Origin: Desulfomonile tiedjei DSM 6799
GTDB lineage: Bacteria > Desulfobacterota > Desulfomonilia > Desulfomonilales > Desulfomonilaceae
Length of the DNA: 64,000 nt
Direction of reading: 5' to 3'
Assembly: GCF_000266945.1 (NCBI RefSeq)
Contig: NC_018025.1
Location: forward strand, 1,612,001 to 1,676,000
Part shown: positions 1 through 64,000 of the stretch, piece after piece
Position numbering within the stretch: position 1 is the first letter of the stretch
Layout of the letters: every line of letters begins with the position of its first letter
Translations under genes and position numbers: made by a program
The notes under the pieces: generated by a model
The model's input: only the letters and a program-made list of their open reading frames with translations
What the model was told of the DNA's origin: nothing
Databases searched by the model: none

Positions 1-433
1 TGCCAGGCACCCCGAAGCCGGCCCATCGGGTACGGGAATATTGTACACTGATAATAGTCTCTTGCCACGATAATCACCTTTGAGCGCTTTTCGGAATGTC
101 AGAGGGGCCATTGCTGGTAACTGATGCAGATTAGGCGTTGATTATCATGGGAATAGTGAGCGAGTCAAGGCGAAGAGTTGAGGAACGCACGCAAGAATTA
201 AGCTTGACTAGAAGCGGAAATTGTGTCATGATCCGCACACACGGCAGACAATCGATTATGTGCAGTTGCGACTTTGTGGAAATACCTTTATAAGGGGTAT
301 GCTTCTCTACAAAAGATAGCATTTTTCTAAATAATCGATATTGCTGATTGCTTTTATTTCATTTTTCGGGTATACTTTCCTGGCCTTTTTGAGGAAGGTC
401 GGGGCTGTGATTGGTGTAGGAGGTTCTATTAGC
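1..433. other. Left edge, no gene recognised
   Basis: No convincing gene. Frame 1 is open from base 1 to a TGA at 49-51, so the last 16 codons of a gene entering from the left are possible but unsupported. The short minus-strand ORF at 131-322 has no recognisable domain and no good ribosome-binding site. The rest is AT-rich and probably carries the promoter of the VOC gene. Confidence 0.4.
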
Positions 434-928
434 ATGAGATTGCCGGCTGGCCACGCTAGAAGGCTCTTTCTTGGTTTTACCTGTTCGATAATGTTTCTTG
501 TGGTGTTCGCTCTTCTAATCGCTCACAATACCGAAGCTGAATCGTCGAATTACACCAGGTCCTCTGTTGACGACTATCCGCTCACTATCGGAATTCCCAC
601 TTCAAATCCTGAAACAACCATAAAGTTCTATAAAATGCTTGGTTTCAGAATAACAGAAGGGCTTTCCCGCGGATTAGACATAGTTTGCATGGAAAAAGAA
701 GGCACACCGTACAAACTGGAAATCTGTCACAACAAATTCACCGAAGCGGGACCGCTCTTCGGTGGAGTTTCCGGCATGAGTTTCAAAGTACAGAATCTGA
801 ATCATTCAGTCCAGGAACTAAAAAACAGGGGAATGACTTTTCTCGAAACCGACGGATTGAGAGATGGTGTGAAGTACGCATCTCTTACGGATCCCAATGG
901 AATAAGTATTAAACTCTTCGAGCACTGA
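434..928 (+). CDS. Exported VOC/glyoxalase-fold protein
   Basis: Small VOC-superfamily (glyoxalase/bleomycin-resistance fold) protein of about 164 residues. The N-terminus is a short basic stretch, one hydrophobic segment (about residues 12-30) and then a polar region, which reads as a signal peptide or membrane anchor. The VOC domain follows: the start IGIPTSNPETTIKFYKMLGF and the end YASLTDPNGISIKLFEH are typical first and last strands. I chose the ATG at 434 because AGGAGG lies at 418-423, 10 bases upstream; an in-frame start at 341 would add 31 residues and has no such site. VOC proteins normally act in the cytoplasm, so an exported one is unusual. The substrate cannot be inferred. It stands alone, with repeats downstream. 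Confidence 0.75.
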   Translation: MRLPAGHARRLFLGFTCSIMFLVVFALLIAHNTEAESSNYTRSSVDDYPLTIGIPTSNPETTIKFYKMLGFRITEGLSRGLDIVCMEKEGTPYKLEICHNKFTEAGPLFGGVSGMSFKVQNLNHSVQELKNRGMTFLETDGLRDGVKYASLTDPNGISIKLFEH

Positions 929-1013
929 TAATTCCGCACTATTCTGTTTTAAAGAGGGAGATTCCAAAAGGATTCTCCCTCTTTCGTTCTGGACGCCGTT
1001 CTTTTCTTCTGCA

Positions 1014-1134
1014 TATAGAATAATTGCCAAAAATTGATCTCCGATTCAAGGTAGAAGTATTGGTGGGTGCCGGCCTCTGTGCCGGCACATCTTTAATATG
1101 TTTAATGATATCAGTAGAATGAACCGGCACGGAG
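1014..1134 (-). repeat. MITE-like palindromic repeat, truncated copy 1
   Basis: Reverse-orientation partial copy of the dispersed element described at 58188-58378. It starts with the terminal sequence TATAGAATAATTGCCAAAA, then the palindrome around GTGCCGGCCTCTGTGCCGGC and the conserved linker ATGATATC. It is cut in its second palindrome by another repeat beginning near 1134. Confidence 0.7.
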
Positions 1135-1192
1135 AGGCTGTCTCAAAAGTCCAAATTTATCTCAGGTCGTGGCACGATGCTTTGTGCTTCGC
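1134..1192 (+). repeat. Fragment of GTCTCAAAA-type repeat
   Basis: The stretch with GTCTCAAAA, AAATTTATC and TCGTGGCACGA matches the left end of the element at 17673-17887. In both places GTCTCAAAA lies directly against the centre of a MITE palindrome. Its right half is missing here. It is followed by CTTCGCTAC, a remnant of the roughly 105-bp repeat that also abuts MITE copies at 18008 and 30216. Confidence 0.6.
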
Positions 1193-1359
1193 TACTTGAT
1201 GGCGGATGACACAGTTTCTGATCTTTTGAACACCTTGTGCGTTCAATGACGGGTAGGGGCCGGCGTCCCTTGTATGTTTCTGTCCATGAAGTACTGAATC
1301 TCTGGAACCGGTACCGAGCTGAGGGGAGGGGCTGATACTGGATCAATGATACGAGGTAC

Positions 1360-1580
1360 TTCAAAAAATAGGACTCTTGGTTGCCAAGATATAAGAGTCC
1401 TGATAGAGGGGGGATGCACGTCTGTCAGACTCTCTGCAGGAGTCGGGCAGAGGCACCGGTAGATCGTTCGTCCCTTGGTCCTCTGAGACTGCCCGGCAGC
1501 TGGATCACCGGAGGCCTTCGTGTAAAAAGCCCGAACAGTCGCCTGGACTCGTTGAGAAGTCCGTATCCACAAGGGTGGGA
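1360..1580 (+). ncRNA. Predicted bridge RNA of IS110 copy 1
   Basis: Structured non-coding segment between the IS left end and the transposase. A perfect 9-bp hairpin AGGACTCTT/AAGAGTCCT (1370-1378, 1393-1401) comes first. A first loop is closed by CCGGT(A)GATC (1456-1465) with GATCACCGG (1503-1511). It holds CGTCCCT (1469-1475), equal to the left target, and GCCCGGCAG (1491-1499), the reverse complement of the right target. A second loop around hairpin GGACT/AGTCC (1545-1562) holds ACAGTCGC (1535-1542), equal to the right IS end, and ACAAG (1569-1573), the reverse complement of CT plus the left IS end. This order matches the target-binding and donor-binding loops known for IS110 bridge RNAs. 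RNA ends are inferred. Confidence 0.75.
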
Positions 1581-1588
1581 TGTTACAC

Positions 1589-2529
1589 ATGCATGAAGAA
1601 GTTTTTGTTGGCATAGATATCTCTAAAGATCAGTTGGATGCGCATGTGCTGCCAAAAGGCATGCACACCACCGTCAAGAATGACACTCAAGGCATCGACT
1701 CGCTGATTGAGATCCTCCACGCAGAGACCCCCATGGTAATCGTGATGGAAGCCACCGGAGGCTACGAGATAACCGTTGCGGCCCAGTTAGGTCTCGCCGG
1801 CCTGCCGATCGCTGTCGTCAACCCTGGTCAGGTGCGGGACTTTGCCAAAGGCATCGGAAAACTCGCCAAGACAGACGCCATCGATGCTTATGTGCTGGCA
1901 CGCTTTGCCCAAACGGTTAGGCCCATACCGAAGCCGCTGCCAACGGAGGACGAAAAGCAAATCAAGGAACTCGTAACCCGTTGAAGCAGCTTGTTGATTT
2001 GCGTGCATCAGAAAAGAATCGCCTCCATCGAGCCCGTTCCAATCGCGTGCAGCGCAGCATTCAAACGGTCATAGCAGCCCTAGATAAGGAAATCGAAGAC
2101 ATCGATAAAGATGTCGATGACCTTATCAGGAAATCGCCTCTGTGGCGTGAAACAGAGGAACTCCTCCGAACCTTCAAAGGCGTGGGCCCCATAACTGCCA
2201 GAGTGCTCATGGCAAAACTGCCCGAACTGGGACATGTCAGCCGTCATGAAATCAGTCGCCTCGTCGGCCTGGCGCCTCTCAACAAAGACAGCGGAAAGAA
2301 GAAAGGCAAGCGCGAGATTTCGGGTGGACGGGCGGATGTACGCTCAACCCTGTATATGGCTGCAGTCGCGGCCATAACGTCCAATGTAGTCATCAAGCCT
2401 TTCTATCAACGCCTCATTGAGGCTGGAAAACCTTTCAAGGTTGCCATCACGGCTTGTATGCGTAAGATGATCGTCATCCTAAACGCAATGCTCAAGAAAA
2501 AACAGCCTTTCCAGGTAGTTTTTCCTTGA
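1589..2529 (+). pseudogene. IS110 transposase, frameshifted
   Basis: Same protein as at 11338-12279 but disrupted. Near 1974-1986 this copy reads AACCCGTTGAAGCAG where the intact copy reads AACACGTCGAAAGCAG: two substitutions plus loss of one A. This produces a TGA stop at 1982-1984, after 131 codons from the ATG at 1589. The remaining C-terminal half stays open (1981-2529). The DEDD RuvC-like half and the C-terminal serine half are therefore on separate reading frames, so this copy is probably unable to move by itself. The start at 1589 is preferred over 1580 because AAGGGTGGG (1571-1579) is then 9 bases upstream. Confidence 0.88.
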
Positions 2530-2825
2530 CAAGAAACACAGTCGCTGCCGGCCCGATTTGTATTTGAAAAATGTGCCGGCACGGAGGCACGGCACCTACC
2601 AATTGCCGAGAAGTGCTTTTCGCAAGAGGACACTGTTTTATACACTTGCTACATGCGCATAACCGCGAAATGTATGAGAGCGGCCGGGCTCTTGTTGCTT
2701 GACTTTTGAAGCATGACATCCGAGAATGTCTTTAAGAATCCCATCAAACACAATGAAACCGTTTTTATTTCGAGAGCAGTATTTCACCCGAGAAGTTGCT
2801 CTTGCCTTACTGAGGAGGGACACGC

Positions 2826-3827
2826 ATGAAAAGCTTGGATGCCTCTCGGCTGCAAGCACTACGAAGCCGTGAAATCATACTCGAAACTCTCGAAGATCGC
2901 GTGGTGCTGGATGCTTCCATTCCTGTTGAAGCTTCCCAGGTTGCCTCAGCTCAGGAACAAGCACACGATGACGTGTCAAGCAATGCGGTCGAGCCTCTGG
3001 AAGCGATAAACTGGTTCGACGGACAATGGCACTACTACGGTGATGGATGGTGGTATCAGCGATGGCCGAACAACTGGGATTCCTGGTACCATGGACCGCA
3101 TCAATGGTATGCGCAGGAACTCTCTACAGGCGCATGGTTCTGGTACGACGACGTCGAAAATCGCACATGGGAACCCTGTTGGCAGTGGTACTACGATACT
3201 CAGTGGATTTATAACGACAGCATAGGAACCTGGTACTACACGGACAGCAACCACTCTTTCTGGCATGACATTGCCAGCGACACCTGGCTTAAGCAGTCCG
3301 GCAGCTCATGGATCGCATGGAATCGAGGGGACACCGGAACTCAGGCAGATCAGATCATCGAATACTGGATTCTGCACTACGTGAACGACATCAGAGTTGC
3401 AAACGGCTTACCTGCCTTTGTCTCCAATGCCAATATCGATTGGGTCGGAGAAATCAACACTGACAATATCTGCAATACCCACGTGTTCGCGCATGAAAGC
3501 ACGGCCTTCCCTGCCGGGTGGCAAACCCTTACCGAGCGCTACGCTCAAGTCGGCTGGACAGGCTGGGGTTCAGGCGGCGATGTGGGAGACAATCTCTATG
3601 CCGTTTACTACAATACTATCGGCGATTACAACTGGAACAGTTATTCCGATCTACAGTTGAAAGACATCGCATATGATGTGGTGTACTCTTGGGTTTATGA
3701 CGATGCTGGTAGCAACTGGGGCCACAGAGCCATAATTCTGAACGAGAATAATTGGGATGTGTTCTATGCGGGTGTTGCGGCGCAAAACGGCGTGGTTACT
3801 ATGACATTCTCGCAATACAATCTCTGA
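2826..3827 (+). CDS. Trp-rich LEPR-type surface protein with CAP domain
   Basis: 333-residue protein, start supported by GAGGAGGG at 2813-2820. Residues 22-30 (LEDRVVLDA) form an LEPR-XLL-like motif, known from the N-termini of large secreted or surface proteins. Residues 62-165 are extremely rich in Trp, Tyr, Asn and Asp in short repeats of the type DGWWY and STGAWFWYDD. Residues 175-333 resemble a CAP/SCP (PR-1) domain: an early HVFAHE, then GDNLYA in the place of GENL, and W-GHRAIIL before a final AGVA strand. No classical signal peptide is seen. A paralogous Trp module lies in 27357-28838. Export and wall or sugar binding are inferences; CAP proteins have varied roles. Confidence 0.8.
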   Translation: MKSLDASRLQALRSREIILETLEDRVVLDASIPVEASQVASAQEQAHDDVSSNAVEPLEAINWFDGQWHYYGDGWWYQRWPNNWDSWYHGPHQWYAQELSTGAWFWYDDVENRTWEPCWQWYYDTQWIYNDSIGTWYYTDSNHSFWHDIASDTWLKQSGSSWIAWNRGDTGTQADQIIEYWILHYVNDIRVANGLPAFVSNANIDWVGEINTDNICNTHVFAHESTAFPAGWQTLTERYAQVGWTGWGSGGDVGDNLYAVYYNTIGDYNWNSYSDLQLKDIAYDVVYSWVYDDAGSNWGHRAIILNENNWDVFYAGVAAQNGVVTMTFSQYNL

Positions 3828-4238
3828 TACAAGTTCGCATCAAGAAGGAAAACCTGGAAGAAACTCCTTGTTTCGCTTCAGAAACCAAAGAGGGCGGCAC
3901 GGAGGCCACCCACTACCGGCTTGCAGTAGGGCCCGGCGTCTCTGCCGGGCCACTCGGTTTTATCCGTTTATTGGTGCCAAATGGGAGTAATAGCCGGAAA
4001 CTAAGAAAATCCACAATCCTTATATGCGCTAACTTTGTTGTAATTCTCTGTCTCGCAGGGACTAAAGAGAATAGCCCGGTAATTCATTGCCGGGAATTTG
4101 TATATCAGCCGTCCCTCCGGGACTCGAAAATTATTAGGTTTTTCCGTAACCGGCGATGAATCGCCGGCCTATTGTCAGTTGTTCCTCCGGAACAAACGAC
4201 CAAAAACACGATAAGTTAGCGTCTATACTCACAAATCC
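3828..4238. repeat. Repeat-rich intergenic region with partial MITE
   Basis: No gene supported. 3893-3975 carries a degraded MITE (GGCACGGAGGCCACC, then GGGCCCGGCGTCTCTGCCGG). From 4060 to 4195 there are several short palindromes (CCCGGTAATTCATTGCCGGG, TCCCTCCGGGA, CCGGCGATGAATCGCCGG, GTTCCTCCGGAAC), a different repeat type with relatives near 30000-30050. The open frame at 3752-4159 is an artefact that crosses these repeats. Confidence 0.6.
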
Positions 4239-5441
4239 TTATTTCATTACTTTGGGTTCCCGCCAATCGGTCACGGGTTTCATCGTTCCTGCGGGCACGT
4301 CTGCTTTGTAGATCTTACACTTGTTCTGAGGGGCGTGGCTCGTGGATGTGTACGTAACCGGCGGCATGATTCCCGCCAGATCATAGTTGTTCAAGGTCTC
4401 CAGTGCAGACTTCAGCGATTCCGGGGTCAAATCCGTGCCGGCACGTTTCAGACCCTCTTCGAAGAGCAGCCCGACAGCCGCACCGGAGGTGTACAGCGAA
4501 GTGAGCATCTTCTTGGGATCCCGGTTGTATTTCTTGGCAAGCTCACGGACTTTGGCCATTCCCGGAGAATTGTCTTCCCAGCCACCGACGAAACTCACGC
4601 CATAGTAGTTGTTGGCCGCTGTTTTACATGCATTGATCACCATATCGTCGCAGGACCAGTTGATACCGAACACGGTGGGTTTGTAATCGAATTTCTCTGC
4701 ATCCCTCAGGAAGGTGATAATGGGCGGGACAAGGTTACACGTGACCACGTAATCTACCCCGGCCTTTTTGAGGGCAAGTACCTGGGAACTGGCATCGACT
4801 GTGCCGATATTCAGAACCTGTTCTGCTTCCAGTTTGAGTCCATACTGCTGTGCTCGTTTTCTTGCCGCTTCCAATCCTTTTTTGCCGAACTCGGTTTCCG
4901 CGTACACTACCGCAATCTTGGGATTCTTTGCTTTAAGATCTTCCATGATGTAATCGAACATAATGTCGATCTGGGCTTCGTACGCTGCCCCGAAAATGAA
5001 CATGTACGGTCTGTAGGGATTGTACATTTCCTCTGTAAGAGCGTTGGGAATGTTGGGGACTTTGTATTCCTGAATAAGGTCCATCAATGCGATTGTCTGT
5101 GGAGTTCCTCCGCATGTCACAATTGTGAGCACGTTATCGGTGAAGAGGAGTTTCTTGAATTGCGCGATTGCGTTGGGAGTTTTGAACTGATCGTCCTCCC
5201 AAAAGAGTTCTATCTTGCGCCCGTTTATACCGCCTTTTTCGCTCGCTTGACGAAAGACATCTTCTGTGCCCCAGCCGTAAGGAAGACCCAAAGCGGCGAC
5301 CGGACCCGTTTTCACCATGATCATGCCCATTTTGACACTGTCTTTAGTAACACCTCTGGTTTCGGCGAAGCAGCAGGTGGACAACAGAGCCACCATTGCC
5401 AGCACAGTGCAGAGAATCCCCAACGATTTTCGGTTCAGCAT
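4239..5441 (-). CDS. livK: ABC importer substrate-binding protein (LivK type)
   Basis: 400-residue periplasmic binding protein of the branched-chain amino-acid (HAAT) family. Residues 1-26 form a signal peptide with cleavage likely after CCFA. The mature part starts RGVTKDSVKMGMIMVKTGPVA, a type-I periplasmic fold typical of Leu/Ile/Val and amide binding proteins; the family also includes binders of aromatic and fatty acids. It is the last gene of the minus-strand operon, 40 bp after livM, with GAAGGAGAAGGAAG before its ATG. With an acyl-CoA synthetase in the same operon, the ligand is more likely a carboxylic acid than an amino acid, but that is inference. Confidence 0.9.
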   Translation of the reverse strand: MLNRKSLGILCTVLAMVALLSTCCFAETRGVTKDSVKMGMIMVKTGPVAALGLPYGWGTEDVFRQASEKGGINGRKIELFWEDDQFKTPNAIAQFKKLLFTDNVLTIVTCGGTPQTIALMDLIQEYKVPNIPNALTEEMYNPYRPYMFIFGAAYEAQIDIMFDYIMEDLKAKNPKIAVVYAETEFGKKGLEAARKRAQQYGLKLEAEQVLNIGTVDASSQVLALKKAGVDYVVTCNLVPPIITFLRDAEKFDYKPTVFGINWSCDDMVINACKTAANNYYGVSFVGGWEDNSPGMAKVRELAKKYNRDPKKMLTSLYTSGAAVGLLFEEGLKRAGTDLTPESLKSALETLNNYDLAGIMPPVTYTSTSHAPQNKCKIYKADVPAGTMKPVTDWREPKVMK

Positions 5442-5481
5442 TCTTCCTTCTCCTTCTTCGTCTTTGATTCTGAACTGGTGA

Positions 5482-6528
5482 TTAATAGGTGAAAGGCCAA
5501 TTTTTGAAACTCGTTCTGATTCGAACCCAAATTCCGTTCAACCCTGTAGGCTCGGCAATGAGAAACAGCATGATGAGCAGCCCGAATGCCGCTATATTCC
5601 ATTCCTCATTGTAGCTTCCGTGAAAGAAAGCCATGTATTGGCCGAGAAACGTGAGACATGCTTTGATTACGTCCGGCATGACAGTCAGGAAAACCGCGCC
5701 GAATATTGTACCCAGAATCGACCCGAGTCCACCGACAATGATCATCGCAATATATTCAATGGATAGCAGGAGCGTAAAATTCTCGGGATGCAGATAGGTG
5801 ATGGAATAGGCATAAAGACCACCGGCAACTCCGGCGTAGAACGCACTTATGGCAAACGACATCACTTTATAGTGCGTGAGATTAACCCCGATCACGCTTG
5901 CTGCAATGTCCTGATCGCGGATTGCCACGAATGCACGTCCGACTCTCGTCCGCATGAGATTCTTTGCCGCCGCTGTAAGGAGTATGACAACTACCAAAAT
6001 CAGGTAAAACATGCTGTATTCGTTGGAAAGCGAATACCCGAAGAGCGACGGGCTCGGTACCTTTATCCCGCGGACACCCATTGTGAGCGATTCCCAGTGA
6101 GTGACTGCATATTCTACAACTATCCCGAAAGACATGGTAGCCATAGCGAGGTACAAACCTTTGAGACGCAGGCACGGAAACCCGAGAAGAATCCCGAATG
6201 CGGCAGCCACTATTCCGCCGCCTGGCAGCGTGATCCAAAAAGGTAGACCAAATCTCGTTGAAAGAATGGCCGCAGAGTACGCTCCCAATGCTACAAACGC
6301 GGCATGACCGAGGGAAATCTGGCCGGTAAATCCGGTGAGTATATTTAAACCGAGGGCAGCAATGATGGCTATCCCTGAAATATTGGCCATATAAACAAAA
6401 TAAGGTCCTCCCCACCACGGAAGGGTCAAAAGTGCCGCCAGGAATAGCGTGAGCCAGGACTTGGTCCAGACCGTATTGAATATCTGAATGTCTTCTCTGT
6501 AGGATTCTCTAAAGGTCTTGCTTCTCAT
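5482..6528 (-). CDS. livM: ABC importer permease LivM type
   Basis: 348-residue polytopic membrane protein of the HAAT importer permease family. The LivM hallmarks are visible: TGFTGQISLGHAAFVALGAY near residues 65-84 and GGLGSILGTIFGAVFL in the C-terminal third, which contacts the ATPases. AAGAAGG lies just before the ATG. It lies 23 bp after livH and 40 bp before the binding-protein gene, so co-transcription is very likely. It should pair with LivH to form the transmembrane channel. Confidence 0.92.
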   Translation of the reverse strand: MRSKTFRESYREDIQIFNTVWTKSWLTLFLAALLTLPWWGGPYFVYMANISGIAIIAALGLNILTGFTGQISLGHAAFVALGAYSAAILSTRFGLPFWITLPGGGIVAAAFGILLGFPCLRLKGLYLAMATMSFGIVVEYAVTHWESLTMGVRGIKVPSPSLFGYSLSNEYSMFYLILVVVILLTAAAKNLMRTRVGRAFVAIRDQDIAASVIGVNLTHYKVMSFAISAFYAGVAGGLYAYSITYLHPENFTLLLSIEYIAMIIVGGLGSILGTIFGAVFLTVMPDVIKACLTFLGQYMAFFHGSYNEEWNIAAFGLLIMLFLIAEPTGLNGIWVRIRTSFKNWPFTY

Positions 6529-6551
6529 AAGCCTTCTTTCGAGCTGTCTTG

Positions 6552-7442
6552 TCAGACACGTTCAATCTCTTCTTTGCCGAACAGCCCGTACGGCCTGACC
6601 ATAAGAACAATGAAAAGGACTACGAATGCAGTCAAATCCCGAACGCCCGGGAATGTTTGATCCAGGTATCCACCTACAAGGGTTTCCAGAATACCAATGA
6701 CTATGCCGCCGATAATTGCTCCCGGAATACTCTCCATGCCGCCCAGAATCACAGCAGGGAATGCTTTGATGGCGACCAGAGCGAGACCGATATTCAGAAC
6801 CATGACGTTCGCCAGAAATATCCCGGCAAGAGCGGCAATGACAAAAGACAGTCCCCATGTCATGGCAAAAACACGTTTAACGCTAATTCCCATGAGCATA
6901 GCAGTATCCAGATCGTTCGCTACACCCCGCATTGAAAGACCCAGGCGGGAATACCGGAAAAAGAGAAAGAAAAGGATCACCATAAGGGCGGAGACTCCGA
7001 TTGCCCATAGATGCGTCTCGGAAAGCACAATGCCTTCAAAACTGATGGGAGCTTTAGAAAAAGGAGATGGGAAGACTTTATTATCATGGCCGAAGACGAT
7101 TCCCGCCAGGCTCCTGAGGAAAATGGAAAGCCCAATGGTGATCATCACTGTCGAGAACTGTCCTTCTCCCACCAGTGGACGCAAGACGAGCCGTTCTGTC
7201 AGCATCCCGAATAAGAGGGCAAGGCCGCCTGTAATAATGACTGCCCACAGGAAAGGGACTCCAAGCATAATCAACGTATAACACACGAGAGCGCCGATCA
7301 GCATGGCCTCTCCATGAGCAAAGTTCAGAATATCCGTGGCCTTGTATATCAACACAAAGCCAAGTGCCGCCAGTGCATAGAGACTGCCCACTGCAATCCC
7401 TGACGCCACCAACTGCAGAAAAAAGAACAATCCGTCAGACAA
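6552..7442 (-). CDS. livH: ABC importer permease LivH type
   Basis: 296-residue membrane protein of the LivH family, with LYALAALGFVLIYKATDILN and FAHGEAMLIGALVCY near the N-terminus and GGMESIPGAIIGGIVIG near residue 240. The start appears to be TTG at 7442-7440, with AAAGGA 8 bases upstream; the nearby ATG is out of frame. It follows the acyl-CoA synthetase gene after 93 bp and precedes livM by 23 bp. Confidence 0.92.
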   Translation of the reverse strand: MSDGLFFFLQLVASGIAVGSLYALAALGFVLIYKATDILNFAHGEAMLIGALVCYTLIMLGVPFLWAVIITGGLALLFGMLTERLVLRPLVGEGQFSTVMITIGLSIFLRSLAGIVFGHDNKVFPSPFSKAPISFEGIVLSETHLWAIGVSALMVILFFLFFRYSRLGLSMRGVANDLDTAMLMGISVKRVFAMTWGLSFVIAALAGIFLANVMVLNIGLALVAIKAFPAVILGGMESIPGAIIGGIVIGILETLVGGYLDQTFPGVRDLTAFVVLFIVLMVRPYGLFGKEEIERV

Positions 7443-7535
7443 GCCGTCATTCCTTTCAGTGAAAAGCGAGGTTCATTTGAACTCTGCATATGCTCGGGAT
7501 CGGATTCCGTACCGCATATGATATCTGCATTGTCA

Positions 7536-9332
7536 TTAATACATTTTATCGATCAAGTCTTTGTACTTCCGCTCCACTACGCTTCTTTTTACTTTCATGG
7601 TAGCAGTGAGCTCTTCGTCGTCCTGATCCAATTCCTTGTCCAGGATGGTGAACTTCTTGATAGTCTCCACACGGGCGAAGTTCTTGTTACTGGTTGCGAC
7701 CTCTCCCTGGATCAGCTTCTGCACTTCAGGATGATTCGCAAGACTCTTGTAGTTCGTGTATGCAATACGATTCTCCTGCGCCCAATGTGCAACATTTTCA
7801 TATTCAAGTTGAATGAGGCAACTGAGATATTTTCGCCGGTCTCCGATAACCACCGCTTCTTTTATGTACGGACTGAATTTGAGACTGTTTTCTATTTCGG
7901 AAGGTGAGATATTCTTTCCTGCGGCCGTTATGATGACGTCTTTCTTGCGGTCCGTGATGCGGAGATTTCCCTGCTCGTCGAACTCGCCCACGTCTCCGGT
8001 TCTCAGCCAACCATCATCCATAATTTCGCTGGTCGCCTCGGGTTTTCCGTAATATCCTACAAACACGGAATCGCCTCTCTGCATGATTTCACCATCGTCC
8101 GCGAGTTTCATCTCTATTCCGGGAATCGGAGGTCCTACCCATCCGATTTTCGGTTCGTTCGTGCGTGGCAGACATGAAATACCGGTACACTCCGTCATGC
8201 CGTAGGCTTCACGTATGGGAACTCCTATAGCAATGTAGAACCTGACGAGCTCCGGGGATATGGGAGCAGCTCCGCTCACGCAAATTCGGGCTTCCAGGAG
8301 ACCGAGATGATTCTTGAGAGGCCTGAACAGCATCCAATACGCAATGCCGTTGAGAAGCTTCCACGCGGCGGGCAAAGGCTTTCCGCTCAGTCTGTAATCC
8401 GCAACCCGTTCTCCGATGCCAAACATCCATTTGTACACCCATTGTTTGAAAAACACGGATTCTTTCATGCGAATCACAACACTTGAATGCATCTTCTCCC
8501 AGATTCTCGGGACGCTGAGGAAAGCGGTCGGCGATATTTCTGCGAGATCTTGCTGGAGAGTTTCCACGCTTTCCGCGAAATTCACCGTGCATCCCGCCCA
8601 CATGGGGAAAATCAGGGAAAACATGCGCTCCGCAATGTGGCACAGCGGCAAAGCAGACACGAACGAATCGGTATCCCGGAAATTGAGTATCTGAGACACG
8701 CCTGCAATCATGCTGAGCATATTCTTGTGCGTCAACATGGCACCTTTCGGTGCACCTGTCGTACCTGAAGTATACACAAGGATGGCCACACCTTCGGGCT
8801 GAGTGGCTCTGACCATATCCTCGAACAAACCCGGATGCTTCGCATCCAAGTCTTTTCCCAGGGATTCCACATCCGAAAAGCTGACGATCATGGGATCGGA
8901 GTAGCGCCTGAGACCCTTCATGTCTACGACGACAATATTCTTGAGCAAGGGGAGCTGGTGCTTTACCTCCAAGACTTTGTCCACCTGCTCCTGATCTCGT
9001 GCAACCACAAATGAGGATTCCGAATTCTCGAGTATATATTTTACCTGAGCTGCAACATTGGTGGGATAAATACCTACTGAAACCGCCGAAGATCCTTGCG
9101 CTGCGAGATCTGCGTAAAGCCATTCCCTGCAGTTGTCACCGAGAATGGATATCTTATCGCCGGCGTTCAGGCCCAGTACCTTGAGCCCCAACGCGAAATT
9201 CTTCACATGTTCCCAGTATTCGTTCCAGGAAGTGCGTTGCCAGATTCCAAGATCTTTCTCTCTGAGGGCGACTCTGTCGCGGTATATGTCTCGATTTTTC
9301 AGAAATAGTTTGGGAATGGTGTTATCACTCAT
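7536..9332 (-). CDS. Long-chain acyl-CoA synthetase (AMP-forming)
   Basis: 598-residue adenylate-forming ligase that activates a carboxylic acid to its CoA thioester via an acyl-AMP. Visible motifs are the P-loop YTSGTTGAPKGAML (about residue 190), YGMTECTG (about 375), the hinge TDRKKDVIITAAGKNISP (about 460) with its conserved basic residues, and a long eukaryotic-like insert as in FAA/FadD15-type enzymes. GAGGAACTC precedes the ATG. It sits between livG and livH in the importer operon, an arrangement seen where a carboxylate is imported and immediately activated. The substrate may be a fatty, branched or aromatic acid; sequence alone does not decide. Confidence 0.92.
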   Translation of the reverse strand: MSDNTIPKLFLKNRDIYRDRVALREKDLGIWQRTSWNEYWEHVKNFALGLKVLGLNAGDKISILGDNCREWLYADLAAQGSSAVSVGIYPTNVAAQVKYILENSESSFVVARDQEQVDKVLEVKHQLPLLKNIVVVDMKGLRRYSDPMIVSFSDVESLGKDLDAKHPGLFEDMVRATQPEGVAILVYTSGTTGAPKGAMLTHKNMLSMIAGVSQILNFRDTDSFVSALPLCHIAERMFSLIFPMWAGCTVNFAESVETLQQDLAEISPTAFLSVPRIWEKMHSSVVIRMKESVFFKQWVYKWMFGIGERVADYRLSGKPLPAAWKLLNGIAYWMLFRPLKNHLGLLEARICVSGAAPISPELVRFYIAIGVPIREAYGMTECTGISCLPRTNEPKIGWVGPPIPGIEMKLADDGEIMQRGDSVFVGYYGKPEATSEIMDDGWLRTGDVGEFDEQGNLRITDRKKDVIITAAGKNISPSEIENSLKFSPYIKEAVVIGDRRKYLSCLIQLEYENVAHWAQENRIAYTNYKSLANHPEVQKLIQGEVATSNKNFARVETIKKFTILDKELDQDDEELTATMKVKRSVVERKYKDLIDKMY

Positions 9333-9360
9333 GCGAGTTCCTCATCATTTCGGGTCACGG

Positions 9361-10119
9361 CTAATTTCCAAGATATGCCTCGATTACTCTCCGGTCGGAG
9401 CGCACTTCCGAGGGGGTGCCTTCGCTGATCTTGGAACCGAATTCAAGAACCGTAACCCGATCTGCTATGTCCATAACAACACCCATATCGTGCTCAACCA
9501 ACATGATGGTGATGCCCATTTCATCTTTGATATCCAAGATGAATCGGGCAATATCTTCGGTTTCTTCCACGTTCATGCCCGCAACAGGCTCATCGAGCAG
9601 CAGGAGCTTGGGATTCATAGCGAGTGCTCGGCCAATCTCCACTCGTTTCCGAATACCGTATGGTAAGGTGGAAACAACTTTCTTTCGGACTTTCTCGATC
9701 TCCAGAAAATCTATGATTCGTTCCACGCGAAGTCTGTTTTCCACTTCTTCTTTCAACGCTTTTCCGAAAAAGAACGCTCCGGAGAAGGGCCCTGAACGCA
9801 TGCGTATATGACGGCCCAAGAGCAGATTTTCTATGACCGTCATATGGGTGAATAAAGCGATATTTTGGAACGTACGAGCAACCCCCATTGCTGCAATCGC
9901 ATACGGTTTCTTGAAAGTAATGGGATTCCCGTCGAGATGTATGCTGCCGGTCTTCGGTTTGTACACACCACTTATACAGTTGAAGAGAGAAGTCTTTCCA
10001 GCCCCATTAGGGCCGATTACCGCATGTATCTCCCCCTTGCGCACAGCGATTTCCAGTCTGTTGAGCGCAGTGATTCCTCCGAAGTGCAGAGAAAGGTCTC
10101 TTATGTCTAATAATTCCAT
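9361..10119 (-). CDS. livG: ABC importer ATPase LivG type
   Basis: 252-residue ATPase of the HAAT importer. Walker A is GPNGAGKTS near residue 37 and Walker B LLLLDEPVAGM near 170. The signature is the LivG-like variant LPYGIRKRVEIGRAL instead of LSGGQ, normal for this subfamily. It ends with the family-typical EAYLGN. It follows livF after 10 bp and precedes the CoA ligase by 28 bp. Confidence 0.93.
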   Translation of the reverse strand: MELLDIRDLSLHFGGITALNRLEIAVRKGEIHAVIGPNGAGKTSLFNCISGVYKPKTGSIHLDGNPITFKKPYAIAAMGVARTFQNIALFTHMTVIENLLLGRHIRMRSGPFSGAFFFGKALKEEVENRLRVERIIDFLEIEKVRKKVVSTLPYGIRKRVEIGRALAMNPKLLLLDEPVAGMNVEETEDIARFILDIKDEMGITIMLVEHDMGVVMDIADRVTVLEFGSKISEGTPSEVRSDRRVIEAYLGN

Positions 10120-10129
10120 TTCCGCAACC

Positions 10130-10924
10130 TCAGGACAGCCATCGTTTGCGGCGTTTATAGTGTTTTACATCCGCATAACTTTTCTTGTCCGAGTCTTCAG
10201 TGACTCCGAGATAAAATTCCTTGATATCTTCATTCTCCATGAGAGTCTGAGAAGAGCCGTCAAGGACAATTTTTCCGTTCTCCATGATGTATCCGTATTG
10301 AGCAAACTTGAGGGCGATAAGGGCGTTCTGCTCCACCAGAAGCAGAGAAGTCCCACGTTCTCTGTTTATTCGTGCCAAAATTCTGAAGATTTCTTTCACG
10401 ACAAGAGGAGCCAGGCCGAGCGAAGGCTCATCCAACATGAGCAGCTTGGGACGTGCCATGAGAGCCCGCCCGATCACCAGCATCTGTTGCTCGCCTCCGC
10501 TGAGCAACAAAGCTCGCTGCTTGAACCGCTCACGGAGCAAAGGGAAATATTCGAGGACCATTTCAAGATCGCGGGAGACTTGTTTCCTGTCCTGCTGTGT
10601 ATGTGCACCTATGCGGAGGTTTTCCGCGACACTCAAATCCTCGAAAACGCGTCTGCCCTCGGGAACAAGGGAAATTCCCATACGGACTATCCGGTCAGGA
10701 TCCAGGCTGGTGATTGAATTCTGGTCGTACCGTATTTCGCCTTCTTCGACTTCACCGTTCTGGTATTGTACGATGCCGCTGATGGCCTTGAGAGTGGTAG
10801 TTTTTCCGGCGCCGTTTGCACCGAGCAGTGCCACTACACTCTTGTCGGGAACTTCCAGTGAAATCCCTTTCAGGACCATAATGACATTATTGAAAACTAC
10901 CCGAATGTTGTTCACACTGAGCAT
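10130..10924 (-). CDS. livF: ABC importer ATPase LivF type
   Basis: 264-residue ATPase with Walker A GANGAGKTT, signature LLSGGEQQMLVIGRAL and Walker B LLMLDEPSLGL. I place the start at the ATG ending at 10924 (MLSVNNIRVVFNN), where homologues begin; the open frame continues upstream only through repeat and IS sequence. The C-terminus carries an unusual basic tail (HYKRRKRW). The MITE/IS110 composite begins 22 bp upstream of the start codon, so any promoter or upstream operon gene has been separated from livF by the insertion. Confidence 0.92.
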   Translation of the reverse strand: MLSVNNIRVVFNNVIMVLKGISLEVPDKSVVALLGANGAGKTTTLKAISGIVQYQNGEVEEGEIRYDQNSITSLDPDRIVRMGISLVPEGRRVFEDLSVAENLRIGAHTQQDRKQVSRDLEMVLEYFPLLRERFKQRALLLSGGEQQMLVIGRALMARPKLLMLDEPSLGLAPLVVKEIFRILARINRERGTSLLLVEQNALIALKFAQYGYIMENGKIVLDGSSQTLMENEDIKEFYLGVTEDSDKKSYADVKHYKRRKRWLS

Positions 10925-11108
10925 GGCTTTACGTTCCGGGTCGATTATAGCAGTTGACGTAATTTCTAACCATTTGGACACCCTACCATTTATACGGAAC
11001 GGTAGGGCCCGGCGTCCCTTGTATGTTTCTGTCCATGAAGTACTGAATCTCTGGAACCGGTACCGAGCTGAGGGGAGGGGCTGATACTGGATCAATGATA
11101 CGAGGTAC

Positions 11109-11329
11109 TTCAAAAAATAGGACTCTTGGTTGCCAAGATATAAGAGTCCTGATAGAGGGGGGATGCACGTCTGTCAGACTCTCTGCAGGAGTCGGGCAGA
11201 GGCACCGGTAGATCGTTCGTCCCTTGGTCCTCTGAGACTGCCCGGCAGCTGGATCACCGGAGGCCTTCGTGTAAAAAGCCCGAACAGTCGCCTGGACTCG
11301 TTGAGAAGTCCGTATCCACAAGGGTGGGA
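11109..11329 (+). ncRNA. Predicted bridge RNA of IS110 copy 2
   Basis: Sequence identical to the copy-1 bridge RNA. The putative guides are at 11218-11224 (CGTCCCT, left target), 11240-11248 (GCCCGGCAG, right target), 11284-11291 (ACAGTCGC, right IS end) and 11318-11322 (ACAAG, left IS end). For this insertion the right-target guide pairs perfectly over 9 nt, because the flank reads CTGCCGGGC. The last guide runs into the purine-rich ribosome-binding site of the transposase. Confidence 0.75.
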
Positions 11330-11337
11330 TGTTACAC

Positions 11338-12279
11338 ATGCATGAAGAAGTTTTTGTTGGCATAGATATCTCTAAAGATCAGTTGGATGCGCATGTGCTG
11401 CCAAAAGGCATGCACACCACCGTCAAGAATGACACTCAAGGCATCGACTCGCTGATTGAGATCCTCCACGCAGAGACCCCCATGGTAATCGTGATGGAAG
11501 CCACCGGAGGCTACGAGATAACCGTTGCGGCCCAGTTAGGTCTCGCCGGCCTGCCGATCGCTGTCGTCAACCCTGGTCAGGTGCGGGACTTTGCCAAAGG
11601 CATCGGAAAACTCGCCAAGACAGACGCCATCGATGCTTATGTGCTGGCACGCTTTGCCCAAACGGTTAGGCCCATACCGAAGCCGCTGCCAACGGAGGAC
11701 GAAAAGCAAATCAAGGAACTCGTAACACGTCGAAAGCAGCTTGTTGATTTGCGTGCATCAGAAAAGAATCGCCTCCATCGAGCCCGTTCCAATCGCGTGC
11801 AGCGCAGCATTCAAACGGTCATAGCAGCCCTAGATAAGGAAATCGAAGACATCGATAAAGATGTCGATGACCTTATCAGGAAATCGCCTCTGTGGCGTGA
11901 AACAGAGGAACTCCTCCGAACCTTCAAAGGCGTGGGCCCCATAACTGCCAGAGTGCTCATGGCAAAACTGCCCGAACTGGGACATGTCAGCCGTCATGAA
12001 ATCAGTCGCCTCGTCGGCCTGGCGCCTCTCAACAAAGACAGCGGAAAGAAGAAAGGCAAGCGCGAGATTTCGGGTGGACGGGCGGATGTACGCTCAACCC
12101 TGTATATGGCTGCAGTCGCGGCCATAACGTCCAATGTAGTCATCAAGCCTTTCTATCAACGCCTCATTGAGGCTGGAAAACCTTTCAAGGTTGCCATCAC
12201 GGCTTGTATGCGTAAGATGATCGTCATCCTAAACGCAATGCTCAAGAAAAAACAGCCTTTCCAGGTAGTTTTTCCTTGA
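11338..12279 (+). CDS. IS110-family transposase
   Basis: About 313-residue DEDD/serine recombinase. The N-terminal RuvC-like domain shows FVGIDISKDQLD, VIVMEATGGYE and KTDAIDAYVLARFA, the acidic residues expected of the IS110 DEDD site. A coiled coil follows (about residues 130-195). The C-terminal Transposase_20 domain has FKGVGPITARVLMAKLPELG, LVGLAPLNKDSG and REISGGRADVRSTLYMAA, where the catalytic serine of this family lies. The ATG at 11338 is preferred because AAGGGTGGG lies 9 bases upstream; 11329 is an alternative. The enzyme would use the adjacent bridge RNA to choose its target. Confidence 0.95.
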   Translation: MHEEVFVGIDISKDQLDAHVLPKGMHTTVKNDTQGIDSLIEILHAETPMVIVMEATGGYEITVAAQLGLAGLPIAVVNPGQVRDFAKGIGKLAKTDAIDAYVLARFAQTVRPIPKPLPTEDEKQIKELVTRRKQLVDLRASEKNRLHRARSNRVQRSIQTVIAALDKEIEDIDKDVDDLIRKSPLWRETEELLRTFKGVGPITARVLMAKLPELGHVSRHEISRLVGLAPLNKDSGKKKGKREISGGRADVRSTLYMAAVAAITSNVVIKPFYQRLIEAGKPFKVAITACMRKMIVILNAMLKKKQPFQVVFP

Positions 12280-12467
12280 CAAGAAACACAGTCGCTGCCG
12301 GGCCGAACGGGTCGATTTGTTCTGAAAAAATGTGCCGGCACGGAGGCCGGCACCCACCAATTTTCGAGAAGCGCTTTTCGCAATCTGACGAAAATTGTGA
12401 CATTTGCCGTAACACGAAGATATACGTGATAACTGAATTGAGAGATCTGCTTCCTTATCATTTGCAG

Positions 12468-13640
12468 CTACTCGAGACGCTCCAAAACCATGGCGAATCC
12501 CAGTCCGCCGCCGGCACATAGTGAAGCTACTCCAAAATTAAGATTTTGAGCCAGCATGCTATGAAAGAGCGTCACGATAAGTCTGCAGCCCGTCGCACCC
12601 ACAGGGTGGCCGAGGGCAATTCCGCTTCCGTTCACGTTCACCTTGGTCCGATCGAGCTCCAATTCTTTCTCGCATGCAAGATACTGCGCCGCGAAGGCTT
12701 CATTGATCTCAAAACGGTCTATCCGATCGAGCCCAAGTCCAGCCTTTTTCAGAGCGCCGCGAATTGCCGGAACAGGACCGATCCCCATGATATTGGGATC
12801 GACACCCGCGACATGATAGGATTTGATACTTACGAGAGGGGCGAGTCCCAGTTCGGCAGCGGTTTCAAGAGTAGTAACGATGAGACCCGCTGCTCCGTCA
12901 TTCATGCCGCAAGCGTTTCCGGCAGTCACCGTGCCGTCCTTCTTGAATGCCGCGGGGAGCCTGCTGAGCTGTTCCAAGGTAATATCTTTTCTGACGTGCT
13001 CATCGGTATCGAATATGATGGGCTCTTTTCTGGGCACAGGGACCGGTACAGGGACGATCTCGGCATTGAAGTCCCCCCGGGCGATAGCGGATGCAGCGCA
13101 ATGATGGCTTCTGAGTGCGTACTCGTCCTGCTCCTGACGGGAAATGCCGTACTTCTCCGCCAGGTTTTCCGCTGTCAGACCCATGCCTACTCCTATGGGA
13201 TACTCCTGCATCCCCCGCCACAGGAGATCATAGGCCTGAAGATGTTTGATTCGTTGGCCCCAGCGGGCGGATTCCATGATGTAGGGTGCGCAGCTCATGC
13301 TTTCAACGCCACCCGCGAGAACCATCCGAGCTTCACCACACTGAACGGACTGAACTGCATTAATAACGGCTTGCATAGACGATCCGCACGTGCTGTTTAC
13401 CGTAAATGCCGGGACACTTTCCGAAATGCCCGCTCTGTACGCAGCGATACGTGCTATATTCACATCCAGAGGGGCAAAGCAGTTCCCCAGGATGACTTTG
13501 TCGATGTATGAGACGTCTTCGACAGTCTTTGCTACTTTCTCAATAACCAGTTGAGCCAGATCGGCCGGCGAAATCGATTTCAGCGAACCACCGAAATCGC
13601 CAACCGGAGTTCTCATTGCAGACGTGATGACCACTGTCAC
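12468..13640 (-). CDS. Thiolase (acetyl-CoA C-acyltransferase)
   Basis: 390-residue thiolase of the degradative/acetoacetyl type. The nucleophilic Cys is C85 in NSTCGSSMQ. The other active-site pieces are NEAFAAQ, H345 in GHPVGATG and C375 in CAGGG. The start is GTG at 13640 with an excellent GGAGGTAACTC before it. A curious VPVPVPVP run near residue 200 comes from a short tandem repeat in the DNA. It is transcribed toward livF, and the MITE/IS110 composite lies between them. With the acyl-CoA dehydrogenase encoded divergently, it fits a beta-oxidation role. Hydratase and hydroxyacyl-CoA dehydrogenase genes are not in the window. Confidence 0.93.
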   Translation of the reverse strand: MTVVITSAMRTPVGDFGGSLKSISPADLAQLVIEKVAKTVEDVSYIDKVILGNCFAPLDVNIARIAAYRAGISESVPAFTVNSTCGSSMQAVINAVQSVQCGEARMVLAGGVESMSCAPYIMESARWGQRIKHLQAYDLLWRGMQEYPIGVGMGLTAENLAEKYGISRQEQDEYALRSHHCAASAIARGDFNAEIVPVPVPVPRKEPIIFDTDEHVRKDITLEQLSRLPAAFKKDGTVTAGNACGMNDGAAGLIVTTLETAAELGLAPLVSIKSYHVAGVDPNIMGIGPVPAIRGALKKAGLGLDRIDRFEINEAFAAQYLACEKELELDRTKVNVNGSGIALGHPVGATGCRLIVTLFHSMLAQNLNFGVASLCAGGGLGFAMVLERLE

Positions 13641-14534
13641 GAGTTACCTCCAACCTGCTGAACCACTTCGTGATCTCTATACACATTCGCTCCTTTTGAC
13701 CGATTCGGTCCGGAACAGAGACCGGTCGCCACTGGTTGACAGTGGGGACTCGGCTTCCAAGCGCTCATGGTTTTTTTGTCCATTTGTCGGCGATGGTATG
13801 TGTGTATATTACGAAGTCTTTTTTTCCACAAAAAACAATATCCAAGCTCTCTCTCTACACGATATAATACCGATCCACATTCATCCGAATTACACAATCA
13901 AAGATTTGCGTTTGCTAGATCATAGCCGAATGTCGGAATCTCATCGTTAGCATCTTTGTTTCCAAAATGCACGTGCAAAACTCCTTCCCGGATCTCTGTC
14001 AATCACACGATCCAAAGAAGTATTCGCTTTGATTCCTGGAAGCCTTCGAAGCCATAACCGATATATTGTCGCAACATGTTTTGATCAGTCCGTGGAGCAG
14101 GATTTGTCTGAACGTGTGCACGTACGTTTCTTCGTTAAGACGGCTTCTATTTAACACCCCTTGATGAAGAAATCCAATACGAAGGGAACCTAACCGGTGA
14201 TCGAAGCCACTGTCAAGTTTTTTTTCTTATATTTTCAGATAGTAAGCGGTATTATACAAAGTATTTTGAATATCGGCTCCAGCTCAACACTTTTTGATCG
14301 CCCATACTTGCCGCAGAGTCAAACAAGTTCAGATTTATCCAACTTCACTGCATGATACGGCTCCAGGGCGTCCTGGCATATATTCGTGACTTAAAGGCTC
14401 TGGAGGCAGGAGGACCTCCTCCACGATAAACTGAATGGATGCGCCATACGCTTCCGTTTTCCTTGACAAGCCCCTGGAGAGGAAAGTAGCATTCCGCCCG
14501 TTCACTATCACGCCTCTACAAAAGGAATCCTGTC
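13641..14534. other. Long divergent intergenic region
   Basis: 894 bp between the divergent thiolase and acyl-CoA dehydrogenase genes. I see no MITE, no IS and no convincing ORF; the frame at 13624-13950 overlaps the thiolase start and has no domain. An AT-rich core lies at 14215-14275. A possible plus-strand promoter is TTGACA at 14463-14468 with TAGCAT at 14487-14492. The length suggests complex control or a decayed gene. Confidence 0.4.
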
Positions 14535-15674
14535 ATGGAATATACGCTGTCCGACGATCAGAGAAATATAGTAGAAGCAGCCCGAAAATTTGCCACCAAG
14601 GAATTTCCCCAGGTTGCGCGGGAATGCGATAGGGATGAGAAATTTCCTCGGGAATTATGGCAAAAGGCGGGCGAATTGGGGTTCATGGGGATATTCATCT
14701 CTCCAGAGTATGGTGGATTGGGTCTCGGCATTCTGGAGCATGCAATGGTCATGGAGGAGTTTTGGAGAGTTGACCCCGGAGTTGGCAACATTCTCCTTGC
14801 AGTGTTCGGAGCTGAAATCCTGGGAGCGTTCGGCACTGCAGAACAAAAACAGAAATATTTGCCCGCAATTGCTGAAGGCAAAGCAATCATGGGCTGCGCC
14901 ATCACCGAGCCCAATGCAGGGAGCGATATCTTCGGGGTCAAGACGAGAGCTGCTAGGACGGAGAATGGCTACAGGATCAGCGGCACAAAGCAGTTCATAA
15001 CAAACGGCAGCATTGCAGATTTCCTGGTCGTGTTCTGTCTCACCAATCCTGATGCCGAACCGACGAAACAGTTCAGTTTTGTCATGATAGAGCGGGACAG
15101 AAAGGGATTCACTTCAAGCAAACTTACCGGAAAAATGGGAATACGAGCATCAGATACGGCAGAGCTCTCCTTCGATGAGGTGGAAGTTCCGGCTGAAAAC
15201 CTCATAGGCGGAAAAGAAGGGCAGGGGTTCAGGCAGGTCATGCATCTGTTCAACCTAAATCGAATTGTTGCTGCCGCTCAGGGAGTAGGCGTAGCTCAGG
15301 GTGCTCTGGACAAAGCCATATCGTATGTCAAGGAACGATCGCAGTTCGGATCTCCTTTGGCTTCTTTTCAGGGACTCCAGTTCAAGCTCGCGGAAATGGC
15401 AGCAGATATCGAGAGCGCACGATTACTCTACCATAAAGCTGCCTGGTCCGTGGACAACGGCACAATAGATCGCAAACTTATCTCCATAGCGAAGCTTCTC
15501 TCAGGCAAGACCGCTGTCCGGGTTACGGATGAAGCGCTCCAGCTCCACGGCGGGTACGGTTATATGGCTGAGTATGATGTGGAAAGATTCTATCGGGATG
15601 CCAAGATAGTGGAGATCTATGAAGGCACGAAAGAGATAGAAAAGGTCACCATAGCAAGGGAACTCCTGAAATAG
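14535..15674 (+). CDS. Acyl-CoA dehydrogenase
   Basis: 379-residue FAD enzyme of standard acyl-CoA dehydrogenase length. It has CAITEPNAGSDIFGVKT and YRISGTKQFITNG in the FAD-binding middle domain, RSQFGSPLASFQGLQFKLAE, and HGGYGYMAEYDVERFYRDAK. The catalytic glutamate sits in EIYEGTKEIEK near the C-terminus, as in short- and medium-chain enzymes. AAAGGA precedes the ATG. It introduces the 2,3-double bond and passes electrons to electron-transfer flavoprotein, which is not encoded here. Confidence 0.93.
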   Translation: MEYTLSDDQRNIVEAARKFATKEFPQVARECDRDEKFPRELWQKAGELGFMGIFISPEYGGLGLGILEHAMVMEEFWRVDPGVGNILLAVFGAEILGAFGTAEQKQKYLPAIAEGKAIMGCAITEPNAGSDIFGVKTRAARTENGYRISGTKQFITNGSIADFLVVFCLTNPDAEPTKQFSFVMIERDRKGFTSSKLTGKMGIRASDTAELSFDEVEVPAENLIGGKEGQGFRQVMHLFNLNRIVAAAQGVGVAQGALDKAISYVKERSQFGSPLASFQGLQFKLAEMAADIESARLLYHKAAWSVDNGTIDRKLISIAKLLSGKTAVRVTDEALQLHGGYGYMAEYDVERFYRDAKIVEIYEGTKEIEKVTIARELLK

Positions 15675-15693
15675 AATTCTTGGCTGGTGACGA

Positions 15694-15713
15694 GGCCCGG
15701 CGTCCGCCGGGCC
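15694..15713. repeat. Perfect hairpin after acyl-CoA dehydrogenase
   Basis: An 8-bp perfect stem GGCCCGGC/GCCGGGCC with loop GTCC starts 20 bp after the stop codon. There is no T-run, so it is not a classic intrinsic terminator. The arms match one half of the MITE palindrome, and it looks like a solitary half-unit that may still stop transcription or protect mRNA. Confidence 0.55.
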
Positions 15714-15766
15714 GAACGATACAATCCTTTTCTCAAGAGTAATAGTAATTACGGTGCTGTCAGGGA

Positions 15767-16117
15767 TTAACGACGGACAAATGCCATAGCGACATCATAG
15801 AGCGCATCGATCACAGGTGCGGCATAGTATCGATTAGAGCGCCATCCGCCGCCTCCTCGACCGGCCAACAGCAGGCCCAAACCCAGTCCGACCCCGAACG
15901 CGATCAAGGTGGTTCTTTCAGGGTTTTTGTGAGCGTATTCGCTTACCTGGTGATACGAATCGCTCAGGACCTTAGATGTTTGATCGTATGCCTGGCTCGC
16001 GGCATGTTCCACTTTCTGGTAGGTTTCAGCACCGGCCTTCCGAATATCCTTTGGGATGACCGTGCCGCCTGTTTCTTCCAGAGTATGTTGTTCAAAGACT
16101 TGATCTTCAGTATTCAT
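15767..16117 (-). CDS. DUF883 (ElaB/YqjD-like) membrane-anchored protein
   Basis: 116 residues. A charged amphipathic helical region (about 20-70, with KVEHAASQAYDQTSKVLSDS) leads to KNPERTTLIAFGVGLGLGLL, the C-terminal membrane anchor of the YqjD/ElaB family, followed by a glycine patch and a short basic end. In Escherichia coli such proteins attach ribosomes to the inner membrane in stationary phase; that role here is inference. GGAGAAGAAG precedes the ATG. It is last of four small membrane-protein genes in one direction. Confidence 0.75.
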   Translation of the reverse strand: MNTEDQVFEQHTLEETGGTVIPKDIRKAGAETYQKVEHAASQAYDQTSKVLSDSYHQVSEYAHKNPERTTLIAFGVGLGLGLLLAGRGGGGWRSNRYYAAPVIDALYDVAMAFVRR

Positions 16118-16175
16118 CTTCTTCTCCTCAACATTGATCGACCGTCTGTTGGTTGTAGATAATTGATGACCCCTG

Positions 16176-16586
16176 TCAATGTGTTAATCTGGATGTGTCA
16201 CTTCGATGTTGTTCCAGGCGCGTGTTTATCCATTCCGTTGCTGCTTTTGTTGCAAGGCCCAACAGAGTCATCTTGATGATGCTCCGACCACTGTTTCTGG
16301 TCGAAAGATCGTGTATTGCAGCGGCAACTTGCTCCAGCGGATTGGCTCGTCTTCGAAATATTCCCGAGGCCAGAAAACCTACCCCTGCCGCAGCTCCTAA
16401 AGCCAAAAAGGGGTGTTTTCTGACCTGTCCTCGCCAATCCACTTTTTCATGAATCCGTTGGCCGAGCCGATTCACAGCTTCAGTGATAACTTCTTTCTTC
16501 TCATCGATATCTCTTCTTATCTCTTCTGCGCTGCGTCGGCCTTCCGTTCGCCTGGAACTCTGCATATTATCAGCTTCTTCGAGCAT
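16176..16586 (-). CDS. DUF3618-like membrane protein
   Basis: 136 residues. It has the DUF3618-type start RRSAEEIRRDIDEKKEVITE, then VRKHPFLALGAAAGVGFLAS as a membrane segment around residues 58-75, and a C-terminal helix ending ATEWINTRLEQH. AAGGAG precedes the ATG. DUF3618 proteins usually occur with YqjE-like and DUF883 proteins, exactly as here. Molecular role unknown; an envelope or stress function is assumed from the family context. Confidence 0.75.
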   Translation of the reverse strand: MLEEADNMQSSRRTEGRRSAEEIRRDIDEKKEVITEAVNRLGQRIHEKVDWRGQVRKHPFLALGAAAGVGFLASGIFRRRANPLEQVAAAIHDLSTRNSGRSIIKMTLLGLATKAATEWINTRLEQHRSDTSRLTH

Positions 16587-16597
16587 CTCATTTCTCC

Positions 16598-16972
16598 TTA
16601 ATGCAAAAATGTCTCTTTCGAGTCCGTCCCTCGTGTTCTAAGTTGACGAACACCGACCAAGACCAAAAGCGATCCTATCAAGCCAAGTCCGATTCCTGTG
16701 AGCAGCGCAGCGACTTCAGGTTCCAAATAATACGTGAGAAGGATGATCAGTGCAGCAGTTAACGCAATGAGAGCGACCAGTAACACGGCGGCCCCGATAG
16801 CTACCTTGATAGCTCCCCTACTAAGATATTGCACTTCCTCGCGCGCTTCTTGTTTGATCAACTCTACTTCATCGCGTGCCAGTATCGTTGAATGATTAAG
16901 GATTTCTCCCACCAATTCGCTAAAGGATTCGCGCCGGTTGATAGGATGTTCCCTTATTGATTGGTGATTCAT
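16598..16972 (-). CDS. YqjE-like (phage holin superfamily III) membrane protein
   Basis: 124 residues. It contains LVGEILNHSTILARDEVELI and KQEAREEVQYLSRGAIKVAI, the amphipathic start of the YqjE/holin superfamily III, and then two adjacent hydrophobic segments (about 58-80 and 87-108). It lies 11 bp before the DUF3618 gene and 17 bp after the next upstream gene, so the four genes form an operon. Confidence 0.8.
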   Translation of the reverse strand: MNHQSIREHPINRRESFSELVGEILNHSTILARDEVELIKQEAREEVQYLSRGAIKVAIGAAVLLVALIALTAALIILLTYYLEPEVAALLTGIGLGLIGSLLVLVGVRQLRTRGTDSKETFLH

Positions 16973-16989
16973 CGCAAAAAGCTCCCTCC

Positions 16990-17343
16990 TTACCTTCGTC
17001 GCACAAGAGCTCCGATGATCCAGCCTGCCGCTCCGGCAAGTAGAAGACTTAATCCGGGTTTTTCAGCGACGTGCTCTCGAATCTTGGCATTCATTCGTTC
17101 GTAATCAAAATGCTGAACATACTCTGCTGACCTGTCCAACCACTTAGACAATTCTCTCTCGTAACTACTTACTGTGGGTTCAAGATCTGAAGATGAGGCT
17201 TTCTGTGAAAGCTCTTCAGCAGCACTATGCAATTTTTCGGCAATCATCAGCTTGATATTCTCTAAACTGGAACTCTTGTCTTCGATTTCACGTAAGGTCA
17301 GGTCTTCACCGCTGCCCGAAAAACCGGAATCCTTTATTTCCAT
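16990..17343 (-). CDS. DUF883-like membrane-anchored protein
   Basis: 117 residues, first gene of the four-gene cluster. It is mostly charged helix and ends with EKPGLSLLLAGAAGWIIGAL, a single C-terminal anchor followed by three arginines, as in YqjD-type proteins. GAGGTG precedes the ATG. It is a distant counterpart of the protein at 15767-16117. Confidence 0.7.
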   Translation of the reverse strand: MEIKDSGFSGSGEDLTLREIEDKSSSLENIKLMIAEKLHSAAEELSQKASSSDLEPTVSSYERELSKWLDRSAEYVQHFDYERMNAKIREHVAEKPGLSLLLAGAAGWIIGALVRRR

Positions 17344-17589
17344 AATTACACCTCAATAATGCGAATCTACCGTATCATCAACCGCCTCTATCAATTTGTG
17401 CAGTCACAATCAGTGGAAGTAACACAATGTTCCGCATTTCCAAACCGAACCTTCTTGACATGCGCGACATCCGTTGACATGCCTTAAAGGAATATCTGTA
17501 CGATTTTAGACAGTTCAAGGCCAGCAGAGTTTTATTTTCTTTCTTGTCGGCTTTTGAACCGAGCAATCCGGCATGTTTTATACCGATTC

Positions 17590-18004
17590 GCTGTTAGAGC
17601 GATTGCCCAAAATTCTGACCTTTATCCCACGCTTCAATACAAGATATTAATGGGGACCGGCGTTCCGTGCCGAAAGTGTCTCAAAAATCAAAATTTATCC
17701 CAGATCGTGGCACGAAGTTCTCATGATCTTCACAGACTGATTGTAGGGGCGCCCCTCGTGGGTGCCCGGTAGTGACCGGCCTCCGTGCCGGTCATTGCAG
17801 GAGGGTAGGCACGAGACCTACCTCTACAAGGATGATGAATCGTGGCACGATTTTTGTGTACTCGAGAATTTTGAGACAGTCTCTTCTTGTCGGTCCATTT
17901 TAGCGATATCATTGATCAAATAGAAGAGGTGCCGGCACGGAGGCACGGCACCCACCAATACTCCGATCCTCATTCGGACATCAATTTCGGCAATTGCTAT
18001 ATGC
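17590..18004 (+). repeat. MITE-like repeat copy, split by a second repeat
   Basis: The left part (17590-17672) has GATTGCCCAAAATTCTGACC and GGGACCGGCGTTCCGTGCCG. The right part (17888-18004) continues with GTCGGTCCATTTTAGCGAT, ATCATTGATC, GTGCCGGCACGGAGGC and CACCCACCAATA, and ends AATTTCGGCAATTGCTATA. The interruption is the GTCTCAAAA element, inserted in the centre of the first palindrome, near where IS110 inserts in other copies. Confidence 0.75.
17673..17887. repeat. GTCTCAAAA inverted-repeat element nested in a MITE
   Basis: About 215 bp bounded by GTGTCTCAAAA on the left and TTTTGAGACAGTC on the right, with sub-terminal TCGTGGCACGA (17705) and its counterpart near 17840. No coding capacity; the middle is a palindrome around GTGACCGGCCTCCGTGCC and GTAGGCACGAGACCTACC. 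It reads as a non-autonomous mobile unit. A fragment occurs at 1134-1192. Confidence 0.6.
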
Positions 18005-18007
18005 AAT

Positions 18008-18111
18008 AAGATAGCGAAGGCTGGGGCGTTCTGAGCGGAGTGGTGAGACGTCTTTGCGTCGTCCGGAGCGAAGGATACCGCAGCCTCCCAGATTATGAAA
18101 AGAAAAGCGAA
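18008..18111 (+). repeat. About 105-bp dispersed repeat, forward copy
   Basis: From AAGATAGCGAAGGCTGGGG to GAAAAGAAAAGCGAAT. It is the inverse of 30112-30216. Inner inverted arms (GCGAAGGCTGGGG and CTCCGGAGCGAAGG) allow folding. It directly abuts the end of a MITE copy, as the other copy does. Confidence 0.7.
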
Positions 18112-18312
18112 TGTAATTAGAATCGACGTAGATGTAGGAAAACGTCTCCACTATGCGACAATTCTGAAGGTTCTCATGGCCGGGGAACCCGTTGCCGGTT
18201 CTCGATAAGAAGGGCTTCATGTGAGCTGGAATTTCCCTCGGTGTTCTTGGCACATCGGTTGCATTGGGTCAGGGCATCATTGCAGCATTGCCGCACATAT
18301 CCGGGAGCAGAC

Positions 18313-18651
18313 ATGATAAAAGACCTTTTTGAAGAGATGATGAGAAGAATGGATTGGGCAAGAAATAGAAATCTCGAGATCCAGATTAACAAGACTGCTT
18401 CAGAGTATTCCTGCCGCATACCCATTGACGAGTCCGTCTCTTACACTGTGAGCATGCGATCGATGAAAGATCCTGGAGTGCTGATTCGTTCGTTCTTCCC
18501 GGATGGTGAAATCCATCATTATATCAAACTGGAAAGAATTGAACTGGAGGAGGCTGTCTGTATGCTCCACGCCGCGTGTTTGCTGACATACGGAAGACCG
18601 GCTGAGGTGTGTGAGGCAAAAAGTCCGCAAGCCGCTCGAAATCGTAGATGA
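18313..18651 (+). CDS. Hypothetical 112-residue protein
   Basis: I place the start at ATG 18313 with GGGAG six bases upstream. The protein starts MIKDLFEEMMRRMDWARNRN, has a mixed alpha/beta middle, contains a central Cys and two cysteines near the C-terminus, and ends in a basic tail. Amphipathic patterning and codon use look genuine, but I recognise no family. It sits alone between repeat clusters. A 136-codon frame from 18241 is possible but lacks a ribosome-binding site. Confidence 0.55.
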   Translation: MIKDLFEEMMRRMDWARNRNLEIQINKTASEYSCRIPIDESVSYTVSMRSMKDPGVLIRSFFPDGEIHHYIKLERIELEEAVCMLHAACLLTYGRPAEVCEAKSPQAARNRR

Positions 18652-18714
18652 CATGACGATCTCACCAACGGATTATACGGACGTGAGTCAAGATAATTCC
18701 TACTGGGGCGGAAG

Positions 18715-18801
18715 CACGGACCCGCAGGGCAGGTCCGTGGTACCCGAAACCGCTTTCGGTCTCGGTACGGGGGTGCCACTGACCTGCTCCGCAAGTCAGT
18801 G
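18715..18801. other. Three consecutive perfect hairpins
   Basis: Stem 1 is CACGGACC/GGTCCGTG (18715-18739). Stem 2 has GTACC/GGTAC outside and ACCG/CGGT inside (18740-18768). Stem 3 is CACTGAC/GTCAGTG (18777-18801). They lie 64 bp after the small ORF and just before a MITE. No T-runs follow. They may be a structured 3' end, a small RNA or further repeat DNA. Confidence 0.5.
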
Positions 18802-18804
18802 CGG

Positions 18805-18992
18805 TATAGTCAGTGCCAAATATTCTGTCGTTTATCCCTCGTGTGAATTACAGGATATTGGTAGGGACCGGCGTCTCTGCCGGTCCATTCTATCGATATC
18901 ATTGATCATATTGAAGATGTGCCGGCACGGAGGCACGGCACCCACCAATATTCCTAATCTTCAATCAGTCACTAATTTTGGCAACTACTAAA
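18805..18992 (+). repeat. MITE-like palindromic repeat, intact copy
   Basis: 188 bp, close to identical with 58188-58378 along the whole length. It runs from the TATAGTCAGTGCCAAA end through GGGACCGGCGTCTCTGCCGG, CGATATCATTGATCATATTG and GTGCCGGCACGGAGGCACGG to the inverted end CTAATTTTGGCAACTACTA. The centre reads GTCTCT instead of GTCCCT, one mismatch in the proposed IS110 target. Confidence 0.8.
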
Positions 18993-19029
18993 GTATCTTG
19001 AATGCAAAACGGATTGAACGTCGGCATGT

Positions 19030-19665
19030 TCACAGCGGTCGGGATATGCCGTCTTTCCGCACTCTCCAGAAATGCCATGCCATGAGTCCGGCCATGAGAC
19101 CTGGTAAGAGCACTACGTGCCATACATAGATGCGGATTAAGTTAAAATCCCCAGCGTCTGACGGACCGAAAAAGAGTCCGGCAAAAATCGATCCTGCTAT
19201 AGGGATTGTCTCTGCAAGATTCCGTGCAATGGTCCAAGCCCAGAAACTTCTGTCGTCCCACACGAGTATATAACCGGTAAAATCCACAAGCACGGTAAAA
19301 ACCAGCAGAAGCATGCCGATTATCCAGTTGAATTCGCGTGGCGATCTGAAAGAGTGCGTCACAAAGACGCGAATCATGTGGAGCACGACAACCACAACCA
19401 TAGCCTGGCCCGCCCAATAATGAATATTGCGAATAAAGAACCCATAGGGTGCAATGTGGGCAATGTCCTGTATGGACAGGTACGCGGCAGACAGTGTCGG
19501 AACATACCGCAAGAGGAGCAAAAGGCCGGTGATTGTCTCAACAAGGAAGAACCACAGTGCGAGCCCGCCGAGGCACCAGGTGAACCGCAGTCCGCTGGAT
19601 TCTTCCGGAACAGAGTGAGGATGAACGTGCAGGAGAAGCGAAGAAAAAGACCCTTTGGCTGACAT
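19030..19665 (-). CDS. Cytochrome b6-type quinol oxidoreductase subunit
   Basis: About 211 residues, four transmembrane helices. The haem-ligand histidines are visible as pairs: H82 and H96 in helix B (RNIHYWAGQA to VVLHMIRVF) and H183 and H198 in helix D (IYVWHVVLLPGL to MAWHFWRV). The length matches cytochrome b6, without the C-terminal quinone-site half (subunit IV) that full cytochrome b carries; no such gene is adjacent. The start is ATG 19665, or a GTG six bases earlier. It follows the Rieske gene closely and is probably co-transcribed. Confidence 0.88.
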   Translation of the reverse strand: MSAKGSFSSLLLHVHPHSVPEESSGLRFTWCLGGLALWFFLVETITGLLLLLRYVPTLSAAYLSIQDIAHIAPYGFFIRNIHYWAGQAMVVVVVLHMIRVFVTHSFRSPREFNWIIGMLLLVFTVLVDFTGYILVWDDRSFWAWTIARNLAETIPIAGSIFAGLFFGPSDAGDFNLIRIYVWHVVLLPGLMAGLMAWHFWRVRKDGISRPL

Positions 19666-19681
19666 GGTCACCGGATTCCGG

Positions 19682-20125
19682 TCACGACGGTTTTTGGGGG
19701 AAACCGGTCAAGCGCACCGTTCCATTTTCGACGATAAGATGAAATTTCGGCAGAGCACGAGATGCTGGGCCCCGTTTGACATCTCCTGACAAGTCGAATT
19801 CGCTGCCGTGGCAAGGACACTCGAACAGGTTTCGTTCCGGATTCCATTTTTGGCGGCAACCCAAATGCGTGCACCGATCTTCCAAAGCAACCAGCGAGCT
19901 GTCGGACGATTTTCGGTATATCCAGGCCGAAGCTTCCGGTACATGGAGCGGAGCATCGGGCACAAGCTTTCGAAGCATTTCTTCCGAAAACTCCCGTGTC
20001 TTCTTTTCGCCGGAATTAAACGAGGCGAACAGTCCAATCCCCCCGGCGATACTGATTCCAACCGCTCCGAGAATCCATTTGACCATGGTTGTCAGAAACG
20101 ATCTTTTCTCGTGTGATACCATCAT
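19682..20125 (-). CDS. Rieske [2Fe-2S] protein
   Basis: 147-residue Rieske subunit with an N-terminal membrane anchor (about residues 14-36). The cluster ligands are C85 and H87 in CTHLGC and C103 and H106 in CPCHGSEF, and C90 and C105 form the usual disulfide. It partners cytochrome b6 in a minimal quinol-oxidising complex. A cytochrome c or f partner is not in the window, so the electron acceptor is unknown. Confidence 0.92.
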   Translation of the reverse strand: MMVSHEKRSFLTTMVKWILGAVGISIAGGIGLFASFNSGEKKTREFSEEMLRKLVPDAPLHVPEASAWIYRKSSDSSLVALEDRCTHLGCRQKWNPERNLFECPCHGSEFDLSGDVKRGPASRALPKFHLIVENGTVRLTGFPQKPS

Positions 20126-20232
20126 ATGAATACGTGCACCACAAATTCACCAGTGCGTGAGAAAACGCTCGGCTTCCATACCGGTGAATTTGGTTTATAG
20201 AGATTGTCAAAAACAACGATCTCAATTTGGTA

Positions 20233-20342
20233 CGGCTGGTCCCTTGAAAATCCCCCCAGCCCCCCTTTAGAAAAGGGGGGGCAAAGACGGCATCTATACC
20301 CCCCTTTCGTAAAGGGGGGAAGGGGGGATTTTGATTCGGACA
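20233..20342. repeat. C/G-tract palindromic repeat
   Basis: Alternating blocks AATCCCCCC, CCCCCCTTTAGAAAAGGGGG, CCCCCCTTTCGTAAAGGGGG and GGGGGGATTTTGATT, forming nested inverted repeats. Same family as 52211-52300, 52829-52872 and 61718-61803. No coding capacity. Confidence 0.75.
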
Positions 20343-20560
20343 GAGTTTTGGACAACTGCTATAATTCAATACCTGTGAGATCTCATGCTCGGAAAGACCA
20401 ATCTCAGAACCAAGGAAAGTGCTCCCATTCGAGGGCACATTCTCGGACAAATGAAGACATTGTATGCTTTCACACCATAGAATGAAATCGGGGGGAATTT
20501 TTCCCAATCAAAAAGTCCCCCCAAAATCTTGCTGAATGCGAAACTGTATGAATCCGAATG

Positions 20561-20800
20561 CTAGCAGCCTTCTTCGGGCAGTTTCGGTTTGCCTGCGGAT
20601 TTCATAGCTTTTTCCGCTTCGTCCTTGGTCTTGAACGGACCTTTCACTACGGATTTGACGTCAGCAGGCTTCGCATCCACAACAGCCGTCTTTCCGGAAG
20701 CATCTTTGACGACGTAGAATTCCGCCCCAATCGCCAGGGTAGCAGTACCAAAACAAATCAGTGCGAAACACACTACCACCAGTCGCATCATTTTGCTCAT
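20561..20800 (-). CDS. Small exported protein
   Basis: 79 residues. A clean signal peptide (residues 1-26, cleavage likely after AIGA) is followed by about 53 residues rich in Lys and Ala, with alternating charged segments and a terminal Cys. AAGGAGG stands eight bases before the ATG, so it is very probably translated. It resembles small periplasmic proteins with a mixed beta/alpha core (EFYVVKDASGKTAVVDAKP), but I cannot name a family. It is downstream of the sulfur-importer genes, 66 bp away, and may belong to their operon. Confidence 0.75.
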   Translation of the reverse strand: MSKMMRLVVVCFALICFGTATLAIGAEFYVVKDASGKTAVVDAKPADVKSVVKGPFKTKDEAEKAMKSAGKPKLPEEGC

Positions 20801-20866
20801 GCAAAAACCTCCTTAGACATACTTTGTACATTCTACACGAATAACACTGTATTTTACAATTCCAGG

Positions 20867-21466
20867 TTATTTGTCATACGGAGCCCAGCGTTCTCCATAC
20901 CTGGTAAGCCAAAATGCTCCCAATGCCATGACCAGAATGAGCACAGCCATGACCTCTTTCGGGATACTGAAAACTTGCCATAAAGTGAGTCTGCCCAGAT
21001 CCGAACTATTGTAGAAACTTCCCCACAGAGGAAACCCCGCTGCAAAAACCCAGATACCGGCTATCATCCCCACTATAAAAACGATCGCATCGAGTTTACC
21101 CGACACTACACCAACAGCCGCAGTTCCCGGACAGTACCCACCGATTGCGAACCCGAGTCCGAAGAGAATGCCGCCCACAAGCTGTGGCCACAAATACGTC
21201 TTCAACAAGGTCAGGTCGACCAGCGTGGAGTAATTAAACAAGCCCAGCCAACTCAGCACTATCAGGCCGACCATAGCGGTGCACAGGGCCGAGAACATGA
21301 CTTTCAGAACTCTCATGTCTCTGAAATAGAAAATGTTTGTGAGATTCCGTGCATCTCCGAATCCCGCTCGCTCGAGAACAAACCCGAAAAGGAAGCCGAT
21401 CCCTATTGCAATGAGATAACCGGTTTGCTGGCTGAATGCGCCTTCGATATACAATGGTCCTGTCAT
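20867..21466 (-). CDS. YeeE/YedE sulfur transporter, C-terminal half protein
   Basis: About 199-residue polytopic protein of the YeeE/YedE (TsuA-like) family. The conserved cysteine motif is GFAIGGYCPGTAAVG in the middle. The ATG at 21466 overlaps the preceding stop as ATGA, with AGGAGG upstream, indicating translational coupling. In TsuA such cysteines relay thiosulfate through the membrane. Here the two halves are separate proteins that would pair. Confidence 0.88.
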   Translation of the reverse strand: MTGPLYIEGAFSQQTGYLIAIGIGFLFGFVLERAGFGDARNLTNIFYFRDMRVLKVMFSALCTAMVGLIVLSWLGLFNYSTLVDLTLLKTYLWPQLVGGILFGLGFAIGGYCPGTAAVGVVSGKLDAIVFIVGMIAGIWVFAAGFPLWGSFYNSSDLGRLTLWQVFSIPKEVMAVLILVMALGAFWLTRYGERWAPYDK

Positions 21467-21990
21467 GACCATTCCCTCCTGACGAAATATGCTGTTACGA
21501 ATGCAGTGGCAAACACGGCCATCATGAAGACCCAGCTACCTGCGGCCATTGTTGCCCCACCGCTGAGTGCCTGTCCACTCGTGCACCCAAGGGCGAACCG
21601 TGTTCCAATTCCGCCGACTATTCCGCCAACGAATGCCAGAGACAATCTCAATCCCACCCCGGCAGTAGGCCCTCGCCCGACACCGGGTCGAAATCTGCGT
21701 GCTGTCAACGCTGCGACCAATCCGCCGATGAAGACTCCGATCACTTCAAAAACAACCCAATTGTAAAATGGATGTTTTCCGCCGGGTTTGTAAAAACTTT
21801 TGTAGTAGGGGTGCTGTTCGACCGATTCGGGAGCGACACTGTGCGCGACCACGGCCGCGGTCCTGGCAACCGCCCCGGAAGCGCCCAATCCAGTTCCCAT
21901 GAGATAAAATGTTAACAGCAATACCAGTCCCAGGGCCACTCCCGCGGCGTATGGGTTCCAGAATCCCTTCGCGTAATCAAGTTCCTGCAT
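21463..21990 (-). CDS. YeeE/YedE sulfur transporter, N-terminal half protein
   Basis: 175-residue membrane protein with GFWNPYAAGVALGLVL at the start and the conserved cysteine signature RFALGCTSGQALSGGATMA near residue 135. It belongs with the overlapping next gene as a two-gene YeeE/YedE unit. The presence of such importers inside a molybdoenzyme operon suggests that the enzyme's sulfur substrate or product crosses the membrane here. It follows the single-span protein gene by 21 bp. Confidence 0.88.
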   Translation of the reverse strand: MQELDYAKGFWNPYAAGVALGLVLLLTFYLMGTGLGASGAVARTAAVVAHSVAPESVEQHPYYKSFYKPGGKHPFYNWVVFEVIGVFIGGLVAALTARRFRPGVGRGPTAGVGLRLSLAFVGGIVGGIGTRFALGCTSGQALSGGATMAAGSWVFMMAVFATAFVTAYFVRREWS

Positions 21991-22011
21991 AATGTCTCAC
22001 CCGCCATCTAT

Positions 22012-22401
22012 CTAATTGGGCTTATTCTCAGAGCCCGTTTGTTTGAACTTCGTTTCAACCGCCAGTTGCCCGGAAACACCAAGTGCCATGTTCTCCTGTT
22101 TTTCGGAAACAATCTGGCTCCAAAGCTTCGGCGAAGGATCGTTTACGGGTAGATCCGTCGGGCACACGATCAGAAGCTTTGAGGTAAAGTGAAAGATTCC
22201 GGCAACAATCACGGCGATGATGGAAACTCCGACTGCCGTAATTATCCCGGCCGCAACCATACGGCCTCGTTTCTCGGCGATATGATTGCGATAGGGTTCG
22301 TCTTCAGTCTTTGCCTCAGCAGCTTCAACAGGGCTCGGCTTCAGATCTTCGTCTTCCGGCTGAGTCTCGGGGGTCCGGGTTTCTTTTTCTTCATCGGCCA
22401 T
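22012..22401 (-). CDS. Single-span membrane protein of the sulfur operon
   Basis: 129 residues. A strongly acidic, Pro/Glu-rich cytoplasmic N-terminus (residues 1-45) is followed by one transmembrane helix (about 52-75) and a roughly 55-residue presumably periplasmic tail with VCPTDLPVNDP. The ATG at 22401 overlaps the end of the TorD-like gene by 11 bp. I recognise no family. Position suggests an accessory or linker subunit for the reductase or transporter. Confidence 0.7.
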   Translation of the reverse strand: MADEEKETRTPETQPEDEDLKPSPVEAAEAKTEDEPYRNHIAEKRGRMVAAGIITAVGVSIIAVIVAGIFHFTSKLLIVCPTDLPVNDPSPKLWSQIVSEKQENMALGVSGQLAVETKFKQTGSENKPN

Positions 22402-23014
22402 TGCAGATCTCCTTGTATCCGGCAGCCGCACATCTCACGAGAGATTGCGTTGCATTGATTGCCAGTAGTAGACATTCGGGAGCCTCGTGATCTCGAACGG
22501 TCTCCATTAATTCGTTAAGCCAGTCCATATGATCGGCACAAAAAACGCGTGCTTCGTCCACAGGTCGTGTTCTCATCAAAAAAGAGAGAAATCCGAGCAA
22601 CACCGATAAGTGGTCCGGTGAGAGCACTCGCGGGTCGCTCAACTGTAGGCCGAATCCGTCGAAAAGTTCGATCATATGGGTAGCAGGATCGCCCCATGAC
22701 AGTCCTTTCACATTCGAGAGCGGATGGGCAGTTTCTGAAGTCCAAAACTTGTACACAGATTCTTCCAAAGAAATTCTTTGCCCTTGCAGGAAAACGAATG
22801 CCTGCTCGTTCCATACTTTCTCGAAAGTGCCCGGGTCGAGGAGTGTCATGGGAATCCGCGAATCTCCCAGCAGAAGACGAAGTGTCTCCAGCGCGTCTTC
22901 AGCTTCATCCGAGCGTATCGGATGAATTGTACCCAGAAGCACCGAAAGTACGTCGGCCGCCTCGGACAATGCGTCCGGCCCGGGAATCTCTGGGGTGACT
23001 GTGACTGGGGTCAT
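22391..23014 (-). CDS. TorD-like molybdoenzyme chaperone
   Basis: 207 residues from the ATG at 23014, chosen because it follows AAGGA and lies 17 bp after the nrfD stop; a longer frame to 23104 would overlap nrfD. All-helical, with SLEESVYKFW and the TorD-family core LSVLLGFLSFLMRTRPVDEA followed by FCADHMDWLNEL. Such chaperones bind the Tat signal of a cognate molybdoenzyme and hold it until cofactor insertion. The client should be the catalytic subunit three genes upstream. Confidence 0.82.
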   Translation of the reverse strand: MTPVTVTPEIPGPDALSEAADVLSVLLGTIHPIRSDEAEDALETLRLLLGDSRIPMTLLDPGTFEKVWNEQAFVFLQGQRISLEESVYKFWTSETAHPLSNVKGLSWGDPATHMIELFDGFGLQLSDPRVLSPDHLSVLLGFLSFLMRTRPVDEARVFCADHMDWLNELMETVRDHEAPECLLLAINATQSLVRCAAAGYKEICNGR

Positions 23015-23031
23015 CACGGCAGTTGTCCTTC

Positions 23032-23916
23032 TTAAATTATCTGGGGTGGTGTCCCGGAGAAGATGATCAGCGCTCGGAGACTCATGCCTCCAATCAAAAT
23101 GCATAAGTCAGCGCCTATAACGAGATACTTCGGCATGTGGCCGTATTCGTGATATTCCACGACACTCAAAACCAGCGGAATAACGATCCCCAGCGCCACC
23201 ACGAGAGCCCAGAAATAAGGACTCAAGACTCCAGACACGAGCATGCTCGCGGAAGCCGCGGCTTCGACAGACCGGGTCATGGACATGAAAATGAACAGCA
23301 TCAGCACCGCGCCTTCTATGCTGAGGAAAATCACGTGGCCCAATGCGAAATTCGACAGTGTTCGTATGGTGTTGATGTCCAGGATAGCGGCACCGATCAT
23401 GGCAATGGAGAGACCTGTAGACAAAGCCGAAGCGAGAAACAACACGGGCATCAGAGGAGTGTTCCAGAATGGAACACCATTTACCACAGCAATAAGCACT
23501 CCGGTGTATCCCGCGGTAGCCAGGGCAAGGAAGCTACCGACGATCTCGAGATGTCGGACATATTTCTTGGAGATTCGCCCAATAACGGTCAGCTCGTTCA
23601 AAGCCGCGGCATACAGAAACGCCACGGGAATGAAAGCCGACAATATGATGACGCCCCAGGTGATCATACTGCTCAGATTGGAAATAAGGTAAATCTGACG
23701 CCAGGGCTGCCATAGCCCTGCTTCCAGATCCAGGACCAGACAGGCTGTGCCAATGGCAACCAGCGGACCCGCTGCAAGTGAACCTGCTCGGGCAAGGGCT
23801 TTGGACCAGTCCGGAGCCAAAAGATCGCACGCCACTGCTGCAAGGAAAGCCCCGGCACCTGCTCCAGCAAGAAACAAATAGACAACAATAAGCCATCCCC
23901 ACGCGCTCTCCGGCAT
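23032..23916 (-). CDS. NrfD/PsrC-type quinone-interacting membrane subunit
   Basis: 294 residues from ATG 23916 (AAAAGGAGTTGACC upstream), about eight to nine membrane helices. It begins with WGWLIVVYLFLAGAGAGAFL, the typical NrfD/PsrC first helix. It should anchor the periplasmic catalytic and Fe-S subunits and exchange electrons with menaquinol. Start and preceding stop are separated by 2 bp, so expression is coupled to the ferredoxin gene. Confidence 0.92.
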   Translation of the reverse strand: MPESAWGWLIVVYLFLAGAGAGAFLAAVACDLLAPDWSKALARAGSLAAGPLVAIGTACLVLDLEAGLWQPWRQIYLISNLSSMITWGVIILSAFIPVAFLYAAALNELTVIGRISKKYVRHLEIVGSFLALATAGYTGVLIAVVNGVPFWNTPLMPVLFLASALSTGLSIAMIGAAILDINTIRTLSNFALGHVIFLSIEGAVLMLFIFMSMTRSVEAAASASMLVSGVLSPYFWALVVALGIVIPLVLSVVEYHEYGHMPKYLVIGADLCILIGGMSLRALIIFSGTPPQII

Positions 23917-23918
23917 GG

Positions 23919-24461
23919 TCAACTCCTTTTGTAGAAGATTTTGGGTCGGGTGTTCAGGTCCGGTCGCAGCGGTTCAGCTCGATGCGCGGCGATGAATTTG
24001 GAGACTTTGCTGGACGGATCGTCCAGGTCTCCAAAAATGCGCACCTGCGTCGGGCATGTAGTCACGCATGCCGGTTCTCCTCCGTTTTTGACGAGATCTT
24101 CGCAGAACCAGCACTTGACAACGATACCTGCATGATGATCGACGATCCTGACTTTGTACGGGCATGCTTCCATGCAATACTTGCATCCCACGCACCTGTC
24201 TTTGTTGACCATGACTATGCCCTCAGGAGAAGTGTACACCGCTCCTGTGGGGCAGACTCGCTGACAGGGAGCGTCCTCGCACTGGTTGCACTGGAGAGGC
24301 ACAAATTCCTTCGCAAACGACGGAAACTTGCCGCGTTCTCTTTCCTTTATCCAGTTGAAGGACTGGTTGTACGGAAGCCCCTGTTGATTCTGGCAAGCCA
24401 CCCGGCATGAGTGACAGCCCACACATTTCGTCGTATCTATGGCCATTCCGTATCGTGGCAT
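23919..24461 (-). CDS. 4Fe-4S electron-transfer subunit (PsrB/PhsB type)
   Basis: 180 residues from ATG 24461, where AAGGAGCTGACC precedes the start. Four cysteine groups are seen: CVGCHSCRVAC, CNQCEDAPCQRVCP, CVGCKYCMEACP, and CWFCEDLV with ACVTTCP. This gives the sixteen-cysteine arrangement of four [4Fe-4S] clusters found in DmsB, PsrB and PhsB. It relays electrons between the NrfD subunit and the molybdenum subunit. It has no signal of its own and probably travels with the Tat-exported partner. Confidence 0.93.
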   Translation of the reverse strand: MPRYGMAIDTTKCVGCHSCRVACQNQQGLPYNQSFNWIKERERGKFPSFAKEFVPLQCNQCEDAPCQRVCPTGAVYTSPEGIVMVNKDRCVGCKYCMEACPYKVRIVDHHAGIVVKCWFCEDLVKNGGEPACVTTCPTQVRIFGDLDDPSSKVSKFIAAHRAEPLRPDLNTRPKIFYKRS

Positions 24462-24504
24462 GGTCAGCTCCTTCGCTTTCTCAGATGCTGCACAAACTTT
24501 TCCA

Positions 24505-26700
24505 TCACGTCTTCTCCACACGCACGATGATTTCCCCTGACATAGTGTGGCCCAGTACGGGCTCGAAATAAGTGGGGAGAAAATCATTGTACGAGAGGCC
24601 GTATCCGAACCCCGTTTTCAGGTTTTTCGCAAAAACGCCGTAACCGCTTGGGAGAAAAACGCATTCCGGATGAATGCCATCGGTGACTCTCGCTCGTACT
24701 CGCCCTTTGCCGATAGAGGACGAGACGGTCATGCAGTCACCGTCTTTGATACCGAGTGCTTTAGCTCTATCGGGATGTATCCAGACCCTACCCCAATCAT
24801 TCATGATAGTGATCTCTTTGAGATAGCTCTGATTCACGGTTCTTGCATGCGTATGATGAGCCTGTTTGCCGTGAATAAGCCTGAACGAATGAGGGTCCTT
24901 GGCATCCGGTGTCACCAGAGGCTCTTCCCAGGTCGGCACGGCCGGAAAGTTGTACTCCTGCAATGTGCTGGATACGAATTCCAGTTTTCCGCTGGGAGTC
25001 TTAAATGACGGCTCTCCGGGTTTCCATTCACCACCCAAATCGACGACCCCCTCTTTCTTGATTCGATCTAGGGAGACCCCCAGTGGTGCAAGTTGGGCTG
25101 CGCTGTACTCCTCCAGCGTGAAGTTGAAGTATTCGCCGATACCGAGATGCGGGGCCATTTCTTTCAAAATTTGAAACATGGGCTTCGTATCGTACAGGGG
25201 TTTTACTACAGCCTGTCGGATGGCGACCTGTTTGGATCTGTAGCAATGGTTCGTATGAACCACGTCGTCGCGCTCGAGGTAAAAGGATTCCGGTAGAATG
25301 TAGTGGGCCACTGAAGCTGTTTCGGACAGCACATAATCGAAGCTCACCAGAAGATCGAGTTTCTTGTAGCCCTCGATGACTCGAGCCGGGTTGGGATTCG
25401 TCCTGAGCGGGTTGTTGTGATACACGAATCCGGCTCTGAGTTTCCCCTGGATGGCAAGTTCGGGAATAGCGTGAGCCAAACCATGGCCTTTCGGGGTGAT
25501 AGGGTATCGCTCCGGATCTGTGCTGCCGTCAACCATGGGACCGTCGACTTTGGGTGGGTCGGGATGTTGCGTCTTGTCCAACTTGCCGAGCTTTACTTTT
25601 GGCCCTTCGTACAGTCCACCGAGTTGATTATAGTTGCCCATAAGACCGTTCACACATGCAACCGCACGGACTAACTGAAGACTATTCTTGTACTGGGTTC
25701 CCATGGCGCCGTGATATCCGCGATGAATTACGGCTTTCGGTGCTGCTGCGGCCAATTCTCTGGCGAGGTCGACGATCGTTTGTTTGGGGATAGAGGTTTT
25801 TTCAGAAGCCCATTCAGGAGTGTACTGCTCCACTTCTTTGGAGAATTCTTCGAAGCCCTGTGTATATTTCTCCACGAAATCTTTGTTGTACAGATCCTCT
25901 TTGATCATTACACGGGCTATTGCCAGCATGAGGGCAAGGTCGGTTCCAGGCCGAATGCGTATCCATTGTTGACCGACAGATGCCGCTTCGCTGTATCTCG
26001 GGTCTACAACGACAATCTTTGCTCCACGGGTTTTTGCGGAACTCATGTCGTTGAGTTGCCTCAACTGGAGACCCGCTGCAGGATTTCTCCCAATGAGGAG
26101 GATGAAACGACTGTTCTCGAAATCGTGTTCAGGCTTGCTGCTGCCTGTAGTCAGCCACCAACCGATATTTCTCGGTAGAAAACATGTGGCGCCATGGGAA
26201 AAGACATTCGGCGACCCCAGCGCATTCATGAAACGCTGAGCAAGCGGAGCATTTCCTTCCGGATAATGAAGCCAAAAAAGTGATTCTGGCCCGTGATCCT
26301 GCTTGATCTTGGCCAATTTTGCTCCGATCTCCTTGTACGCCTGCTCCCACGAAATCGGCTCGAACTTGTTCGGCCCCACTCTCTTGAGTGGCGAACGTAT
26401 ACGGTCAGGATTGTACATTTCATGGAGCAGAGCATGCCCTTTTGCGCAGATTCTCCCCACATTGTTTCCCGCAATGGGGTTTCCCACGGCTTTCCACACC
26501 TTATCCCCTTTGGTGTACACGTTGATTGCGCACCAGTTGCCGCATCCGTCACAAAGGGTAGGAGTGATCCGAATGTCTTCTGAAACATTCTGTTTGGCCG
26601 CCCAGGAATTGAAAGTGAGGTAAGAACCTGCCAGGAGGGTGGCTCCACCGGCTGCAGAACCGATAAGGAACTTACGTCGAGTAATGCCTCGTTTTTTCAT
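24505..26700 (-). CDS. Mo-bisPGD reductase catalytic subunit (PhsA/PsrA type)
   Basis: 731 residues from ATG 26700 (GGAGGAAGA upstream). Tat signal RRKFLIGSA at residues 8-16; [4Fe-4S] ligands C50, C53, C57 and C85; probable Mo-ligand Cys C173 in FSHGATCFLPRNIG. A cysteine ligand and this subunit layout point to the thiosulfate/polysulfide reductase branch rather than nitrate or DMSO reductases. The C-terminal domain has GKQAHHTHARTVN and the usual beta-barrel that closes over the cofactor. First gene of the operon with the ferredoxin, NrfD, TorD-like and YeeE/YedE genes. Substrate is inferred: thiosulfate, polysulfide, sulfur or tetrathionate. Confidence 0.9.
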   Translation of the reverse strand: MKKRGITRRKFLIGSAAGGATLLAGSYLTFNSWAAKQNVSEDIRITPTLCDGCGNWCAINVYTKGDKVWKAVGNPIAGNNVGRICAKGHALLHEMYNPDRIRSPLKRVGPNKFEPISWEQAYKEIGAKLAKIKQDHGPESLFWLHYPEGNAPLAQRFMNALGSPNVFSHGATCFLPRNIGWWLTTGSSKPEHDFENSRFILLIGRNPAAGLQLRQLNDMSSAKTRGAKIVVVDPRYSEAASVGQQWIRIRPGTDLALMLAIARVMIKEDLYNKDFVEKYTQGFEEFSKEVEQYTPEWASEKTSIPKQTIVDLARELAAAAPKAVIHRGYHGAMGTQYKNSLQLVRAVACVNGLMGNYNQLGGLYEGPKVKLGKLDKTQHPDPPKVDGPMVDGSTDPERYPITPKGHGLAHAIPELAIQGKLRAGFVYHNNPLRTNPNPARVIEGYKKLDLLVSFDYVLSETASVAHYILPESFYLERDDVVHTNHCYRSKQVAIRQAVVKPLYDTKPMFQILKEMAPHLGIGEYFNFTLEEYSAAQLAPLGVSLDRIKKEGVVDLGGEWKPGEPSFKTPSGKLEFVSSTLQEYNFPAVPTWEEPLVTPDAKDPHSFRLIHGKQAHHTHARTVNQSYLKEITIMNDWGRVWIHPDRAKALGIKDGDCMTVSSSIGKGRVRARVTDGIHPECVFLPSGYGVFAKNLKTGFGYGLSYNDFLPTYFEPVLGHTMSGEIIVRVEKT

Positions 26701-26730
26701 TCTTCCTCCATGAGAGGGATCTACTATATA

Positions 26731-26759
26731 CAGATATATGAATATAGAAATTGTGTCAA
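26731..26759 (-). promoter_or_regulatory. Promoter of the sulfur-reductase operon
   Basis: On the minus strand TTGACA (26754-26759) is followed after 17 bp by TATCTG (26731-26736), about 30 bp before the ATG. The -35 box is perfect and the spacing ideal; the -10 box is weaker. The surrounding region is strongly AT-rich. Confidence 0.6.
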
Positions 26760-27356
26760 GCGCTTTCGAAGGATTCTGCAAAAAAATTCTTCGTTGGAAC
26801 GCGAGGTAAATTATTGGTGTAGTCGTAGTCGCAAAATCGGACAAACGGCATGCAAAGCCCAACGAATCGTTCCGATTTTTGCACTGCCTCGAACTTAGCC
26901 GTAGTTTGGAATGAGCAGCTCTGTTACAGACTCTCGCACGAAGTATCTTTCGTCGATGAGTAACGCGTTTTCACGTGCTCGATTCTTGACCGTCCGTAAA
27001 GATCTCCGATCCGTTGTTCTCCGACAGATGATCTCTGCGGTTCCTCGCTTCGCGTTGTCTTCAGCCTTGTGGTAGGCCTAATCCGGATAGCTGAAGAGGA
27101 TCAGTCAGTATCTCGCCCGATGATCTCGGAACGCCGACTCGCTCTTGCTCTGAGTTCAATTTGTCTTTATTTTCAGAATGCCTGAGAAAATGCTTGCACA
27201 CGTAATCGAAAAAAAATTGACTCCAGCCCGTTTTTCGGTATTCGATTATGATTCATGTTTGCAATTCTGAATTGGAAACTGACTGCCGCTATCGATGCCC
27301 ATCCATGCGGATTATGGAGAAGCCCAATTCAATGAACCAACAACAGAGGGGGAATT
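26760..27356. other. Intergenic region before second LEPR protein
   Basis: About 600 bp between divergent genes. No MITE or C/G-tract repeat and no credible ORF. AT-rich stretches at 27165-27260 probably hold the promoter of the Trp-rich protein gene. Nothing more specific can be called. Confidence 0.4.
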
Positions 27357-28838
27357 ATGTTCGTGAGAGAAATGGTTTTAGAGCAACTTGAGGAGAGAAT
27401 CGTTCTTGATGGCGCGGTTGCCAATGCGCATGACGTCCAGGACCAAACGTCTCATACCGATTTGGTGGACAGCCTCGGCTGGATCTATGTCGAGAATGAT
27501 TGGTGGTTTAATGATGATGGGTCTGGCTGGTGGTTTAACCAAAACACTGGCTGGTGGTGGAATCAAAATGATGAATGGTGGTTCAAGAACGACAAAGGTT
27601 TTGATTACTGGTATCACGGGGTTCATCAGTATTGGGCCGAAGAGAATTCAACAGGTGCCTGGTTCTGGTGGGACGATGTGAATGACCACACTTGGGAAGC
27701 CGCGTTTAGCTGGTCTTACGACTGGGATAATCGGATGTGGTGCTGGAATGACTGGAATGGAAGCCAATATTTCAGAGATTCATCGCACTATTTTTACCAA
27801 TCACATGATTCATGTCAGATTCATGTAAATCTAAACGGTCAATGGTATGAAAATCCGGAAGGACTACCGACGAATATAGATTTATATGATGGTAATTGGC
27901 ACCAAATGGATGCTGTTGAATCATTCAGATACGGGAATCATTACGGACATTGGGGGTATGAATGGGGATCCAGGATAAATGGTCAACTGTATAGAGATGT
28001 CATATATTATCCTGACGAATCCAATGACCATGGGTATAGCTATATTTATTATGTTTCTAACGGGCAAATAATAGGAACTTACCTTTATGTCTCAGACGAT
28101 GTGGACTATTTGGGAAATGGGAAATTTCTGGCCATTAGCATTGAAGGTCATACAGCCACGTGCAAATTATGGGATGTTTCTGTCAGACCAGAAAGTGCCA
28201 GTGATGATAGATTCTTATTGGAATGGACCGGCTACAACATGCTATCGGATTTTGATTATTTTGATGATCCTCTTAGGGTTCTGTTCATAAACACGACACA
28301 AGAAAGTTCAAATTATAAAATAAGCTACTTGGAAAATAACACTATCGTTTTCAAGTACTGGGACAGCAGTGATTTCACAATCGGCGAACTGGTATCGGAT
28401 TTGCGGTCGCTCTCTCAGGCTTTTGCTCGCCAAATCGACACAGTAGCAATTGATGATCATGGGTATTACAATGTTATAAAAATTGGAGACGATTACGTTT
28501 CTTATGGACAACCACAAACAGGATCAGGCTGGACTTCTCGGCTTGTTACTGAATATGAAAGTGCCTTTCGCGAATGGGGTAGTCTTATGTCTTCGGACGG
28601 CCAGATCCAGTTTTATAACTGCTACGTGGCAGGTGGTTCGGGAGATATTGGCGCATGGAGCAAACAATTGCTGTCGACAATATCTCAATATACAAATGCT
28701 GACGTGTTCGCTAATGACGATCTCGCTAAAGTTGTCTTTGATTCTAATACGGGGGCATTGGTGTCTGTCGAAAATTGGGACGCTGACTGGAGATCAAACA
28801 CCAGCCTCACATTTGACTCTCTTTACCTTTGGGCATAA
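27357..28838 (+). CDS. Trp-rich LEPR-type surface protein, second copy
   Basis: 493 residues, with GAGGGGGAATT before the ATG. The N-terminal LEPR-XLL-like motif is LEERIVLDGA (residues 11-20). Residues 43-140 hold about twenty tryptophans in short repeats of the type DWWFNDDGSGWWF and TGWWWNQ. The block YWYHGVHQYWAEENSTGAW aligns with YHGPHQWYAQELSTGAW of the protein at 2826-3827, so the two share a module of about 70 residues. The C-terminal 330 residues are unlike that protein, lack a CAP domain and match nothing I recognise. Codon use is more AT-rich than in its neighbours, suggesting acquisition. Export and glycan binding are inferences. Confidence 0.78.
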   Translation: MFVREMVLEQLEERIVLDGAVANAHDVQDQTSHTDLVDSLGWIYVENDWWFNDDGSGWWFNQNTGWWWNQNDEWWFKNDKGFDYWYHGVHQYWAEENSTGAWFWWDDVNDHTWEAAFSWSYDWDNRMWCWNDWNGSQYFRDSSHYFYQSHDSCQIHVNLNGQWYENPEGLPTNIDLYDGNWHQMDAVESFRYGNHYGHWGYEWGSRINGQLYRDVIYYPDESNDHGYSYIYYVSNGQIIGTYLYVSDDVDYLGNGKFLAISIEGHTATCKLWDVSVRPESASDDRFLLEWTGYNMLSDFDYFDDPLRVLFINTTQESSNYKISYLENNTIVFKYWDSSDFTIGELVSDLRSLSQAFARQIDTVAIDDHGYYNVIKIGDDYVSYGQPQTGSGWTSRLVTEYESAFREWGSLMSSDGQIQFYNCYVAGGSGDIGAWSKQLLSTISQYTNADVFANDDLAKVVFDSNTGALVSVENWDADWRSNTSLTFDSLYLWA

Positions 28839-28851
28839 ATCGTTCGGACCC

Positions 28852-28895
28852 AAAAACCGGCTTTTTTCTGAATGGCGCGCAAAGCCGGTTTTTTG
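28852..28895 (+). terminator. Intrinsic terminator
   Basis: AAAACCGGCTTT (28853-28864) pairs perfectly with AAAGCCGGTTTT (28881-28892), with further T residues, 14 bp after the stop codon of the Trp-rich protein gene. It is a clear Rho-independent terminator. Confidence 0.85.
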
Positions 28896-29153
28896 ACCTT
28901 GAAACAGTTGTTCAGAAACTGTGTCAATTCACGCTATGTGTCAACCGTCTGCAGACGAGAACGCCTTTATTATTGTTATACAGTAAAAAATGATCGCAAA
29001 ACGAGATGTTTTGTGTTGACTGACCTGCCATGCTCATGTACAGTTGGATCATCCCGGAAATGATGCCCGGCAATAATTTCCCGGAACAATGCCGATATGT
29101 CTGAATGTCGCTGAATCCGAAATTGTGGATTCACTTGCGGGAAAGAAGAGCAC

Positions 29154-29690
29154 ATGGAGAACACTCAACGCATTGCAGTGATAAGTCGCAAATTGAGACT
29201 GGCTTGTAGTGGCTTGATTTTGTGCCTACCTTTTGTAGTTGCAGCTTTTTGGGTTTTCTTTAACCAGGTTTATTCATCGTTGCGGATGGTTCCCCTGCCT
29301 GTTCGCGTGGATCATGACCTTTCCGGCCTGACTCGTCTCCTGGCATTCTCGGCTGACTTGATTCCTTTGGCCGCAACAATTTACGGCCTGCTAAGGCTGA
29401 GAGACTTGTTTGGCTTGTACGAAAACGGTTTGATTTTTACTGAACGAAATGTCCATTGTTTCAGGAGCCTGGGGAGGACTCTGCTAGTCTGGGTGGGATG
29501 TGACATCGTCCGGTATTCGATTCTGAGCGTTGTCCTTACCCTAGAGAACCCTCCAGGCCAGAGATTGCTGGTAGTAGGTATCAACTCAGGGGAGTTGGCT
29601 GGAGTGTTTACAGCCATCGTTGTCCTCATCATTTCCTGGGTAATGGAGGAAGCGAGAAAACTCAGAGAAGATCAGCAGCTTATTGTTTAG
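29154..29690 (+). CDS. DUF2975 membrane protein
   Basis: 178 residues with four predicted membrane helices (about 18-38, 60-80, 105-130 and 145-165). The segment RLRDLFGLYENGLIFTERNV is the DUF2975 hallmark between helices 2 and 3. It is followed after 8 bp by an XRE-type regulator, the usual partner of DUF2975 proteins. Function unknown; the pair is thought to be a membrane-linked regulatory unit. Confidence 0.85.
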   Translation: MENTQRIAVISRKLRLACSGLILCLPFVVAAFWVFFNQVYSSLRMVPLPVRVDHDLSGLTRLLAFSADLIPLAATIYGLLRLRDLFGLYENGLIFTERNVHCFRSLGRTLLVWVGCDIVRYSILSVVLTLENPPGQRLLVVGINSGELAGVFTAIVVLIISWVMEEARKLREDQQLIV

Positions 29691-29698
29691 GAATCAAA

Positions 29699-29929
29699 AT
29701 GTCCATCATAATCAACCTGGACGTAATGCTCGCCAAACGCAAAGTCAAATCAAAAGAATTGGCTGAATATATTGGAATAACAGAGCAAAACTTATCGCTA
29801 CTCAAAACCGGCAAGGTCAGAGGTATTCGTCTCTCCACCTTGAATTCAATCTGCGAATTTTTGAATTGTCAACCAGGTGATATCCTGGAGTACAGAGAGT
29901 CCGAACGTTCTCGAGAAGCATCTGACTGA
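29699..29929 (+). CDS. XRE-family small transcription regulator (YozG-like)
   Basis: 76-residue Cro/C1-type helix-turn-helix protein, nearly all HTH: LAKRKVKSKELAEYIGITEQ, NLSLLKTGKVRGIRLSTLN, and ICEFLNCQPGDILEY. AGGAATCAAA precedes the ATG. Its position directly after the DUF2975 gene suggests joint function or autoregulation. Confidence 0.9.
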   Translation: MSIIINLDVMLAKRKVKSKELAEYIGITEQNLSLLKTGKVRGIRLSTLNSICEFLNCQPGDILEYRESERSREASD

Positions 29930-30111
29930 AACACGCGACTGCTAAAAAGACAAAAAGACGTAACCATTCAGTTGTAAGCGGGCACTAGGAATTCTGCGCC
30001 CTGAAAGGGCGGGCCAATAGTAGTCCCTTCGGGGCTATAGAACCCTTTTCCACGCGTAACTGAATGCTTACAAAAAGACCGTTTTTTTTCTTGACAGAGG
30101 GGTCCACCTCA

Positions 30112-30216
30112 ATTCGCTTTTCTTTTCATAATCTGGGAGACTCGAGGTATCCTTCGCTCCGGACGGCGCAAAGCCGTGATCGCTCCGCTCAGGACACCCC
30201 AGCCTTCGCTATCTTA
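30112..30216 (-). repeat. About 105-bp dispersed repeat, reverse copy
   Basis: Inverse of 18008-18111, from ATTCGCTTTTCTTTTCATAA to CCTTCGCTATCTTA. It touches the TATAGCAGATGAC end of the next MITE, mirroring the junction at 18004/18008. Confidence 0.7.
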
Positions 30217-30403
30217 TAGCAGATGACATAATTTCTGACCTTTTGAACACATTGTGCGTTAAATGAACGGTAGGGGCCGGCGTCCCTGCCGGCCCGAACT
30301 AGTTGATTTATATTTGAAAAATGTGCCGGCACGGAGGCACGGCACCTACCGATTGTCAAAAAGTACCTTTCGCAATTGAACACTGTTTCATACACTTGCT
30401 CTA
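30215..30403 (+). repeat. MITE-like palindromic repeat, intact empty IS110 site
   Basis: It runs from TATAGCAGATGACATAATTT through TTTTGAACACATTGTGCGTT, GGGGCCGGCGTCCCTGCCGG and AAATGTGCCGGCACGGAGGC to TTGCTCTA. This copy is the best empty-site reference for the IS110 insertion at 1271, with the same arms and the uninterrupted CGTCCCTGCCGG core. Confidence 0.8.
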
Positions 30404-30567
30404 TGTGCACAACTGCGAAATGGTGTGAAACACCCGATTGCCCAAAAGGCCATTTTTTGTCTTGACTGAGGGGGTACACCTCATTCCTTGGAATGGTTCT
30501 TTTTAAGAGATTAGGTCTTTGTATATACGAGAACGGTAGTCAAAAGTCTTGTATCCGAATGAGAATT

Positions 30568-31569
30568 CTATTTGAAGTGATCCCATCCGCGGGGGAAGAG
30601 CGCGTTAACCGTGCCGTCGGTCTTTACGAGTTCCGCATTTCCGGTGTCAGTCACCTCTCCGATGACGGTCAGCACAATACCTTCTTTGTTTGCTTCCTGG
30701 AGAAGTGCGTTCACGGATTCACGCTTGACGGTTGCCAGAAGCACGTAATCTTCTCCACCGTGAAGAATCCACTTGAGAGGACCTTTGTTCATCAATTGAG
30801 CCGCAGTAAGCAGGGCAGGGAGTGCAGGCAGTTTGTCAGCGTAAACACGTGCTCCGACTTTGGACTGTTCACAAATGTGATTGAGATCGGAAGACAAACC
30901 ATCCGACACGTCAATGGCAGCAGTCGTTACACCTGAACGGGCAAGAAATCGTCCTTCATGCACATGAGGTCTGGGGCTGAAATGGGCCTGGATCAAAGGT
31001 GCTTCTACTTCTTCCGGAAATATCCTTTTGTGCCGCAACAGATCGACACTGGCAGCCGATGCGCCCAGGGGACCGGTGAGCACAAGAGCATCTCCGGGTT
31101 TTGCGGTGCTCCGAAGCAGCAGTTCCGTGCGGTGGACCATACCGGTTAATGCCACGTTTATGACCAGATGTCCCGCTGATCGCGTTGTATCACCGCCCAG
31201 GAGATTCACGTCAAAACCTCGGGCCATTTCAGCCATTCCGCGGTAAAACCCGTCGAGCCATTCAATCTCGATATGATCGGGTACGGCTATGCTGATGAAT
31301 GCATCGAGCGGTTTTCCGCCGCATGCTGCAATGTCCGAAAGGTTTACGGCCAGGGACTTTGCTCCAAGTTCTTCAGCCGATATCCATTCCAACAGAAAAT
31401 GAACTTTTTCCACGAGCATATCGGTCGTGACAAGGAGATAGTTGTCTTCAGCCAGGGATAGGACTGCACAGTCATCTCCGATCCCTTTGATTACCCCATC
31501 CGATCTGATGCTACCCAACGGGGCAATGCGGTCGATAAACCCAAATTCGCCGATATCCTTCAGTTTCAG
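30568..31569 (-). CDS. thiL: Thiamine-monophosphate kinase
   Basis: 333 residues if started at CTG 31569. ThiL makes thiamine diphosphate from thiamine phosphate. Motifs are GIGDDCAVLSL, TTDMLVEKVHFL, LAVNLSDIAACGGKPL, GGDTTRSAG and IDVSDGLSSDL, the metal and ATP ligands of the PurM-like fold, and HGGEDYVLLATV. Homologues begin MKLxDIGEFGxIDRI; in this frame KLKDIGEFGFIDRIAPLG is read from CTG 31569, with AGGAGA five bases before it. A TTG further in (31518) would remove 17 conserved residues. Non-canonical start, hence a finding. It follows the acyltransferase gene by 76 bp. Confidence 0.9.
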   Translation of the reverse strand: MKLKDIGEFGFIDRIAPLGSIRSDGVIKGIGDDCAVLSLAEDNYLLVTTDMLVEKVHFLLEWISAEELGAKSLAVNLSDIAACGGKPLDAFISIAVPDHIEIEWLDGFYRGMAEMARGFDVNLLGGDTTRSAGHLVINVALTGMVHRTELLLRSTAKPGDALVLTGPLGASAASVDLLRHKRIFPEEVEAPLIQAHFSPRPHVHEGRFLARSGVTTAAIDVSDGLSSDLNHICEQSKVGARVYADKLPALPALLTAAQLMNKGPLKWILHGGEDYVLLATVKRESVNALLQEANKEGIVLTVIGEVTDTGNAELVKTDGTVNALFPRGWDHFK

Positions 31570-31645
31570 AAGAATTCTCCTCTCATGGTCATGCAGGAGT
31601 CTTCAATTCTCGTCTGCAGGTGTTTTCCAGCCAACTTCCCGTTTC

Positions 31646-32602
31646 TCAAGCAGGCTTCGATTGCAAGGTTTTCGCCAATTTCTTACGTCTGCGGGATTGT
31701 TTCCGCCGCCATTTTCGTTGTACCCAGAAAGCTTGCGTAGGATCCAGCCTTATCCATTCCTCAAATTTGTCGTGGAATTGTTGACTGACGTTTATCAGGT
31801 CCTGACGAGCATCACCGGTCAGATGTAAATGGATTTCCTCCCCGAAAATGCTCTGATATCGACCGTCTTCAAGCCTGTACGTGCATAGAGGCAGAATGCG
31901 AGCTTTGCCTTCTATGGCCATCTTGGCGAAGACCTCGTTTGCCGGAGCCGGGGTACCGAAGTAGTTCACAAAGATCCCTCGCTCCGCATCACCTCTCTGA
32001 TCGGCAAGACAGGCGAGCATTTCACCCTGGTGAAGCCGCGAGATCATCTCTTTCACGACACCTTTATGAGGAAACGTGCGTATGCCCGTGTGCTTTCCCG
32101 CTCTCGTGAACATGTACCGTGAGATGAACGGATTCTTCAGGGGAGTCATCACCAGATTTAATCTAACGCCCAGATGCTTTATCGTGGCTGCACTGACTTC
32201 AAAACATCCGAAATGGGAATTGAGGAGTACAATTCCGTCGTTTCCGGGAAGCATCGCCAGATCGAATGCTTCTTTTCCTTTGAGGAGAATGTGAGATGCC
32301 ATTTCTTCTTCAGACCATTGACGAATCCGGAAAAATTCCACTCCCAGCAAGCCAAGGTGCTCGAAGCTCTTCAGAGCAGTGCGTACGATCCAGTCACGGC
32401 TTTTTTCCTTGCCAAATGCGATGGTGAGGTTTTCTATCGCAGCTTTGCGCCGGTCAGGAAAGAGTACGTAACCCAACCTGCCCAGAAAACGCCCCAGAGC
32501 ATTGGCTGCCCGCTCGGGCAAAGCACACAGCGCTGCTTCCAAAAGTTTAACCAGCAAGAACACCAGGAATTGGAAAAAGAGCGGCAGACTCAGGCGACGC
32601 AT
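31646..32602 (-). CDS. LpxL/HtrB-type lipid acyltransferase
   Basis: 318 residues, GGAGG before the start. It has an N-terminal membrane segment (about 8-28), the HX4E acyltransferase motif HFGCFE in LLNSHFGCFEVSA (about residue 128), and ADQRGDAERGIFVNYFGTPA, the conserved second block of the lipid A late acyltransferase family. It would add a secondary acyl chain to lipid A or to a related lipid. The C-terminus is very basic (RKWRRKQSRRRKK). Gene order suggests read-through from the signalling operon upstream. Confidence 0.9.
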   Translation of the reverse strand: MRRLSLPLFFQFLVFLLVKLLEAALCALPERAANALGRFLGRLGYVLFPDRRKAAIENLTIAFGKEKSRDWIVRTALKSFEHLGLLGVEFFRIRQWSEEEMASHILLKGKEAFDLAMLPGNDGIVLLNSHFGCFEVSAATIKHLGVRLNLVMTPLKNPFISRYMFTRAGKHTGIRTFPHKGVVKEMISRLHQGEMLACLADQRGDAERGIFVNYFGTPAPANEVFAKMAIEGKARILPLCTYRLEDGRYQSIFGEEIHLHLTGDARQDLINVSQQFHDKFEEWIRLDPTQAFWVQRKWRRKQSRRRKKLAKTLQSKPA

Positions 32603-32726
32603 CATCTCCTCCGTTCATTTCTTGTTTTCACCATAGCACATATGCAGGATAAGTTCAGGGAGACTTTGAAGAGGCTTGAAGCACTGCGAGTCAACAGATT
32701 GGATCAAATTTGGCAGGTCTTTGTAA

Positions 32727-34355
32727 TCACGAGATAAAAGACTCTACCTCATATAATCGGAATTTACCTTTCACTCCTTTGAGCAGCCTGGAGCCTGCTC
32801 GCTGCAATTGGAACAGATCGCTCATCACAATTTGATCGTACGTTTCCTGTCCGATAAGAATTTGGTCGGGTTCGGCCGATTGAGAAATTCTCGAAGCGAT
32901 GTTCACTGCATGTCCCAAGATTGTGTAATCCATACGTTCATCCGAACCGAAATTGCCGACGATTGCAGGTCCGGTGTTTATCCCATATCTCACGCTGAAA
33001 CGCAGATGCTCCGGTAAGGACTGAACTGCATTCTGGAGCTTTTCTCTTATCCTCAATGCTGCTCGAACTGCACGAGCAGGAGCATCTTCTTGAGGCAAAG
33101 GTGCCCCGAAAATAGCCATTGCGCCGTCACCGATAAACTTGTCCAGCGTACCTTGTTCGTTGAAGATAATCTCGTTTACACACTTACAGAATAAGTTCAA
33201 AACTTCCTGCAACTGTACAGGCAAACATATTTCACACAGGGCAGTAAAGCTCACGATGTCGCAGAAGAAAATGGTAGCCTCGGTTTCTTTGACTGCGAGA
33301 TCGGCAGCGCCTTCGAGAATCAGGTCAACCACCTGCGCGGAATGGAATCTGCTCAGGTTTTGACGAATCACGGCATTCTTGACTGCCTCTTCCCTGAGGC
33401 GTTCCGTAAGCTTCCACCGTTGAATCGCCAATGCGGTCTGGTGACCGATTGCTGTGAGCAGGTCAAGATCTTCCGATTGGTACCCGCCGACGACATCCAA
33501 ACTGTCCACATAAATGACCCCCAAAATAGTCCTTTCTTCCCAAATGGGGGCCGCCATAACAGATCGTATCCCGTCGATAATCACACTTTCGCCCATTTCG
33601 AAGCGTGGATCTTCAAGGGCATTGTCAGTGAGTATGGCGACGCGATCTTTTAGAATCCGGTTGACGATTGTGCTGCTAATCGGTCTGATATTCCCTTTGC
33701 CCTCGGTAGACCTCTGTTTTATCGGGATTGGGATCTCATCTCTATCGCGAAGTAAAATAGTGGTTTGGGATGGATTGAAAATGTTGAAAATCTGATCCAT
33801 CAAATATTCTAGAATCTCGTTCAAATCTTTCGTAGCAACAAGTTCTTCGGTAATTCTGTACAGCGTGAGGAGATTTCTGTTGAGACGCTCTCTCCTGACT
33901 TTTGTAGGAATACGCTCGACCGTACCCGCCGTTTCCGACAGATAGTTCGTGATCATACCCAGGGGTTTCACCACAATTTCGGCTTCATTTCGATGCACAA
34001 AAGGTTGATCGGAGGTTAATGCCTTCATGTCGAGGGTTTGGGCATGAAAGTTGACCTTTTCCCGCGAATCCGGCCGGAAAAGCAGCCGAAAAGGACCCAC
34101 CTGAATTACGTCTCCACTTTTTACCGTGCGTCTATTCTTGATTCTTCGACCGTTTATCCAGGTTCCGTTCCGGCTTTCAAGATCCTTGACAACAAATCTC
34201 TTGCCTTCCTGGAGAATGAGGCAATGATTTCGGGATACCATTCCATCTACCAGACGGAGGTCGCACTTTTCGTGTCGCCCCACAATTGTTTGATCACCCA
34301 CAAATTCCTGGGCTATCTCCTGGCCGTCCGGTCTGAGTATAAGCAGGTTAAACAT
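32727..34355 (-). CDS. FHA-GAF class III nucleotidyl cyclase
   Basis: 542 residues. Residues 1-95 are an FHA domain (TIVGRHEKCDLRL, VSRNHC, DLESRNGTWING), which binds phosphothreonine peptides. About 170-310 is a GAF domain (DNALEDPRFEMGESVIIDG, SVMAAPIWEERTILGVIYVD). About 350-540 is a class III cyclase: FFCDIVSFTALCE and DKFIGDGAMAIFGAPLPQED supply the two metal aspartates, and DYTILGHAVNIASR is present. It should make cyclic AMP. It lies 17 bp after a PilZ-like gene and at the end of the GTPase/Roadblock/scaffold gene row. Confidence 0.93.
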   Translation of the reverse strand: MFNLLILRPDGQEIAQEFVGDQTIVGRHEKCDLRLVDGMVSRNHCLILQEGKRFVVKDLESRNGTWINGRRIKNRRTVKSGDVIQVGPFRLLFRPDSREKVNFHAQTLDMKALTSDQPFVHRNEAEIVVKPLGMITNYLSETAGTVERIPTKVRRERLNRNLLTLYRITEELVATKDLNEILEYLMDQIFNIFNPSQTTILLRDRDEIPIPIKQRSTEGKGNIRPISSTIVNRILKDRVAILTDNALEDPRFEMGESVIIDGIRSVMAAPIWEERTILGVIYVDSLDVVGGYQSEDLDLLTAIGHQTALAIQRWKLTERLREEAVKNAVIRQNLSRFHSAQVVDLILEGAADLAVKETEATIFFCDIVSFTALCEICLPVQLQEVLNLFCKCVNEIIFNEQGTLDKFIGDGAMAIFGAPLPQEDAPARAVRAALRIREKLQNAVQSLPEHLRFSVRYGINTGPAIVGNFGSDERMDYTILGHAVNIASRISQSAEPDQILIGQETYDQIVMSDLFQLQRAGSRLLKGVKGKFRLYEVESFIS

Positions 34356-34372
34356 GGTCAGGCATTCTTCGG

Positions 34373-34717
34373 TTATCCCAGAGTCACAAATTCGATCAGT
34401 TTCGAAAGGTTTCTTCTGGCTTCTTCGCTGATGCGAACGATTTCAAATCCGCAAACATAATAGCCTCTGGAATTCTCTTTTCTGGTCCAGCGACAGATGA
34501 CCTCCAGATACAAAGGAGAACTCTTGAGGTAGTCCGATGCCTGAATAACGAGGGTTTTCGTGGTGTTCTCGTCAACTCTCACCCCAAAGAGCTGAACACC
34601 TTTTTCGTTTATGTCCTGGACGAGTCCTAAAAAGCGCCGAGTTTCCGCATCATATGCAGGAATCCTGAAGAGCATGTATTTTCTTGCAGCCTGTCTTCGA
34701 TTCTCCCATGAATCCAT
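34373..34717 (-). CDS. PilZ-like domain protein
   Basis: 114 residues, nearly all one domain. It starts ENRRQAARKYMLFRIPAYD and has LVQDINEKGVQLFGV, resembling the RxxxR and (D/N)xSxxG motifs of PilZ c-di-GMP receptors. The conserved serine is replaced by Asn (DIN) and the second arginine is off register, so nucleotide binding is uncertain. The second half (VICRWTRKENSRGYYVCGFE) is typical of the PilZ barrel. GGAG precedes the ATG. Its neighbours suggest an output or sensor part of the same signalling unit. Confidence 0.8.
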   Translation of the reverse strand: MDSWENRRQAARKYMLFRIPAYDAETRRFLGLVQDINEKGVQLFGVRVDENTTKTLVIQASDYLKSSPLYLEVICRWTRKENSRGYYVCGFEIVRISEEARRNLSKLIEFVTLG

Positions 34718-34841
34718 AGGGGGCTCTCCTGACCCTCTCCCAAAATTCCAGCCAAGATGAACTCATTGCCAAATAAGGAAGAGTATGTTCGGTATCGATC
34801 TCCAAAATCTCGAGGTTATTGCGGCATACCGGGAGCCGCAG

Positions 34842-36209
34842 TTATTTTTTCTTAACTACTTTTTTGACCTTACCTTTATGCGTGTTTTCCAGGATTCGAT
34901 TCACCGATCGATTCACGAGGAATCTAAAAGAACGGATCAGGTTTTCCGGATCTTCAGCACGATTCATTCTGCTCGCAAGAGAACGACCCGCCCTGGAGAT
35001 TGTCCTTGCTTGCTGATCGACCATTTTGTAGAAAGCTGCGGGGTCCTTAATCTGCAGTTGATTCAGAATGGCCGCACTGTTATCGGGCAAACCTTCGGCT
35101 CGACGCACTATGGATTTATATTGCTCATATCGCATCAAGATGAAGTGAAAAGATGCAAGCGGATCTTCGTCGGATTCGGCCAGCCTCGTGTCAAGGTAAT
35201 CGGAAACTTCGAGCAAGAAACGAATAGATTCGGGGTGAGCACGCGACATACGCTTCACAACATATTCAAGTACTATTCTCATAGAGAGTGCAGCAAAATC
35301 GACGGTGACATCATCCTGAAATTTCAGACGCATCTTCTCAATTTCGCTGGCAAGAACGGTGATAGAGCGCCTGGAAATTTCCCATTCAAGAGTGAGGATT
35401 GCTTCCTGGAGTTTGCGAACCGGTGATGAAGCCCGTACTGCATGAGGTTCCGGCGCGATAACCGGTGGCTGTGCCACGTGCGCTGTTTTGGCCGGCTGCT
35501 TCTTGATAGTTCGTGTGACTTCTGACGTCGCTGCAGGTTTGGGCGCCGGTTTTGGAGCTGGTTTCGGAGCCGATCTTTGAACCGGTTTCGGTGCTGGTTT
35601 TGGAGCCTGTCTTTGAACCGGTTTTGGTGTCGGTGCAGGTTCCGACACAGTGTCACTGAGAATAGACTGCATGTGTCGCTGAATTTCCTGCGCCATTATA
35701 TCGTCGTAGGAGGGTTCCGGTGTCTGGCTTTCGTGCCGATCCGGTTTGGACGGCACTGCGCGTGAAGCTGCAGATTGCTTTCTTTGGGCATGCGCCTCGA
35801 CATTCCTCAGGAAATCCTCATCATCGGGCAATTCAGTTTCGCCCACTTCCAATTGCGCAGTTTCCGGTGGAGGACTATCAGGCTCCTCAACGAAGAGAGT
35901 CTCAACTGCAAGATCGATCTCACGGTCCGTTTCATCGTCACCCGATGTGATTACGCTGGAGGACGGACGTTCGGGAGTCTCATCAAAAGAGCTGACGAAA
36001 AGACTGTCTACGGCTTCATCCAGCGACGGACCTCCATAACCCGGGGGGGGCGCATTCTTGGGAGAAGCAGCTTTCGGTTCCTCATCGAGCCGCGTCCCTC
36101 CGGGAGATACTCCGCCAAATGCCTCTTCTTCAGTCGGGGCTTCTACAAAGAATGTGTCCACCGCCTGATCGATAAGGGCATCCAGATCTTCGTCCACCAC
36201 TTTTGCCAT
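34842..36209 (-). CDS. Repeat-motif scaffold-like protein of the GTPase island
   Basis: 455 residues from ATG 36209; a GTG at 36230 overlaps the GTPase stop as GTGA and is an alternative. The N-terminal 130 residues are disordered and acidic and contain three copies of a short helix motif: IDQAVDTFFVEAP, LDEAVDSLFVSSF and IDLAVETLFVEEP. A Pro/Lys/Ala-rich linker (PKPAPKPVQR repeats) follows around residues 195-245. The C-terminal 190 residues are helical (RKLQEAILTLEWEISRRSIT, then an all-alpha stretch) and end in a lysine-rich tail. I recognise no Pfam family. Arrangement suggests a multivalent adaptor for the GTPase or Roadblock partner; that is inference. Confidence 0.8.
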   Translation of the reverse strand: MAKVVDEDLDALIDQAVDTFFVEAPTEEEAFGGVSPGGTRLDEEPKAASPKNAPPPGYGGPSLDEAVDSLFVSSFDETPERPSSSVITSGDDETDREIDLAVETLFVEEPDSPPPETAQLEVGETELPDDEDFLRNVEAHAQRKQSAASRAVPSKPDRHESQTPEPSYDDIMAQEIQRHMQSILSDTVSEPAPTPKPVQRQAPKPAPKPVQRSAPKPAPKPAPKPAATSEVTRTIKKQPAKTAHVAQPPVIAPEPHAVRASSPVRKLQEAILTLEWEISRRSITVLASEIEKMRLKFQDDVTVDFAALSMRIVLEYVVKRMSRAHPESIRFLLEVSDYLDTRLAESDEDPLASFHFILMRYEQYKSIVRRAEGLPDNSAAILNQLQIKDPAAFYKMVDQQARTISRAGRSLASRMNRAEDPENLIRSFRFLVNRSVNRILENTHKGKVKKVVKKK

Positions 36210-36226
36210 AGATTCACTCTTCGGAT

Positions 36227-36844
36227 TCACGAGGATTTGAGCTTGTGATGCACAGATTTAATCGTAATCTTGCTTATTTCTCGTAGAGTCTCGAATACGC
36301 CGGGACCCTGGAGAGCGCTCGCAAGTACCGTAGGTGCAGGATTTTTCAGCATAGAATTCAAATCTACTTCCATTGCTTCTCTTGCCATAACCGGTATGAC
36401 ACTGCCTTCCAGGTCGCGTTTATTCAATTGCAGCACAAGGGGCAGTTCATCCATATCCAGATTGTCTTCCGCCAGATTCTCTCGCAAGTTCTGGAGGCTC
36501 TCCTTATTAGCTTCCGCCTGAACTTCCATGGAATCAGCAACGAAGACCACACCATCAACCCCTTTCAACACCATTTTGCGGCTCTCGTTGTATAGAACCT
36601 GGCCTGGGACGGTATAAAGTTGAACCCTGATGTTGAATCCGCGGATTTTGCCCAGGGAAAGGGGAAGGAAGTCGAAGAAGAGCGTTTTATCACCTCTGGT
36701 ATCGATGGATATCATTTTACCCATGAACTGAGCATTCATTTTTTGATTCACGTACAAGAGATTAGTGGTCTTGCCGCATCTCCCGGGACCGTAGTAAACC
36801 ACTTTGACTTGAATCTCTTTTGCGCTCTTATTTATAAACGCCAT
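36227..36844 (-). CDS. MglA-like small GTPase
   Basis: 205 residues from ATG 36844 (GGGAG upstream), 2 bp after the Roadblock gene. The P-loop is GPGRCGKTTN, switch I region includes DTRGDKTLFFDFLP, switch II is TVPGQVLYNESRK, and the guanine-specificity motif is NKRDL. TVPGQ in place of DxAGQ is the mark of MglA, the polarity GTPase of Myxococcus. It should act as a GTP-dependent switch, with the Roadblock protein next door as a likely regulator. Confidence 0.93.
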   Translation of the reverse strand: MAFINKSAKEIQVKVVYYGPGRCGKTTNLLYVNQKMNAQFMGKMISIDTRGDKTLFFDFLPLSLGKIRGFNIRVQLYTVPGQVLYNESRKMVLKGVDGVVFVADSMEVQAEANKESLQNLRENLAEDNLDMDELPLVLQLNKRDLEGSVIPVMAREAMEVDLNSMLKNPAPTVLASALQGPGVFETLREISKITIKSVHHKLKSS

Positions 36845-36846
36845 AC

Positions 36847-37680
36847 TCAAATCTCCCTTTTAGGAAGCTTCTCTTCCAGCAGTTGAGAAACTTCGGAGAT
36901 CTTTAATCGCAAGAGTCCCAGGGATAACTGGTTATCGAAAATAGTTACGATGATATATTCCGTGCCGACTCGACTGAAATGAAACGATTCATTGTGTCCT
37001 TTGTAAAAAAGAAGCACAAAATCGCGTTCTCCAATCAAGCGGGCAATCTGTTCAGTGGCTGCGAAATTGGCTGCAGCAACTGCTGCAAGTGAAACAACAT
37101 CCAATTGTATTTTGTTGCCAACGGTGCATATAAGCGATCCTGCGTTATCGATAATAAGCACGGAAGAGATGCCTTCAGTGATAATTTCACGATTGAGCAG
37201 TTGTTTCACGTCTTCAAGAACGTCTATACTGACAATGATGTCAGCACTGCGTCCTGTCTTTATTCTTTCTGCCCGCTCGAGTTCTTTATCCAGCATTGCT
37301 CTTTCCAGGAGCGCGTCTGAGGATACGTCCCGCCGGGGACCTGCAAGCTGCTCGATCTGCTGTATTTCGGCGGAAAGGACAGTCTCCAACTCTTCCCAGT
37401 TCATTTTGCCTGAGCTGAATCGATTCTGAAAAGAGGCGTGTTCTACCACTCTGCTTTTCAGGTCATCATTACCGAGCTGATCAGCCGCTGCCTCCAATAT
37501 GGATCTCAGCTTGGAAATTTTATCCATATATTCCTGCTGATTAGCTGTTGTCCTGGCTTCCTGCAGGAATTTTCGGCAGGCCTCTGCGTAGGCCCACAAC
37601 AAAGATGGAAGTTTGCCCAGGATTTCTACTTTTTCGGACCCCTTAAAAATATCCTGATACGCACTATCTTGAGACGTCAT
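36847..37680 (-). CDS. Roadblock/LC7 domain protein
   Basis: 277 residues from ATG 37680 (AAAGG nine bases upstream). The N-terminal 150 residues are helical (LRSILEAAADQLGNDDLKSR). The C-terminal 120 residues are a Roadblock/LC7 domain: LLNREIITEGISSVLIIDNA, SLAAVAAANFAATEQIARLI and YIIVTIFDNQLSLGLLRL. MglB-type Roadblock dimers are GTPase-activating partners of MglA; this protein is larger than MglB and carries an extra helical domain. Nearly overlaps the GTPase gene. Confidence 0.9.
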   Translation of the reverse strand: MTSQDSAYQDIFKGSEKVEILGKLPSLLWAYAEACRKFLQEARTTANQQEYMDKISKLRSILEAAADQLGNDDLKSRVVEHASFQNRFSSGKMNWEELETVLSAEIQQIEQLAGPRRDVSSDALLERAMLDKELERAERIKTGRSADIIVSIDVLEDVKQLLNREIITEGISSVLIIDNAGSLICTVGNKIQLDVVSLAAVAAANFAATEQIARLIGERDFVLLFYKGHNESFHFSRVGTEYIIVTIFDNQLSLGLLRLKISEVSQLLEEKLPKREI

Positions 37681-37993
37681 TTCAGGCATCCTTTTCGCTC
37701 ACTGCTCTCATGCCATTGACCTTCATCAACGGACAATTTCAAACCCTGTGCTGATCAATGGAACCATTCCTCTGGAAACAAAAAAATACATTACATAAAA
37801 AAAGCCTGTTCCGTGATCCTAGGTGTGCACGAGACTTTACCATAAAATAACGTTTTTTTTAAGGCTATAATCGTATACGGCCAATTATTGTGACTTAAAC
37901 ATACATTGCAGACCGTTCTTCGTGAAGTGTTCTTGGAACGTTCGCACTGCAAAGATCCAGGAAAACTTCCTTAAAACGGTAAGTTAGTGCCGC
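37681..37993. other. AT-rich intergenic gap inside the signalling island
   Basis: About 310 bp without ORF or repeat. It has long A and T runs (37778-37803, 37850-37870) that look like a promoter region for the Roadblock-GTPase-scaffold genes, but I cannot assign a -35/-10 pair with confidence. Confidence 0.35.
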
Positions 37994-40771
37994 TCAACTT
38001 TTGTCTCCTTTTGCTTCTACGAGGCGCCGGGCCTGGGTCGAGATTGCCGCCGAGACGTTCTTGCTCTTTGCCAGTTTTCGCAGATCCGGCTCCCGTATTT
38101 GGGACAAGAGCTTCATGGCTATGGGGATCGGGGTCTTGGAATTACTCGCGAGATTCAGCTTAATAGTGTAGGATTTCATCCATTCTTTTGTTCCTGCGAT
38201 TTGCCGGAGCACTTCTTCACACACCTGACGGGACTTGGAAATTGTCTCTACTTCCGACTCTTGAAGCTTTGGACTCTTGGCAACCGCTACGGCGACCATC
38301 TTGTTCGAATCTCGTACGAGGATATCTCTTGCCTCTTTCGACCCCATGAGAGCCAATTTTATTTTCTCTGCAACCCCCATATTGAGTATCTTGTTGTACA
38401 GACTTTCAAATTCCGCTTCTGACAGCTCCCACTCCGGCAGTTCACCCGGCCGCGGCACGCTTGCCATTTCATTGGGTATGAGCTTCATTGCCTCAGTAAA
38501 GAAGTCAAGAAGCGTCTTATCCAGCGAAACCGGAAAACCCGGATCTGCCGGACGAATCAGAAAACGTATGCCGTTCCATGAAACAAGAGCCGCCATAGAT
38601 TGGAGCGACCCCTCTTTTCCGCTGACATGGGCGTGAAGCACTCTGCTCTTGTCTCGGTAAATTTCCCCGGAACCTTCTTCACAGACAACGGACATCATTA
38701 CGGGAACAGGGGTGCCTTCCAGAGCTGAAAGCGCTTCAAAAATATCCATTACGCCGAGACTCCCGACAATCAGCCGACCGGTCCCTTCGATCTCCTGAGG
38801 ATCAAATGCAGGCGTTGTCATTTCCAGCAGCTCTTCAGCCGCAGAGGCATCCATGTTTTCCTGGTGAAAACAGGTTCTTGTAACATAGCGGAATCTGATG
38901 CCTGTTGTTTTCAGCATCTCCTTCAAAGCAGAAATCCCCGTGAGATCGCCCCAGGTTGCTCCAATCGGTCGGCCTTTCCTCAGGAACACTTTTCCCGACA
39001 GGGAGGGAGACTCCAGAACGATGGTACCCGATCTCATGCCGTGTCGCGCGGATCTCGTGATTCCAAGAAGGCCGAATAGCCCCAAAGGACCTTCTACCTT
39101 GAAATCGGTTTTACCGGAAAGTATGGCCTCTTCAAGATTTTCTATTTGCCGCTTTAAGTTCGGATCTGTCACCACCCCGAAGAGCTTTTCTGCTACTGCC
39201 GGACTCTTTTCCAACAATTTCTTGTTCTCGGCGAGCCGAGTATAGACCTCTTCATTCTTCCAATTATCAAGGATATACAGTGCCGTTTCTTCGAGGATGC
39301 TCTCGGATGCGCACGCGAATCCGATCACTGATTCGTCTCGAATGGTTTCCCGTACCAGGAAGTCCATTACGGATGGATGCAGGTCGGACCCGAACCCTTT
39401 TTTGTACGTGGGAATGTCCAGAGACGCGAGAGTCTTCTTGGCTGCCTCCCGGACCGCCTGGGATTCGTCGTGGGAAAGATAACTGAGCAGAACCAGCTTT
39501 TCCGTGGTGCTCACCGGCACGTTACCCTGAGCAGCCCGGAGTCTCACATCATGTTCGGTCGCAGCACTGATGTATTTATGAACAGTTTTGGAAATCTTGA
39601 CCTTGATGGCTTTTCGGACCAGGGGATTGGAATCAGTTTCCAGGGATTCCCGAGCCTTCTGATCGTCACTGAACACGAGCCGGACTTTGTCCAGGACCGG
39701 CAACATGAAAAGATCTTTGCCCTCGAAAAGTTCGTCGATGATGGCGAGTTCACTGGCAACCTTGTCACTGACGGTCACCCCTTCGTCCAGGAGACGCATA
39801 GCCTCAATGATGAGGTTTTGCATACCGACATGAATGACTTCTTCGACCCCCTCACCACCTCGCTGGATTACAAATGTGGCATTCGGCCAGGCAAGAAGAT
39901 GGCACGCTGCATCCATTCCTGTCATGCCCGCCAATTGGGCATTGACGATACGCCCGTTCTTAAAATAGAGAAAACCTTCATCTCCCGCCTGCTTCAGATG
40001 ACACATGGCCATCTTCGCATTCATCTCGAACACTTCAGCAATTTCGAAGATGTTCATCACTTTCAAATGGCCGTTTACACGCCATGTCCGGCTGATCTCC
40101 CGTTCGTAGGGATCCTCATCCGGTGCATGTTCCAGAGCGTCCATTACGAGATTCAGGGTATTGACTTTGATCCGGTTCTTGAAATCACCAGGAGCGGCAT
40201 GGACATATTCGAAATCCGCATCGATCCAGCCGAAAGCCTGATACAGCGCATCCATGCCATCGTAGTCCAGGTACGTGGCGCCGACGACTTTACCGTTTTC
40301 CGTAAAGACCGTTGCAGTTTCCTGCGGTCCCTTGACCTTTATCCAAACAGTACGGCTGTTGTGGTCGACTGCTTGTATGATCTCGCCGAGGCCCAAAAGC
40401 CCGATATTTCCCTGGACCGATTCGAACTCTGCGAGCGGCTTGTCTGCCTTTTCACCGAGTCCGATCTTTTCGATGACCTTTATTACGATTTCGTGGATGG
40501 GCTCGGGAAGTTCCGGTCGATCCGGTCGGGTGTACCAATTTCGTGCTGCGGGGATCAAATTCTTCCGAGCCTGCGAAGATATTTCCGTATCGGGATCTCT
40601 GCTGAGATAACAGAGTATTATCAGTGTGTCGCGAAGAGTGAATTCAGCCTGCATTGCTGCCGCTTGCAGCCTTTTTTCGCGCGTGGACTTCGAGCCTATA
40701 AACTTCGACAGGCGTGAACCGACTGATACAATTTTTCTTTCCTGATCGCTCATAAAGAAAGACGCGCTCAA
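37994..40771 (-). CDS. Four-PATAN (DUF4388) HEAT-repeat-like signalling protein
   Basis: 925 residues starting at TTG 40771, chosen because AAGG lies six bases upstream; ATG 40753 lacks such a site. Four DUF4388/PATAN domains can be recognised: IGLLGLGEIIQAVDHNSR with GKVVGATY (about 120-200), HLKVMNIFEIAEVFEMN (230-310), LGLFGLLGITRSARHG with GRPIGATWGDLTG (560-640), and VGSLGVMDIFEALSALEG (655-740). Helical repeats of HEAT/DUF2336 type fill residues 20-80, 395-550 and 790-925. PATAN domains occur in gliding, twitching and two-component control proteins. Neighbouring MglA-like GTPase and Roadblock genes suggest one pathway. Confidence 0.88.
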   Translation of the reverse strand: MSASFFMSDQERKIVSVGSRLSKFIGSKSTREKRLQAAAMQAEFTLRDTLIILCYLSRDPDTEISSQARKNLIPAARNWYTRPDRPELPEPIHEIVIKVIEKIGLGEKADKPLAEFESVQGNIGLLGLGEIIQAVDHNSRTVWIKVKGPQETATVFTENGKVVGATYLDYDGMDALYQAFGWIDADFEYVHAAPGDFKNRIKVNTLNLVMDALEHAPDEDPYEREISRTWRVNGHLKVMNIFEIAEVFEMNAKMAMCHLKQAGDEGFLYFKNGRIVNAQLAGMTGMDAACHLLAWPNATFVIQRGGEGVEEVIHVGMQNLIIEAMRLLDEGVTVSDKVASELAIIDELFEGKDLFMLPVLDKVRLVFSDDQKARESLETDSNPLVRKAIKVKISKTVHKYISAATEHDVRLRAAQGNVPVSTTEKLVLLSYLSHDESQAVREAAKKTLASLDIPTYKKGFGSDLHPSVMDFLVRETIRDESVIGFACASESILEETALYILDNWKNEEVYTRLAENKKLLEKSPAVAEKLFGVVTDPNLKRQIENLEEAILSGKTDFKVEGPLGLFGLLGITRSARHGMRSGTIVLESPSLSGKVFLRKGRPIGATWGDLTGISALKEMLKTTGIRFRYVTRTCFHQENMDASAAEELLEMTTPAFDPQEIEGTGRLIVGSLGVMDIFEALSALEGTPVPVMMSVVCEEGSGEIYRDKSRVLHAHVSGKEGSLQSMAALVSWNGIRFLIRPADPGFPVSLDKTLLDFFTEAMKLIPNEMASVPRPGELPEWELSEAEFESLYNKILNMGVAEKIKLALMGSKEARDILVRDSNKMVAVAVAKSPKLQESEVETISKSRQVCEEVLRQIAGTKEWMKSYTIKLNLASNSKTPIPIAMKLLSQIREPDLRKLAKSKNVSAAISTQARRLVEAKGDKS

Positions 40772-40792
40772 TGACTACCTTAGAATTCCAAA

Positions 40793-40821
40793 ATATTATA
40801 ACTAATTAACTCATTTGTCAA
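40793..40821 (-). promoter_or_regulatory. Promoter of the PATAN protein gene
   Basis: On the minus strand TTGACA (40816-40821) is followed by TATAAT (40795-40800, 15-bp spacing) or, with ideal 17-bp spacing, TAATAT (40793-40798). The TTG start codon is about 22 bp downstream. A near-perfect sigma-70 promoter. Confidence 0.75.
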
Positions 40822-41045
40822 TGTTTCTGCACAAATGGAGGCTTCTGAAGGAACTTTCCATTATTTTCCACATGAAAATAACGGTAAAATGTTATCATGG
40901 CACGATAAGACAAGCTTTTTGTTCAAAACCGGACAAACGTTCGAAGGTCACAACCGAGATATTGAAATCTGATCTTAAATATGGCCTAACTGACCAGTAT
41001 CGTCGCAGTCCAGGCGACGCGTAAGACAAGCGAAAGCAGACGAAC

Positions 41046-41927
41046 TTGAGGCGCAAAAGGCATATTACCGTCCTCTATCGATTTGTACGAAAGTGGTTTC
41101 GCCCATCACTGACCGGTGGTCTCGTGGCGGTCTGTGTACTGCTCATCGCCGGAGGTTGCGGAAAGAAGCACGTACGCAGCGGCATGCCTTTCGAATTGGA
41201 CAAAGTCTTTGTCGGAATTCCCAGCACCATTCAGGAATCGGCAAAAGACAAAGGTATACGCCTGGCAAAGGAAGGTCAGTTCAAGTCCGCAATAGAGGCA
41301 TTCGAAGAACACATCAAAGAAGAGCCCCAGAGCTTCTTCGGTTTTAACGGACTCGCTGTCTGCTACAAGAATATTGGTGATTACGCGAATGCTATGAAGA
41401 ATTTCGAACAAGCTCTAAAATACACCGGCTCTCAGCAGGATCGAGCCAAGGTGCTTGCGAACATTGGAAACTTGTATTTCTCCGAAGGCAAACCTCAGGC
41501 CGCACTCGGTTACTACAAAGAAGCTGCGGCAGAATTCGACAAAAATCCGCTCTATCTCATCTTCATTGCACAAGCTTTCGTTGTTCTGAACGATTACGAC
41601 CGTGCCAGAAAAGTCCTGACCACTGCGGAAGAATTTCAACAGAATCTGGAAAAATACGAACGTGATGAAGATCGCGGCCTCGGGTCTTATCTCATGGCCA
41701 AGTGCTATCTGGCGCTCAATGATGAAAACAAGGTTTACCATCATCTGGAAAATGCGTTGCGATCGAATGCCGAAAAATATGTCTCACGCATAGAAACCGA
41801 TACATCGGATGAAAAGAATCTGTTATATACCTTAAAGGATGATAAACGGCTCAGAAGCATACTGAACAAGTTTTCTTCACTCTCGAAAAATCCGGAAGTC
41901 CGAAACCGCAGGATCGGATCGACATAA
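41046..41927 (+). CDS. TPR-repeat lipoprotein
   Basis: 293 residues, start TTG 41046 (no ATG upstream of the lipobox). Residues 1-38 form a lipoprotein signal with LLIAGGC, so the Cys is lipidated. TPR repeats follow: IRLAKEGQFKSAIEAFEEHI, LAVCYKNIGDYANAMKNFEQ, IGNLYFSEGKPQAALGYYKE, and two more degenerate repeats, then an acidic C-terminal tail. It is likely an outer-membrane or periplasmic assembly protein. No partner is obvious; a sensor kinase follows after 197 bp. Confidence 0.88.
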   Translation: MRRKRHITVLYRFVRKWFRPSLTGGLVAVCVLLIAGGCGKKHVRSGMPFELDKVFVGIPSTIQESAKDKGIRLAKEGQFKSAIEAFEEHIKEEPQSFFGFNGLAVCYKNIGDYANAMKNFEQALKYTGSQQDRAKVLANIGNLYFSEGKPQAALGYYKEAAAEFDKNPLYLIFIAQAFVVLNDYDRARKVLTTAEEFQQNLEKYERDEDRGLGSYLMAKCYLALNDENKVYHHLENALRSNAEKYVSRIETDTSDEKNLLYTLKDDKRLRSILNKFSSLSKNPEVRNRRIGST

Positions 41928-42124
41928 AGGGTCGAGACGTTTTCCTGAACGCGGAATTCAACATATTCTCTCTTGATACCGGTGCCTTACGGAATAGACT
42001 GGACATGGCTGCACAGAATGATGATAATTGCATAAGATGCTTGGCATCTCAGAGGAGTGGCTCGGTTTTGGCTAAGAAAAACCGGGAACAGGTTCTGTTT
42101 CCGGACCGGTGCTGCGTGTAGTGT

Positions 42125-43711
42125 ATGGAGATAAGTGTGGAGACCAAATCGCTGAGAGAGCGTTTCGGAAAACTGCTGGACTCCGCGGGACAGATGTTTT
42201 GGGAACTGGATACCGAGTTCCATGTTGTTTATGCCAACGATTATCTGAAAGACGTTTTCGGCGACCCGGTGGGCAACACGTGTCATCGGTTCATGGCGAA
42301 TTCGGACGAAATATGTCCGGAATGTCCGGTGAAAATAGTTTTCGAAGGGGGAGAACGCGCGATTTCAGAACGCATGAGGATCGACAAAAGCGGCGAACCC
42401 ATTTGGCTGCAACACACGGCAACGCCCATACGGAATAGTGCCGGAAAGGTCATAGGAGCGAGTGAACTGACCATAGATATTACACATCGCAAGAATACCG
42501 AATCATGGTTGAGAGATTCCGAGCGTCTCTATCGAAATCTTGTGGAGCAAGTCCCTGACGTAATCTTCTCATTGGATCGCAATGGATACTTCAACTTTGT
42601 AAATACGCAGGTGGAGAAACTACTCGGGTATCCGGTGCAGCAGATCTTGGAAACTCCGCTGAAAAATTATATCGCGCCTGAAGACAAAGAGCTCGTGGAC
42701 ACGATTCTTGAACTTGCCGAAGATGATATCTGGGACGAGGACGTCGCTGTCATGGATTCCCAGGGGACCCGGAAATTTGCCAGAATCAGATGCAAAGCCT
42801 CTTTTGGTGAAGATCACGTGCCCATCGGTTATGAAGGTGTGATGAGAGACAGAACTGTCAGACGCAAGCTGGAAGAAGATCTGAAGGCGTCAAAGGTAGC
42901 TCTGGTAGAAAAAATCAAAATTATCGACGAATTGTACGAACACATCGTTCAGTCCGGAAAATGTAAGGCAATCGAAGAACACACTGCCGAAGTTGCCCAT
43001 GAGTTGAGGCAACCGCTTGCAATTGTCGGGGGATTTGCCCGGAGAATGGCGAGGCACTTCGATTCGGGTGAAGCTCTGGACATCGAACGCCAAAAACAAT
43101 ACGCAAGTATCATCGTAATGGAGATTCAAAGGCTCGAGAAGATTCTCGATCGGTTGATCGAGTTCACCAAGAGGGACAGGCTGAAGCTTCAGACGATGAA
43201 TCCGCACGACCTAATAGAATATATTTTAGGCATAATGGAGAGCCGCATTAAGGACAAGCAGCTTTTCCTCAATGTTCAAATGGGACCGGAGATCGGGGAG
43301 ATTCCGCTCGACCCGGGAAGATTTCAACAACTCGTTCTTAATCTGGTTTCCAATGCAATTGAAGCCTCTCCTGTGGGAGGAGTGATTGAGCTTCACACAG
43401 GAGTCTCTATACCAAGCGAAAAAGCTCTAAAAGCGGGTTCGTTGGAGTCCGCCGGCTTTTTCGAGATGAAGATTCGCAACAGCGGGCCGGTTATTCCTCC
43501 GGAAGCTATGCAGAAAGTCTTTAATCCTTTCTATACTACGAAACAGCACGGAACCGGTCTTGGTTTAACCGTGAGCAAGAAAATCGTAGAGGATCACCTG
43601 GGGTCGATCAGTGTGAAATCTGATAAAACCGGAACGATATTTACTATTTGGCTGCCTTTGATCGACTCGTACGAAGAGCGCGGCAGGATGGGCTTCTGCT
43701 ATCTGGGGTAG
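42125..43711 (+). CDS. PAS-PAS sensor histidine kinase
   Basis: 528 residues, no membrane segment. PAS 1 (about 11-120) contains an unusual cysteine group, C53 in NTCHRF and C64/C67 in CPECPV. PAS 2 (131-245) follows. The phospho-acceptor is H292 in VAHELRQPLAIV. The ATPase domain has LVLNLVSNAIEAS (N box), NSGPVIPPE and GTGLGLTVSKKIVEDHLG. A cognate response regulator is not adjacent. The cysteines suggest redox or metal sensing, which is inference. Confidence 0.9.
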   Translation: MEISVETKSLRERFGKLLDSAGQMFWELDTEFHVVYANDYLKDVFGDPVGNTCHRFMANSDEICPECPVKIVFEGGERAISERMRIDKSGEPIWLQHTATPIRNSAGKVIGASELTIDITHRKNTESWLRDSERLYRNLVEQVPDVIFSLDRNGYFNFVNTQVEKLLGYPVQQILETPLKNYIAPEDKELVDTILELAEDDIWDEDVAVMDSQGTRKFARIRCKASFGEDHVPIGYEGVMRDRTVRRKLEEDLKASKVALVEKIKIIDELYEHIVQSGKCKAIEEHTAEVAHELRQPLAIVGGFARRMARHFDSGEALDIERQKQYASIIVMEIQRLEKILDRLIEFTKRDRLKLQTMNPHDLIEYILGIMESRIKDKQLFLNVQMGPEIGEIPLDPGRFQQLVLNLVSNAIEASPVGGVIELHTGVSIPSEKALKAGSLESAGFFEMKIRNSGPVIPPEAMQKVFNPFYTTKQHGTGLGLTVSKKIVEDHLGSISVKSDKTGTIFTIWLPLIDSYEERGRMGFCYLG

Positions 43712-43762
43712 AATTGTTAAGAGATATCGGTCCCTTTTGGGACAAATCTGAACGGATGAAAT

Positions 43763-44179
43763 CTACAACAGTAATTTTTTGCCACGACTAAACGTATTGA
43801 CTATCTTGCGCCACAAAATAGCGCCCGCTACTGCCAGGCTGAAGAAAACGGTCCCCAGATCTTTTCCGGAAACCAAATGTGCATGTAAGTGAAATACTAC
43901 CTGGCCCCCACCTCGATTCACGTTTATAAAAACACGATATCCTGATTCAGCTATCCCTAGATCGCGTGTGATTTTGCGGGCAACAGACCCAATATGCGTG
44001 AGGATCTGATCTTCCTCCGGAATGTCATTGAATGTGGCAATGTGAGTTTTCGGAACAAGCAACAGATGAATGGGAGAAGCGGGATACGCATCCCAGAAGG
44101 CAACAACCTGCTCGTCCTCATAGATTATCTTTGCAGGTATTTTACGCGCAATGATATTGCAGAATATACAATCAGTCAT
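43763..44179 (-). CDS. HIT-family nucleotide hydrolase with hydrophobic tail
   Basis: 138 residues. It is an HINT-like HIT protein: CIFCNIIARKIPAKIIYEDE, VPKTHIATFNDI, and the active-site triad HLHAHLV. After the triad it carries about 30 extra residues with a hydrophobic stretch (VFFSLAVAGAILWRKIV) and a basic end, absent from the tandem partner, so a tail-anchor is possible. It follows its paralog by 6 bp. Confidence 0.9.
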   Translation of the reverse strand: MTDCIFCNIIARKIPAKIIYEDEQVVAFWDAYPASPIHLLLVPKTHIATFNDIPEEDQILTHIGSVARKITRDLGIAESGYRVFINVNRGGGQVVFHLHAHLVSGKDLGTVFFSLAVAGAILWRKIVNTFSRGKKLLL

Positions 44180-44185
44180 GAGAGC

Positions 44186-44548
44186 TCAGTCACCTTTTGC
44201 TATTTTTTCGCCAGTACCTGTCCGGGAAACCAGATGAGCGTGAAGGTGAAATATAACCTGTCCTCCACCTCTGTTCACATTGATGAAAAATCTGTAACCG
44301 CTCTGGGCAACGCCAAAGTCCTCGGCAATTCGCGTCACAGCAGATCCAATATGAGAAAGAACCGGATTTCCCAGCGGTATGTCGTTTAATGTCGGTATAT
44401 GTTCTCTCGGAACAACAAGTATGTGGACCGGTGCGGCTGGATTTGCATCTCGAAATGCAACAACGAACTCGTCTTCGTATACAATTTCCGCGGGAATTTC
44501 CTTTTTGACGATCCCACAGAAAACGCACCTGCCTGTTGAACCAACCAT
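44186..44548 (-). CDS. HIT-family nucleotide hydrolase
   Basis: 120 residues with the normal HINT length and layout: CVFCGIVKKEIPAEIVYEDE, VPREHIPTLNDIP, INVNRGGGQ and HLHAHLV. GAGGATACGGAT precedes the ATG. Tandem duplicate of the next gene; both cysteine pairs in the N-terminal CxxC are retained. HINT proteins hydrolyse purine phosphoramidates. Confidence 0.93.
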   Translation of the reverse strand: MVGSTGRCVFCGIVKKEIPAEIVYEDEFVVAFRDANPAAPVHILVVPREHIPTLNDIPLGNPVLSHIGSAVTRIAEDFGVAQSGYRFFINVNRGGGQVIFHLHAHLVSRTGTGEKIAKGD

Positions 44549-44672
44549 ATCCGTATCCTCTTGGAAAGCGGCGGATCAGGATGATTGCGAGTACTCCGCA
44601 GTCATCCGTTCGCATCATTTGTTCATATCAGTTGATATATTTTGTGTCCAGAATGTTCCGAGTTGTTTTCGA

Positions 44673-47600
44673 TTATACAATCTCAGTTGCTCCGTCGAGC
44701 ACTTCGCGAACTCTTCGTGCAAGCACTTCCACGGTAAACGGTTTTTGCATGAAATGAACTCCCCTGTCCAGGACGCCTCTGTGTACAATGAAATTTTCCG
44801 TGTATCCGGATACATAGAGGACCTTCATGCCGGGTCTGGTCGGAGACAGTGCGTTGAACAGGCTTCGTCCGTCCATGTTGGGGAGAACCACATCCGTCAA
44901 TAACAGATGAATATGACTGAGATGAGCACACGATTTGGCTGTTGCCTCTATGGGGTCCGAGGCCCTCAGTACTGTGTACCCCAGCATCTCAAGTGCTTCG
45001 CTCGCCAAATTCAACACGAGTTCCTCGTCCTCAACGACCAAAATCGTCTCTGTTCCATGGGGCTGAGACATCTCCGAAGCTCTTTGTGCTGCAGGTTGTA
45101 CCATGTTTCTCATAAACGGCAGATAAATCTTGAAAGTAGTCCCTTTTCCCGGTTCACTGTAGACGTTGATGTGGCCTTTGTGCTGCTTCACGATGCCGTA
45201 CACCATAGAAAGTCCCAGCCCGGTACCTGCGCCCTTTTCTTTCGTGGTGAAGAAAGGTTCGAATATGCATTTGAGCGTTTCCGCATCCATTCCTCTGCCG
45301 GAATCACTTACACTGAGAACGACGTAATGGCCCGGTTCGACGTCAAGGTGGGTTCTGCAGTAATTCTCATCCAGAAATGTAGTATTGGTCTCGATAGTCA
45401 GGTTTCCACCCCGCGGCATGGCATCTCTTGCGTTGACAACGAGATTCATCAGTATCTGTTCGATTTGGACCGGGTCTGCTTTCGTTTGCGCCGCTGATGA
45501 ATTCAGAAGAGTATTCAACTCGATGTCTTCCCCGATGAGGCGCTTCAGCATTTTTTCCAGGTCTGAAATCACCTCATTCAAGTCGATAACTTTTACATCC
45601 AGCATCTGTTTTCGACTGAACGCAAGGAGTTGACGCGTAAGATCGGCTGCCCGTTGCGAAGCTTTTGTTATCTGCTCCAGTCGTTCTCGAACCGGTGTAC
45701 TTGCCTCAACAAGGGTGGATGCAATGGTGGCGTATCCCATAATCGCAGTCAAAATGTTGTTGAAATCATGCGCAATCCCACCGGCAAGGCGGCCCACCGC
45801 TTCCATTTTAACCGCGTGCCGTAGTTGCTCCTCCATCTTTTTGCCCTGGGTCACATCCCGAAAAATACCTCGAAATCCGGTTGGCTTGTTGTTCATCTCT
45901 CGTATCAGGGAAATGGAAATAGAGACATTCAGTTTTTGGCCGTCTTTCCTGATGATTTCTAAGTCGAATGCCGTATTGGGTTCTTGAGTCCTATAAACTC
46001 GGTTGTACGCAGCAAAGACCCGCTTTGCATTTTCCTCGTCCATGAGCTGACGGTAATCTGTTCCAAGGAGTTCTTCTCGAGTATGCCCGGTGATTTCACA
46101 CATCGAATCATTCACCAGCACGAGATTTCCTCGCAGATCCACTTCATGATAACCATCCGCGATGGTCTCCAGGATACGTCTGTACTTGGCTGCAGATCTT
46201 CTCAACTCAGCTTCGGCATTCTTGAGTTCTGTAATGTCGGAGAAAACAGCGACTCCCGCGGTAATCTCACCATCATTAGTCAGTACCGGAGCAGCATTGA
46301 TAAGAATCCAGTGGGACCTTCCGTCCGGACGCTGGATGACTGCCTCAACATTCTTGGAGATCTTGCCCTGCAATATGGCTTGAGTGAGTGGAAATTCTTC
46401 TGCGGTGAAGGGCTCTCCGAAAGGATGATACATTCCCCATTTGGGGAAACAGTGGCAATAGGAAGAATCCGAGAGAGTTTTGACGGTTTCTCCGAGAATA
46501 TGCATGGCAGCGTTGTTAGCAAGACGGATGCTCATGTGAGGAGCATCGGCAATGAGGATACCTGCCGGAGTCTGATCGATTGCCGCAGAGAGAAGCGCCT
46601 GCAGTTCAGCAACCTCTCTTTCGGACTGTTTGACTAATGTGACATCACGCGCTACGGCAAAAGCCAATCCTTCTTGGGGCAAGGGAAAAGAATTCCAAGA
46701 AATCCACCGAAAAAAACCATCCTTGCAACGCACCCGGTTTTCAAAAAACTGCACTGTTTCGCCGGATGAGAGGCGTTCAAACATGGCTATGCTTTTCTTT
46801 TTATCGTCGGGGTGCAAGAAATCGACAAAAGGACGGTTCATGAGATCGGCTTCCGACCAACCCAGGGTTTTGCTCCATGCCGGATTCACCTGCTTTAGGA
46901 ACCCGTCAAAAGTTGCTATGCACAGCATATCAACGGAAAAACTAAAGAGTCTGTTGCGTTCCTCTTCCAATTTCTTCTGTTCGGACACATCGAGGCCGGT
47001 TCCCAGGAGGCACATTCGATTGTCCAACTTGAGACGACGGCCTGTAAATATATACGGATAAGTCATGCCACTCTTGTCCACGAAATCGGCGTGGATCATC
47101 ATGGCTTCTCCCGTGGCAAATGCAGTTTCAATTGTCTCTTGGACGCTTTCCCAATGATTGCCCTGGAAGAAATCGGAAGGCTGTAATTGCAGAATTTCTG
47201 CAGGGGAATATCCCGTCACTCTCTCGAAATTACGATTCCAGCGGAGGAACGAACCGTGTTCGTCAAAAAGAAAAAACGTTCCCGGAAGGCTGTCAATCAA
47301 CAAGTCCGAAAAATCCTTTTCATTCTTGATACGTTCGGTCAAAAGCTTGTGCTCCGCGTCTCTGCGTTGGAGTGCTTCTGCCATTTGGTCGAATGCCAGC
47401 GCGAGCCGACCTATTTCTCCATTGACGGCTTTCGCAGGAATGCGAGTATCCAAATTGCCCTCAGTAATCTGGCGAGCCGCAAGAGCCAGCGAATTGAGTC
47501 CTCTCATAATAAACACGTATCCAAATGCCCAGACACAGATCAAACCAAGTATCGCCGACAACACGACTAATATTAGATTCTGAGAGAGCATTCGGTCCAC

Positions 47601-48431
47601 TTTGGAAAATGCCGGCTCCTGAGGTATTCCCACGTAAACAAATCCACCTTCCGAGAGTCCTCCCATTGGTTTGAATCCATACAATTTCCTGATGCCGTCG
47701 ATGCCTGTGGCTTCGGCCACTCCCTCTCGTTCTAAAAGCACTGTCTGCACCACTTCGGATTCCGGAGCGGCAGTACCAACCCATTTCTCCGGATCCGGGT
47801 ATCTGCTCAAGATAGTGCCGTTGGAATCGACTATGGCCAGAGTCGCTCCGGCGGGGAGATCTGCGGCTGCCGCAAGGTGGTTAAACCAGGACAGATCCAG
47901 GGATGCCATCAGGACTCCGCGCACTTGTCCTCCTTCACCGATAACGGGGTACCCGAAGCCGATGGTCCTCGCATGGGAAATTCTCCCCACCTGGAAACTT
48001 CCCACCGAAAATCGTTTTTCTGCTATGGCAAATTTGAAATACTGGCGGTCGCTTACATTCACGATATCATTCACCGGCAACGCGCTGCAGACAATATTCC
48101 CTCGATCGTCGCTTAACGCGACGTTGGCGTAAAACATGAACGGACGCGAATCAAAGAAATCCTTGAATAAGGCGGAACATGCTTGAATGCTGAACGACTT
48201 CACCGACGGATTTTCGGCCAAGTCCCGTAAAAACCTGTGGGTCATCTCGATCATCATTTTCTGATCTTTGGATACATCGCTGGCGAGTCTCAATGCACTT
48301 TCCTGAACGTATCCCGCTGCTACGCGACGCTGCTGATGAGCGCTGAGATACACGATGAAAAGAGCTGGCATTACTCCCAGGATGACAAGAATGACCAGAC
48401 GAATTCGAAAATTATCCCATAAGTGGGACAT
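44673..48431 (-). CDS. Hybrid sensor histidine kinase, Cache-HAMP-PAS(n)-HK-REC
   Basis: 1252 residues from ATG 48431 (GGAGG upstream). Two membrane helices (about 12-32 and 280-300) flank a periplasmic dCache-like sensor domain. A HAMP domain and about four PAS domains follow (for example FFLFDEHGSFLRWNRNFERV and TFDGFLKQVNPAWSKTLGWS). HisKA is GGIAHDFNNILTAIMGYA. The ATPase has NLVVNARDAMP, DSGRGMDAETL and GAGTGLGLSMVYGIVKQH. The C-terminal receiver has VVEDEELVL and the phospho-acceptor Asp in LLLTDVVLPNMDG. A phosphorelay protein senses an extracellular small ligand, but the ligand is unknown. Confidence 0.93.
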   Translation of the reverse strand: MSHLWDNFRIRLVILVILGVMPALFIVYLSAHQQRRVAAGYVQESALRLASDVSKDQKMMIEMTHRFLRDLAENPSVKSFSIQACSALFKDFFDSRPFMFYANVALSDDRGNIVCSALPVNDIVNVSDRQYFKFAIAEKRFSVGSFQVGRISHARTIGFGYPVIGEGGQVRGVLMASLDLSWFNHLAAAADLPAGATLAIVDSNGTILSRYPDPEKWVGTAAPESEVVQTVLLEREGVAEATGIDGIRKLYGFKPMGGLSEGGFVYVGIPQEPAFSKVDRMLSQNLILVVLSAILGLICVWAFGYVFIMRGLNSLALAARQITEGNLDTRIPAKAVNGEIGRLALAFDQMAEALQRRDAEHKLLTERIKNEKDFSDLLIDSLPGTFFLFDEHGSFLRWNRNFERVTGYSPAEILQLQPSDFFQGNHWESVQETIETAFATGEAMMIHADFVDKSGMTYPYIFTGRRLKLDNRMCLLGTGLDVSEQKKLEEERNRLFSFSVDMLCIATFDGFLKQVNPAWSKTLGWSEADLMNRPFVDFLHPDDKKKSIAMFERLSSGETVQFFENRVRCKDGFFRWISWNSFPLPQEGLAFAVARDVTLVKQSEREVAELQALLSAAIDQTPAGILIADAPHMSIRLANNAAMHILGETVKTLSDSSYCHCFPKWGMYHPFGEPFTAEEFPLTQAILQGKISKNVEAVIQRPDGRSHWILINAAPVLTNDGEITAGVAVFSDITELKNAEAELRRSAAKYRRILETIADGYHEVDLRGNLVLVNDSMCEITGHTREELLGTDYRQLMDEENAKRVFAAYNRVYRTQEPNTAFDLEIIRKDGQKLNVSISISLIREMNNKPTGFRGIFRDVTQGKKMEEQLRHAVKMEAVGRLAGGIAHDFNNILTAIMGYATIASTLVEASTPVRERLEQITKASQRAADLTRQLLAFSRKQMLDVKVIDLNEVISDLEKMLKRLIGEDIELNTLLNSSAAQTKADPVQIEQILMNLVVNARDAMPRGGNLTIETNTTFLDENYCRTHLDVEPGHYVVLSVSDSGRGMDAETLKCIFEPFFTTKEKGAGTGLGLSMVYGIVKQHKGHINVYSEPGKGTTFKIYLPFMRNMVQPAAQRASEMSQPHGTETILVVEDEELVLNLASEALEMLGYTVLRASDPIEATAKSCAHLSHIHLLLTDVVLPNMDGRSLFNALSPTRPGMKVLYVSGYTENFIVHRGVLDRGVHFMQKPFTVEVLARRVREVLDGATEIV

Positions 48432-48452
48432 TAATAAGCCCTCCAAATGCAC

Positions 48453-48737
48453 ATGAAAATAGAGAGGAAGACCTGCCTCGAGTCTCTGCGCCGTAAGTGC
48501 CTACAAAGCTGGTACTATTGGGACGCACGAGCCTGACAGGATCGATTATGTTCGGGTGCTGAGAGGGGTGACCGACTACAGTTTATCGCAGGTTGCCTGG
48601 ATTCAGAAAATATATTTCAAAGTAGGTGTTCCGGTTGCCTGAATGCACCCGCGGCCTGGAGCGCCGAATATCGGGCAAATGTCATTGCCTCATTTATCGG
48701 TTCGATTCCCGTCCTGTATCGAGCGGGAAAAGCACGG
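48453..48737. other. Intergenic, nothing recognised
   Basis: 285 bp between two minus-strand genes. A T-arm-like string (GGTTCGATTCCCG, 48699) is present but no tRNA can be folded around it. No ORF or repeat. Confidence 0.35.
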
Positions 48738-50228
48738 TCACAGTGTTTCCAGAGAAGCCTTTTGAGCCCGATCCCTCGCCCATGCCTCGATCTTTTGGAT
48801 ACGTTCTCTCATAGTTCTGGAGAGCGGAACGATACTTCGCAGCGAATTTGCCAGTACATGCTCCGTCAACTCAACGTTCTTGGAAGTACTTTCGAAAATT
48901 GCTGAAATTACGCCTTGTTCGATTTCAGCTCCGTTCAACCCCTCAGTCGATTCGGCCAGGTATTCCATGTCGAAACGGGCCGGATCGACTTTTCTTCTTT
49001 TCATGTGTATCGACAGTATTTGAAGACGCTCGTCCTTTAATGGAAGTCCCATGTAGAATAGCTCGTCGAATCGGCCTTTTCTCATGAGTTCCGGGGGTAG
49101 GACTTCGACTTCGTTTGCTGTTGCTCCCACAAAAACAGGAGAAGTTTTCTCCTGCATCCATGTGAGAAAGAGGGCAAGGACGCGTGCTTCTTTGCCGCCA
49201 GCCTGCTTCTGGTTTTGGTTGGCAATCCCGGCTTCTATTTCGTCAATCCACAGAACACAAGGAGCTACTGCTTCCGCTGTCTTGATAGCATTTCGCATCG
49301 CTTCTTCCGGCTGACCTGCGAGCCCGTCATACAGTTTTCCCATGTCGAGTCGCAACAGCGGGAGTTTCCATTGAGAAGCAATGGCTTTTATGCAGAGGCT
49401 CTTTCCGCAGCCGCTTATTCCCATGACAAGGACTCCTTTGGGTGGAGTCAACCCGTGTTTTGCGGCATCCGGTGAAAATGCGCGATTCCTCTCATTCAGC
49501 CATTTCTTCAAATTGACAAGTCCACCGATCTGCCATGAGCCTGCTCTGGTGCTGACGTATTCGAGGACTCCGCTTTTTCTGACGAGTGCCTCCTTTTCTT
49601 CCAAGACTGCGTCAACCGCTTTCAACGTGATCGATTCCTGGTTTAAAAGCGCAGTTTCAAAAGCATCTGACGCCTCTGTTGCAGTAAAACCCGAGGCAGC
49701 TCGCACCATTTTGTCTCGCAAATCGCGGGTGAGTGATTTCTTCAGCGACTCGGATGAGGGATGGCCTTGAATTACTGTCTTCAAAATATTCAGGAGTTCA
49801 TCGAAGCGGGGAAGTGGAACGTCCTCGATCTTGAAAAAAGGGATCAGCTCGTCGGGTAATACGAGCCGCGGACTCACGAAGAAAATCTTCTTGCGGCTAT
49901 TCCGCAGTTCGACCGAACACTCTTTGAGCTGTCGTATCAACTGTGGATTCTCCTCTATGAGGAGATGCAGGTCTTTGAAAATCAGGACAGCATTCTCTTG
50001 TAGAGCGACGAAATGCGAAAGACAGGCAACCGGGTCAGGAACGATCTCCGATGACCGGTCTCCATTCGAGCTTGTCACGCAGGACCACGTAAGAAACCGT
50101 GCAGAATTCAAACCGGCCTGGTCTGCTGCCACACGAAGGAGCCGCTCAACGCGATCTTCTTCGCTGGAGATGAGATACATCAGGGCGGATTTTCCCTGAA
50201 AGAACCGCTGAAGCGTTTTAACGATCAT
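48738..50228 (-). CDS. Ycf46-like AAA+ ATPase
   Basis: 496 residues. The N-terminal 220 residues contain a degenerate AAA-like region (VLIFKDLHLLIEENPQLIRQ) as in Ycf46. The C-terminal AAA+ domain has Walker A GISGCGKSLC, Walker B CVLWIDEIEAG, sensor 1 FVGATANEVEVLP and arginine finger region ELMRKGRFDELFYMGLP, then SIHMKRRKVDP. Ycf46 proteins are widespread in phototrophs and other bacteria and are linked with carbon-use control; the role here is not known. Confidence 0.92.
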   Translation of the reverse strand: MIVKTLQRFFQGKSALMYLISSEEDRVERLLRVAADQAGLNSARFLTWSCVTSSNGDRSSEIVPDPVACLSHFVALQENAVLIFKDLHLLIEENPQLIRQLKECSVELRNSRKKIFFVSPRLVLPDELIPFFKIEDVPLPRFDELLNILKTVIQGHPSSESLKKSLTRDLRDKMVRAASGFTATEASDAFETALLNQESITLKAVDAVLEEKEALVRKSGVLEYVSTRAGSWQIGGLVNLKKWLNERNRAFSPDAAKHGLTPPKGVLVMGISGCGKSLCIKAIASQWKLPLLRLDMGKLYDGLAGQPEEAMRNAIKTAEAVAPCVLWIDEIEAGIANQNQKQAGGKEARVLALFLTWMQEKTSPVFVGATANEVEVLPPELMRKGRFDELFYMGLPLKDERLQILSIHMKRRKVDPARFDMEYLAESTEGLNGAEIEQGVISAIFESTSKNVELTEHVLANSLRSIVPLSRTMRERIQKIEAWARDRAQKASLETL

Positions 50229-50454
50229 AATCGTACCCTTGCTCTATAGCATGCCACAATCGCACTAACATTTTCAATGATTTAGTCCGATTCTTCCTTC
50301 TTTGAAGGCGAAGTTGAAAATCTTCAAGAACTAAATTATTCTTCAGAAGTCATCGAGCAACTGAAATCCCGAAACATTCTTTATGCCGCGGAAAATTCTC
50401 CAGGGGGAAAGCTCAGATGTTCGTGAGATTTCCTAATAAGGACTACAGCCATTC

Positions 50455-51426
50455 ATGACTCAGGAACTACTTTCGATCCGAGGTTTGAAAACGATTTTTG
50501 CCTCCAATGGAGGAACTGCCGTTGCAGTTGACGGAATTAACCTCAGCCTCAAGGAAGGGGAGACCCTTGGACTCGTCGGCGAATCCGGCTGTGGGAAGAC
50601 TGTCACCGCGTTGTCCATTATGCGTCTGGTTTCCGATCCCGGAAAGATAGTGGAAGGTGAAATCATTTTTGAAGGCCACGATCTTCTCAGCCTATCTGAA
50701 GAGGAAATGCGAGAAGTCAGAGGCGACCGGATTTCCATGATCTTTCAGGAGCCTATGACTTCATTGAATCCCGTGTTTCGTATCCAGGACCAGATAGGAG
50801 AGGTTTATCGTGTCCATCGGAACATGAGCAAATCTGAGGCACGGGATGCGGCAATTGTCATGCTGAAAAAGGTGGGGATTCCGTCACCTGAAAAGAGATC
50901 GAAGGATTATCCGCATCAAATGAGCGGTGGTATGAGGCAGCGTGTAATGATAGCTATGGCTCTTGCCTGCGATCCCAAGCTGATGCTAGCGGATGAGCCC
51001 ACTACCGCTCTGGATGTGACAATTCAAGCTCAAATACTTGAATTGATGAATGAGATAAAGCATCGCCTCGGAACAGGCATCATCCTGATCACTCACGATC
51101 TCGGTGTCGTCGCGGAGATGGTCGACAGAGTGGCTGTAATGTATGCAGGAAAAATCGTGGAAGAAGCCCCGGTGAATCAGCTTTTTGCCAGCCCCCAGCA
51201 TCCGTACACCATTGGGCTGCTTAAATCCGTTCCACGAATTGATGAGGCAACACGAGAGGCAAGCAGGTTGCATGTGATTCCCGGAATGGTGCCTGATTTG
51301 CGAATGCTGCCCGAGGGTTGCTCGTTCAGAGGCAGGTGCCCGGAAGAACAAGAGATTTGTAAGCGACCTCCTGCTCTGGAAGCCAAGTCTTCCGGCAGTC
51401 GGGTCAGATGTTGGATGAGAGAATAG
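50455..51426 (+). CDS. Peptide ABC transporter ATPase, DppD/OppD type
   Basis: 323 residues. Walker A GESGCGKT, signature [15 protein letters not shown], Walker [15 protein letters not shown]-loop [14 protein letters not shown]. The C-terminal oligopeptide-type domain has [13 protein letters not shown] and a cysteine group [19 protein letters not shown] with a final C. Members with such cysteines can bind an Fe-S cluster. No permease, binding protein or DppF partner is adjacent, so it is an orphan. Confidence 0.93.
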
Positions 51427-51563
51427 TCAGGCTATGCCGTTGAGCATTCGATTCGATAACCCCTAGTGAAGATCGATCGAGAGTGGCGCTGCAGGGTCAG
51501 GTCTTCTGCTGCCTGATTTAGTCAGTATGAGCGATGAGTCAAACCGATTGACGGAGGAAGTGC

Positions 51564-52127
51564 ATGTCAGCAACTGCCGAATATAGCATTGGAGAAAAGA
51601 GTTACGTAAAGATACGATACCGGGTTCGAGTCCCTGACGGTCCTTTTATCAAAGGAGCTGTAGAACCGGAAGTAATGGATTTCATAACCAGTTTCAAGCA
51701 AGTCATTCCGGGTTTGGAGAACCGACTCATGGGGCATGTCGTGAGTGAGCGGCTTTCGTTTACGGTGCCTCCGGAAGAAGCTTTCGGACCTCGATACGAT
51801 CAACTGGTGTTTGAGAAGAATAAAGCGGATTTTCACTTTCCTCAGGGGATGGAACCGTACAATGGCATGCAGATCTCGGTCATCTGCGGTGACGAAGGTC
51901 CCGATGTGGGAACCATTCGGGAAGTGAAGGAAGATACGATTGTCATCGACTGCAATCATGCTTTGTCCGGATTCCCACTGCAGTACGATCTGGAGATTAT
52001 CGAAGCTCGACCCGCGCGTCAAAATGAGATTTGCCAGGAATGGGAAAGCGAATGCGGAAGTTCAGAGTGTTCGGGATGCAGTCCGCACGAAATAGTGCTG
52101 GGAAAGGACAACACCGAAAATAACTGA
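51564..52127 (+). CDS. SlyD-like FKBP prolyl isomerase
   Basis: 187 residues, GGAGGAAG before the ATG. The FKBP domain has an inserted IF loop in SlyD fashion: KSYVKIRYRVRVPDG, QVIPGLENRLMGHVVSER, FTVPPEEAFGPRYDQLV and the later HALSGFPLQYDLEII. The C-terminal tail has a Cys-rich group (ICQEWESECGSSECSGCSPH), like the metal-binding tail of SlyD. It may assist metalloenzyme maturation. No operon partner is clear. Confidence 0.9.
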   Translation: MSATAEYSIGEKSYVKIRYRVRVPDGPFIKGAVEPEVMDFITSFKQVIPGLENRLMGHVVSERLSFTVPPEEAFGPRYDQLVFEKNKADFHFPQGMEPYNGMQISVICGDEGPDVGTIREVKEDTIVIDCNHALSGFPLQYDLEIIEARPARQNEICQEWESECGSSECSGCSPHEIVLGKDNTENN

Positions 52128-52210
52128 TCGCGTTATTGGGGGGAACTTCTCTGGACTTTGGGGGCTGCCCTGCTGCTTGCAGGCTCATCCGAGAGTGAGA
52201 CGACAATTAA

Positions 52211-52300
52211 AACCCCCCTTCATAAAGAAGGATTAGTGGGATTTTGAGAGTTTTGTATCAAAAATCCCCCCTGCCCCCCCTTCACAAAAGGGGGGACTCT
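52211..52300. repeat. C/G-tract palindromic repeat upstream of DUF559
   Basis: AACCCCCCTTCATAAAGAAGG and AATCCCCCCTGCCC, CCCCCTTCACAAAAGGGGGG form nested palindromes of the same family as 20233-20342. It lies within 90 bp of the DUF559 nuclease ORF. Confidence 0.75.
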
Positions 52301-52388
52301 GTTGGTAGATTAGTTCTTATCCTTTGATACTGTTACAGAAGGGAATGCCCCGGCAAGTCAGTTCCTGTAGGAGGGGGCTTTTGACATC

Positions 52389-52751
52389 ATGCTCCCGTTC
52401 AATAAGAGACTAAAATGTTTTGCAAGGGCCTTACGGCGGAATATGACCGACGCTGAAAACCGTATCTGGGCAAAGATCAGGAGAAAACAGCTAAAAGGCC
52501 ATCAATTCTACAGGCAAAAGAATATAGGCAACTATATTGTGGACTTCTATTGTCCGGCAGCGAATCTCATTATCGAGATCGATGGCGGGCAGCATTATTC
52601 CGATGAAGGCCTAAGGCGAGACGCCGTTAGAGAGAAGTATCTGGAACACTTGGGCTTCGAAGTAATAAGATTCTCGGATAGAGATGTTTTTGAGAATTTG
52701 GAGGCAGTTCTCGATATCGTGTCTGATCATCTTGTGTCCGTGGAGCCATGA
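52389..52751 (+). CDS. DUF559 (Vsr-like) endonuclease
   Basis: 120 residues, the usual length. It contains LRRNMTDAENRIWAKIR at the start, FYRQKNIGNYIVDFYCP, NLIIEIDGGQHYSDEG and HLGFEVIRFSDRDVFENLEA, the conserved blocks of the DUF559 PD-(D/E)xK family related to Vsr. GGAGG lies 14 bases before the ATG. It is bracketed by C/G-tract palindromes 90 bp upstream and 80 bp downstream, an arrangement that hints at a mobile or selfish unit. Confidence 0.92.
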   Translation: MLPFNKRLKCFARALRRNMTDAENRIWAKIRRKQLKGHQFYRQKNIGNYIVDFYCPAANLIIEIDGGQHYSDEGLRRDAVREKYLEHLGFEVIRFSDRDVFENLEAVLDIVSDHLVSVEP

Positions 52752-52828
52752 TAGTCTCTGATAAGTTCAGGGCAGGCGCCAACTTGGGACAGAGTGCTTG
52801 CGGATATATCGCAAAGTCAAATAGCCGG

Positions 52829-52872
52829 CAAAGTCCCCCTTTTCTAAAGGGGGATTCAGGGGGATTTTCAAT
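52829..52872. repeat. C/G-tract palindromic repeat downstream of DUF559
   Basis: AAGTCCCCCTTTTCTAAAGG, GGGATTCAGGGGGATTTT. Half-unit of the same family as the copy upstream of the nuclease gene. Confidence 0.7.
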
Positions 52873-53026
52873 GGCTTGAACAAAATCCCTTTATGCGCGC
52901 AACCGGGGAATTCGCGCCAAGAATGATACCGGTGAATGCATTGTTGCAAGCACGTTTCTTATTCCGGAACGGATCCTCACAGCGAACAACCGATTTATTG
53001 GGATTGAAACGGTATCACGGCAGGGT

Positions 53027-53848
53027 TTACTTGTCCGGTCGAGACAATACCTTTAAGTGAACGGCTTTTTGGCTGCAGTCTTGAAGACATTTGAGGCACT
53101 TGGAGCAGGCGAAACTATCGAAATCTCCGTTGGGGAGTCTAATTCCGAACTCACAATTCTTGACACACTTTCCACACATTCTGCAGCCTTCTAAATCAAC
53201 GACAGGCTGGAGAGTGCGGTTAGCCTTTGCCAGTAAGCCTCGTATTAGCCCTGCCGGGCACGTGCATTTCCAGCCCAAGGCGAAGAACAATCCTGCGGCA
53301 AGCGGGACACTCAGAAAGATCAGCTCCCAACGCAGCCGAATATGGACCGCCAACTCGATCAGGTTGCGCGAGAGCACTCCTACAGGGCAAAATATGCTGT
53401 AAGCAGGAAAACTGAAAAAGGCTATCCCCAAAAGTAATCCTGCCGTCAGAGCCAGACCGTCACCCCACGAAAGCTCTATGGAGCCGTGTAACCGTTGGCG
53501 TAATTCACCTATTGCATTTCGGACTCTCTCCAATGGTCTTGGAAGAGACTTGGAGATAAGGGAATCAGCTTCATGGGCAGCAATTCTTGCCGGACACACC
53601 CATCCGCAGAAGGCTCGGCCCAGCAGCACCACCAAAGCTGTGGAGAGCACAAATCCGGGCAACATTCGGGTAACCACAGTCTTGGTGGAAAGGCAGCACT
53701 CTACGAATCCCATTGGACAAACTAACTTCAGAATCCCCAGATCTACGGCGCAGAAGGTAACCGGAAGTCCGGACCAGGCTGCTATCACTACCGCGATCGG
53801 CACTGCACGCTGCCAGTACCTCCTCATCTTGGCAAGGTCAGGTGTCAT
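53027..53848 (-). CDS. NapH-like membrane polyferredoxin of the rdh operon
   Basis: 273 residues, about five membrane helices. Conserved CxxxCP motifs FCGWVCPARI, FCPVGVL and CTCPAGLI face one side, and a C-terminal pair of [4Fe-4S] sites reads CRMCGKCVKNCEFGI and CSKCLKCLQDCSQKA. This is the NapH/CcoG layout of a quinol-oxidising electron-transfer protein. Its ATG overlaps the upstream stop as ATGA. In the rdh context it probably passes electrons from menaquinol to the NapG-like protein and then to RdhA. Confidence 0.9.
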   Translation of the reverse strand: MTPDLAKMRRYWQRAVPIAVVIAAWSGLPVTFCAVDLGILKLVCPMGFVECCLSTKTVVTRMLPGFVLSTALVVLLGRAFCGWVCPARIAAHEADSLISKSLPRPLERVRNAIGELRQRLHGSIELSWGDGLALTAGLLLGIAFFSFPAYSIFCPVGVLSRNLIELAVHIRLRWELIFLSVPLAAGLFFALGWKCTCPAGLIRGLLAKANRTLQPVVDLEGCRMCGKCVKNCEFGIRLPNGDFDSFACSKCLKCLQDCSQKAVHLKVLSRPDK

Positions 53849-54465
53849 CGCAGATTCTCAATAGGTTCCAAGAACATGACCTTTTTGGGACAATAATGCA
53901 CGCAGAGACCGCACCCCACGCACAACTCAGGGTTAATGTATGGCTTGAGACTTGAGTTCACGAGTTTAAGCCGCGTGGGAATGTCCCGTTCGCGCGTGAA
54001 CGGTTTGCCTTCAGGATTTGGAAATAGCAAAGCACCTTCAATCGGGCAACGCTGGAAGCAAACCATGCAGTTCACGCACGGTTCGGGTTCGAGCCATACT
54101 CGACCGATCTTCAGCGTTGAAATCTCAACCGCCGGATCTAAGGCGCCACTTGGGCAGGACTCTGCGCACCGCAGGCATTTCTTATTCCACGCGACGCAGC
54201 CGCCGAAGACCGGGTTTATTACCGGCGTTGAGATGTTCTTGAAATCCAACGTAATATCCAACAAGCTAACAGCACGGGTGGGGCAAACCTCCACACATAT
54301 CGAGCAGCGGATACAACGTGATGTGAAATCGGTCGGCGGTAGAGCCCTCGGAGGACGGACATAGCTGCCCGTACTGCTGGTAACGCTGAGTCCTCCAATG
54401 AGACCGACTGTCAGTCCGGCCTCCAAGGTGTAACGCAATAATTTGCGTCGCGTAATCGATTCCAT
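53845..54465 (-). CDS. NapG-like periplasmic ferredoxin of the rdh operon
   Basis: 206 residues. A Tat-like start TRRKLLRYTLEAGLTVG leads an export signal. Four [4Fe-4S] motifs: CIRCSICVEVCP, CVAWNKKCLRCAESCP, CVNCMVCFQRCP and CVGCGLCVHYCP. This matches NapG. It is 69 bp after the rdhB-like gene and overlaps the NapH-like gene. It should link the membrane protein to the dehalogenase. Confidence 0.88.
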   Translation of the reverse strand: MESITRRKLLRYTLEAGLTVGLIGGLSVTSSTGSYVRPPRALPPTDFTSRCIRCSICVEVCPTRAVSLLDITLDFKNISTPVINPVFGGCVAWNKKCLRCAESCPSGALDPAVEISTLKIGRVWLEPEPCVNCMVCFQRCPIEGALLFPNPEGKPFTRERDIPTRLKLVNSSLKPYINPELCVGCGLCVHYCPKKVMFLEPIENLR

Positions 54466-54534
54466 TTTGTTTATTGGTCCGAATGGCTCTACCGGTGAAA
54501 ATCCGTGGTCTTACGCGCCACAACGTTTTCGACC

Positions 54535-54759
54535 TCAGGCCTGGGAGGAACTGGTTTTCTTCTTGCCAATGAGCTTTACAGCCGGGCCTAGAACGAAAAC
54601 GGCTACAGCCATAAATATGAAAACCATGCCGGCCCGGGGTTCATGCTCGTGATAACCGCCTATGGCCAGACTGAGCAACGCGACTACGGACACTGCCCAA
54701 GCCAGCCACAGAACCGCAGGCAAAAATAAGCGAGGGGTGATTTCAAGGTCGATACGCAT
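54535..54759 (-). CDS. RdhB-like small membrane anchor
   Basis: 74 residues with two membrane helices (about 10-32 and 43-64), linked by a short loop with glutamates (YHEHEPRAG). Located 11 bp after rdhA, with GGAG before its ATG. RdhB proteins anchor the dehalogenase at the outer face of the membrane and usually carry a loop with two glutamates and three helices; this one is shorter. Assignment rests on size, topology and position. Confidence 0.75.
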   Translation of the reverse strand: MRIDLEITPRLFLPAVLWLAWAVSVVALLSLAIGGYHEHEPRAGMVFIFMAVAVFVLGPAVKLIGKKKTSSSQA

Positions 54760-54770
54760 TGCGATTCTCC

Positions 54771-56186
54771 TTATCCTTTCTTGGGATCAATGCCATAGCT
54801 GCTAAAGTTGGCCTCCCATATCTCCTTGTCGCTGCGGCGACGGCCATACCCGAAGGCATCGTCGAGACCCAACCAGATTCCGTCAGCCAAAGGCGCTTTG
54901 TCCACCATAAAATGCACCAGATCATGGCCCCATGACGGCCCTTTGGTAAAGGGGCACACAGCCACACAGTTGCTGCAACTAGAGCCATTTTCCAACCAGA
55001 AATGGAGGCACTTCTTTGTGTCGCTGTACCATTTCTTGACTCCATTAAGGCTGCACTCGTTAGGTCCTTCCCAGGCCTGCTCACCGGTCGGGATGGCTTT
55101 TGACGGGCACTCTCTTGCGCATTTCTTGCACGCAGCACAGAATTCCTCAACCCCGAATCGGATGGGCTTGTCAGAAATCAGCGGCATATTGGTTATGACT
55201 TTTGAGAGCCTGATGCTGGGACCGAACTGAGGGGTTATCAGCAAACCCATGCGTGAATTCTCGCCGAGCCCGGCCTCAATCGCCATGGGCACGCTGACCC
55301 CGGTGTCATTCTTGGACGGAATGGCCCAGTAGCCCAAACCTCGAATGAACTCTGCCAGGAAAATGGATCCGACGCCCATTCTGCCATAGCCGAGGTTGGT
55401 GGCTGCACTGCTCAAGAAGCTCGGGCTGGTCTGGACCATAAGGCGGTTCATCTCGTATGCCATCACCACGACCGATTTTGCGTCACTGGGGATAACCAAC
55501 TCTCGTTCGTCACCCTGGGGCTTGGGAACATCCTTGATGACAATGTCCTTTGTCTTCGGTTCGCCGGGATCATAGGTATTTGTTTGGGTAGACGAGTAAA
55601 TCCATGCCGGGTTGAAAGGGGCGATTCCCACCAGATCGGCGCCAAAAAGGCGAGCCACCACCTTGATTTGCTGGGTGAGGTTCTCGGGGTTTTTCTCATC
55701 GGGCGGCTTGTCCGTGATGAATTTCGGCATCTTGTACGAAGACCAACTTAGAATCCCTTCGTTTTCGTGACCTTCGCCGTGAGCACCAGTGCTAACGTTC
55801 CAGCTTGTGGAAGCAAAAGCCAGGGAGGCAGCGGAGCGAGCCTGAGCCTGGCCCACGGGCTCCAGTGCCTTTCCTGTCCGTCCTTCACCCAAATTTTTCG
55901 CCAGGTTTTTTTGGTAACCGACTTTGTACCAGGACTCGCCAAGTTCGCGAGAAACAACATTGAAGGCTATATTCCGGCTGGAAAAGCGCTGAAATTTGTT
56001 CTCATCGATTTGAATTCGAGAACCTTCGACCACCTGAAGTTTTTCTCGGTTCTTTTTGATTTGTTCTTCGGCCTGAGCCAATCCAATTATCGGACCAGCC
56101 GTCGCTGCTGCTCCAGCGCCGAAAAGGGTTGCCATTATCTTTCCAAAATCTCTCCTGCTGTGGCCCTTGGGGTCACCTGTGTCCAT
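54771..56186 (-). CDS. rdhA: Reductive dehalogenase catalytic subunit
   Basis: 471 residues, GGAGGATATCC before the ATG. Tat signal SRRDFGKIMATLFGAGAAAT (R11, R12). RdhA-typical blocks are VVVMAYEMNRLMV, YGRMGVGSIFLAEFIRGLGY and MGLLITPQFGPSIRLSKVIT. The Fe-S sites are C350/C353/C356/C360 and C393/C404/C407/C411. The enzyme uses a corrinoid to remove halogen from an organic halide in respiration; the halide cannot be read from sequence. It heads an operon with rdhB-, napG- and napH-like genes. Confidence 0.95.
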   Translation of the reverse strand: MDTGDPKGHSRRDFGKIMATLFGAGAAATAGPIIGLAQAEEQIKKNREKLQVVEGSRIQIDENKFQRFSSRNIAFNVVSRELGESWYKVGYQKNLAKNLGEGRTGKALEPVGQAQARSAASLAFASTSWNVSTGAHGEGHENEGILSWSSYKMPKFITDKPPDEKNPENLTQQIKVVARLFGADLVGIAPFNPAWIYSSTQTNTYDPGEPKTKDIVIKDVPKPQGDERELVIPSDAKSVVVMAYEMNRLMVQTSPSFLSSAATNLGYGRMGVGSIFLAEFIRGLGYWAIPSKNDTGVSVPMAIEAGLGENSRMGLLITPQFGPSIRLSKVITNMPLISDKPIRFGVEEFCAACKKCARECPSKAIPTGEQAWEGPNECSLNGVKKWYSDTKKCLHFWLENGSSCSNCVAVCPFTKGPSWGHDLVHFMVDKAPLADGIWLGLDDAFGYGRRRSDKEIWEANFSSYGIDPKKG

Positions 56187-56270
56187 GGATATCCTCCAGT
56201 CGTCAGTCTCTCCGAATTGATCGGGTAAGCCTGTGTAGGACTATGCGAATTCAGAATTCTCGTGCTTTTT

Positions 56271-56286
56271 AGCAAGCAGCGGGCCA
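56271..56286 (-). promoter_or_regulatory. Sigma-54 promoter of rdhA
   Basis: Read on the minus strand, TGGCCCGCTGCTTGCT matches the sigma-54 consensus TGGCACG-N4-TTGCW with a single mismatch. It lies about 85 bp upstream of the rdhA start codon. The divergent gene encodes a sigma-54 activator. Confidence 0.8.
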
Positions 56287-56358
56287 GGTTGTCTTCGAAC
56301 CGTAAAGTCAACGAGATGTGTCAAAATGAGATCAACTGTTAGTATACCAAGTTTTCTA

Positions 56359-56394
56359 TTTGACAATATTAGTCAAATATGACAATTGATTGTC
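56359..56394. promoter_or_regulatory. Two adjacent dyads, likely activator binding sites
   Basis: TTTGAC-N7-GTCAAA (56359-56377) and GACAAT-TG-ATTGTC (56381-56394) are perfect inverted repeats. They lie about 75-110 bp upstream of the sigma-54 promoter with respect to rdhA, the usual range for enhancer-type binding of sigma-54 activators. They lie just before the activator's own gene, so autoregulation is possible. Confidence 0.7.
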
Positions 56395-56445
56395 GTATAG
56401 AGCAATTAATGCAAATCAGCCCACAGATTCTGTTAAGCAGTCAAC

Positions 56446-58116
56446 ATGGCTCAGTCCTCTCTAAAAGACGATTTCGATTTCTTCCGCCAGGCCGTCCACG
56501 CCATCTCCAGCACTCTTAATCTGGAACAGGCCATGGTTTCGATCTTTCATTTTCTCAAACGGCACTTCCCTTTGGAAGCTGTGAGCATGCATTCGTTGTC
56601 CCTCCGAATGAGCGCTCTGCACTTGCTCTTCCTCGTCATTAGAGGCCGATTTCATTACCTGGACGAACTCATTCCTCTAGGTGAAGGCGCAGTGAATTAC
56701 CTGCAGAACCTGGAACGGGAAGTCAGGATCACCAGCAAACCCCACTCCGAGCAAACGGAGGTCTCAAAGCTACACAGCCTTGCTATAAGCCCGTATCTAC
56801 CGCAAAAAGACCGAGCCTATCTAGTGGCATTGCTTTCCACGGAACAGGGCCCGGTTGGCCATCTCGCTCTCATTGGGTCTCGACCCGGGTGCTTCAACGC
56901 GGAACACGAGCGAAAGCTGGATATTCTCATACCTGTCTTGAGTCTGGCGATGATCAACCTGCAAAGCCATCGGGAAGTCACCGAACTTCAGAGGCGGTTG
57001 GAAATAGCAAATCTTGGTTTGGCCGCCGAGATGCGCCGTCTCAGCGAGACCCCTATGATTGGAGCCAGGCATGGACTTCGCAGAGTGATGGATGCCGTGG
57101 CTCAATTGGCAGGCAGGGATGTTCCAGTGTTGATTTTGGGTGAGACAGGCACAGGAAAAGAGCTTATCGCCAACGCTATACATCGGGTTTCATCGCGCCA
57201 TGAAGCCCCTTACCTCAAGGTCAATTGTGGGGCTATCCCTGACACTCTTATTGACAGCGAATTGTTCGGTCACGAAAAGGGAGCATTTACTGGAGCTGTC
57301 ACCGGCAGACCCGGACGTTTTGAGCAGGCTCATGGAGGGACACTGTTTCTGGATGAAGTGGGTGATATGCCCCCGCACGCTCAGACAAGATTCCTGAGGG
57401 TGCTCCAGGACGGCATTATCCAGCGCGTGGGAGGCTCCAGAGTGAGATCCGTGGACGTGCGTATAATTGCCGCTACCCATCGTAATCTCAAGGCCATGGT
57501 GGAGGCCGGAACTTTTCGCGAGGATCTTTATTATCGGCTCAACGTGTTTCCATTAGCAATACCGTCTCTGCGGGAAAGAAGTCAGGATATCCCAAGTTTG
57601 ATTCATTATTACGTGGGCCGCATTTCCAGGCGACTGAGACTGTCCCAAACGCCCCAACTTGACGCTGAGTCTCTACCGAAGCTTTTGGCGTATTCGTGGC
57701 CTGGAAACGTGAGAGAACTGGAAAATCTGGTAGAACGCGCCTTGATCCTCAACCCTCAGGGGCCTCTGCGACTTCATACGCACTTGCCTCTTGAATCCGG
57801 CTCAAAGGCTGGCGAGCCTATGGTCGAAATGACACAGCCGCAGTTGGTAGTTTCCCACCCTCGGAAAAGTCCGGCCAATGGGGACAAAAGCCTTGCGCGA
57901 GAGTTCCTTTCCGATCCCACGGGGCCAAGCAACGATTCCTTGCCGACCCTCGATCAAGCGATGACCGATCACATTCTCCATGCTCTTCGTCAGTGTGGTG
58001 GCAAGATACACGGACCGAAAGGCGCCGCCGAAGTGTTGGGGGTCAATCCCAGCACCTTGCGCAAGCGCATGGACAAACTGGGCATCCCTTACGGTCGCAA
58101 AAGAGCATGTGGCTAA
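56446..58116 (+). CDS. Sigma-54-dependent activator next to rdhA
   Basis: 556 residues. Residues 1-180 form a GAF-like sensory domain (AMVSIFHFLKRHFPLEAVSM). The AAA+ domain has Walker A GETGTGKELIA, the sigma-54 contact loop GAFTGA in ELFGHEKGAFTGAV, Walker B GGTLFLDEVGD, and REDLYYRLNVFPLAIPSLRE. The C-terminus is an HTH_8/Fis domain (GAAEVLGVNPSTLRKRMDKL). It lies divergent from rdhA and shares its control region. It most likely activates rdhA in response to a haloaromatic or related ligand sensed by the GAF domain. Confidence 0.93.
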   Translation: MAQSSLKDDFDFFRQAVHAISSTLNLEQAMVSIFHFLKRHFPLEAVSMHSLSLRMSALHLLFLVIRGRFHYLDELIPLGEGAVNYLQNLEREVRITSKPHSEQTEVSKLHSLAISPYLPQKDRAYLVALLSTEQGPVGHLALIGSRPGCFNAEHERKLDILIPVLSLAMINLQSHREVTELQRRLEIANLGLAAEMRRLSETPMIGARHGLRRVMDAVAQLAGRDVPVLILGETGTGKELIANAIHRVSSRHEAPYLKVNCGAIPDTLIDSELFGHEKGAFTGAVTGRPGRFEQAHGGTLFLDEVGDMPPHAQTRFLRVLQDGIIQRVGGSRVRSVDVRIIAATHRNLKAMVEAGTFREDLYYRLNVFPLAIPSLRERSQDIPSLIHYYVGRISRRLRLSQTPQLDAESLPKLLAYSWPGNVRELENLVERALILNPQGPLRLHTHLPLESGSKAGEPMVEMTQPQLVVSHPRKSPANGDKSLAREFLSDPTGPSNDSLPTLDQAMTDHILHALRQCGGKIHGPKGAAEVLGVNPSTLRKRMDKLGIPYGRKRACG

Positions 58117-58187
58117 ATCACGGTTGTTCGATTCAAATCTTTGCCGCCCATATGATATCCCTCTCCTCTGGGCAAGGCCACACATCA

Positions 58188-58378
58188 TATAGTCAGTGCC
58201 AAAAATTCTGTCGTTTATCCCTCGTGTGAATTACAGGATATTGGTAGGGACCGGCGTCCCTGCCGGTCCATTCTATCGATATCATTGATCATATTGAAAA
58301 TGTGCCGGCACGGACGCACGGCACCCATCAACATTCCTACTCTTCAATCGGTAACTAATTTTTATAGGAACTGCTGTA
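58188..58378 (+). repeat. MITE-like palindromic repeat, reference intact copy
   Basis: 191 bp. Layout: terminal TATAGTCAGTGCCAAAAATT, GTGTGAATTACAGGATATTG, GGTAGG, palindrome GGACCGGCGTCCCTGCCGG, linker CGATATCATTGATC, inverted palindrome GTGCCGGCACGGACGCACGG, CCATC, then the inverted terminus. The two palindromes are imperfect inverted copies of each other and no ORF is present. It follows the sigma-54 activator gene. The CGTCCCTGCCGG centre is an unoccupied IS110 target. Confidence 0.82.
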
Positions 58379-58425
58379 AGTCTCATCTTTGACGGTTAAG
58401 TAAAGGAGAAAGTGTCCGTCTAGGA

Positions 58426-60198
58426 CTATTTCCTTCCCATCTTTTTCCGTATTTCACTCAAAGGATAGCGAACGGTCAGAGGTCGCCCATGCGGGCAGAC
58501 ATCAGCGGATGAGGACGCATCGAGACTCGCAAGGAGCGCTCGTATTTCAGACGGGTGCATCTCGGAGGGTTCTTTTACTGCGGCTTTGCAGGCTATATTC
58601 TTGAGCAGCTCTTCATTAAGGCGTGTAGGGTCGCCTCTCAAACCGGTATCCAGCATTACCTCGATCAGTGAGGCAAACAAATCCTCCACATCTGCCTCCC
58701 GGAACCACGGCGGCACTCCCTTTACGATGATTTCTTTGTCACCGAATTCTTCCACTGCAAAGCCGGTTCTTCGCAGCAGATTCACGTGAGCAATCAGAGC
58801 GCGGAATTCCACACGTGAATATTCCAGCACCTTGGGAATCAAGAGCCCCTGACACTCGGATGAGACACTTTCCCTTTCTATGGCCAGAAGCCTATCGAAC
58901 AAAACCCGTTCGTGTGCAGCGTGATGATCCAGAATCACCAGCTCTTCCCTGGTGTGGAGCACCAGAAACGACCCGGGGAGTTGTCCGAGCACTCCCATTG
59001 ACGCATACCTGCCCGGTTCTGCGTACGTGAGAGCAGCAGGTTCCGGTTCCGACGGTTTTGCCGGAGGTAACGGCACAGCTTCAAAACGGGACGGCACCAG
59101 TGTTTCTCGTTCCCGAGGGGGGTCTTCTTTGCGCTCGGGAATGGGAATGTAAGGGCGTTCGGGAATGATCGGCTCTCGAAAAATGGGCTGTGGATTGAAC
59201 GGAGCACCCATAAGCGCCTCGTGCACGCCGTTCAGAATTGCGTCCGACACCACTTTGGGCTTCCGGAATCTCACCTCCGCTTTTTGCGGATGCACGTTCA
59301 CGTCAACCTGCTCGGGCGGCATTTCCAGAAAGAGGATTGCGAGCGGATATCTCCCGCGTTCCATGAGATTGGAGAATGCTCGCATGACTGCAGAGTTCAC
59401 CAATCTGTCACGAACCGATCTTCCGTTGACGAACGTGAAGACTGACCGCATGTTGGATTTGACGTAAGGTGGCTTGGCCACATGCCCGTGCACTCGAACG
59501 TCTTTGAAAGCGTAGTCGATTGCAACGAGATTATCGCGTACTTCTCTTGAATAGACCGTATGAACTCGCTCGATGGATGACTTCACAGGGGGCGCGTCCA
59601 GTTTCAACCTGCCATCCTGGGAATACGTGAACCCAAGATGGGGAAACGCAAGGGCAAATCTTGTAATCAGCTCGTCTATCAGATCGGATTCCCAGCGGTT
59701 CTCTTTCAGGAATTTGAGTCTGACTGGAACGTTATAGAAAAGGTTTGCCACTTCCACGAGCGTGCCGCGTCCGGACCCGATCCTTTCTGCTTTGCGCAAG
59801 ACACCGCCTTCCACGAGCAGCTCTGTGCCGGGTTCGTCCGATTCGTCACACGTGATGAGTCTCAGTCTTGAAACCGACGCAATGCTGGCAAGAGCTTCTC
59901 CTCTGAACCCCATGGTGGCAATGGATATAAGGTCTTTTTCTGACGTGAGTTTGGATGTGGCATGCCTCTCCAGGGCAAGGAAGGCGTCGTCGTGACTCAT
60001 GCCCGTACCGTTGTCCCGCACCCGAATCAGCTTCTTACCGCCTCGTTCGATGTCGACGCGAATGGCGGTGGATTTGGCGTCAATGGAATTCTCGACAAGC
60101 TCCTTCACCACGGAAAAGGGTCTATCGATGACTTCACCCGCAGCTATGCGATTGATTACTCCTTCGTCGAGAACTCGTATTCTGGTGGACACGCTCAC
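58426..60198 (-). CDS. mutL: DNA mismatch repair protein MutL
   Basis: 590 residues. GHKL ATPase motifs: IAAGEVIDRPFSVVKELVEN, SIDA, VRDNGTGM (62-67), TMGFRGEAL, FVNGR and VNVHPQKAEVRF. The linker is proline-rich. C-terminal endonuclease motifs: DHHAAHERVLFD (424-435), a variant of DQHAxxExxxxE, and CPHGRP at 568-573. Start is GTG 60198, or the next GTG at 60192 with GGAG eight bases upstream. It coordinates strand-specific repair with MutS, which is not in the window. A MITE separates it from ruvB. Confidence 0.95.
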   Translation of the reverse strand: MSVSTRIRVLDEGVINRIAAGEVIDRPFSVVKELVENSIDAKSTAIRVDIERGGKKLIRVRDNGTGMSHDDAFLALERHATSKLTSEKDLISIATMGFRGEALASIASVSRLRLITCDESDEPGTELLVEGGVLRKAERIGSGRGTLVEVANLFYNVPVRLKFLKENRWESDLIDELITRFALAFPHLGFTYSQDGRLKLDAPPVKSSIERVHTVYSREVRDNLVAIDYAFKDVRVHGHVAKPPYVKSNMRSVFTFVNGRSVRDRLVNSAVMRAFSNLMERGRYPLAILFLEMPPEQVDVNVHPQKAEVRFRKPKVVSDAILNGVHEALMGAPFNPQPIFREPIIPERPYIPIPERKEDPPRERETLVPSRFEAVPLPPAKPSEPEPAALTYAEPGRYASMGVLGQLPGSFLVLHTREELVILDHHAAHERVLFDRLLAIERESVSSECQGLLIPKVLEYSRVEFRALIAHVNLLRRTGFAVEEFGDKEIIVKGVPPWFREADVEDLFASLIEVMLDTGLRGDPTRLNEELLKNIACKAAVKEPSEMHPSEIRALLASLDASSSADVCPHGRPLTVRYPLSEIRKKMGRK

Positions 60199-60238
60199 GC
60201 TCCGGTTTCATGCAACAGCTTGACTGGCGTTCGCATAC

Positions 60239-60428
60239 TTATAATAGTTGACATAATTTTCTGACTTTTTGAACACTCTGTCCTTTATAAGAGACGGTGG
60301 CGCCCGGCGTCCCTGCCGGGCAGAACCACCTGATTTATTTTGGTAAATGTGCCGGCACGGAGGCCGGCACCTACCAATTTTCGAGAAGCGCTTTTCGCAA
60401 TCGGAGAAAAATTCTGACATTTGCTACA
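60239..60428 (+). repeat. MITE-like repeat between ruvB and mutL
   Basis: From TTATAATAGTTGACATAATT through GCGCCCGGCGTCCCTGCCGG and AAATGTGCCGGCACGGAGG to TCTGACATTTGCTACA. An unoccupied IS110 target with arms like those at the copy-2 insertion. It lies between two genes in the same direction and may affect their shared transcript. Confidence 0.8.
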
Positions 60429-60472
60429 GGCTTGTGATCCGATCTTTCGGCAGGATTGTACAAATGCTCTTC

Positions 60473-61531
60473 TCAAGCTTCCGGATCGTCACGGAAGAGT
60501 GTTTCCTGGTTGTTGAACTGTCGTTTGTGTTTCAGGTGTTCGTACGCCCTTCTTGTTGCCACTCGGCCTCTCGGAGTCCGATCGACGAATCCTTCCTTCA
60601 CCAGGTACGGCTCATACACGTCTTCCAGGGTGTCACGCTCTTCTCCCACTGCTGCGGCAAGGGTATCGATGCCGACCGGACCTCCATCGAATTTCAGGAT
60701 GATGGTCTCGAGAAATTTTCTGTCCATCGCATCGAGTCCCACGTGGTCCACGTCGAGCATATCCAAAGATTTCATAGCAATATCTTTGGTAATTCTGCCG
60801 TCCCCCAAGACCTGAGCGAAATCCCTGACCCTTCTGGTGAGCCGGTTCGCAACGCGAGGGGTGGCTCTCGATCTGCTCGCAATTTCTCGAGCGCCCTGTT
60901 CTTCTATTTCCACATTCAAGATGAGAGCCGATCGCGAAACAATGGACGCGAGCTCTTCCACGGAGTAAAAATTCAGGTGGAACAATATGCCGAACCGGTC
61001 CCTCAGCGGATTTGTCAGGAGACCGCTCCTCGTCGTTGCTCCCACGAGTGTGAAAGGAGCGATATCGATCTTGATGCTCCGGGCACTCGGTCCCTGGCCG
61101 ATGATGATGTCGAGCTTGAAATCCTCCATTGCCGGGTAGAGGATCTCTTCCACCACGGGTGAGAGCCTGTGGATTTCATCGATAAAGAGGACGTCCCGAG
61201 ATTCGAGATTCGTCAGGATGGCGGCCAAATCGCCAGCCTTTTCGATTACCGGTCCGGACGTGGTGCGAATCTGGACCCCCATCTCCTGGGCTATAATATG
61301 GGCCAGCGTGGTTTTTCCCAATCCGGGCGGTCCGTGAAACAAAATGTGGTCGAGCGCTTCTTCCCTGTTGAGAGCCGCACGGATGAATACCGAAAGGTTT
61401 TCTTTGATCTTGGGCTGACCGACATAGTCCACCAGCGTGCGAGGTCGTAGGGTTCGATCCGTTTCAATGTCGCCATTTTCAGGTCGACCGTTGAGCAGAC
61501 GATTCATTTTCTTTTCTTGATCTGAAGCCAT
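60473..61531 (-). CDS. ruvB: Holliday junction branch migration ATPase RuvB
   Basis: 352 residues from ATG 61531, the usual length; the open frame extends to 61708 but without conservation. [19 protein letters not shown], Walker [16 protein letters not shown], Walker [31 protein letters not shown] and C-terminal [17 protein letters not shown] are all present. It is the motor that drives RuvA-bound Holliday junctions. RuvA and RuvC genes are not in the window. Confidence 0.95.
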
Positions 61532-61717
61532 ATCTCTGATCTTCTGGTGAACCATTTCAGGAAACGCGGACGAATGGTTCAAGTGAGTGTCAGTGAGATA
61601 TAACACATATCCTAAAAAATCGAAGATGTCATTTACTCGGCCCTGTCCTCCACCGAGGAAGACACAATTCCGTATCTGGTCAAAAAACCAATGCAAAGCT
61701 AAAGTCATTCGTGGGTA

Positions 61718-61803
61718 AAATCCCTCCTACCCCCCTTATAAAAGGGGGGTAAAGAAGCAGCGTACAATTCCCCCCTTATTAAAGGGGGGTTAGAGAGGAT
61801 TTA
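61718..61803. repeat. C/G-tract palindromic repeat
   Basis: AATCCCTCCTACCCCCC, TTATAAAAGGGGGG, CCCCCCTTATTAAAGGGGGG and GAGAGGATTT. Same family as 20233-20342. It lies upstream of ruvB and of the yebC promoter. Confidence 0.75.
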
Positions 61804-61880
61804 TGAAGTCGGAGGCTCCATGATCGGGAGAAAAGGTTTTCTCTACCCCTTATAACTGAATGGTTACAAACCAATCCTAT

Positions 61881-61915
61881 TTGCATTTTCCAGTGGAAAT
61901 CCGGTATAGTATAAT
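61881..61915 (+). promoter_or_regulatory. Promoter of yebC
   Basis: TTGCAT (61881-61886) is followed after 18 bp by TATAGT (61905-61910); a perfect TATAAT overlaps at 61910-61915. The transcript would have a leader of about 190 nt with a small CCCCG/CGGGA hairpin near 61980. No known riboswitch is recognised in it. Confidence 0.6.
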
Positions 61916-62115
61916 TACGGAGTAGTTTGCTGGATCGTTACGGCGTGTAATAGTGCCATTCCACGCGGTTAGCGCTCATCCCCGTTTTGCGGGAGAACAA
62001 ACTCTTGAGTGCAGGAGAAAGATATATTAAGAAATCGATACGGATCCGGTTTAACACTGGTCGGACGTCAACTCGGCAATTCAATAAGAGTAACGATATA
62101 TCGGGAGGATAGTGT

Positions 62116-62865
62116 ATGTCAGGTCACAATAAGTGGAGCACCATCAAGCACAAAAAGGGTGCCGCGGATGCAAAACGGGGAAAAATGTTCTCCAAGCTCA
62201 TTAAAGAAATCACTATTGCGGCCCGCATGGGAGGCGGCGATCCCGAAGGCAATCCGCGGCTTCGGACGGCAGTCCTCGCGGCTCGTGGCGCAAATATGCC
62301 GAAGGACAACGTTGAACGTGCGATCAAGAGAGGAACCGGGGAGATTGAAGGCGCAAATTACGAGGAAATAAATTACGAGGGATACGGTCCGGGAGGAGTC
62401 GCGGTGTTGCTGGAAGCCCTGACGGACAACAAGAATCGCACGGTAGCGGAAATTCGGCATATTTTCGATAAGTACAACGGAAACCTCGGGGAGTCGGGCT
62501 GCGTGGCCTGGATGTTCGACAAAAAGGGAATCATTGAGGTCGGCGCACAGGGTCTCAGTGAAGACGAGGTCATGGAATTGGCATTGGAGCACGGTGCTCA
62601 GGATGTAAAACAGGATGGGGACGTTTTTGAGATAAGCTCAGACCCGGGCGACTTTGAAACAGTCCGCAAAGCGGTGGAAGAAAAAGGCTGGAAAATCGAG
62701 CTTGCCGAGATAACCATGATTCCCCAAAACACGATTAAACTCGAAGGTAAGAAAGCAGAGCAAATGCTCAAGATGATGGACGCCCTTGACGACCATGATG
62801 ACCTGCAGAGGGTGTTCGCGAACTTCGACATTTCAGAGGAAGATATGCTCAAAGCTTCGGCCTAG
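62116..62865 (+). CDS. yebC: YebC/PmpR-type protein (DUF28)
   Basis: 249 residues, GGGAGG before the ATG. It starts [20 protein letters not shown], continues [20 protein letters not shown] and [17 protein letters not shown], and has [19 protein letters not shown], the signature of the YebC/PmpR/TACO1 family. Members act as regulators or help ribosomes translate proline-rich stretches. Full length and well conserved. In many proteobacteria it lies near ruvABC, as it does here (divergent from ruvB). Confidence 0.95.
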
Positions 62866-62928
62866 GCCGCGGCCAGGGTAGGGCAGGCCTCCGGAGCGAA
62901 AGAATCGCTCTCCTCAAAGGAATCTACT

Positions 62929-63450
62929 ATGGAACGAAAACGAGAAATTCAGGGAAAAGAGTTTATTCAGGACGTGCGTTCAGACATGTCTCGCGAAGAT
63001 CTCATGAAGAAATACAAGTTGAGTTCAGTAGGATTCCAAAGCGTCCTGAGGAAGCTCGTGAAAGCCAGGCTTCTGTCCAAAGACGAAGTGCGCGGCCGTG
63101 GCTGGTCGTATAAAGCCGCATCGTCCGAAGACGAGCTGAGGAAGTACTCCAGGACAGAGGTAAAATTCCCTCTGGTGGTTTGTCCTGCGGATAATCCGCA
63201 GGAGAAGGGCTTCGTTCGGGACATATCTCCGCGCGGCTTATCCGTTGAAGGCGTGAACGCGTCCGTAGGCGAATCGAAAAAGCTCCGAGTCAGATCCAAT
63301 GAACTCGCGGATTCAGGCACCTTTGAATTTCAGGTAAAGTGCAAGTGGATTGAGGAAAATGAATCTGATGACGAAAAGATAGCCGGATTTGAAATCACCA
63401 GTATTTCCACGGGTGCATTCAAAGAATTGGAAAAGATCAGGGAACGTTGA
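62929..63450 (+). CDS. PilZ protein with N-terminal HTH-like domain
   Basis: 173 residues, AAAGGA before the ATG. Residues 9-55 are a short helical domain: FIQDVRSDMSREDLMKKYKL, then SSVGFQSVLRKLVKARLLSK. Residues 72-170 are a PilZ-type barrel with FVRDISPRGLSVEGV as the (D/N)xSxxG motif; the RxxxR motif is weak (RKYSRTEVK). The same two-domain layout occurs in the convergent gene, so they are paralogs. It follows yebC by 63 bp. Confidence 0.85.
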   Translation: MERKREIQGKEFIQDVRSDMSREDLMKKYKLSSVGFQSVLRKLVKARLLSKDEVRGRGWSYKAASSEDELRKYSRTEVKFPLVVCPADNPQEKGFVRDISPRGLSVEGVNASVGESKKLRVRSNELADSGTFEFQVKCKWIEENESDDEKIAGFEITSISTGAFKELEKIRER

Positions 63451-63988
63451 GCCTCATTCCCAGGGTGAGGAGCCTTATAAGATTTCGCAGTTCACGTAGA
63501 TCTGCAGCTTCTATTGCCGAAATCCGGAATCCGGCCACAGGCCTTGCTTCAGGTCCTTCTTCACAAAACCACCTGCATTCGACGTGAACGGTAATTTCCG
63601 AAGCAATTTGCTCTTTTCTCGGCAGCAGGATCAATGTCTTCGCATCTCCGGGTTCCGACCTGATTCCGCACACCCGCATGCCTTTATCGCTGAGATCGAA
63701 TACCCACCCTCGTGATTGCGGGTTATCCGCTTCCCGAACAGAAATGAGCGGGGCAAGCAGGTAGCGCGGCAATCCTCTCCTGAAATCCGTTTCTATGGTT
63801 TCATCGAGCATAATGGGCCGAACGTACACTTCTGCTCCACTCATCCGCTTTTCTTCAAGTATCCTGTAAAAAAGCGCTCTTAGCGATTTGGTGGAAAGCC
63901 GATACTTTTCCATTAGCTCCGAATCGATGAAACCGGAGCGCACATCCTGAACGAACTCAACAACAAGTGTTTCCGGAATTTCTGTCAT
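63437..63988 (-). CDS. PilZ protein paralog, convergent and overlapping
   Basis: 183 residues. The N-terminal domain reads FVQDVRSGFIDSELMEKYRL and STKSLRALFYRILEEKRMSG, clearly homologous to the neighbouring gene. The PilZ-type domain has DNPQSRGWVFDLSDKGMRV, with DLSDKG as the (D/N)xSxxG motif, and CRWFCEEG. The 3' ends of the two genes overlap by 14 bp tail to tail. The start is 13 bp from the window edge, so upstream context is not visible. Confidence 0.85.
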   Translation of the reverse strand: MTEIPETLVVEFVQDVRSGFIDSELMEKYRLSTKSLRALFYRILEEKRMSGAEVYVRPIMLDETIETDFRRGLPRYLLAPLISVREADNPQSRGWVFDLSDKGMRVCGIRSEPGDAKTLILLPRKEQIASEITVHVECRWFCEEGPEARPVAGFRISAIEAADLRELRNLIRLLTLGMRLNVP

Positions 63989-64000
63989 TGGACTTCGCTC

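Follow-up and report, generated by a model that had tools for sequence, protein, structure and literature searches.

A tryptophan-rich CAP protein with an LEPR-type leader in Desulfomonile tiedjei and a candidate M50/HlyD machine for its export

Results

The window, a stretch of 64,000 nucleotides from the genome of Desulfomonile tiedjei (G000; 6.5 Mb in 2 contigs), carries on its forward strand an open reading frame at 2826–3827, stop codon included, that encodes a protein of 333 residues, referred to here as P0001. A ribosome-binding-site-like sequence read directly from the DNA, GAGGAGGG (2812–2819, + strand), lies 6 nt upstream of the ATG, and an in-frame stop stands four codons before it (LLLPY*GGTRMKS). 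Its N-terminal part holds an LEPR-like segment (LETLEDRVVLDAS); behind it come an acidic linker, then a stretch rich in Trp and Tyr and, at the C-terminus, a CAP domain. On the + strand, the leader itself (REIILETLEDRVVLDAS, residues 15–31) is encoded at 2868–2918, the linker (residues 32–60, read from the translation) at 2919–3005, the Trp-rich module (residues 61–166, placed by profile match and predicted by a low-confidence model to contain short β-strands) at 3006–3323, and the CAP domain (residues 173–333) at 3342–3824. There are 28 Trp in the full protein, and 19 Trp and 11 Tyr fall among the 110 residues from 61 to 170. The first-pass annotation, which had described a 333-residue protein with an LEPR-like N-terminus, Trp/Tyr repeats and a CAP domain, is confirmed in this architecture by translation and profile scans. 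It had also held that there is no classical signal peptide, and this is borne out: averaged over 15 residues, hydropathy at the N-terminus peaks at 1.12, whereas it reaches 2.12 in a relative with a Sec-type signal, and by hydropathy no hydrophobic signal peptide is present there. Because the in-frame stop lies only four codons upstream, none has been overlooked.

Convergent with P0001 is a gene at 4239–5441 (− strand) for what we take, from its sequence, to be a livK-like binding protein of a branched-chain amino acid ABC transporter, and this gene serves as a synteny anchor. In G004, a genome of the same family, a protein of 724 residues convergent with the same livK-like gene combines an LEPR segment and DUF4347 with a Trp/Tyr repeat of another kind and with a CAP domain that is 45% identical to that of P0001 over 189 residues. 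Its repeats give no BLASTP match to the Trp module of P0001; leader, aromatic repeats and CAP domain therefore stay together although the repeats differ. At that place G003, G005 and G015 have, in our own reading, an enoyl-CoA-hydratase-like gene instead. Two copies of an insertion sequence, presumably of the IS110-like family, flank P0001 and the liv genes at 1252–2529 and 11001–12279, and a one-base offset between sampled stretches fits a split of the first copy into two open reading frames. We set aside a reading of P0001 as mobile cargo carried between the two copies, because the LEPR-CAP/livK convergent pair is also found in G004.

The CAP domain of P0001 is, by its sequence scores, weak but real. 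When the C-terminal 164 residues are scanned in isolation they pass the Pfam CAP (PF00188) gathering score (22.0 versus 21.1 bits); the full-length protein has no CAP match in Pfam at E ≤ 1. TIGR04320 matches at E 9.8e-8, yet far below its cut-off. Two His, which may be the CAP cavity residues, are common in the alignment to P0001, a clear CAP protein of G000 and the syntenic G004 protein. Against the PDB the domain alone gave nothing useful and a 3-row profile reached GAPR-1 at E 0.039, while a pattern-based scan of genome_contigs with a CAP alignment, of a kind that detects close relatives only, found none. P0001 is thus like the CAP superfamily (PF00188; TIGR04320) in that its isolated C-terminus exceeds the Pfam cut-off, but it does so barely, has Trp-rich insertions and is fused to a leader and a Trp module.

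P0001 is not a one-off, since 21 open reading frames of G000 (224–4332 residues) combine the same leader and Trp module with differing C-termini; searching with a module profile of 20 rows yields 35 domain matches. P0001, itself a member of that profile, matches it at E 9.4e-26 over positions 15–117 of 119, and its module is 29–49% identical to those of 19 paralogues. Three Trp are invariant across 20 aligned copies, and ten more columns are nearly so. The first-pass annotation was only partly supported overall, for alongside the architecture it had singled out the small size as exceptional for an LEPR protein. This does not hold, because the LEPR-Trp proteins of G000 span 224–1643 residues, with two more above 4300.

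Domain scans of these proteins found cadherin/Ig-like C-termini (L009, L013, L017–L020), DUF4347 (L011, L012, L021, L048 below cut-off, and a second LEPR-Trp protein of the window), DUF5050 or Kelch-like domains (L009, L012, L015), a polysaccharide deacetylase (L018), FG-GAP (L019), RTX (L025), the CAP domain of P0001 and a thaumatin-like match below cut-off (L023); both L010 proteins, L014, L016 and L054 have no recognised C-terminal domain. The second LEPR-Trp protein of the window lies at 27357–28838 or, with slightly different ends, 27336–28835 (+ strand), and its DUF4347 domain matches at E 1.7e-7. An identical LEPR-Trp protein of 426 residues is encoded twice, at L023 (G000:C1:5109578) and L024 (6421791). 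Translations of L011, L048, L055 and L057 suggest that a His-Gly pair and a Cys further along are conserved in their DUF4347-like domains, which is reminiscent of caspase-like peptidases.

In searches of Pfam and the PDB the module matches no well-described family, so the refuting condition that the first-pass annotation had set for it did not arise. The only Pfam match is to OCRE, in 3 of 20 members and at a best E of 0.27, which is not significant, and the PDB search returned the RBM10 OCRE at E 0.0095, likewise not significant. Like OCRE (PF17780; RBM5/RBM10), with its short aromatic repeats spaced about 8–9 residues apart, the module has a Trp spacing that peaks near 9 residues. This peak is significant across 20 members (0 of 300 shuffles), a figure that is optimistic because the sequences are related; in P0001 alone the periodicity is not significant (238 of 300 shuffles reach it). 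The module might accordingly be read as an OCRE-like protein-interaction repeat or a self-assembly element and not as a sugar binder, OCRE being the only family with any match at all. We consider this rather doubtful: the scores lie below any usual threshold and may be explained by shared aromatic octamers. The context also differs from that of OCRE in being bacterial, with export proposed. AlphaFold2 modelling of P0001 alone gave a mean pLDDT of 39 with 10 low-confidence strands in the module, and a Foldseek search with this model found no match at E ≤ 0.001. Modelled together with the second copy from the window, the module reached a pLDDT of 55, again with short β-strands at low confidence. 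Structure prediction, which the first-pass annotation had proposed as a check, hence suggests short β-strands, but because of the low pLDDT we claim no fold for the module.

No match to the Trp module occurs in 394 other genomes of the phylum, and the sole match among 98 other relatives is a weak one (E 9.7e-4) in G001, of the same genus. Pattern-based wider scans, which detect close relatives only, gave no relative in genome_contigs (where records near G000 may be left out), none in viral_contigs and, with P0001 as query, none in plasmids. From these searches the module appears to be an undescribed repeat family, seemingly confined to one lineage. The G001 protein, L057 (29–1687, − strand), has a Sec-type signal, recognised by reading and hydropathy, in place of the LEPR leader, followed by aromatic repeats and a C-terminal domain that matches that of L011 at E 5e-25. 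Homology between its repeats and the Trp module is marginal at the E value given above. Because L057 combines a Sec-type signal with an L011-type C-terminal domain, proteins of this kind are probably exported in this close relative.

The leader of P0001 is borderline against the LEPR-XLL model NF012209, scoring 15.3 bits in the protein scan and 19.8 bits in the genome scan around a curated cut-off of 17. It resembles LEPR-XLL in its N-terminal place, its LExLExRxxL pattern and its occurrence at the head of adhesin-like proteins, and differs in having Asp for the Pro of LEPR, in the borderline score and in heading a protein of only 333 residues; in the genome scan of the phylum, LEPR matches include very large open reading frames of up to 15,080 codons. 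The motif begins about 19 residues from the Met, close to the N-terminus. The E, L, E, R and L of the leader are invariant in 20 aligned paralogues, and the translations have E-x-L-E-x-R upstream of the Trp module in all 21 module-bearing frames of G000, with four further frames (L049, L051, L052, L053) carrying the motif and no Trp module. Were the leader a chance resemblance, P0001 could be cytoplasmic, as its borderline score and want of a classical signal peptide would allow; the recurrence of the motif in 21 of 21 frames, and family C-termini that include adhesin-, propeller- and RTX-type domains, make this very improbable. We regard the LEPR segment as quite likely an export signal.

The unexplored export route that had been suggested for P0001 is plausible, the candidate being a gene cassette that adjoins LEPR genes. 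In G005, genes encoding HlyD-type adaptors, an OEP channel and a 726-residue fusion of an M50 protease to HlyD share a row with an LEPR gene; the cassette parts are the M50-protease/HlyD fusion, a GAF/HlyD protein, HlyD and a TolC-type OEP. The fusion is found in 11 of 18 family genomes and twice in G000, where both copies lie beside GAF/HlyD. Among the 26 M50/HlyD sites of the 18 genomes, 10 have a curated LEPR match no more than 16 kb away on their own contig, where 0.67 would be expected and the maximum in 200,000 simulations was 6, with the 16 kb radius having been chosen after looking at the data. This count covers curated matches only; the regex set adds L138 and L140 and lacks L154. The other 16 sites have no curated match within that distance, some because contigs end. 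By a regular expression that was widened after looking, the narrower first version having missed several leaders, an LEPR gene lies in the fetched flank of 11 of 21 fetched cassettes, and five more end, in our own reading, in a giant open-ended frame; among 219 shuffled N-termini the motif did not appear once. One copy of M50/HlyD in G000, with its GAF/HlyD, is followed about 3 kb further on by the LEPR-Trp gene L021. The fetched locus of the second G000 copy has no LEPR gene in view, P0001 itself does not adjoin any cassette, and G011, G015 and G017 have LEPR matches at E ≤ 0.5 and no M50/HlyD. A small DUF3467 gene (L138:9037–9438, + strand) directly precedes an M50/HlyD fusion in G000.

Across 395 genomes of the phylum, M50/HlyD occurs in 22, LEPR (E ≤ 0.1) in 42 and both in 18 (Fisher p 3.5e-16, uncorrected for relatedness); this p overstates independence, given the kinship among the genomes and the shortness of the LEPR model, and the E thresholds were chosen after looking at the data. 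At E ≤ 0.01, 13 of 16 LEPR genomes have the fusion (G121, G129 and G172 do not), and all eight LEPR matches below E 1e-6 sit in genomes with it. Four fusion genomes (G056, G128, G312, G414) have no LEPR match. Outside the family, an LEPR frame adjoins the cassette in 9 of 15 fetched loci, with the N-terminus in view in four (L213–L216) and five more placed by coordinates. A SecA-like frame of about 660–760 codons is present in 9 of these 15 loci, and an NCBIfam scan confirmed the likeness of one such frame to SecA, at a score under the SecA cut-off. SecA was counted once in each of 15 of the 18 family genomes, twice in G017 and not at all in two; the extra SecA frame of G017 is partial, and that genome lacks the fusion. 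The notion that a secondary SecA powers export in G000 is not supported, as G000 has one SecA only.

The M50/HlyD fusion has HExxH in 21 of 21 cases, and its front half resembles RiPP-type intramembrane proteases, with matches to daptide_HExxH at E 1.6e-44 and 9e-43 that stay under its cut-off. Its small N-terminal domain matches PqqD weakly, in 3 of 21 members (best E 0.0056), and has no PqqD match in the PDB. Leader divergence tracks M50/HlyD divergence (r 0.43–0.53, p 0.003–0.006, 12 pairs). A specific co-variation of the PqqD-like domain with the leader was rejected as inseparable from co-inheritance, which suffices because the protease core correlates with the leader at least as well as the N-terminal domain does. 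The invariant active site and the likeness to RiPP proteases would also fit a different role for the LEPR segment, that of a site for retention or processing, where M50 would cut to release surface proteins exported another way. This is improbable, given that the N-terminus of P0001 has no hydrophobic stretch resembling a membrane anchor and no other export signal was seen in it. Removal of an export leader by the M50 protease is a tentative proposal, less secure than export itself.

Discussion

The proposed link between the LEPR leader and the M50/HlyD machine is well supported by gene neighbourhood and co-occurrence. As LEPR genes often adjoin the cassette, the leader may be the address label of the machine, and that the export signal serves this machine is, in our judgement, reasonably probable. 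In the mechanism we propose, an N-terminal segment of the form R-x-x-x-L-E-x-L-E-x-R-[IV]-V-L-D-[GA] would mark proteins for export, as a leader read by a machine that spans the envelope. The inner-membrane part would be the M50-metalloprotease/HlyD fusion with its small N-terminal domain; its partners in the conduit would be the GAF/HlyD and HlyD adaptors and an outer-membrane channel of TolC type, and the leader may be cut off at the M50 site. At the surface, the Trp module would act as a β-repeat that keeps the 21 proteins in place, most likely by stacking of aromatic rings on a glycan of Desulfomonile tiedjei, and the CAP domain would be the working end of P0001.

HlyD and OEP parts also belong to type I systems, one LEPR-Trp protein (L025) has RTX repeats, and a giant LEPR protein of Vibrio with C-terminal RTX is reported (PMC10868602). 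LEPR proteins could on these grounds be ordinary type I substrates whose C-terminal signal is read by an ABC exporter, with LEPR as a retention or assembly element. We think this unlikely, as RTX repeats were found in just 1 of 20 distinct LEPR-Trp proteins scanned and the smallest of these proteins, of 224 and 319 residues, have no Pfam domain. Among the cassette genes identified here there is none for an ABC protein.

Export through the M50/HlyD machine would instead connect the LEPR proteins to the locus described by Kamneva, Poudel and Ward in 2015, in which a secondary SecA_DEAD, Peptidase_M50, GAF-HlyD and HlyD occur together and whose broader role was called 'completely unknown' (PMC4452313). 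In the part of that article available, the locus is like the present cassette in bringing together M50/HlyD, GAF/HlyD, HlyD and OEP genes, and no ABC gene is reported. It differs in its secondary SecA, which G000, with a single SecA, does not have, and in that LEPR proteins are proposed as substrates only here; the word LEPR is absent from its main text. In searches of an open-access library, one of them swamped by leptin-receptor papers, we recognised no paper tying LEPR to the M50/HlyD locus.

In the choline- or cell-wall-binding repeat proteins of Gram-positive bacteria, an aromatic repeat module is shared among different effector domains. The Trp module likewise recurs as one aromatic module in many proteins with different effector domains, but it has no Pfam match and lies on the N-terminal side, and the OEP neighbours suggest that the bacterium here has two membranes. 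A surface-anchor role for the module, suggested by its being common to many C-termini and by this analogy, is conceivable but far from assured. Desulfomonile is reported to have a cell-wall 'collar' (PMC7773648), and this is a possible place for LEPR-Trp surface proteins.

That P0001 is exported we infer from the gene neighbourhood of LEPR genes and from the related protein with a Sec-type signal, both of which support it. The fuller reading, in which P0001 is a cell-surface CAP protein that leaves by way of its LEPR leader and the M50/HlyD machine and is held by a Trp surface module, has in our view about an even chance of being right. More speculatively, LEPR-XLL would in general be the export leader of a machine distinct from ABC type I systems: a PqqD/RRE-like domain on M50/HlyD would bind the leader, the protease would remove it, and the GAF/HlyD, HlyD and TolC-type parts, with the SecA-like ATPase where present, would export proteins of 224 to about 15,000 residues, the Trp module being a new lineage-specific aromatic surface anchor in 21 of them in this one genome. 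Taken together, these propositions are tentative and somewhat less likely than not.

The lasting value of the analysis is the link from LEPR to the machine and a new orphan repeat family. LEPR-XLL heads very large open reading frames, and the SecA/M50/HlyD locus of 2015 had no named role; the proposed link would give each a testable partner, a leader for reporter fusion and a machine for deletion. The Trp module, seemingly of one lineage yet present in 21 open reading frames, may offer a handle on the surface of that organism.

Follow-up and report, generated by a model that had tools for sequence, protein, structure and literature searches.

The gene at 27357-28838 (hereafter M01) encodes a protein of 493 aa in which a front composed of a LEPR box and a Trp-rich module, recurring in about 20 proteins of the same genome, is followed by a C-terminal DUF4347 domain. 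The protein family, the repeat anatomy of its front, the DUF4347 assignment, the conserved His/Cys dyad within that domain, and the linkage of LEPR/DUF4347 with M50-HlyD were established by computation. From these data and from gene neighborhoods, we infer export by an M50-HlyD apparatus, binding by the Trp module, and a protease activity with its target; accordingly graded, our main reading (probability of roughly 0.55) is that M01 is a surface or secreted protein whose LEPR tag would be read by the M50-HlyD apparatus, whose Trp module would mediate binding, and whose DUF4347 domain would be a cysteine protease. An unnamed Trp-rich repeat module is spread over about 20 genes of one species and is combined there with different cargo domains.

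The window, i.e., the whole 64,000-nucleotide stretch that was analyzed, corresponds to positions 1,612,001-1,676,000 of a host chromosome of 6,500,104 bases (the assembly comprises 6,527,027 bases, including a second contig). M01 is a single open frame on the forward strand and is monocistronic (Table 1). The arms of its terminator (28855-28864 and 28881-28890) and the end of the T run (28894) were read by eye; this terminator is missing from the list of the automatic scan because its loop is longer than the limit of the scan. No riboswitch or other known RNA was found 5' of the gene.

Table 1. Coordinates of M01, its parts and its sister gene within the window
Feature	Position	Strand	Basis
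Ribosome-binding site of M01 (AGAGGGGGA)	27345..27353	+	Read by eye in sequence
M01 gene (LEPR box, Trp-rich module and DUF4347; 493 aa)	27357..28838	+	
LEPR box LEQLEERIVLDGAV, residues 8-21, proposed targeting tag	27378..27419	+	LEPR-XLL model, alignment, hydropathy
Octamer Trp repeats DWWFNDDGS-GWWFNQNT-GWWWNQND-EWWFKNDKG, residues 48-81	27498..27599	+	
Aromatic repeat unit, single, 59 residues (92-150)	27630..27806	+	Unit profile, E 8.9e-24
Linker or beta-rich segment, residues 151-304	27807..28268	+	
DUF4347 domain, cysteine-protease-like, residues 305-475	28269..28781	+	Pfam; extent from alignment to relatives
His368 codon (HG motif)	28458..28460	+	Invariant in alignment; on HG of 9qpe
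Cys422 codon	28620..28622	+	Invariant in alignment; on YGC cysteine of 9qpe
Intrinsic terminator of M01 (AACCGGCTTT ... AAAGCCGGTT, then T run)	28855..28894	+	Read by eye
Sister gene M17 (LEPR box, short Trp module, CAP-like C-terminus; 333 aa)	2826..3827	+	

The Trp-rich front and its paralogs

In our comparison, M01 and M17 were 45% identical across residues 4-148 (E 5.9e-18), in line with the module that the initial annotation had described as common to both proteins. In a search of the host genome, the family was found to share residues 1-153 of M01, and after extraction and alignment the front was present in 20 proteins, two of which are identical, with a weak 21st member (M23) near position 4,286,500. 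The module itself had been put at about 70 residues; a shared module stands, but its length had to be revised to residues ~38-150, to which the LEPR box at residues 8-21 is added.

More specifically, the front consists of three layers, namely, the LEPR box, an array of 8-residue Trp repeats (octamers), and one to three aromatic units of ~55 residues. Octamers of the type GWWxxxxx number four in most members and five in M11 and M14, are lacking in M15-M18 and M20, and vary between the arrays of other members by entire 8-residue units. By means of a unit profile, we counted 31 aromatic units across 19 proteins, with up to three in tandem per protein and the consensus YWAxExSTGxWFWWDDVxDxxWEPAFTWF...WxYNDWNGSxYY...FYQDH; the short module of M17 has one such unit and no octamer array. 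The module thereby extends well past the two genes in which it was noticed, as far as the host genome is concerned, and no match was obtained outside the species in scans of genome contigs and viral sequences, in tblastn searches of plasmids and phages, or in profile searches of the phylum and the family.

The idea that this module is a new anchor domain is possible. In our proposal, octamers and ~55-residue units would together form a beta-rich aromatic binding element, amplified within the species, that would hold a wide range of cargo domains at one common surface or polymer. We also considered whether these proteins build the Desulfomonile collar (PMC7773648) and do not argue for it, as a genome of the same genus (G403, 86% complete) gave no match to the module.

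Two observations concern the way in which members of the family are copied. A perfect inverted duplication of 5295 bp (100% identity) connects G000:C1:5106700-5112000 and 6419800-6425200, carries the identical pair of LEPR-Trp proteins M08 and M09, and reaches the ends of the compared stretches, so that it is perhaps longer. In addition, the 5' regions of M03, M07, and M13 (loci L010, L014, and L020) have no Rfam match and are 75-82% identical over 107-265 bp, an upstream identity that suggests that these genes were duplicated together with their promoters.

The DUF4347 C-terminus and the exchange of C-termini

The C-terminus of M01, which had been listed as unrecognized, matched the Pfam family DUF4347 (PF14252) with 31.7 bits over residues 360-456, above the gathering cut-off of 24.6, and reached 33.2 bits in the genome-wide search. 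Judged by its sequence, it is a DUF4347 domain, and the formerly "unknown" part of M01 now falls into a named protease-like family. The preceding segment (residues 151-304) had no family match in the Pfam search, its final ~24 residues align with the paralog M18, and the predicted structure of residues 1-300 was unusable (pLDDT 37). Within the host genome, the C-terminus matched M19, M11, M18, M12, and M21, all of which carry DUF4347 or DUF4347-like domains. M17 was not among the matches at E <= 1, which agrees with the initial view that the two C-termini are unrelated; a CAP identity for the M01 C-terminus was ruled out, there being no alignment to the CAP-like part of M17. The CAP-like label of M17 in turn rests on sub-threshold matches, and a solved relative of that C-terminus was looked for and not found. 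One of the matching proteins, M19 (L023 3575-7522), is a LEPR protein with DUF4347 directly after the box, FG-GAP repeats, and no Trp module, and adjoins the LEPR-Trp protein M16.

Both H368 and C422 are invariant across 16 aligned DUF4347 sequences. When the 16-row profile was compared with the PDB, the top match was 9qpe (Tce1, a "DUF4347 domain-containing protein"; E 0.00086), and in this alignment both the HG motif and the Cys of the proposed dyad fall on their counterparts. Tce1 and Tce2 have been described as putative cysteine proteases with a fold like that of the TcdB protease, with mutation of the active site abolishing the toxicity of Tce2 to yeast (PMC13323088), and PA0256 (Tce1) is reported to contain DUF4347 (PMC8262886). 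A model of the M01 domain was of medium confidence (pTM 0.67, pLDDT 64). Secreted C11 proteases scored near the top (rank 3 in Foldseek; ranks 1, 2, and 4 in VIA, Z 6.1-5.2), all fold matches being weak (Foldseek E 5e-3 at best, VIA Z ~6) with unrelated folds close behind. These data are consistent with proteolytic activity of the M01 domain, which we picture as a clan CD-like cysteine protease that would use the dyad H368/C422 to cut surface or matrix proteins, possibly including the LEPR-proximal part of M01 itself or of its siblings.

We consider it unlikely that the domain is instead catalytically dead or structural, e.g., a binding scaffold, and that M01 is an adhesin. Such a role would fit the adhesin-like repeats that, in place of DUF4347, end most paralogs, as well as the loss of the HG motif in some DUF4347 relatives, whereas H368 and C422 are retained in all aligned copies of the host genome although these share only ~25-30% identity.

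The initial annotation had proposed a conserved front with variable effectors, and modular exchange of C-termini across the family is supported by our data because the C-termini vary, comprising DUF4347 (M01, M11, M12, M18, and M23), ELWxxDGT propellers (M02, M06, and M14-M16, with M11 having both ELWxxDGT and DUF4347), cadherin/Ig repeats (M03-M05, M07, M10, and M13, M07 additionally having FG-GAP and M04 a polysaccharide deacetylase), and the CAP-like type (M17); the classes of M06, M10, M13, and M15 were assigned from motif counts. In the tree of the front, DUF4347 C-termini occurred in both well-supported clades, requiring 5 changes, of which at least 2 are forced; the DUF4347 and ELW classes were scattered, and the cadherin class was clustered. 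As DUF4347 immediately after LEPR is the usual arrangement in relatives, the domain may have been present in the ancestor and dropped many times, instead of having been acquired again and again.

The AT-rich second half of M01 had been read as a sign of transfer. The compositional part of that statement is correct, the second half having GC 0.414 and GC3 0.387, the first GC 0.463 and GC3 0.535, and the other genes of the window GC3 of 0.51-0.61. Recent transfer is not supported, since the closest C-termini lie in the same genome and in the same bacterial family (L068 and L069); moreover, no donor was found, and the paralog M05, which has a cadherin C-terminus, shows a similarly low GC3 (0.399). 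A recent horizontal acquisition fused to a resident front, which the GC3 difference from the neighboring genes would favor, therefore appears very improbable to us. Elsewhere in the window, two copies of a transposase gene, which we take to be IS110-like, are 98.4% identical over 1236 bp; the copy at 1580-2529 is split into two ORFs, and that at 11329-12279 is intact.

The LEPR box and its link to an M50-HlyD exporter

Against the LEPR-XLL model (NF012209), M01 scored 14.3 bits, below the curated cut-off of 17, and its siblings M08, M09, M17, and M12 scored above it (20.4-19.6 bits). Hydropathy analysis showed that LEPR proteins lack a hydrophobic segment: the N-terminus of M01 has no hydrophobic signal segment, its maximal 12-residue mean hydropathy being 0.78 versus 2.9 in L068 and L069. 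The latter two proteins (from G405 and G403, respectively, of the same bacterial family) combine aromatic-rich regions with DUF4347 and have a Sec-type signal peptide but no LEPR box, as would be expected if the box were an alternative export tag. M01 itself is probably exported.

Gene-neighbor analysis linked LEPR/DUF4347 genes with M50-HlyD. M50-HlyD was present in 14/16 genomes with DUF4347 versus 7/379 other genomes (395 genomes of the phylum; p = 7e-19), and, within the family, in 8/8 LEPR-positive versus 3/10 LEPR-negative genomes (p 0.004), Fisher values that overstate independence because the sampled genomes are related. In both DUF4347 genomes without M50-HlyD, the DUF4347 proteins have no LEPR box. 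A LEPR-type gene adjoined 11 of 20 examined M50-HlyD loci (10 of these 11 with DUF4347), and it is frequently the giant LEPR-DUF4347 genes that are found in this position. For instance, a LEPR-DUF4347 gene of G312 is followed by HlyD, OEP, M50-HlyD, and HlyD genes, a four-gene set that recurs within the family; an M50-HlyD fusion, HlyD, and OEP, the combination looked for in a LEPR-linked exporter, thus lie in one locus. The HExxH motif of M50 was retained in 5/5 members checked. The host genome has two M50-HlyD loci (L131 10494-14317 and L132 8231-13866, at G000:C1 ~4,278,500 and ~1,287,000), in which some components of the exporter set were not found in place. One of them lies ~5 kb from a gene combining LEPR, aromatic, and DUF4347 regions; most LEPR genes of this genome, M01 included, do not adjoin an exporter.

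These neighborhoods suggest that LEPR-type proteins leave the cell via a little-studied exporter. The targeting role once ascribed to the entire front is supported in part, with the LEPR box as a better candidate than the rest: by itself it is present in related genera and is the only part of the M01 front found outside the species, and it is linked to the exporter. We propose that the box would act as an N-terminal targeting tag recognized by an export apparatus of M50-HlyD, HlyD, and OEP. As for the reader, a PqqD-like (RiPP-leader-binding) N-terminus of M50-HlyD was examined and set aside as a lead only, since 2/14 members matched (best E 0.005), below cut-off and without PDB support. A second SecA as energizer was ruled out, the host genome having one SecA.

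It is doubtful that LEPR proteins follow the ordinary type I route and leave through an HlyB-type ABC transporter by way of a C-terminal signal, with LEPR serving retention or processing. The cadherin/Ig repeats of many LEPR/DUF4347 giants are typical of type I adhesins, a full HlyB-type gene is among the other exporters of the host genome, and L091, a DUF4347 protein without LEPR, has RTX-like repeats in a genome without M50-HlyD; however, the gene linked with the LEPR giants is M50-HlyD, and the C-termini of the paralogs have no common end. Returning to export through M50-HlyD, we hold its widest form tentatively, at slightly less than even odds: LEPR would be a SecA/M50-HlyD-type export signal, DUF4347 its resident protease, acting in maturation or at the surface, and the ~20 species-specific Trp-rich proteins a set of cargo-swapped surface proteins.

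Comparison with known systems

The octamers resemble OCRE (PF17780, RBM5/RBM10) in being 8-residue aromatic repeats that align in register (E 0.014), with Trp where OCRE has Tyr. Membership in OCRE was rejected, as the best score in the genome was 14.5 bits (E 0.27) and that of M01 11.7, compared with a Pfam cut-off of 24.7, and the likeness is probably convergent. ELWxxDGT-repeat and cadherin/Ig surface proteins are matched by the cargo domains of the siblings, and these domains are absent from M01. With LEPR-XLL proteins (NCBIfam NF012209, LEPR-8K), M01 shares the N-terminal motif LExLExRIVLDG; unlike them it is short rather than giant, and it stays below the model cut-off that its siblings pass. 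With Tce1, M01 shares the DUF4347 domain, the His and Cys dyad, and the HG and YxC motifs, but Tce1 is a type VI effector, whereas in M01 DUF4347 comes after the LEPR box and the Trp module.

The exporter itself is closest to the secondary SecA_DEAD / HlyD-M50 / OEP module of Kamneva et al. 2015 (PMC4452313). The module likewise comprises an M50-HlyD fusion, more HlyD, and OEP, and lacks an ABC transporter, as does the LEPR-linked locus; no protein substrate is named in the part of that article used here. Its SecA-containing version is present in Methylobacterium extorquens AM1 (PMC4452313). It differs in its second SecA, and as genomes of the family as a rule have one SecA each, the LEPR-linked exporter would be a version without it. 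The comparison connects, in a way open to test, an N-terminal orphan motif of giant surface proteins in bacteria with an exporter lacking a known cargo; if it is true, experiments could directly address how LEPR proteins in general are exported.
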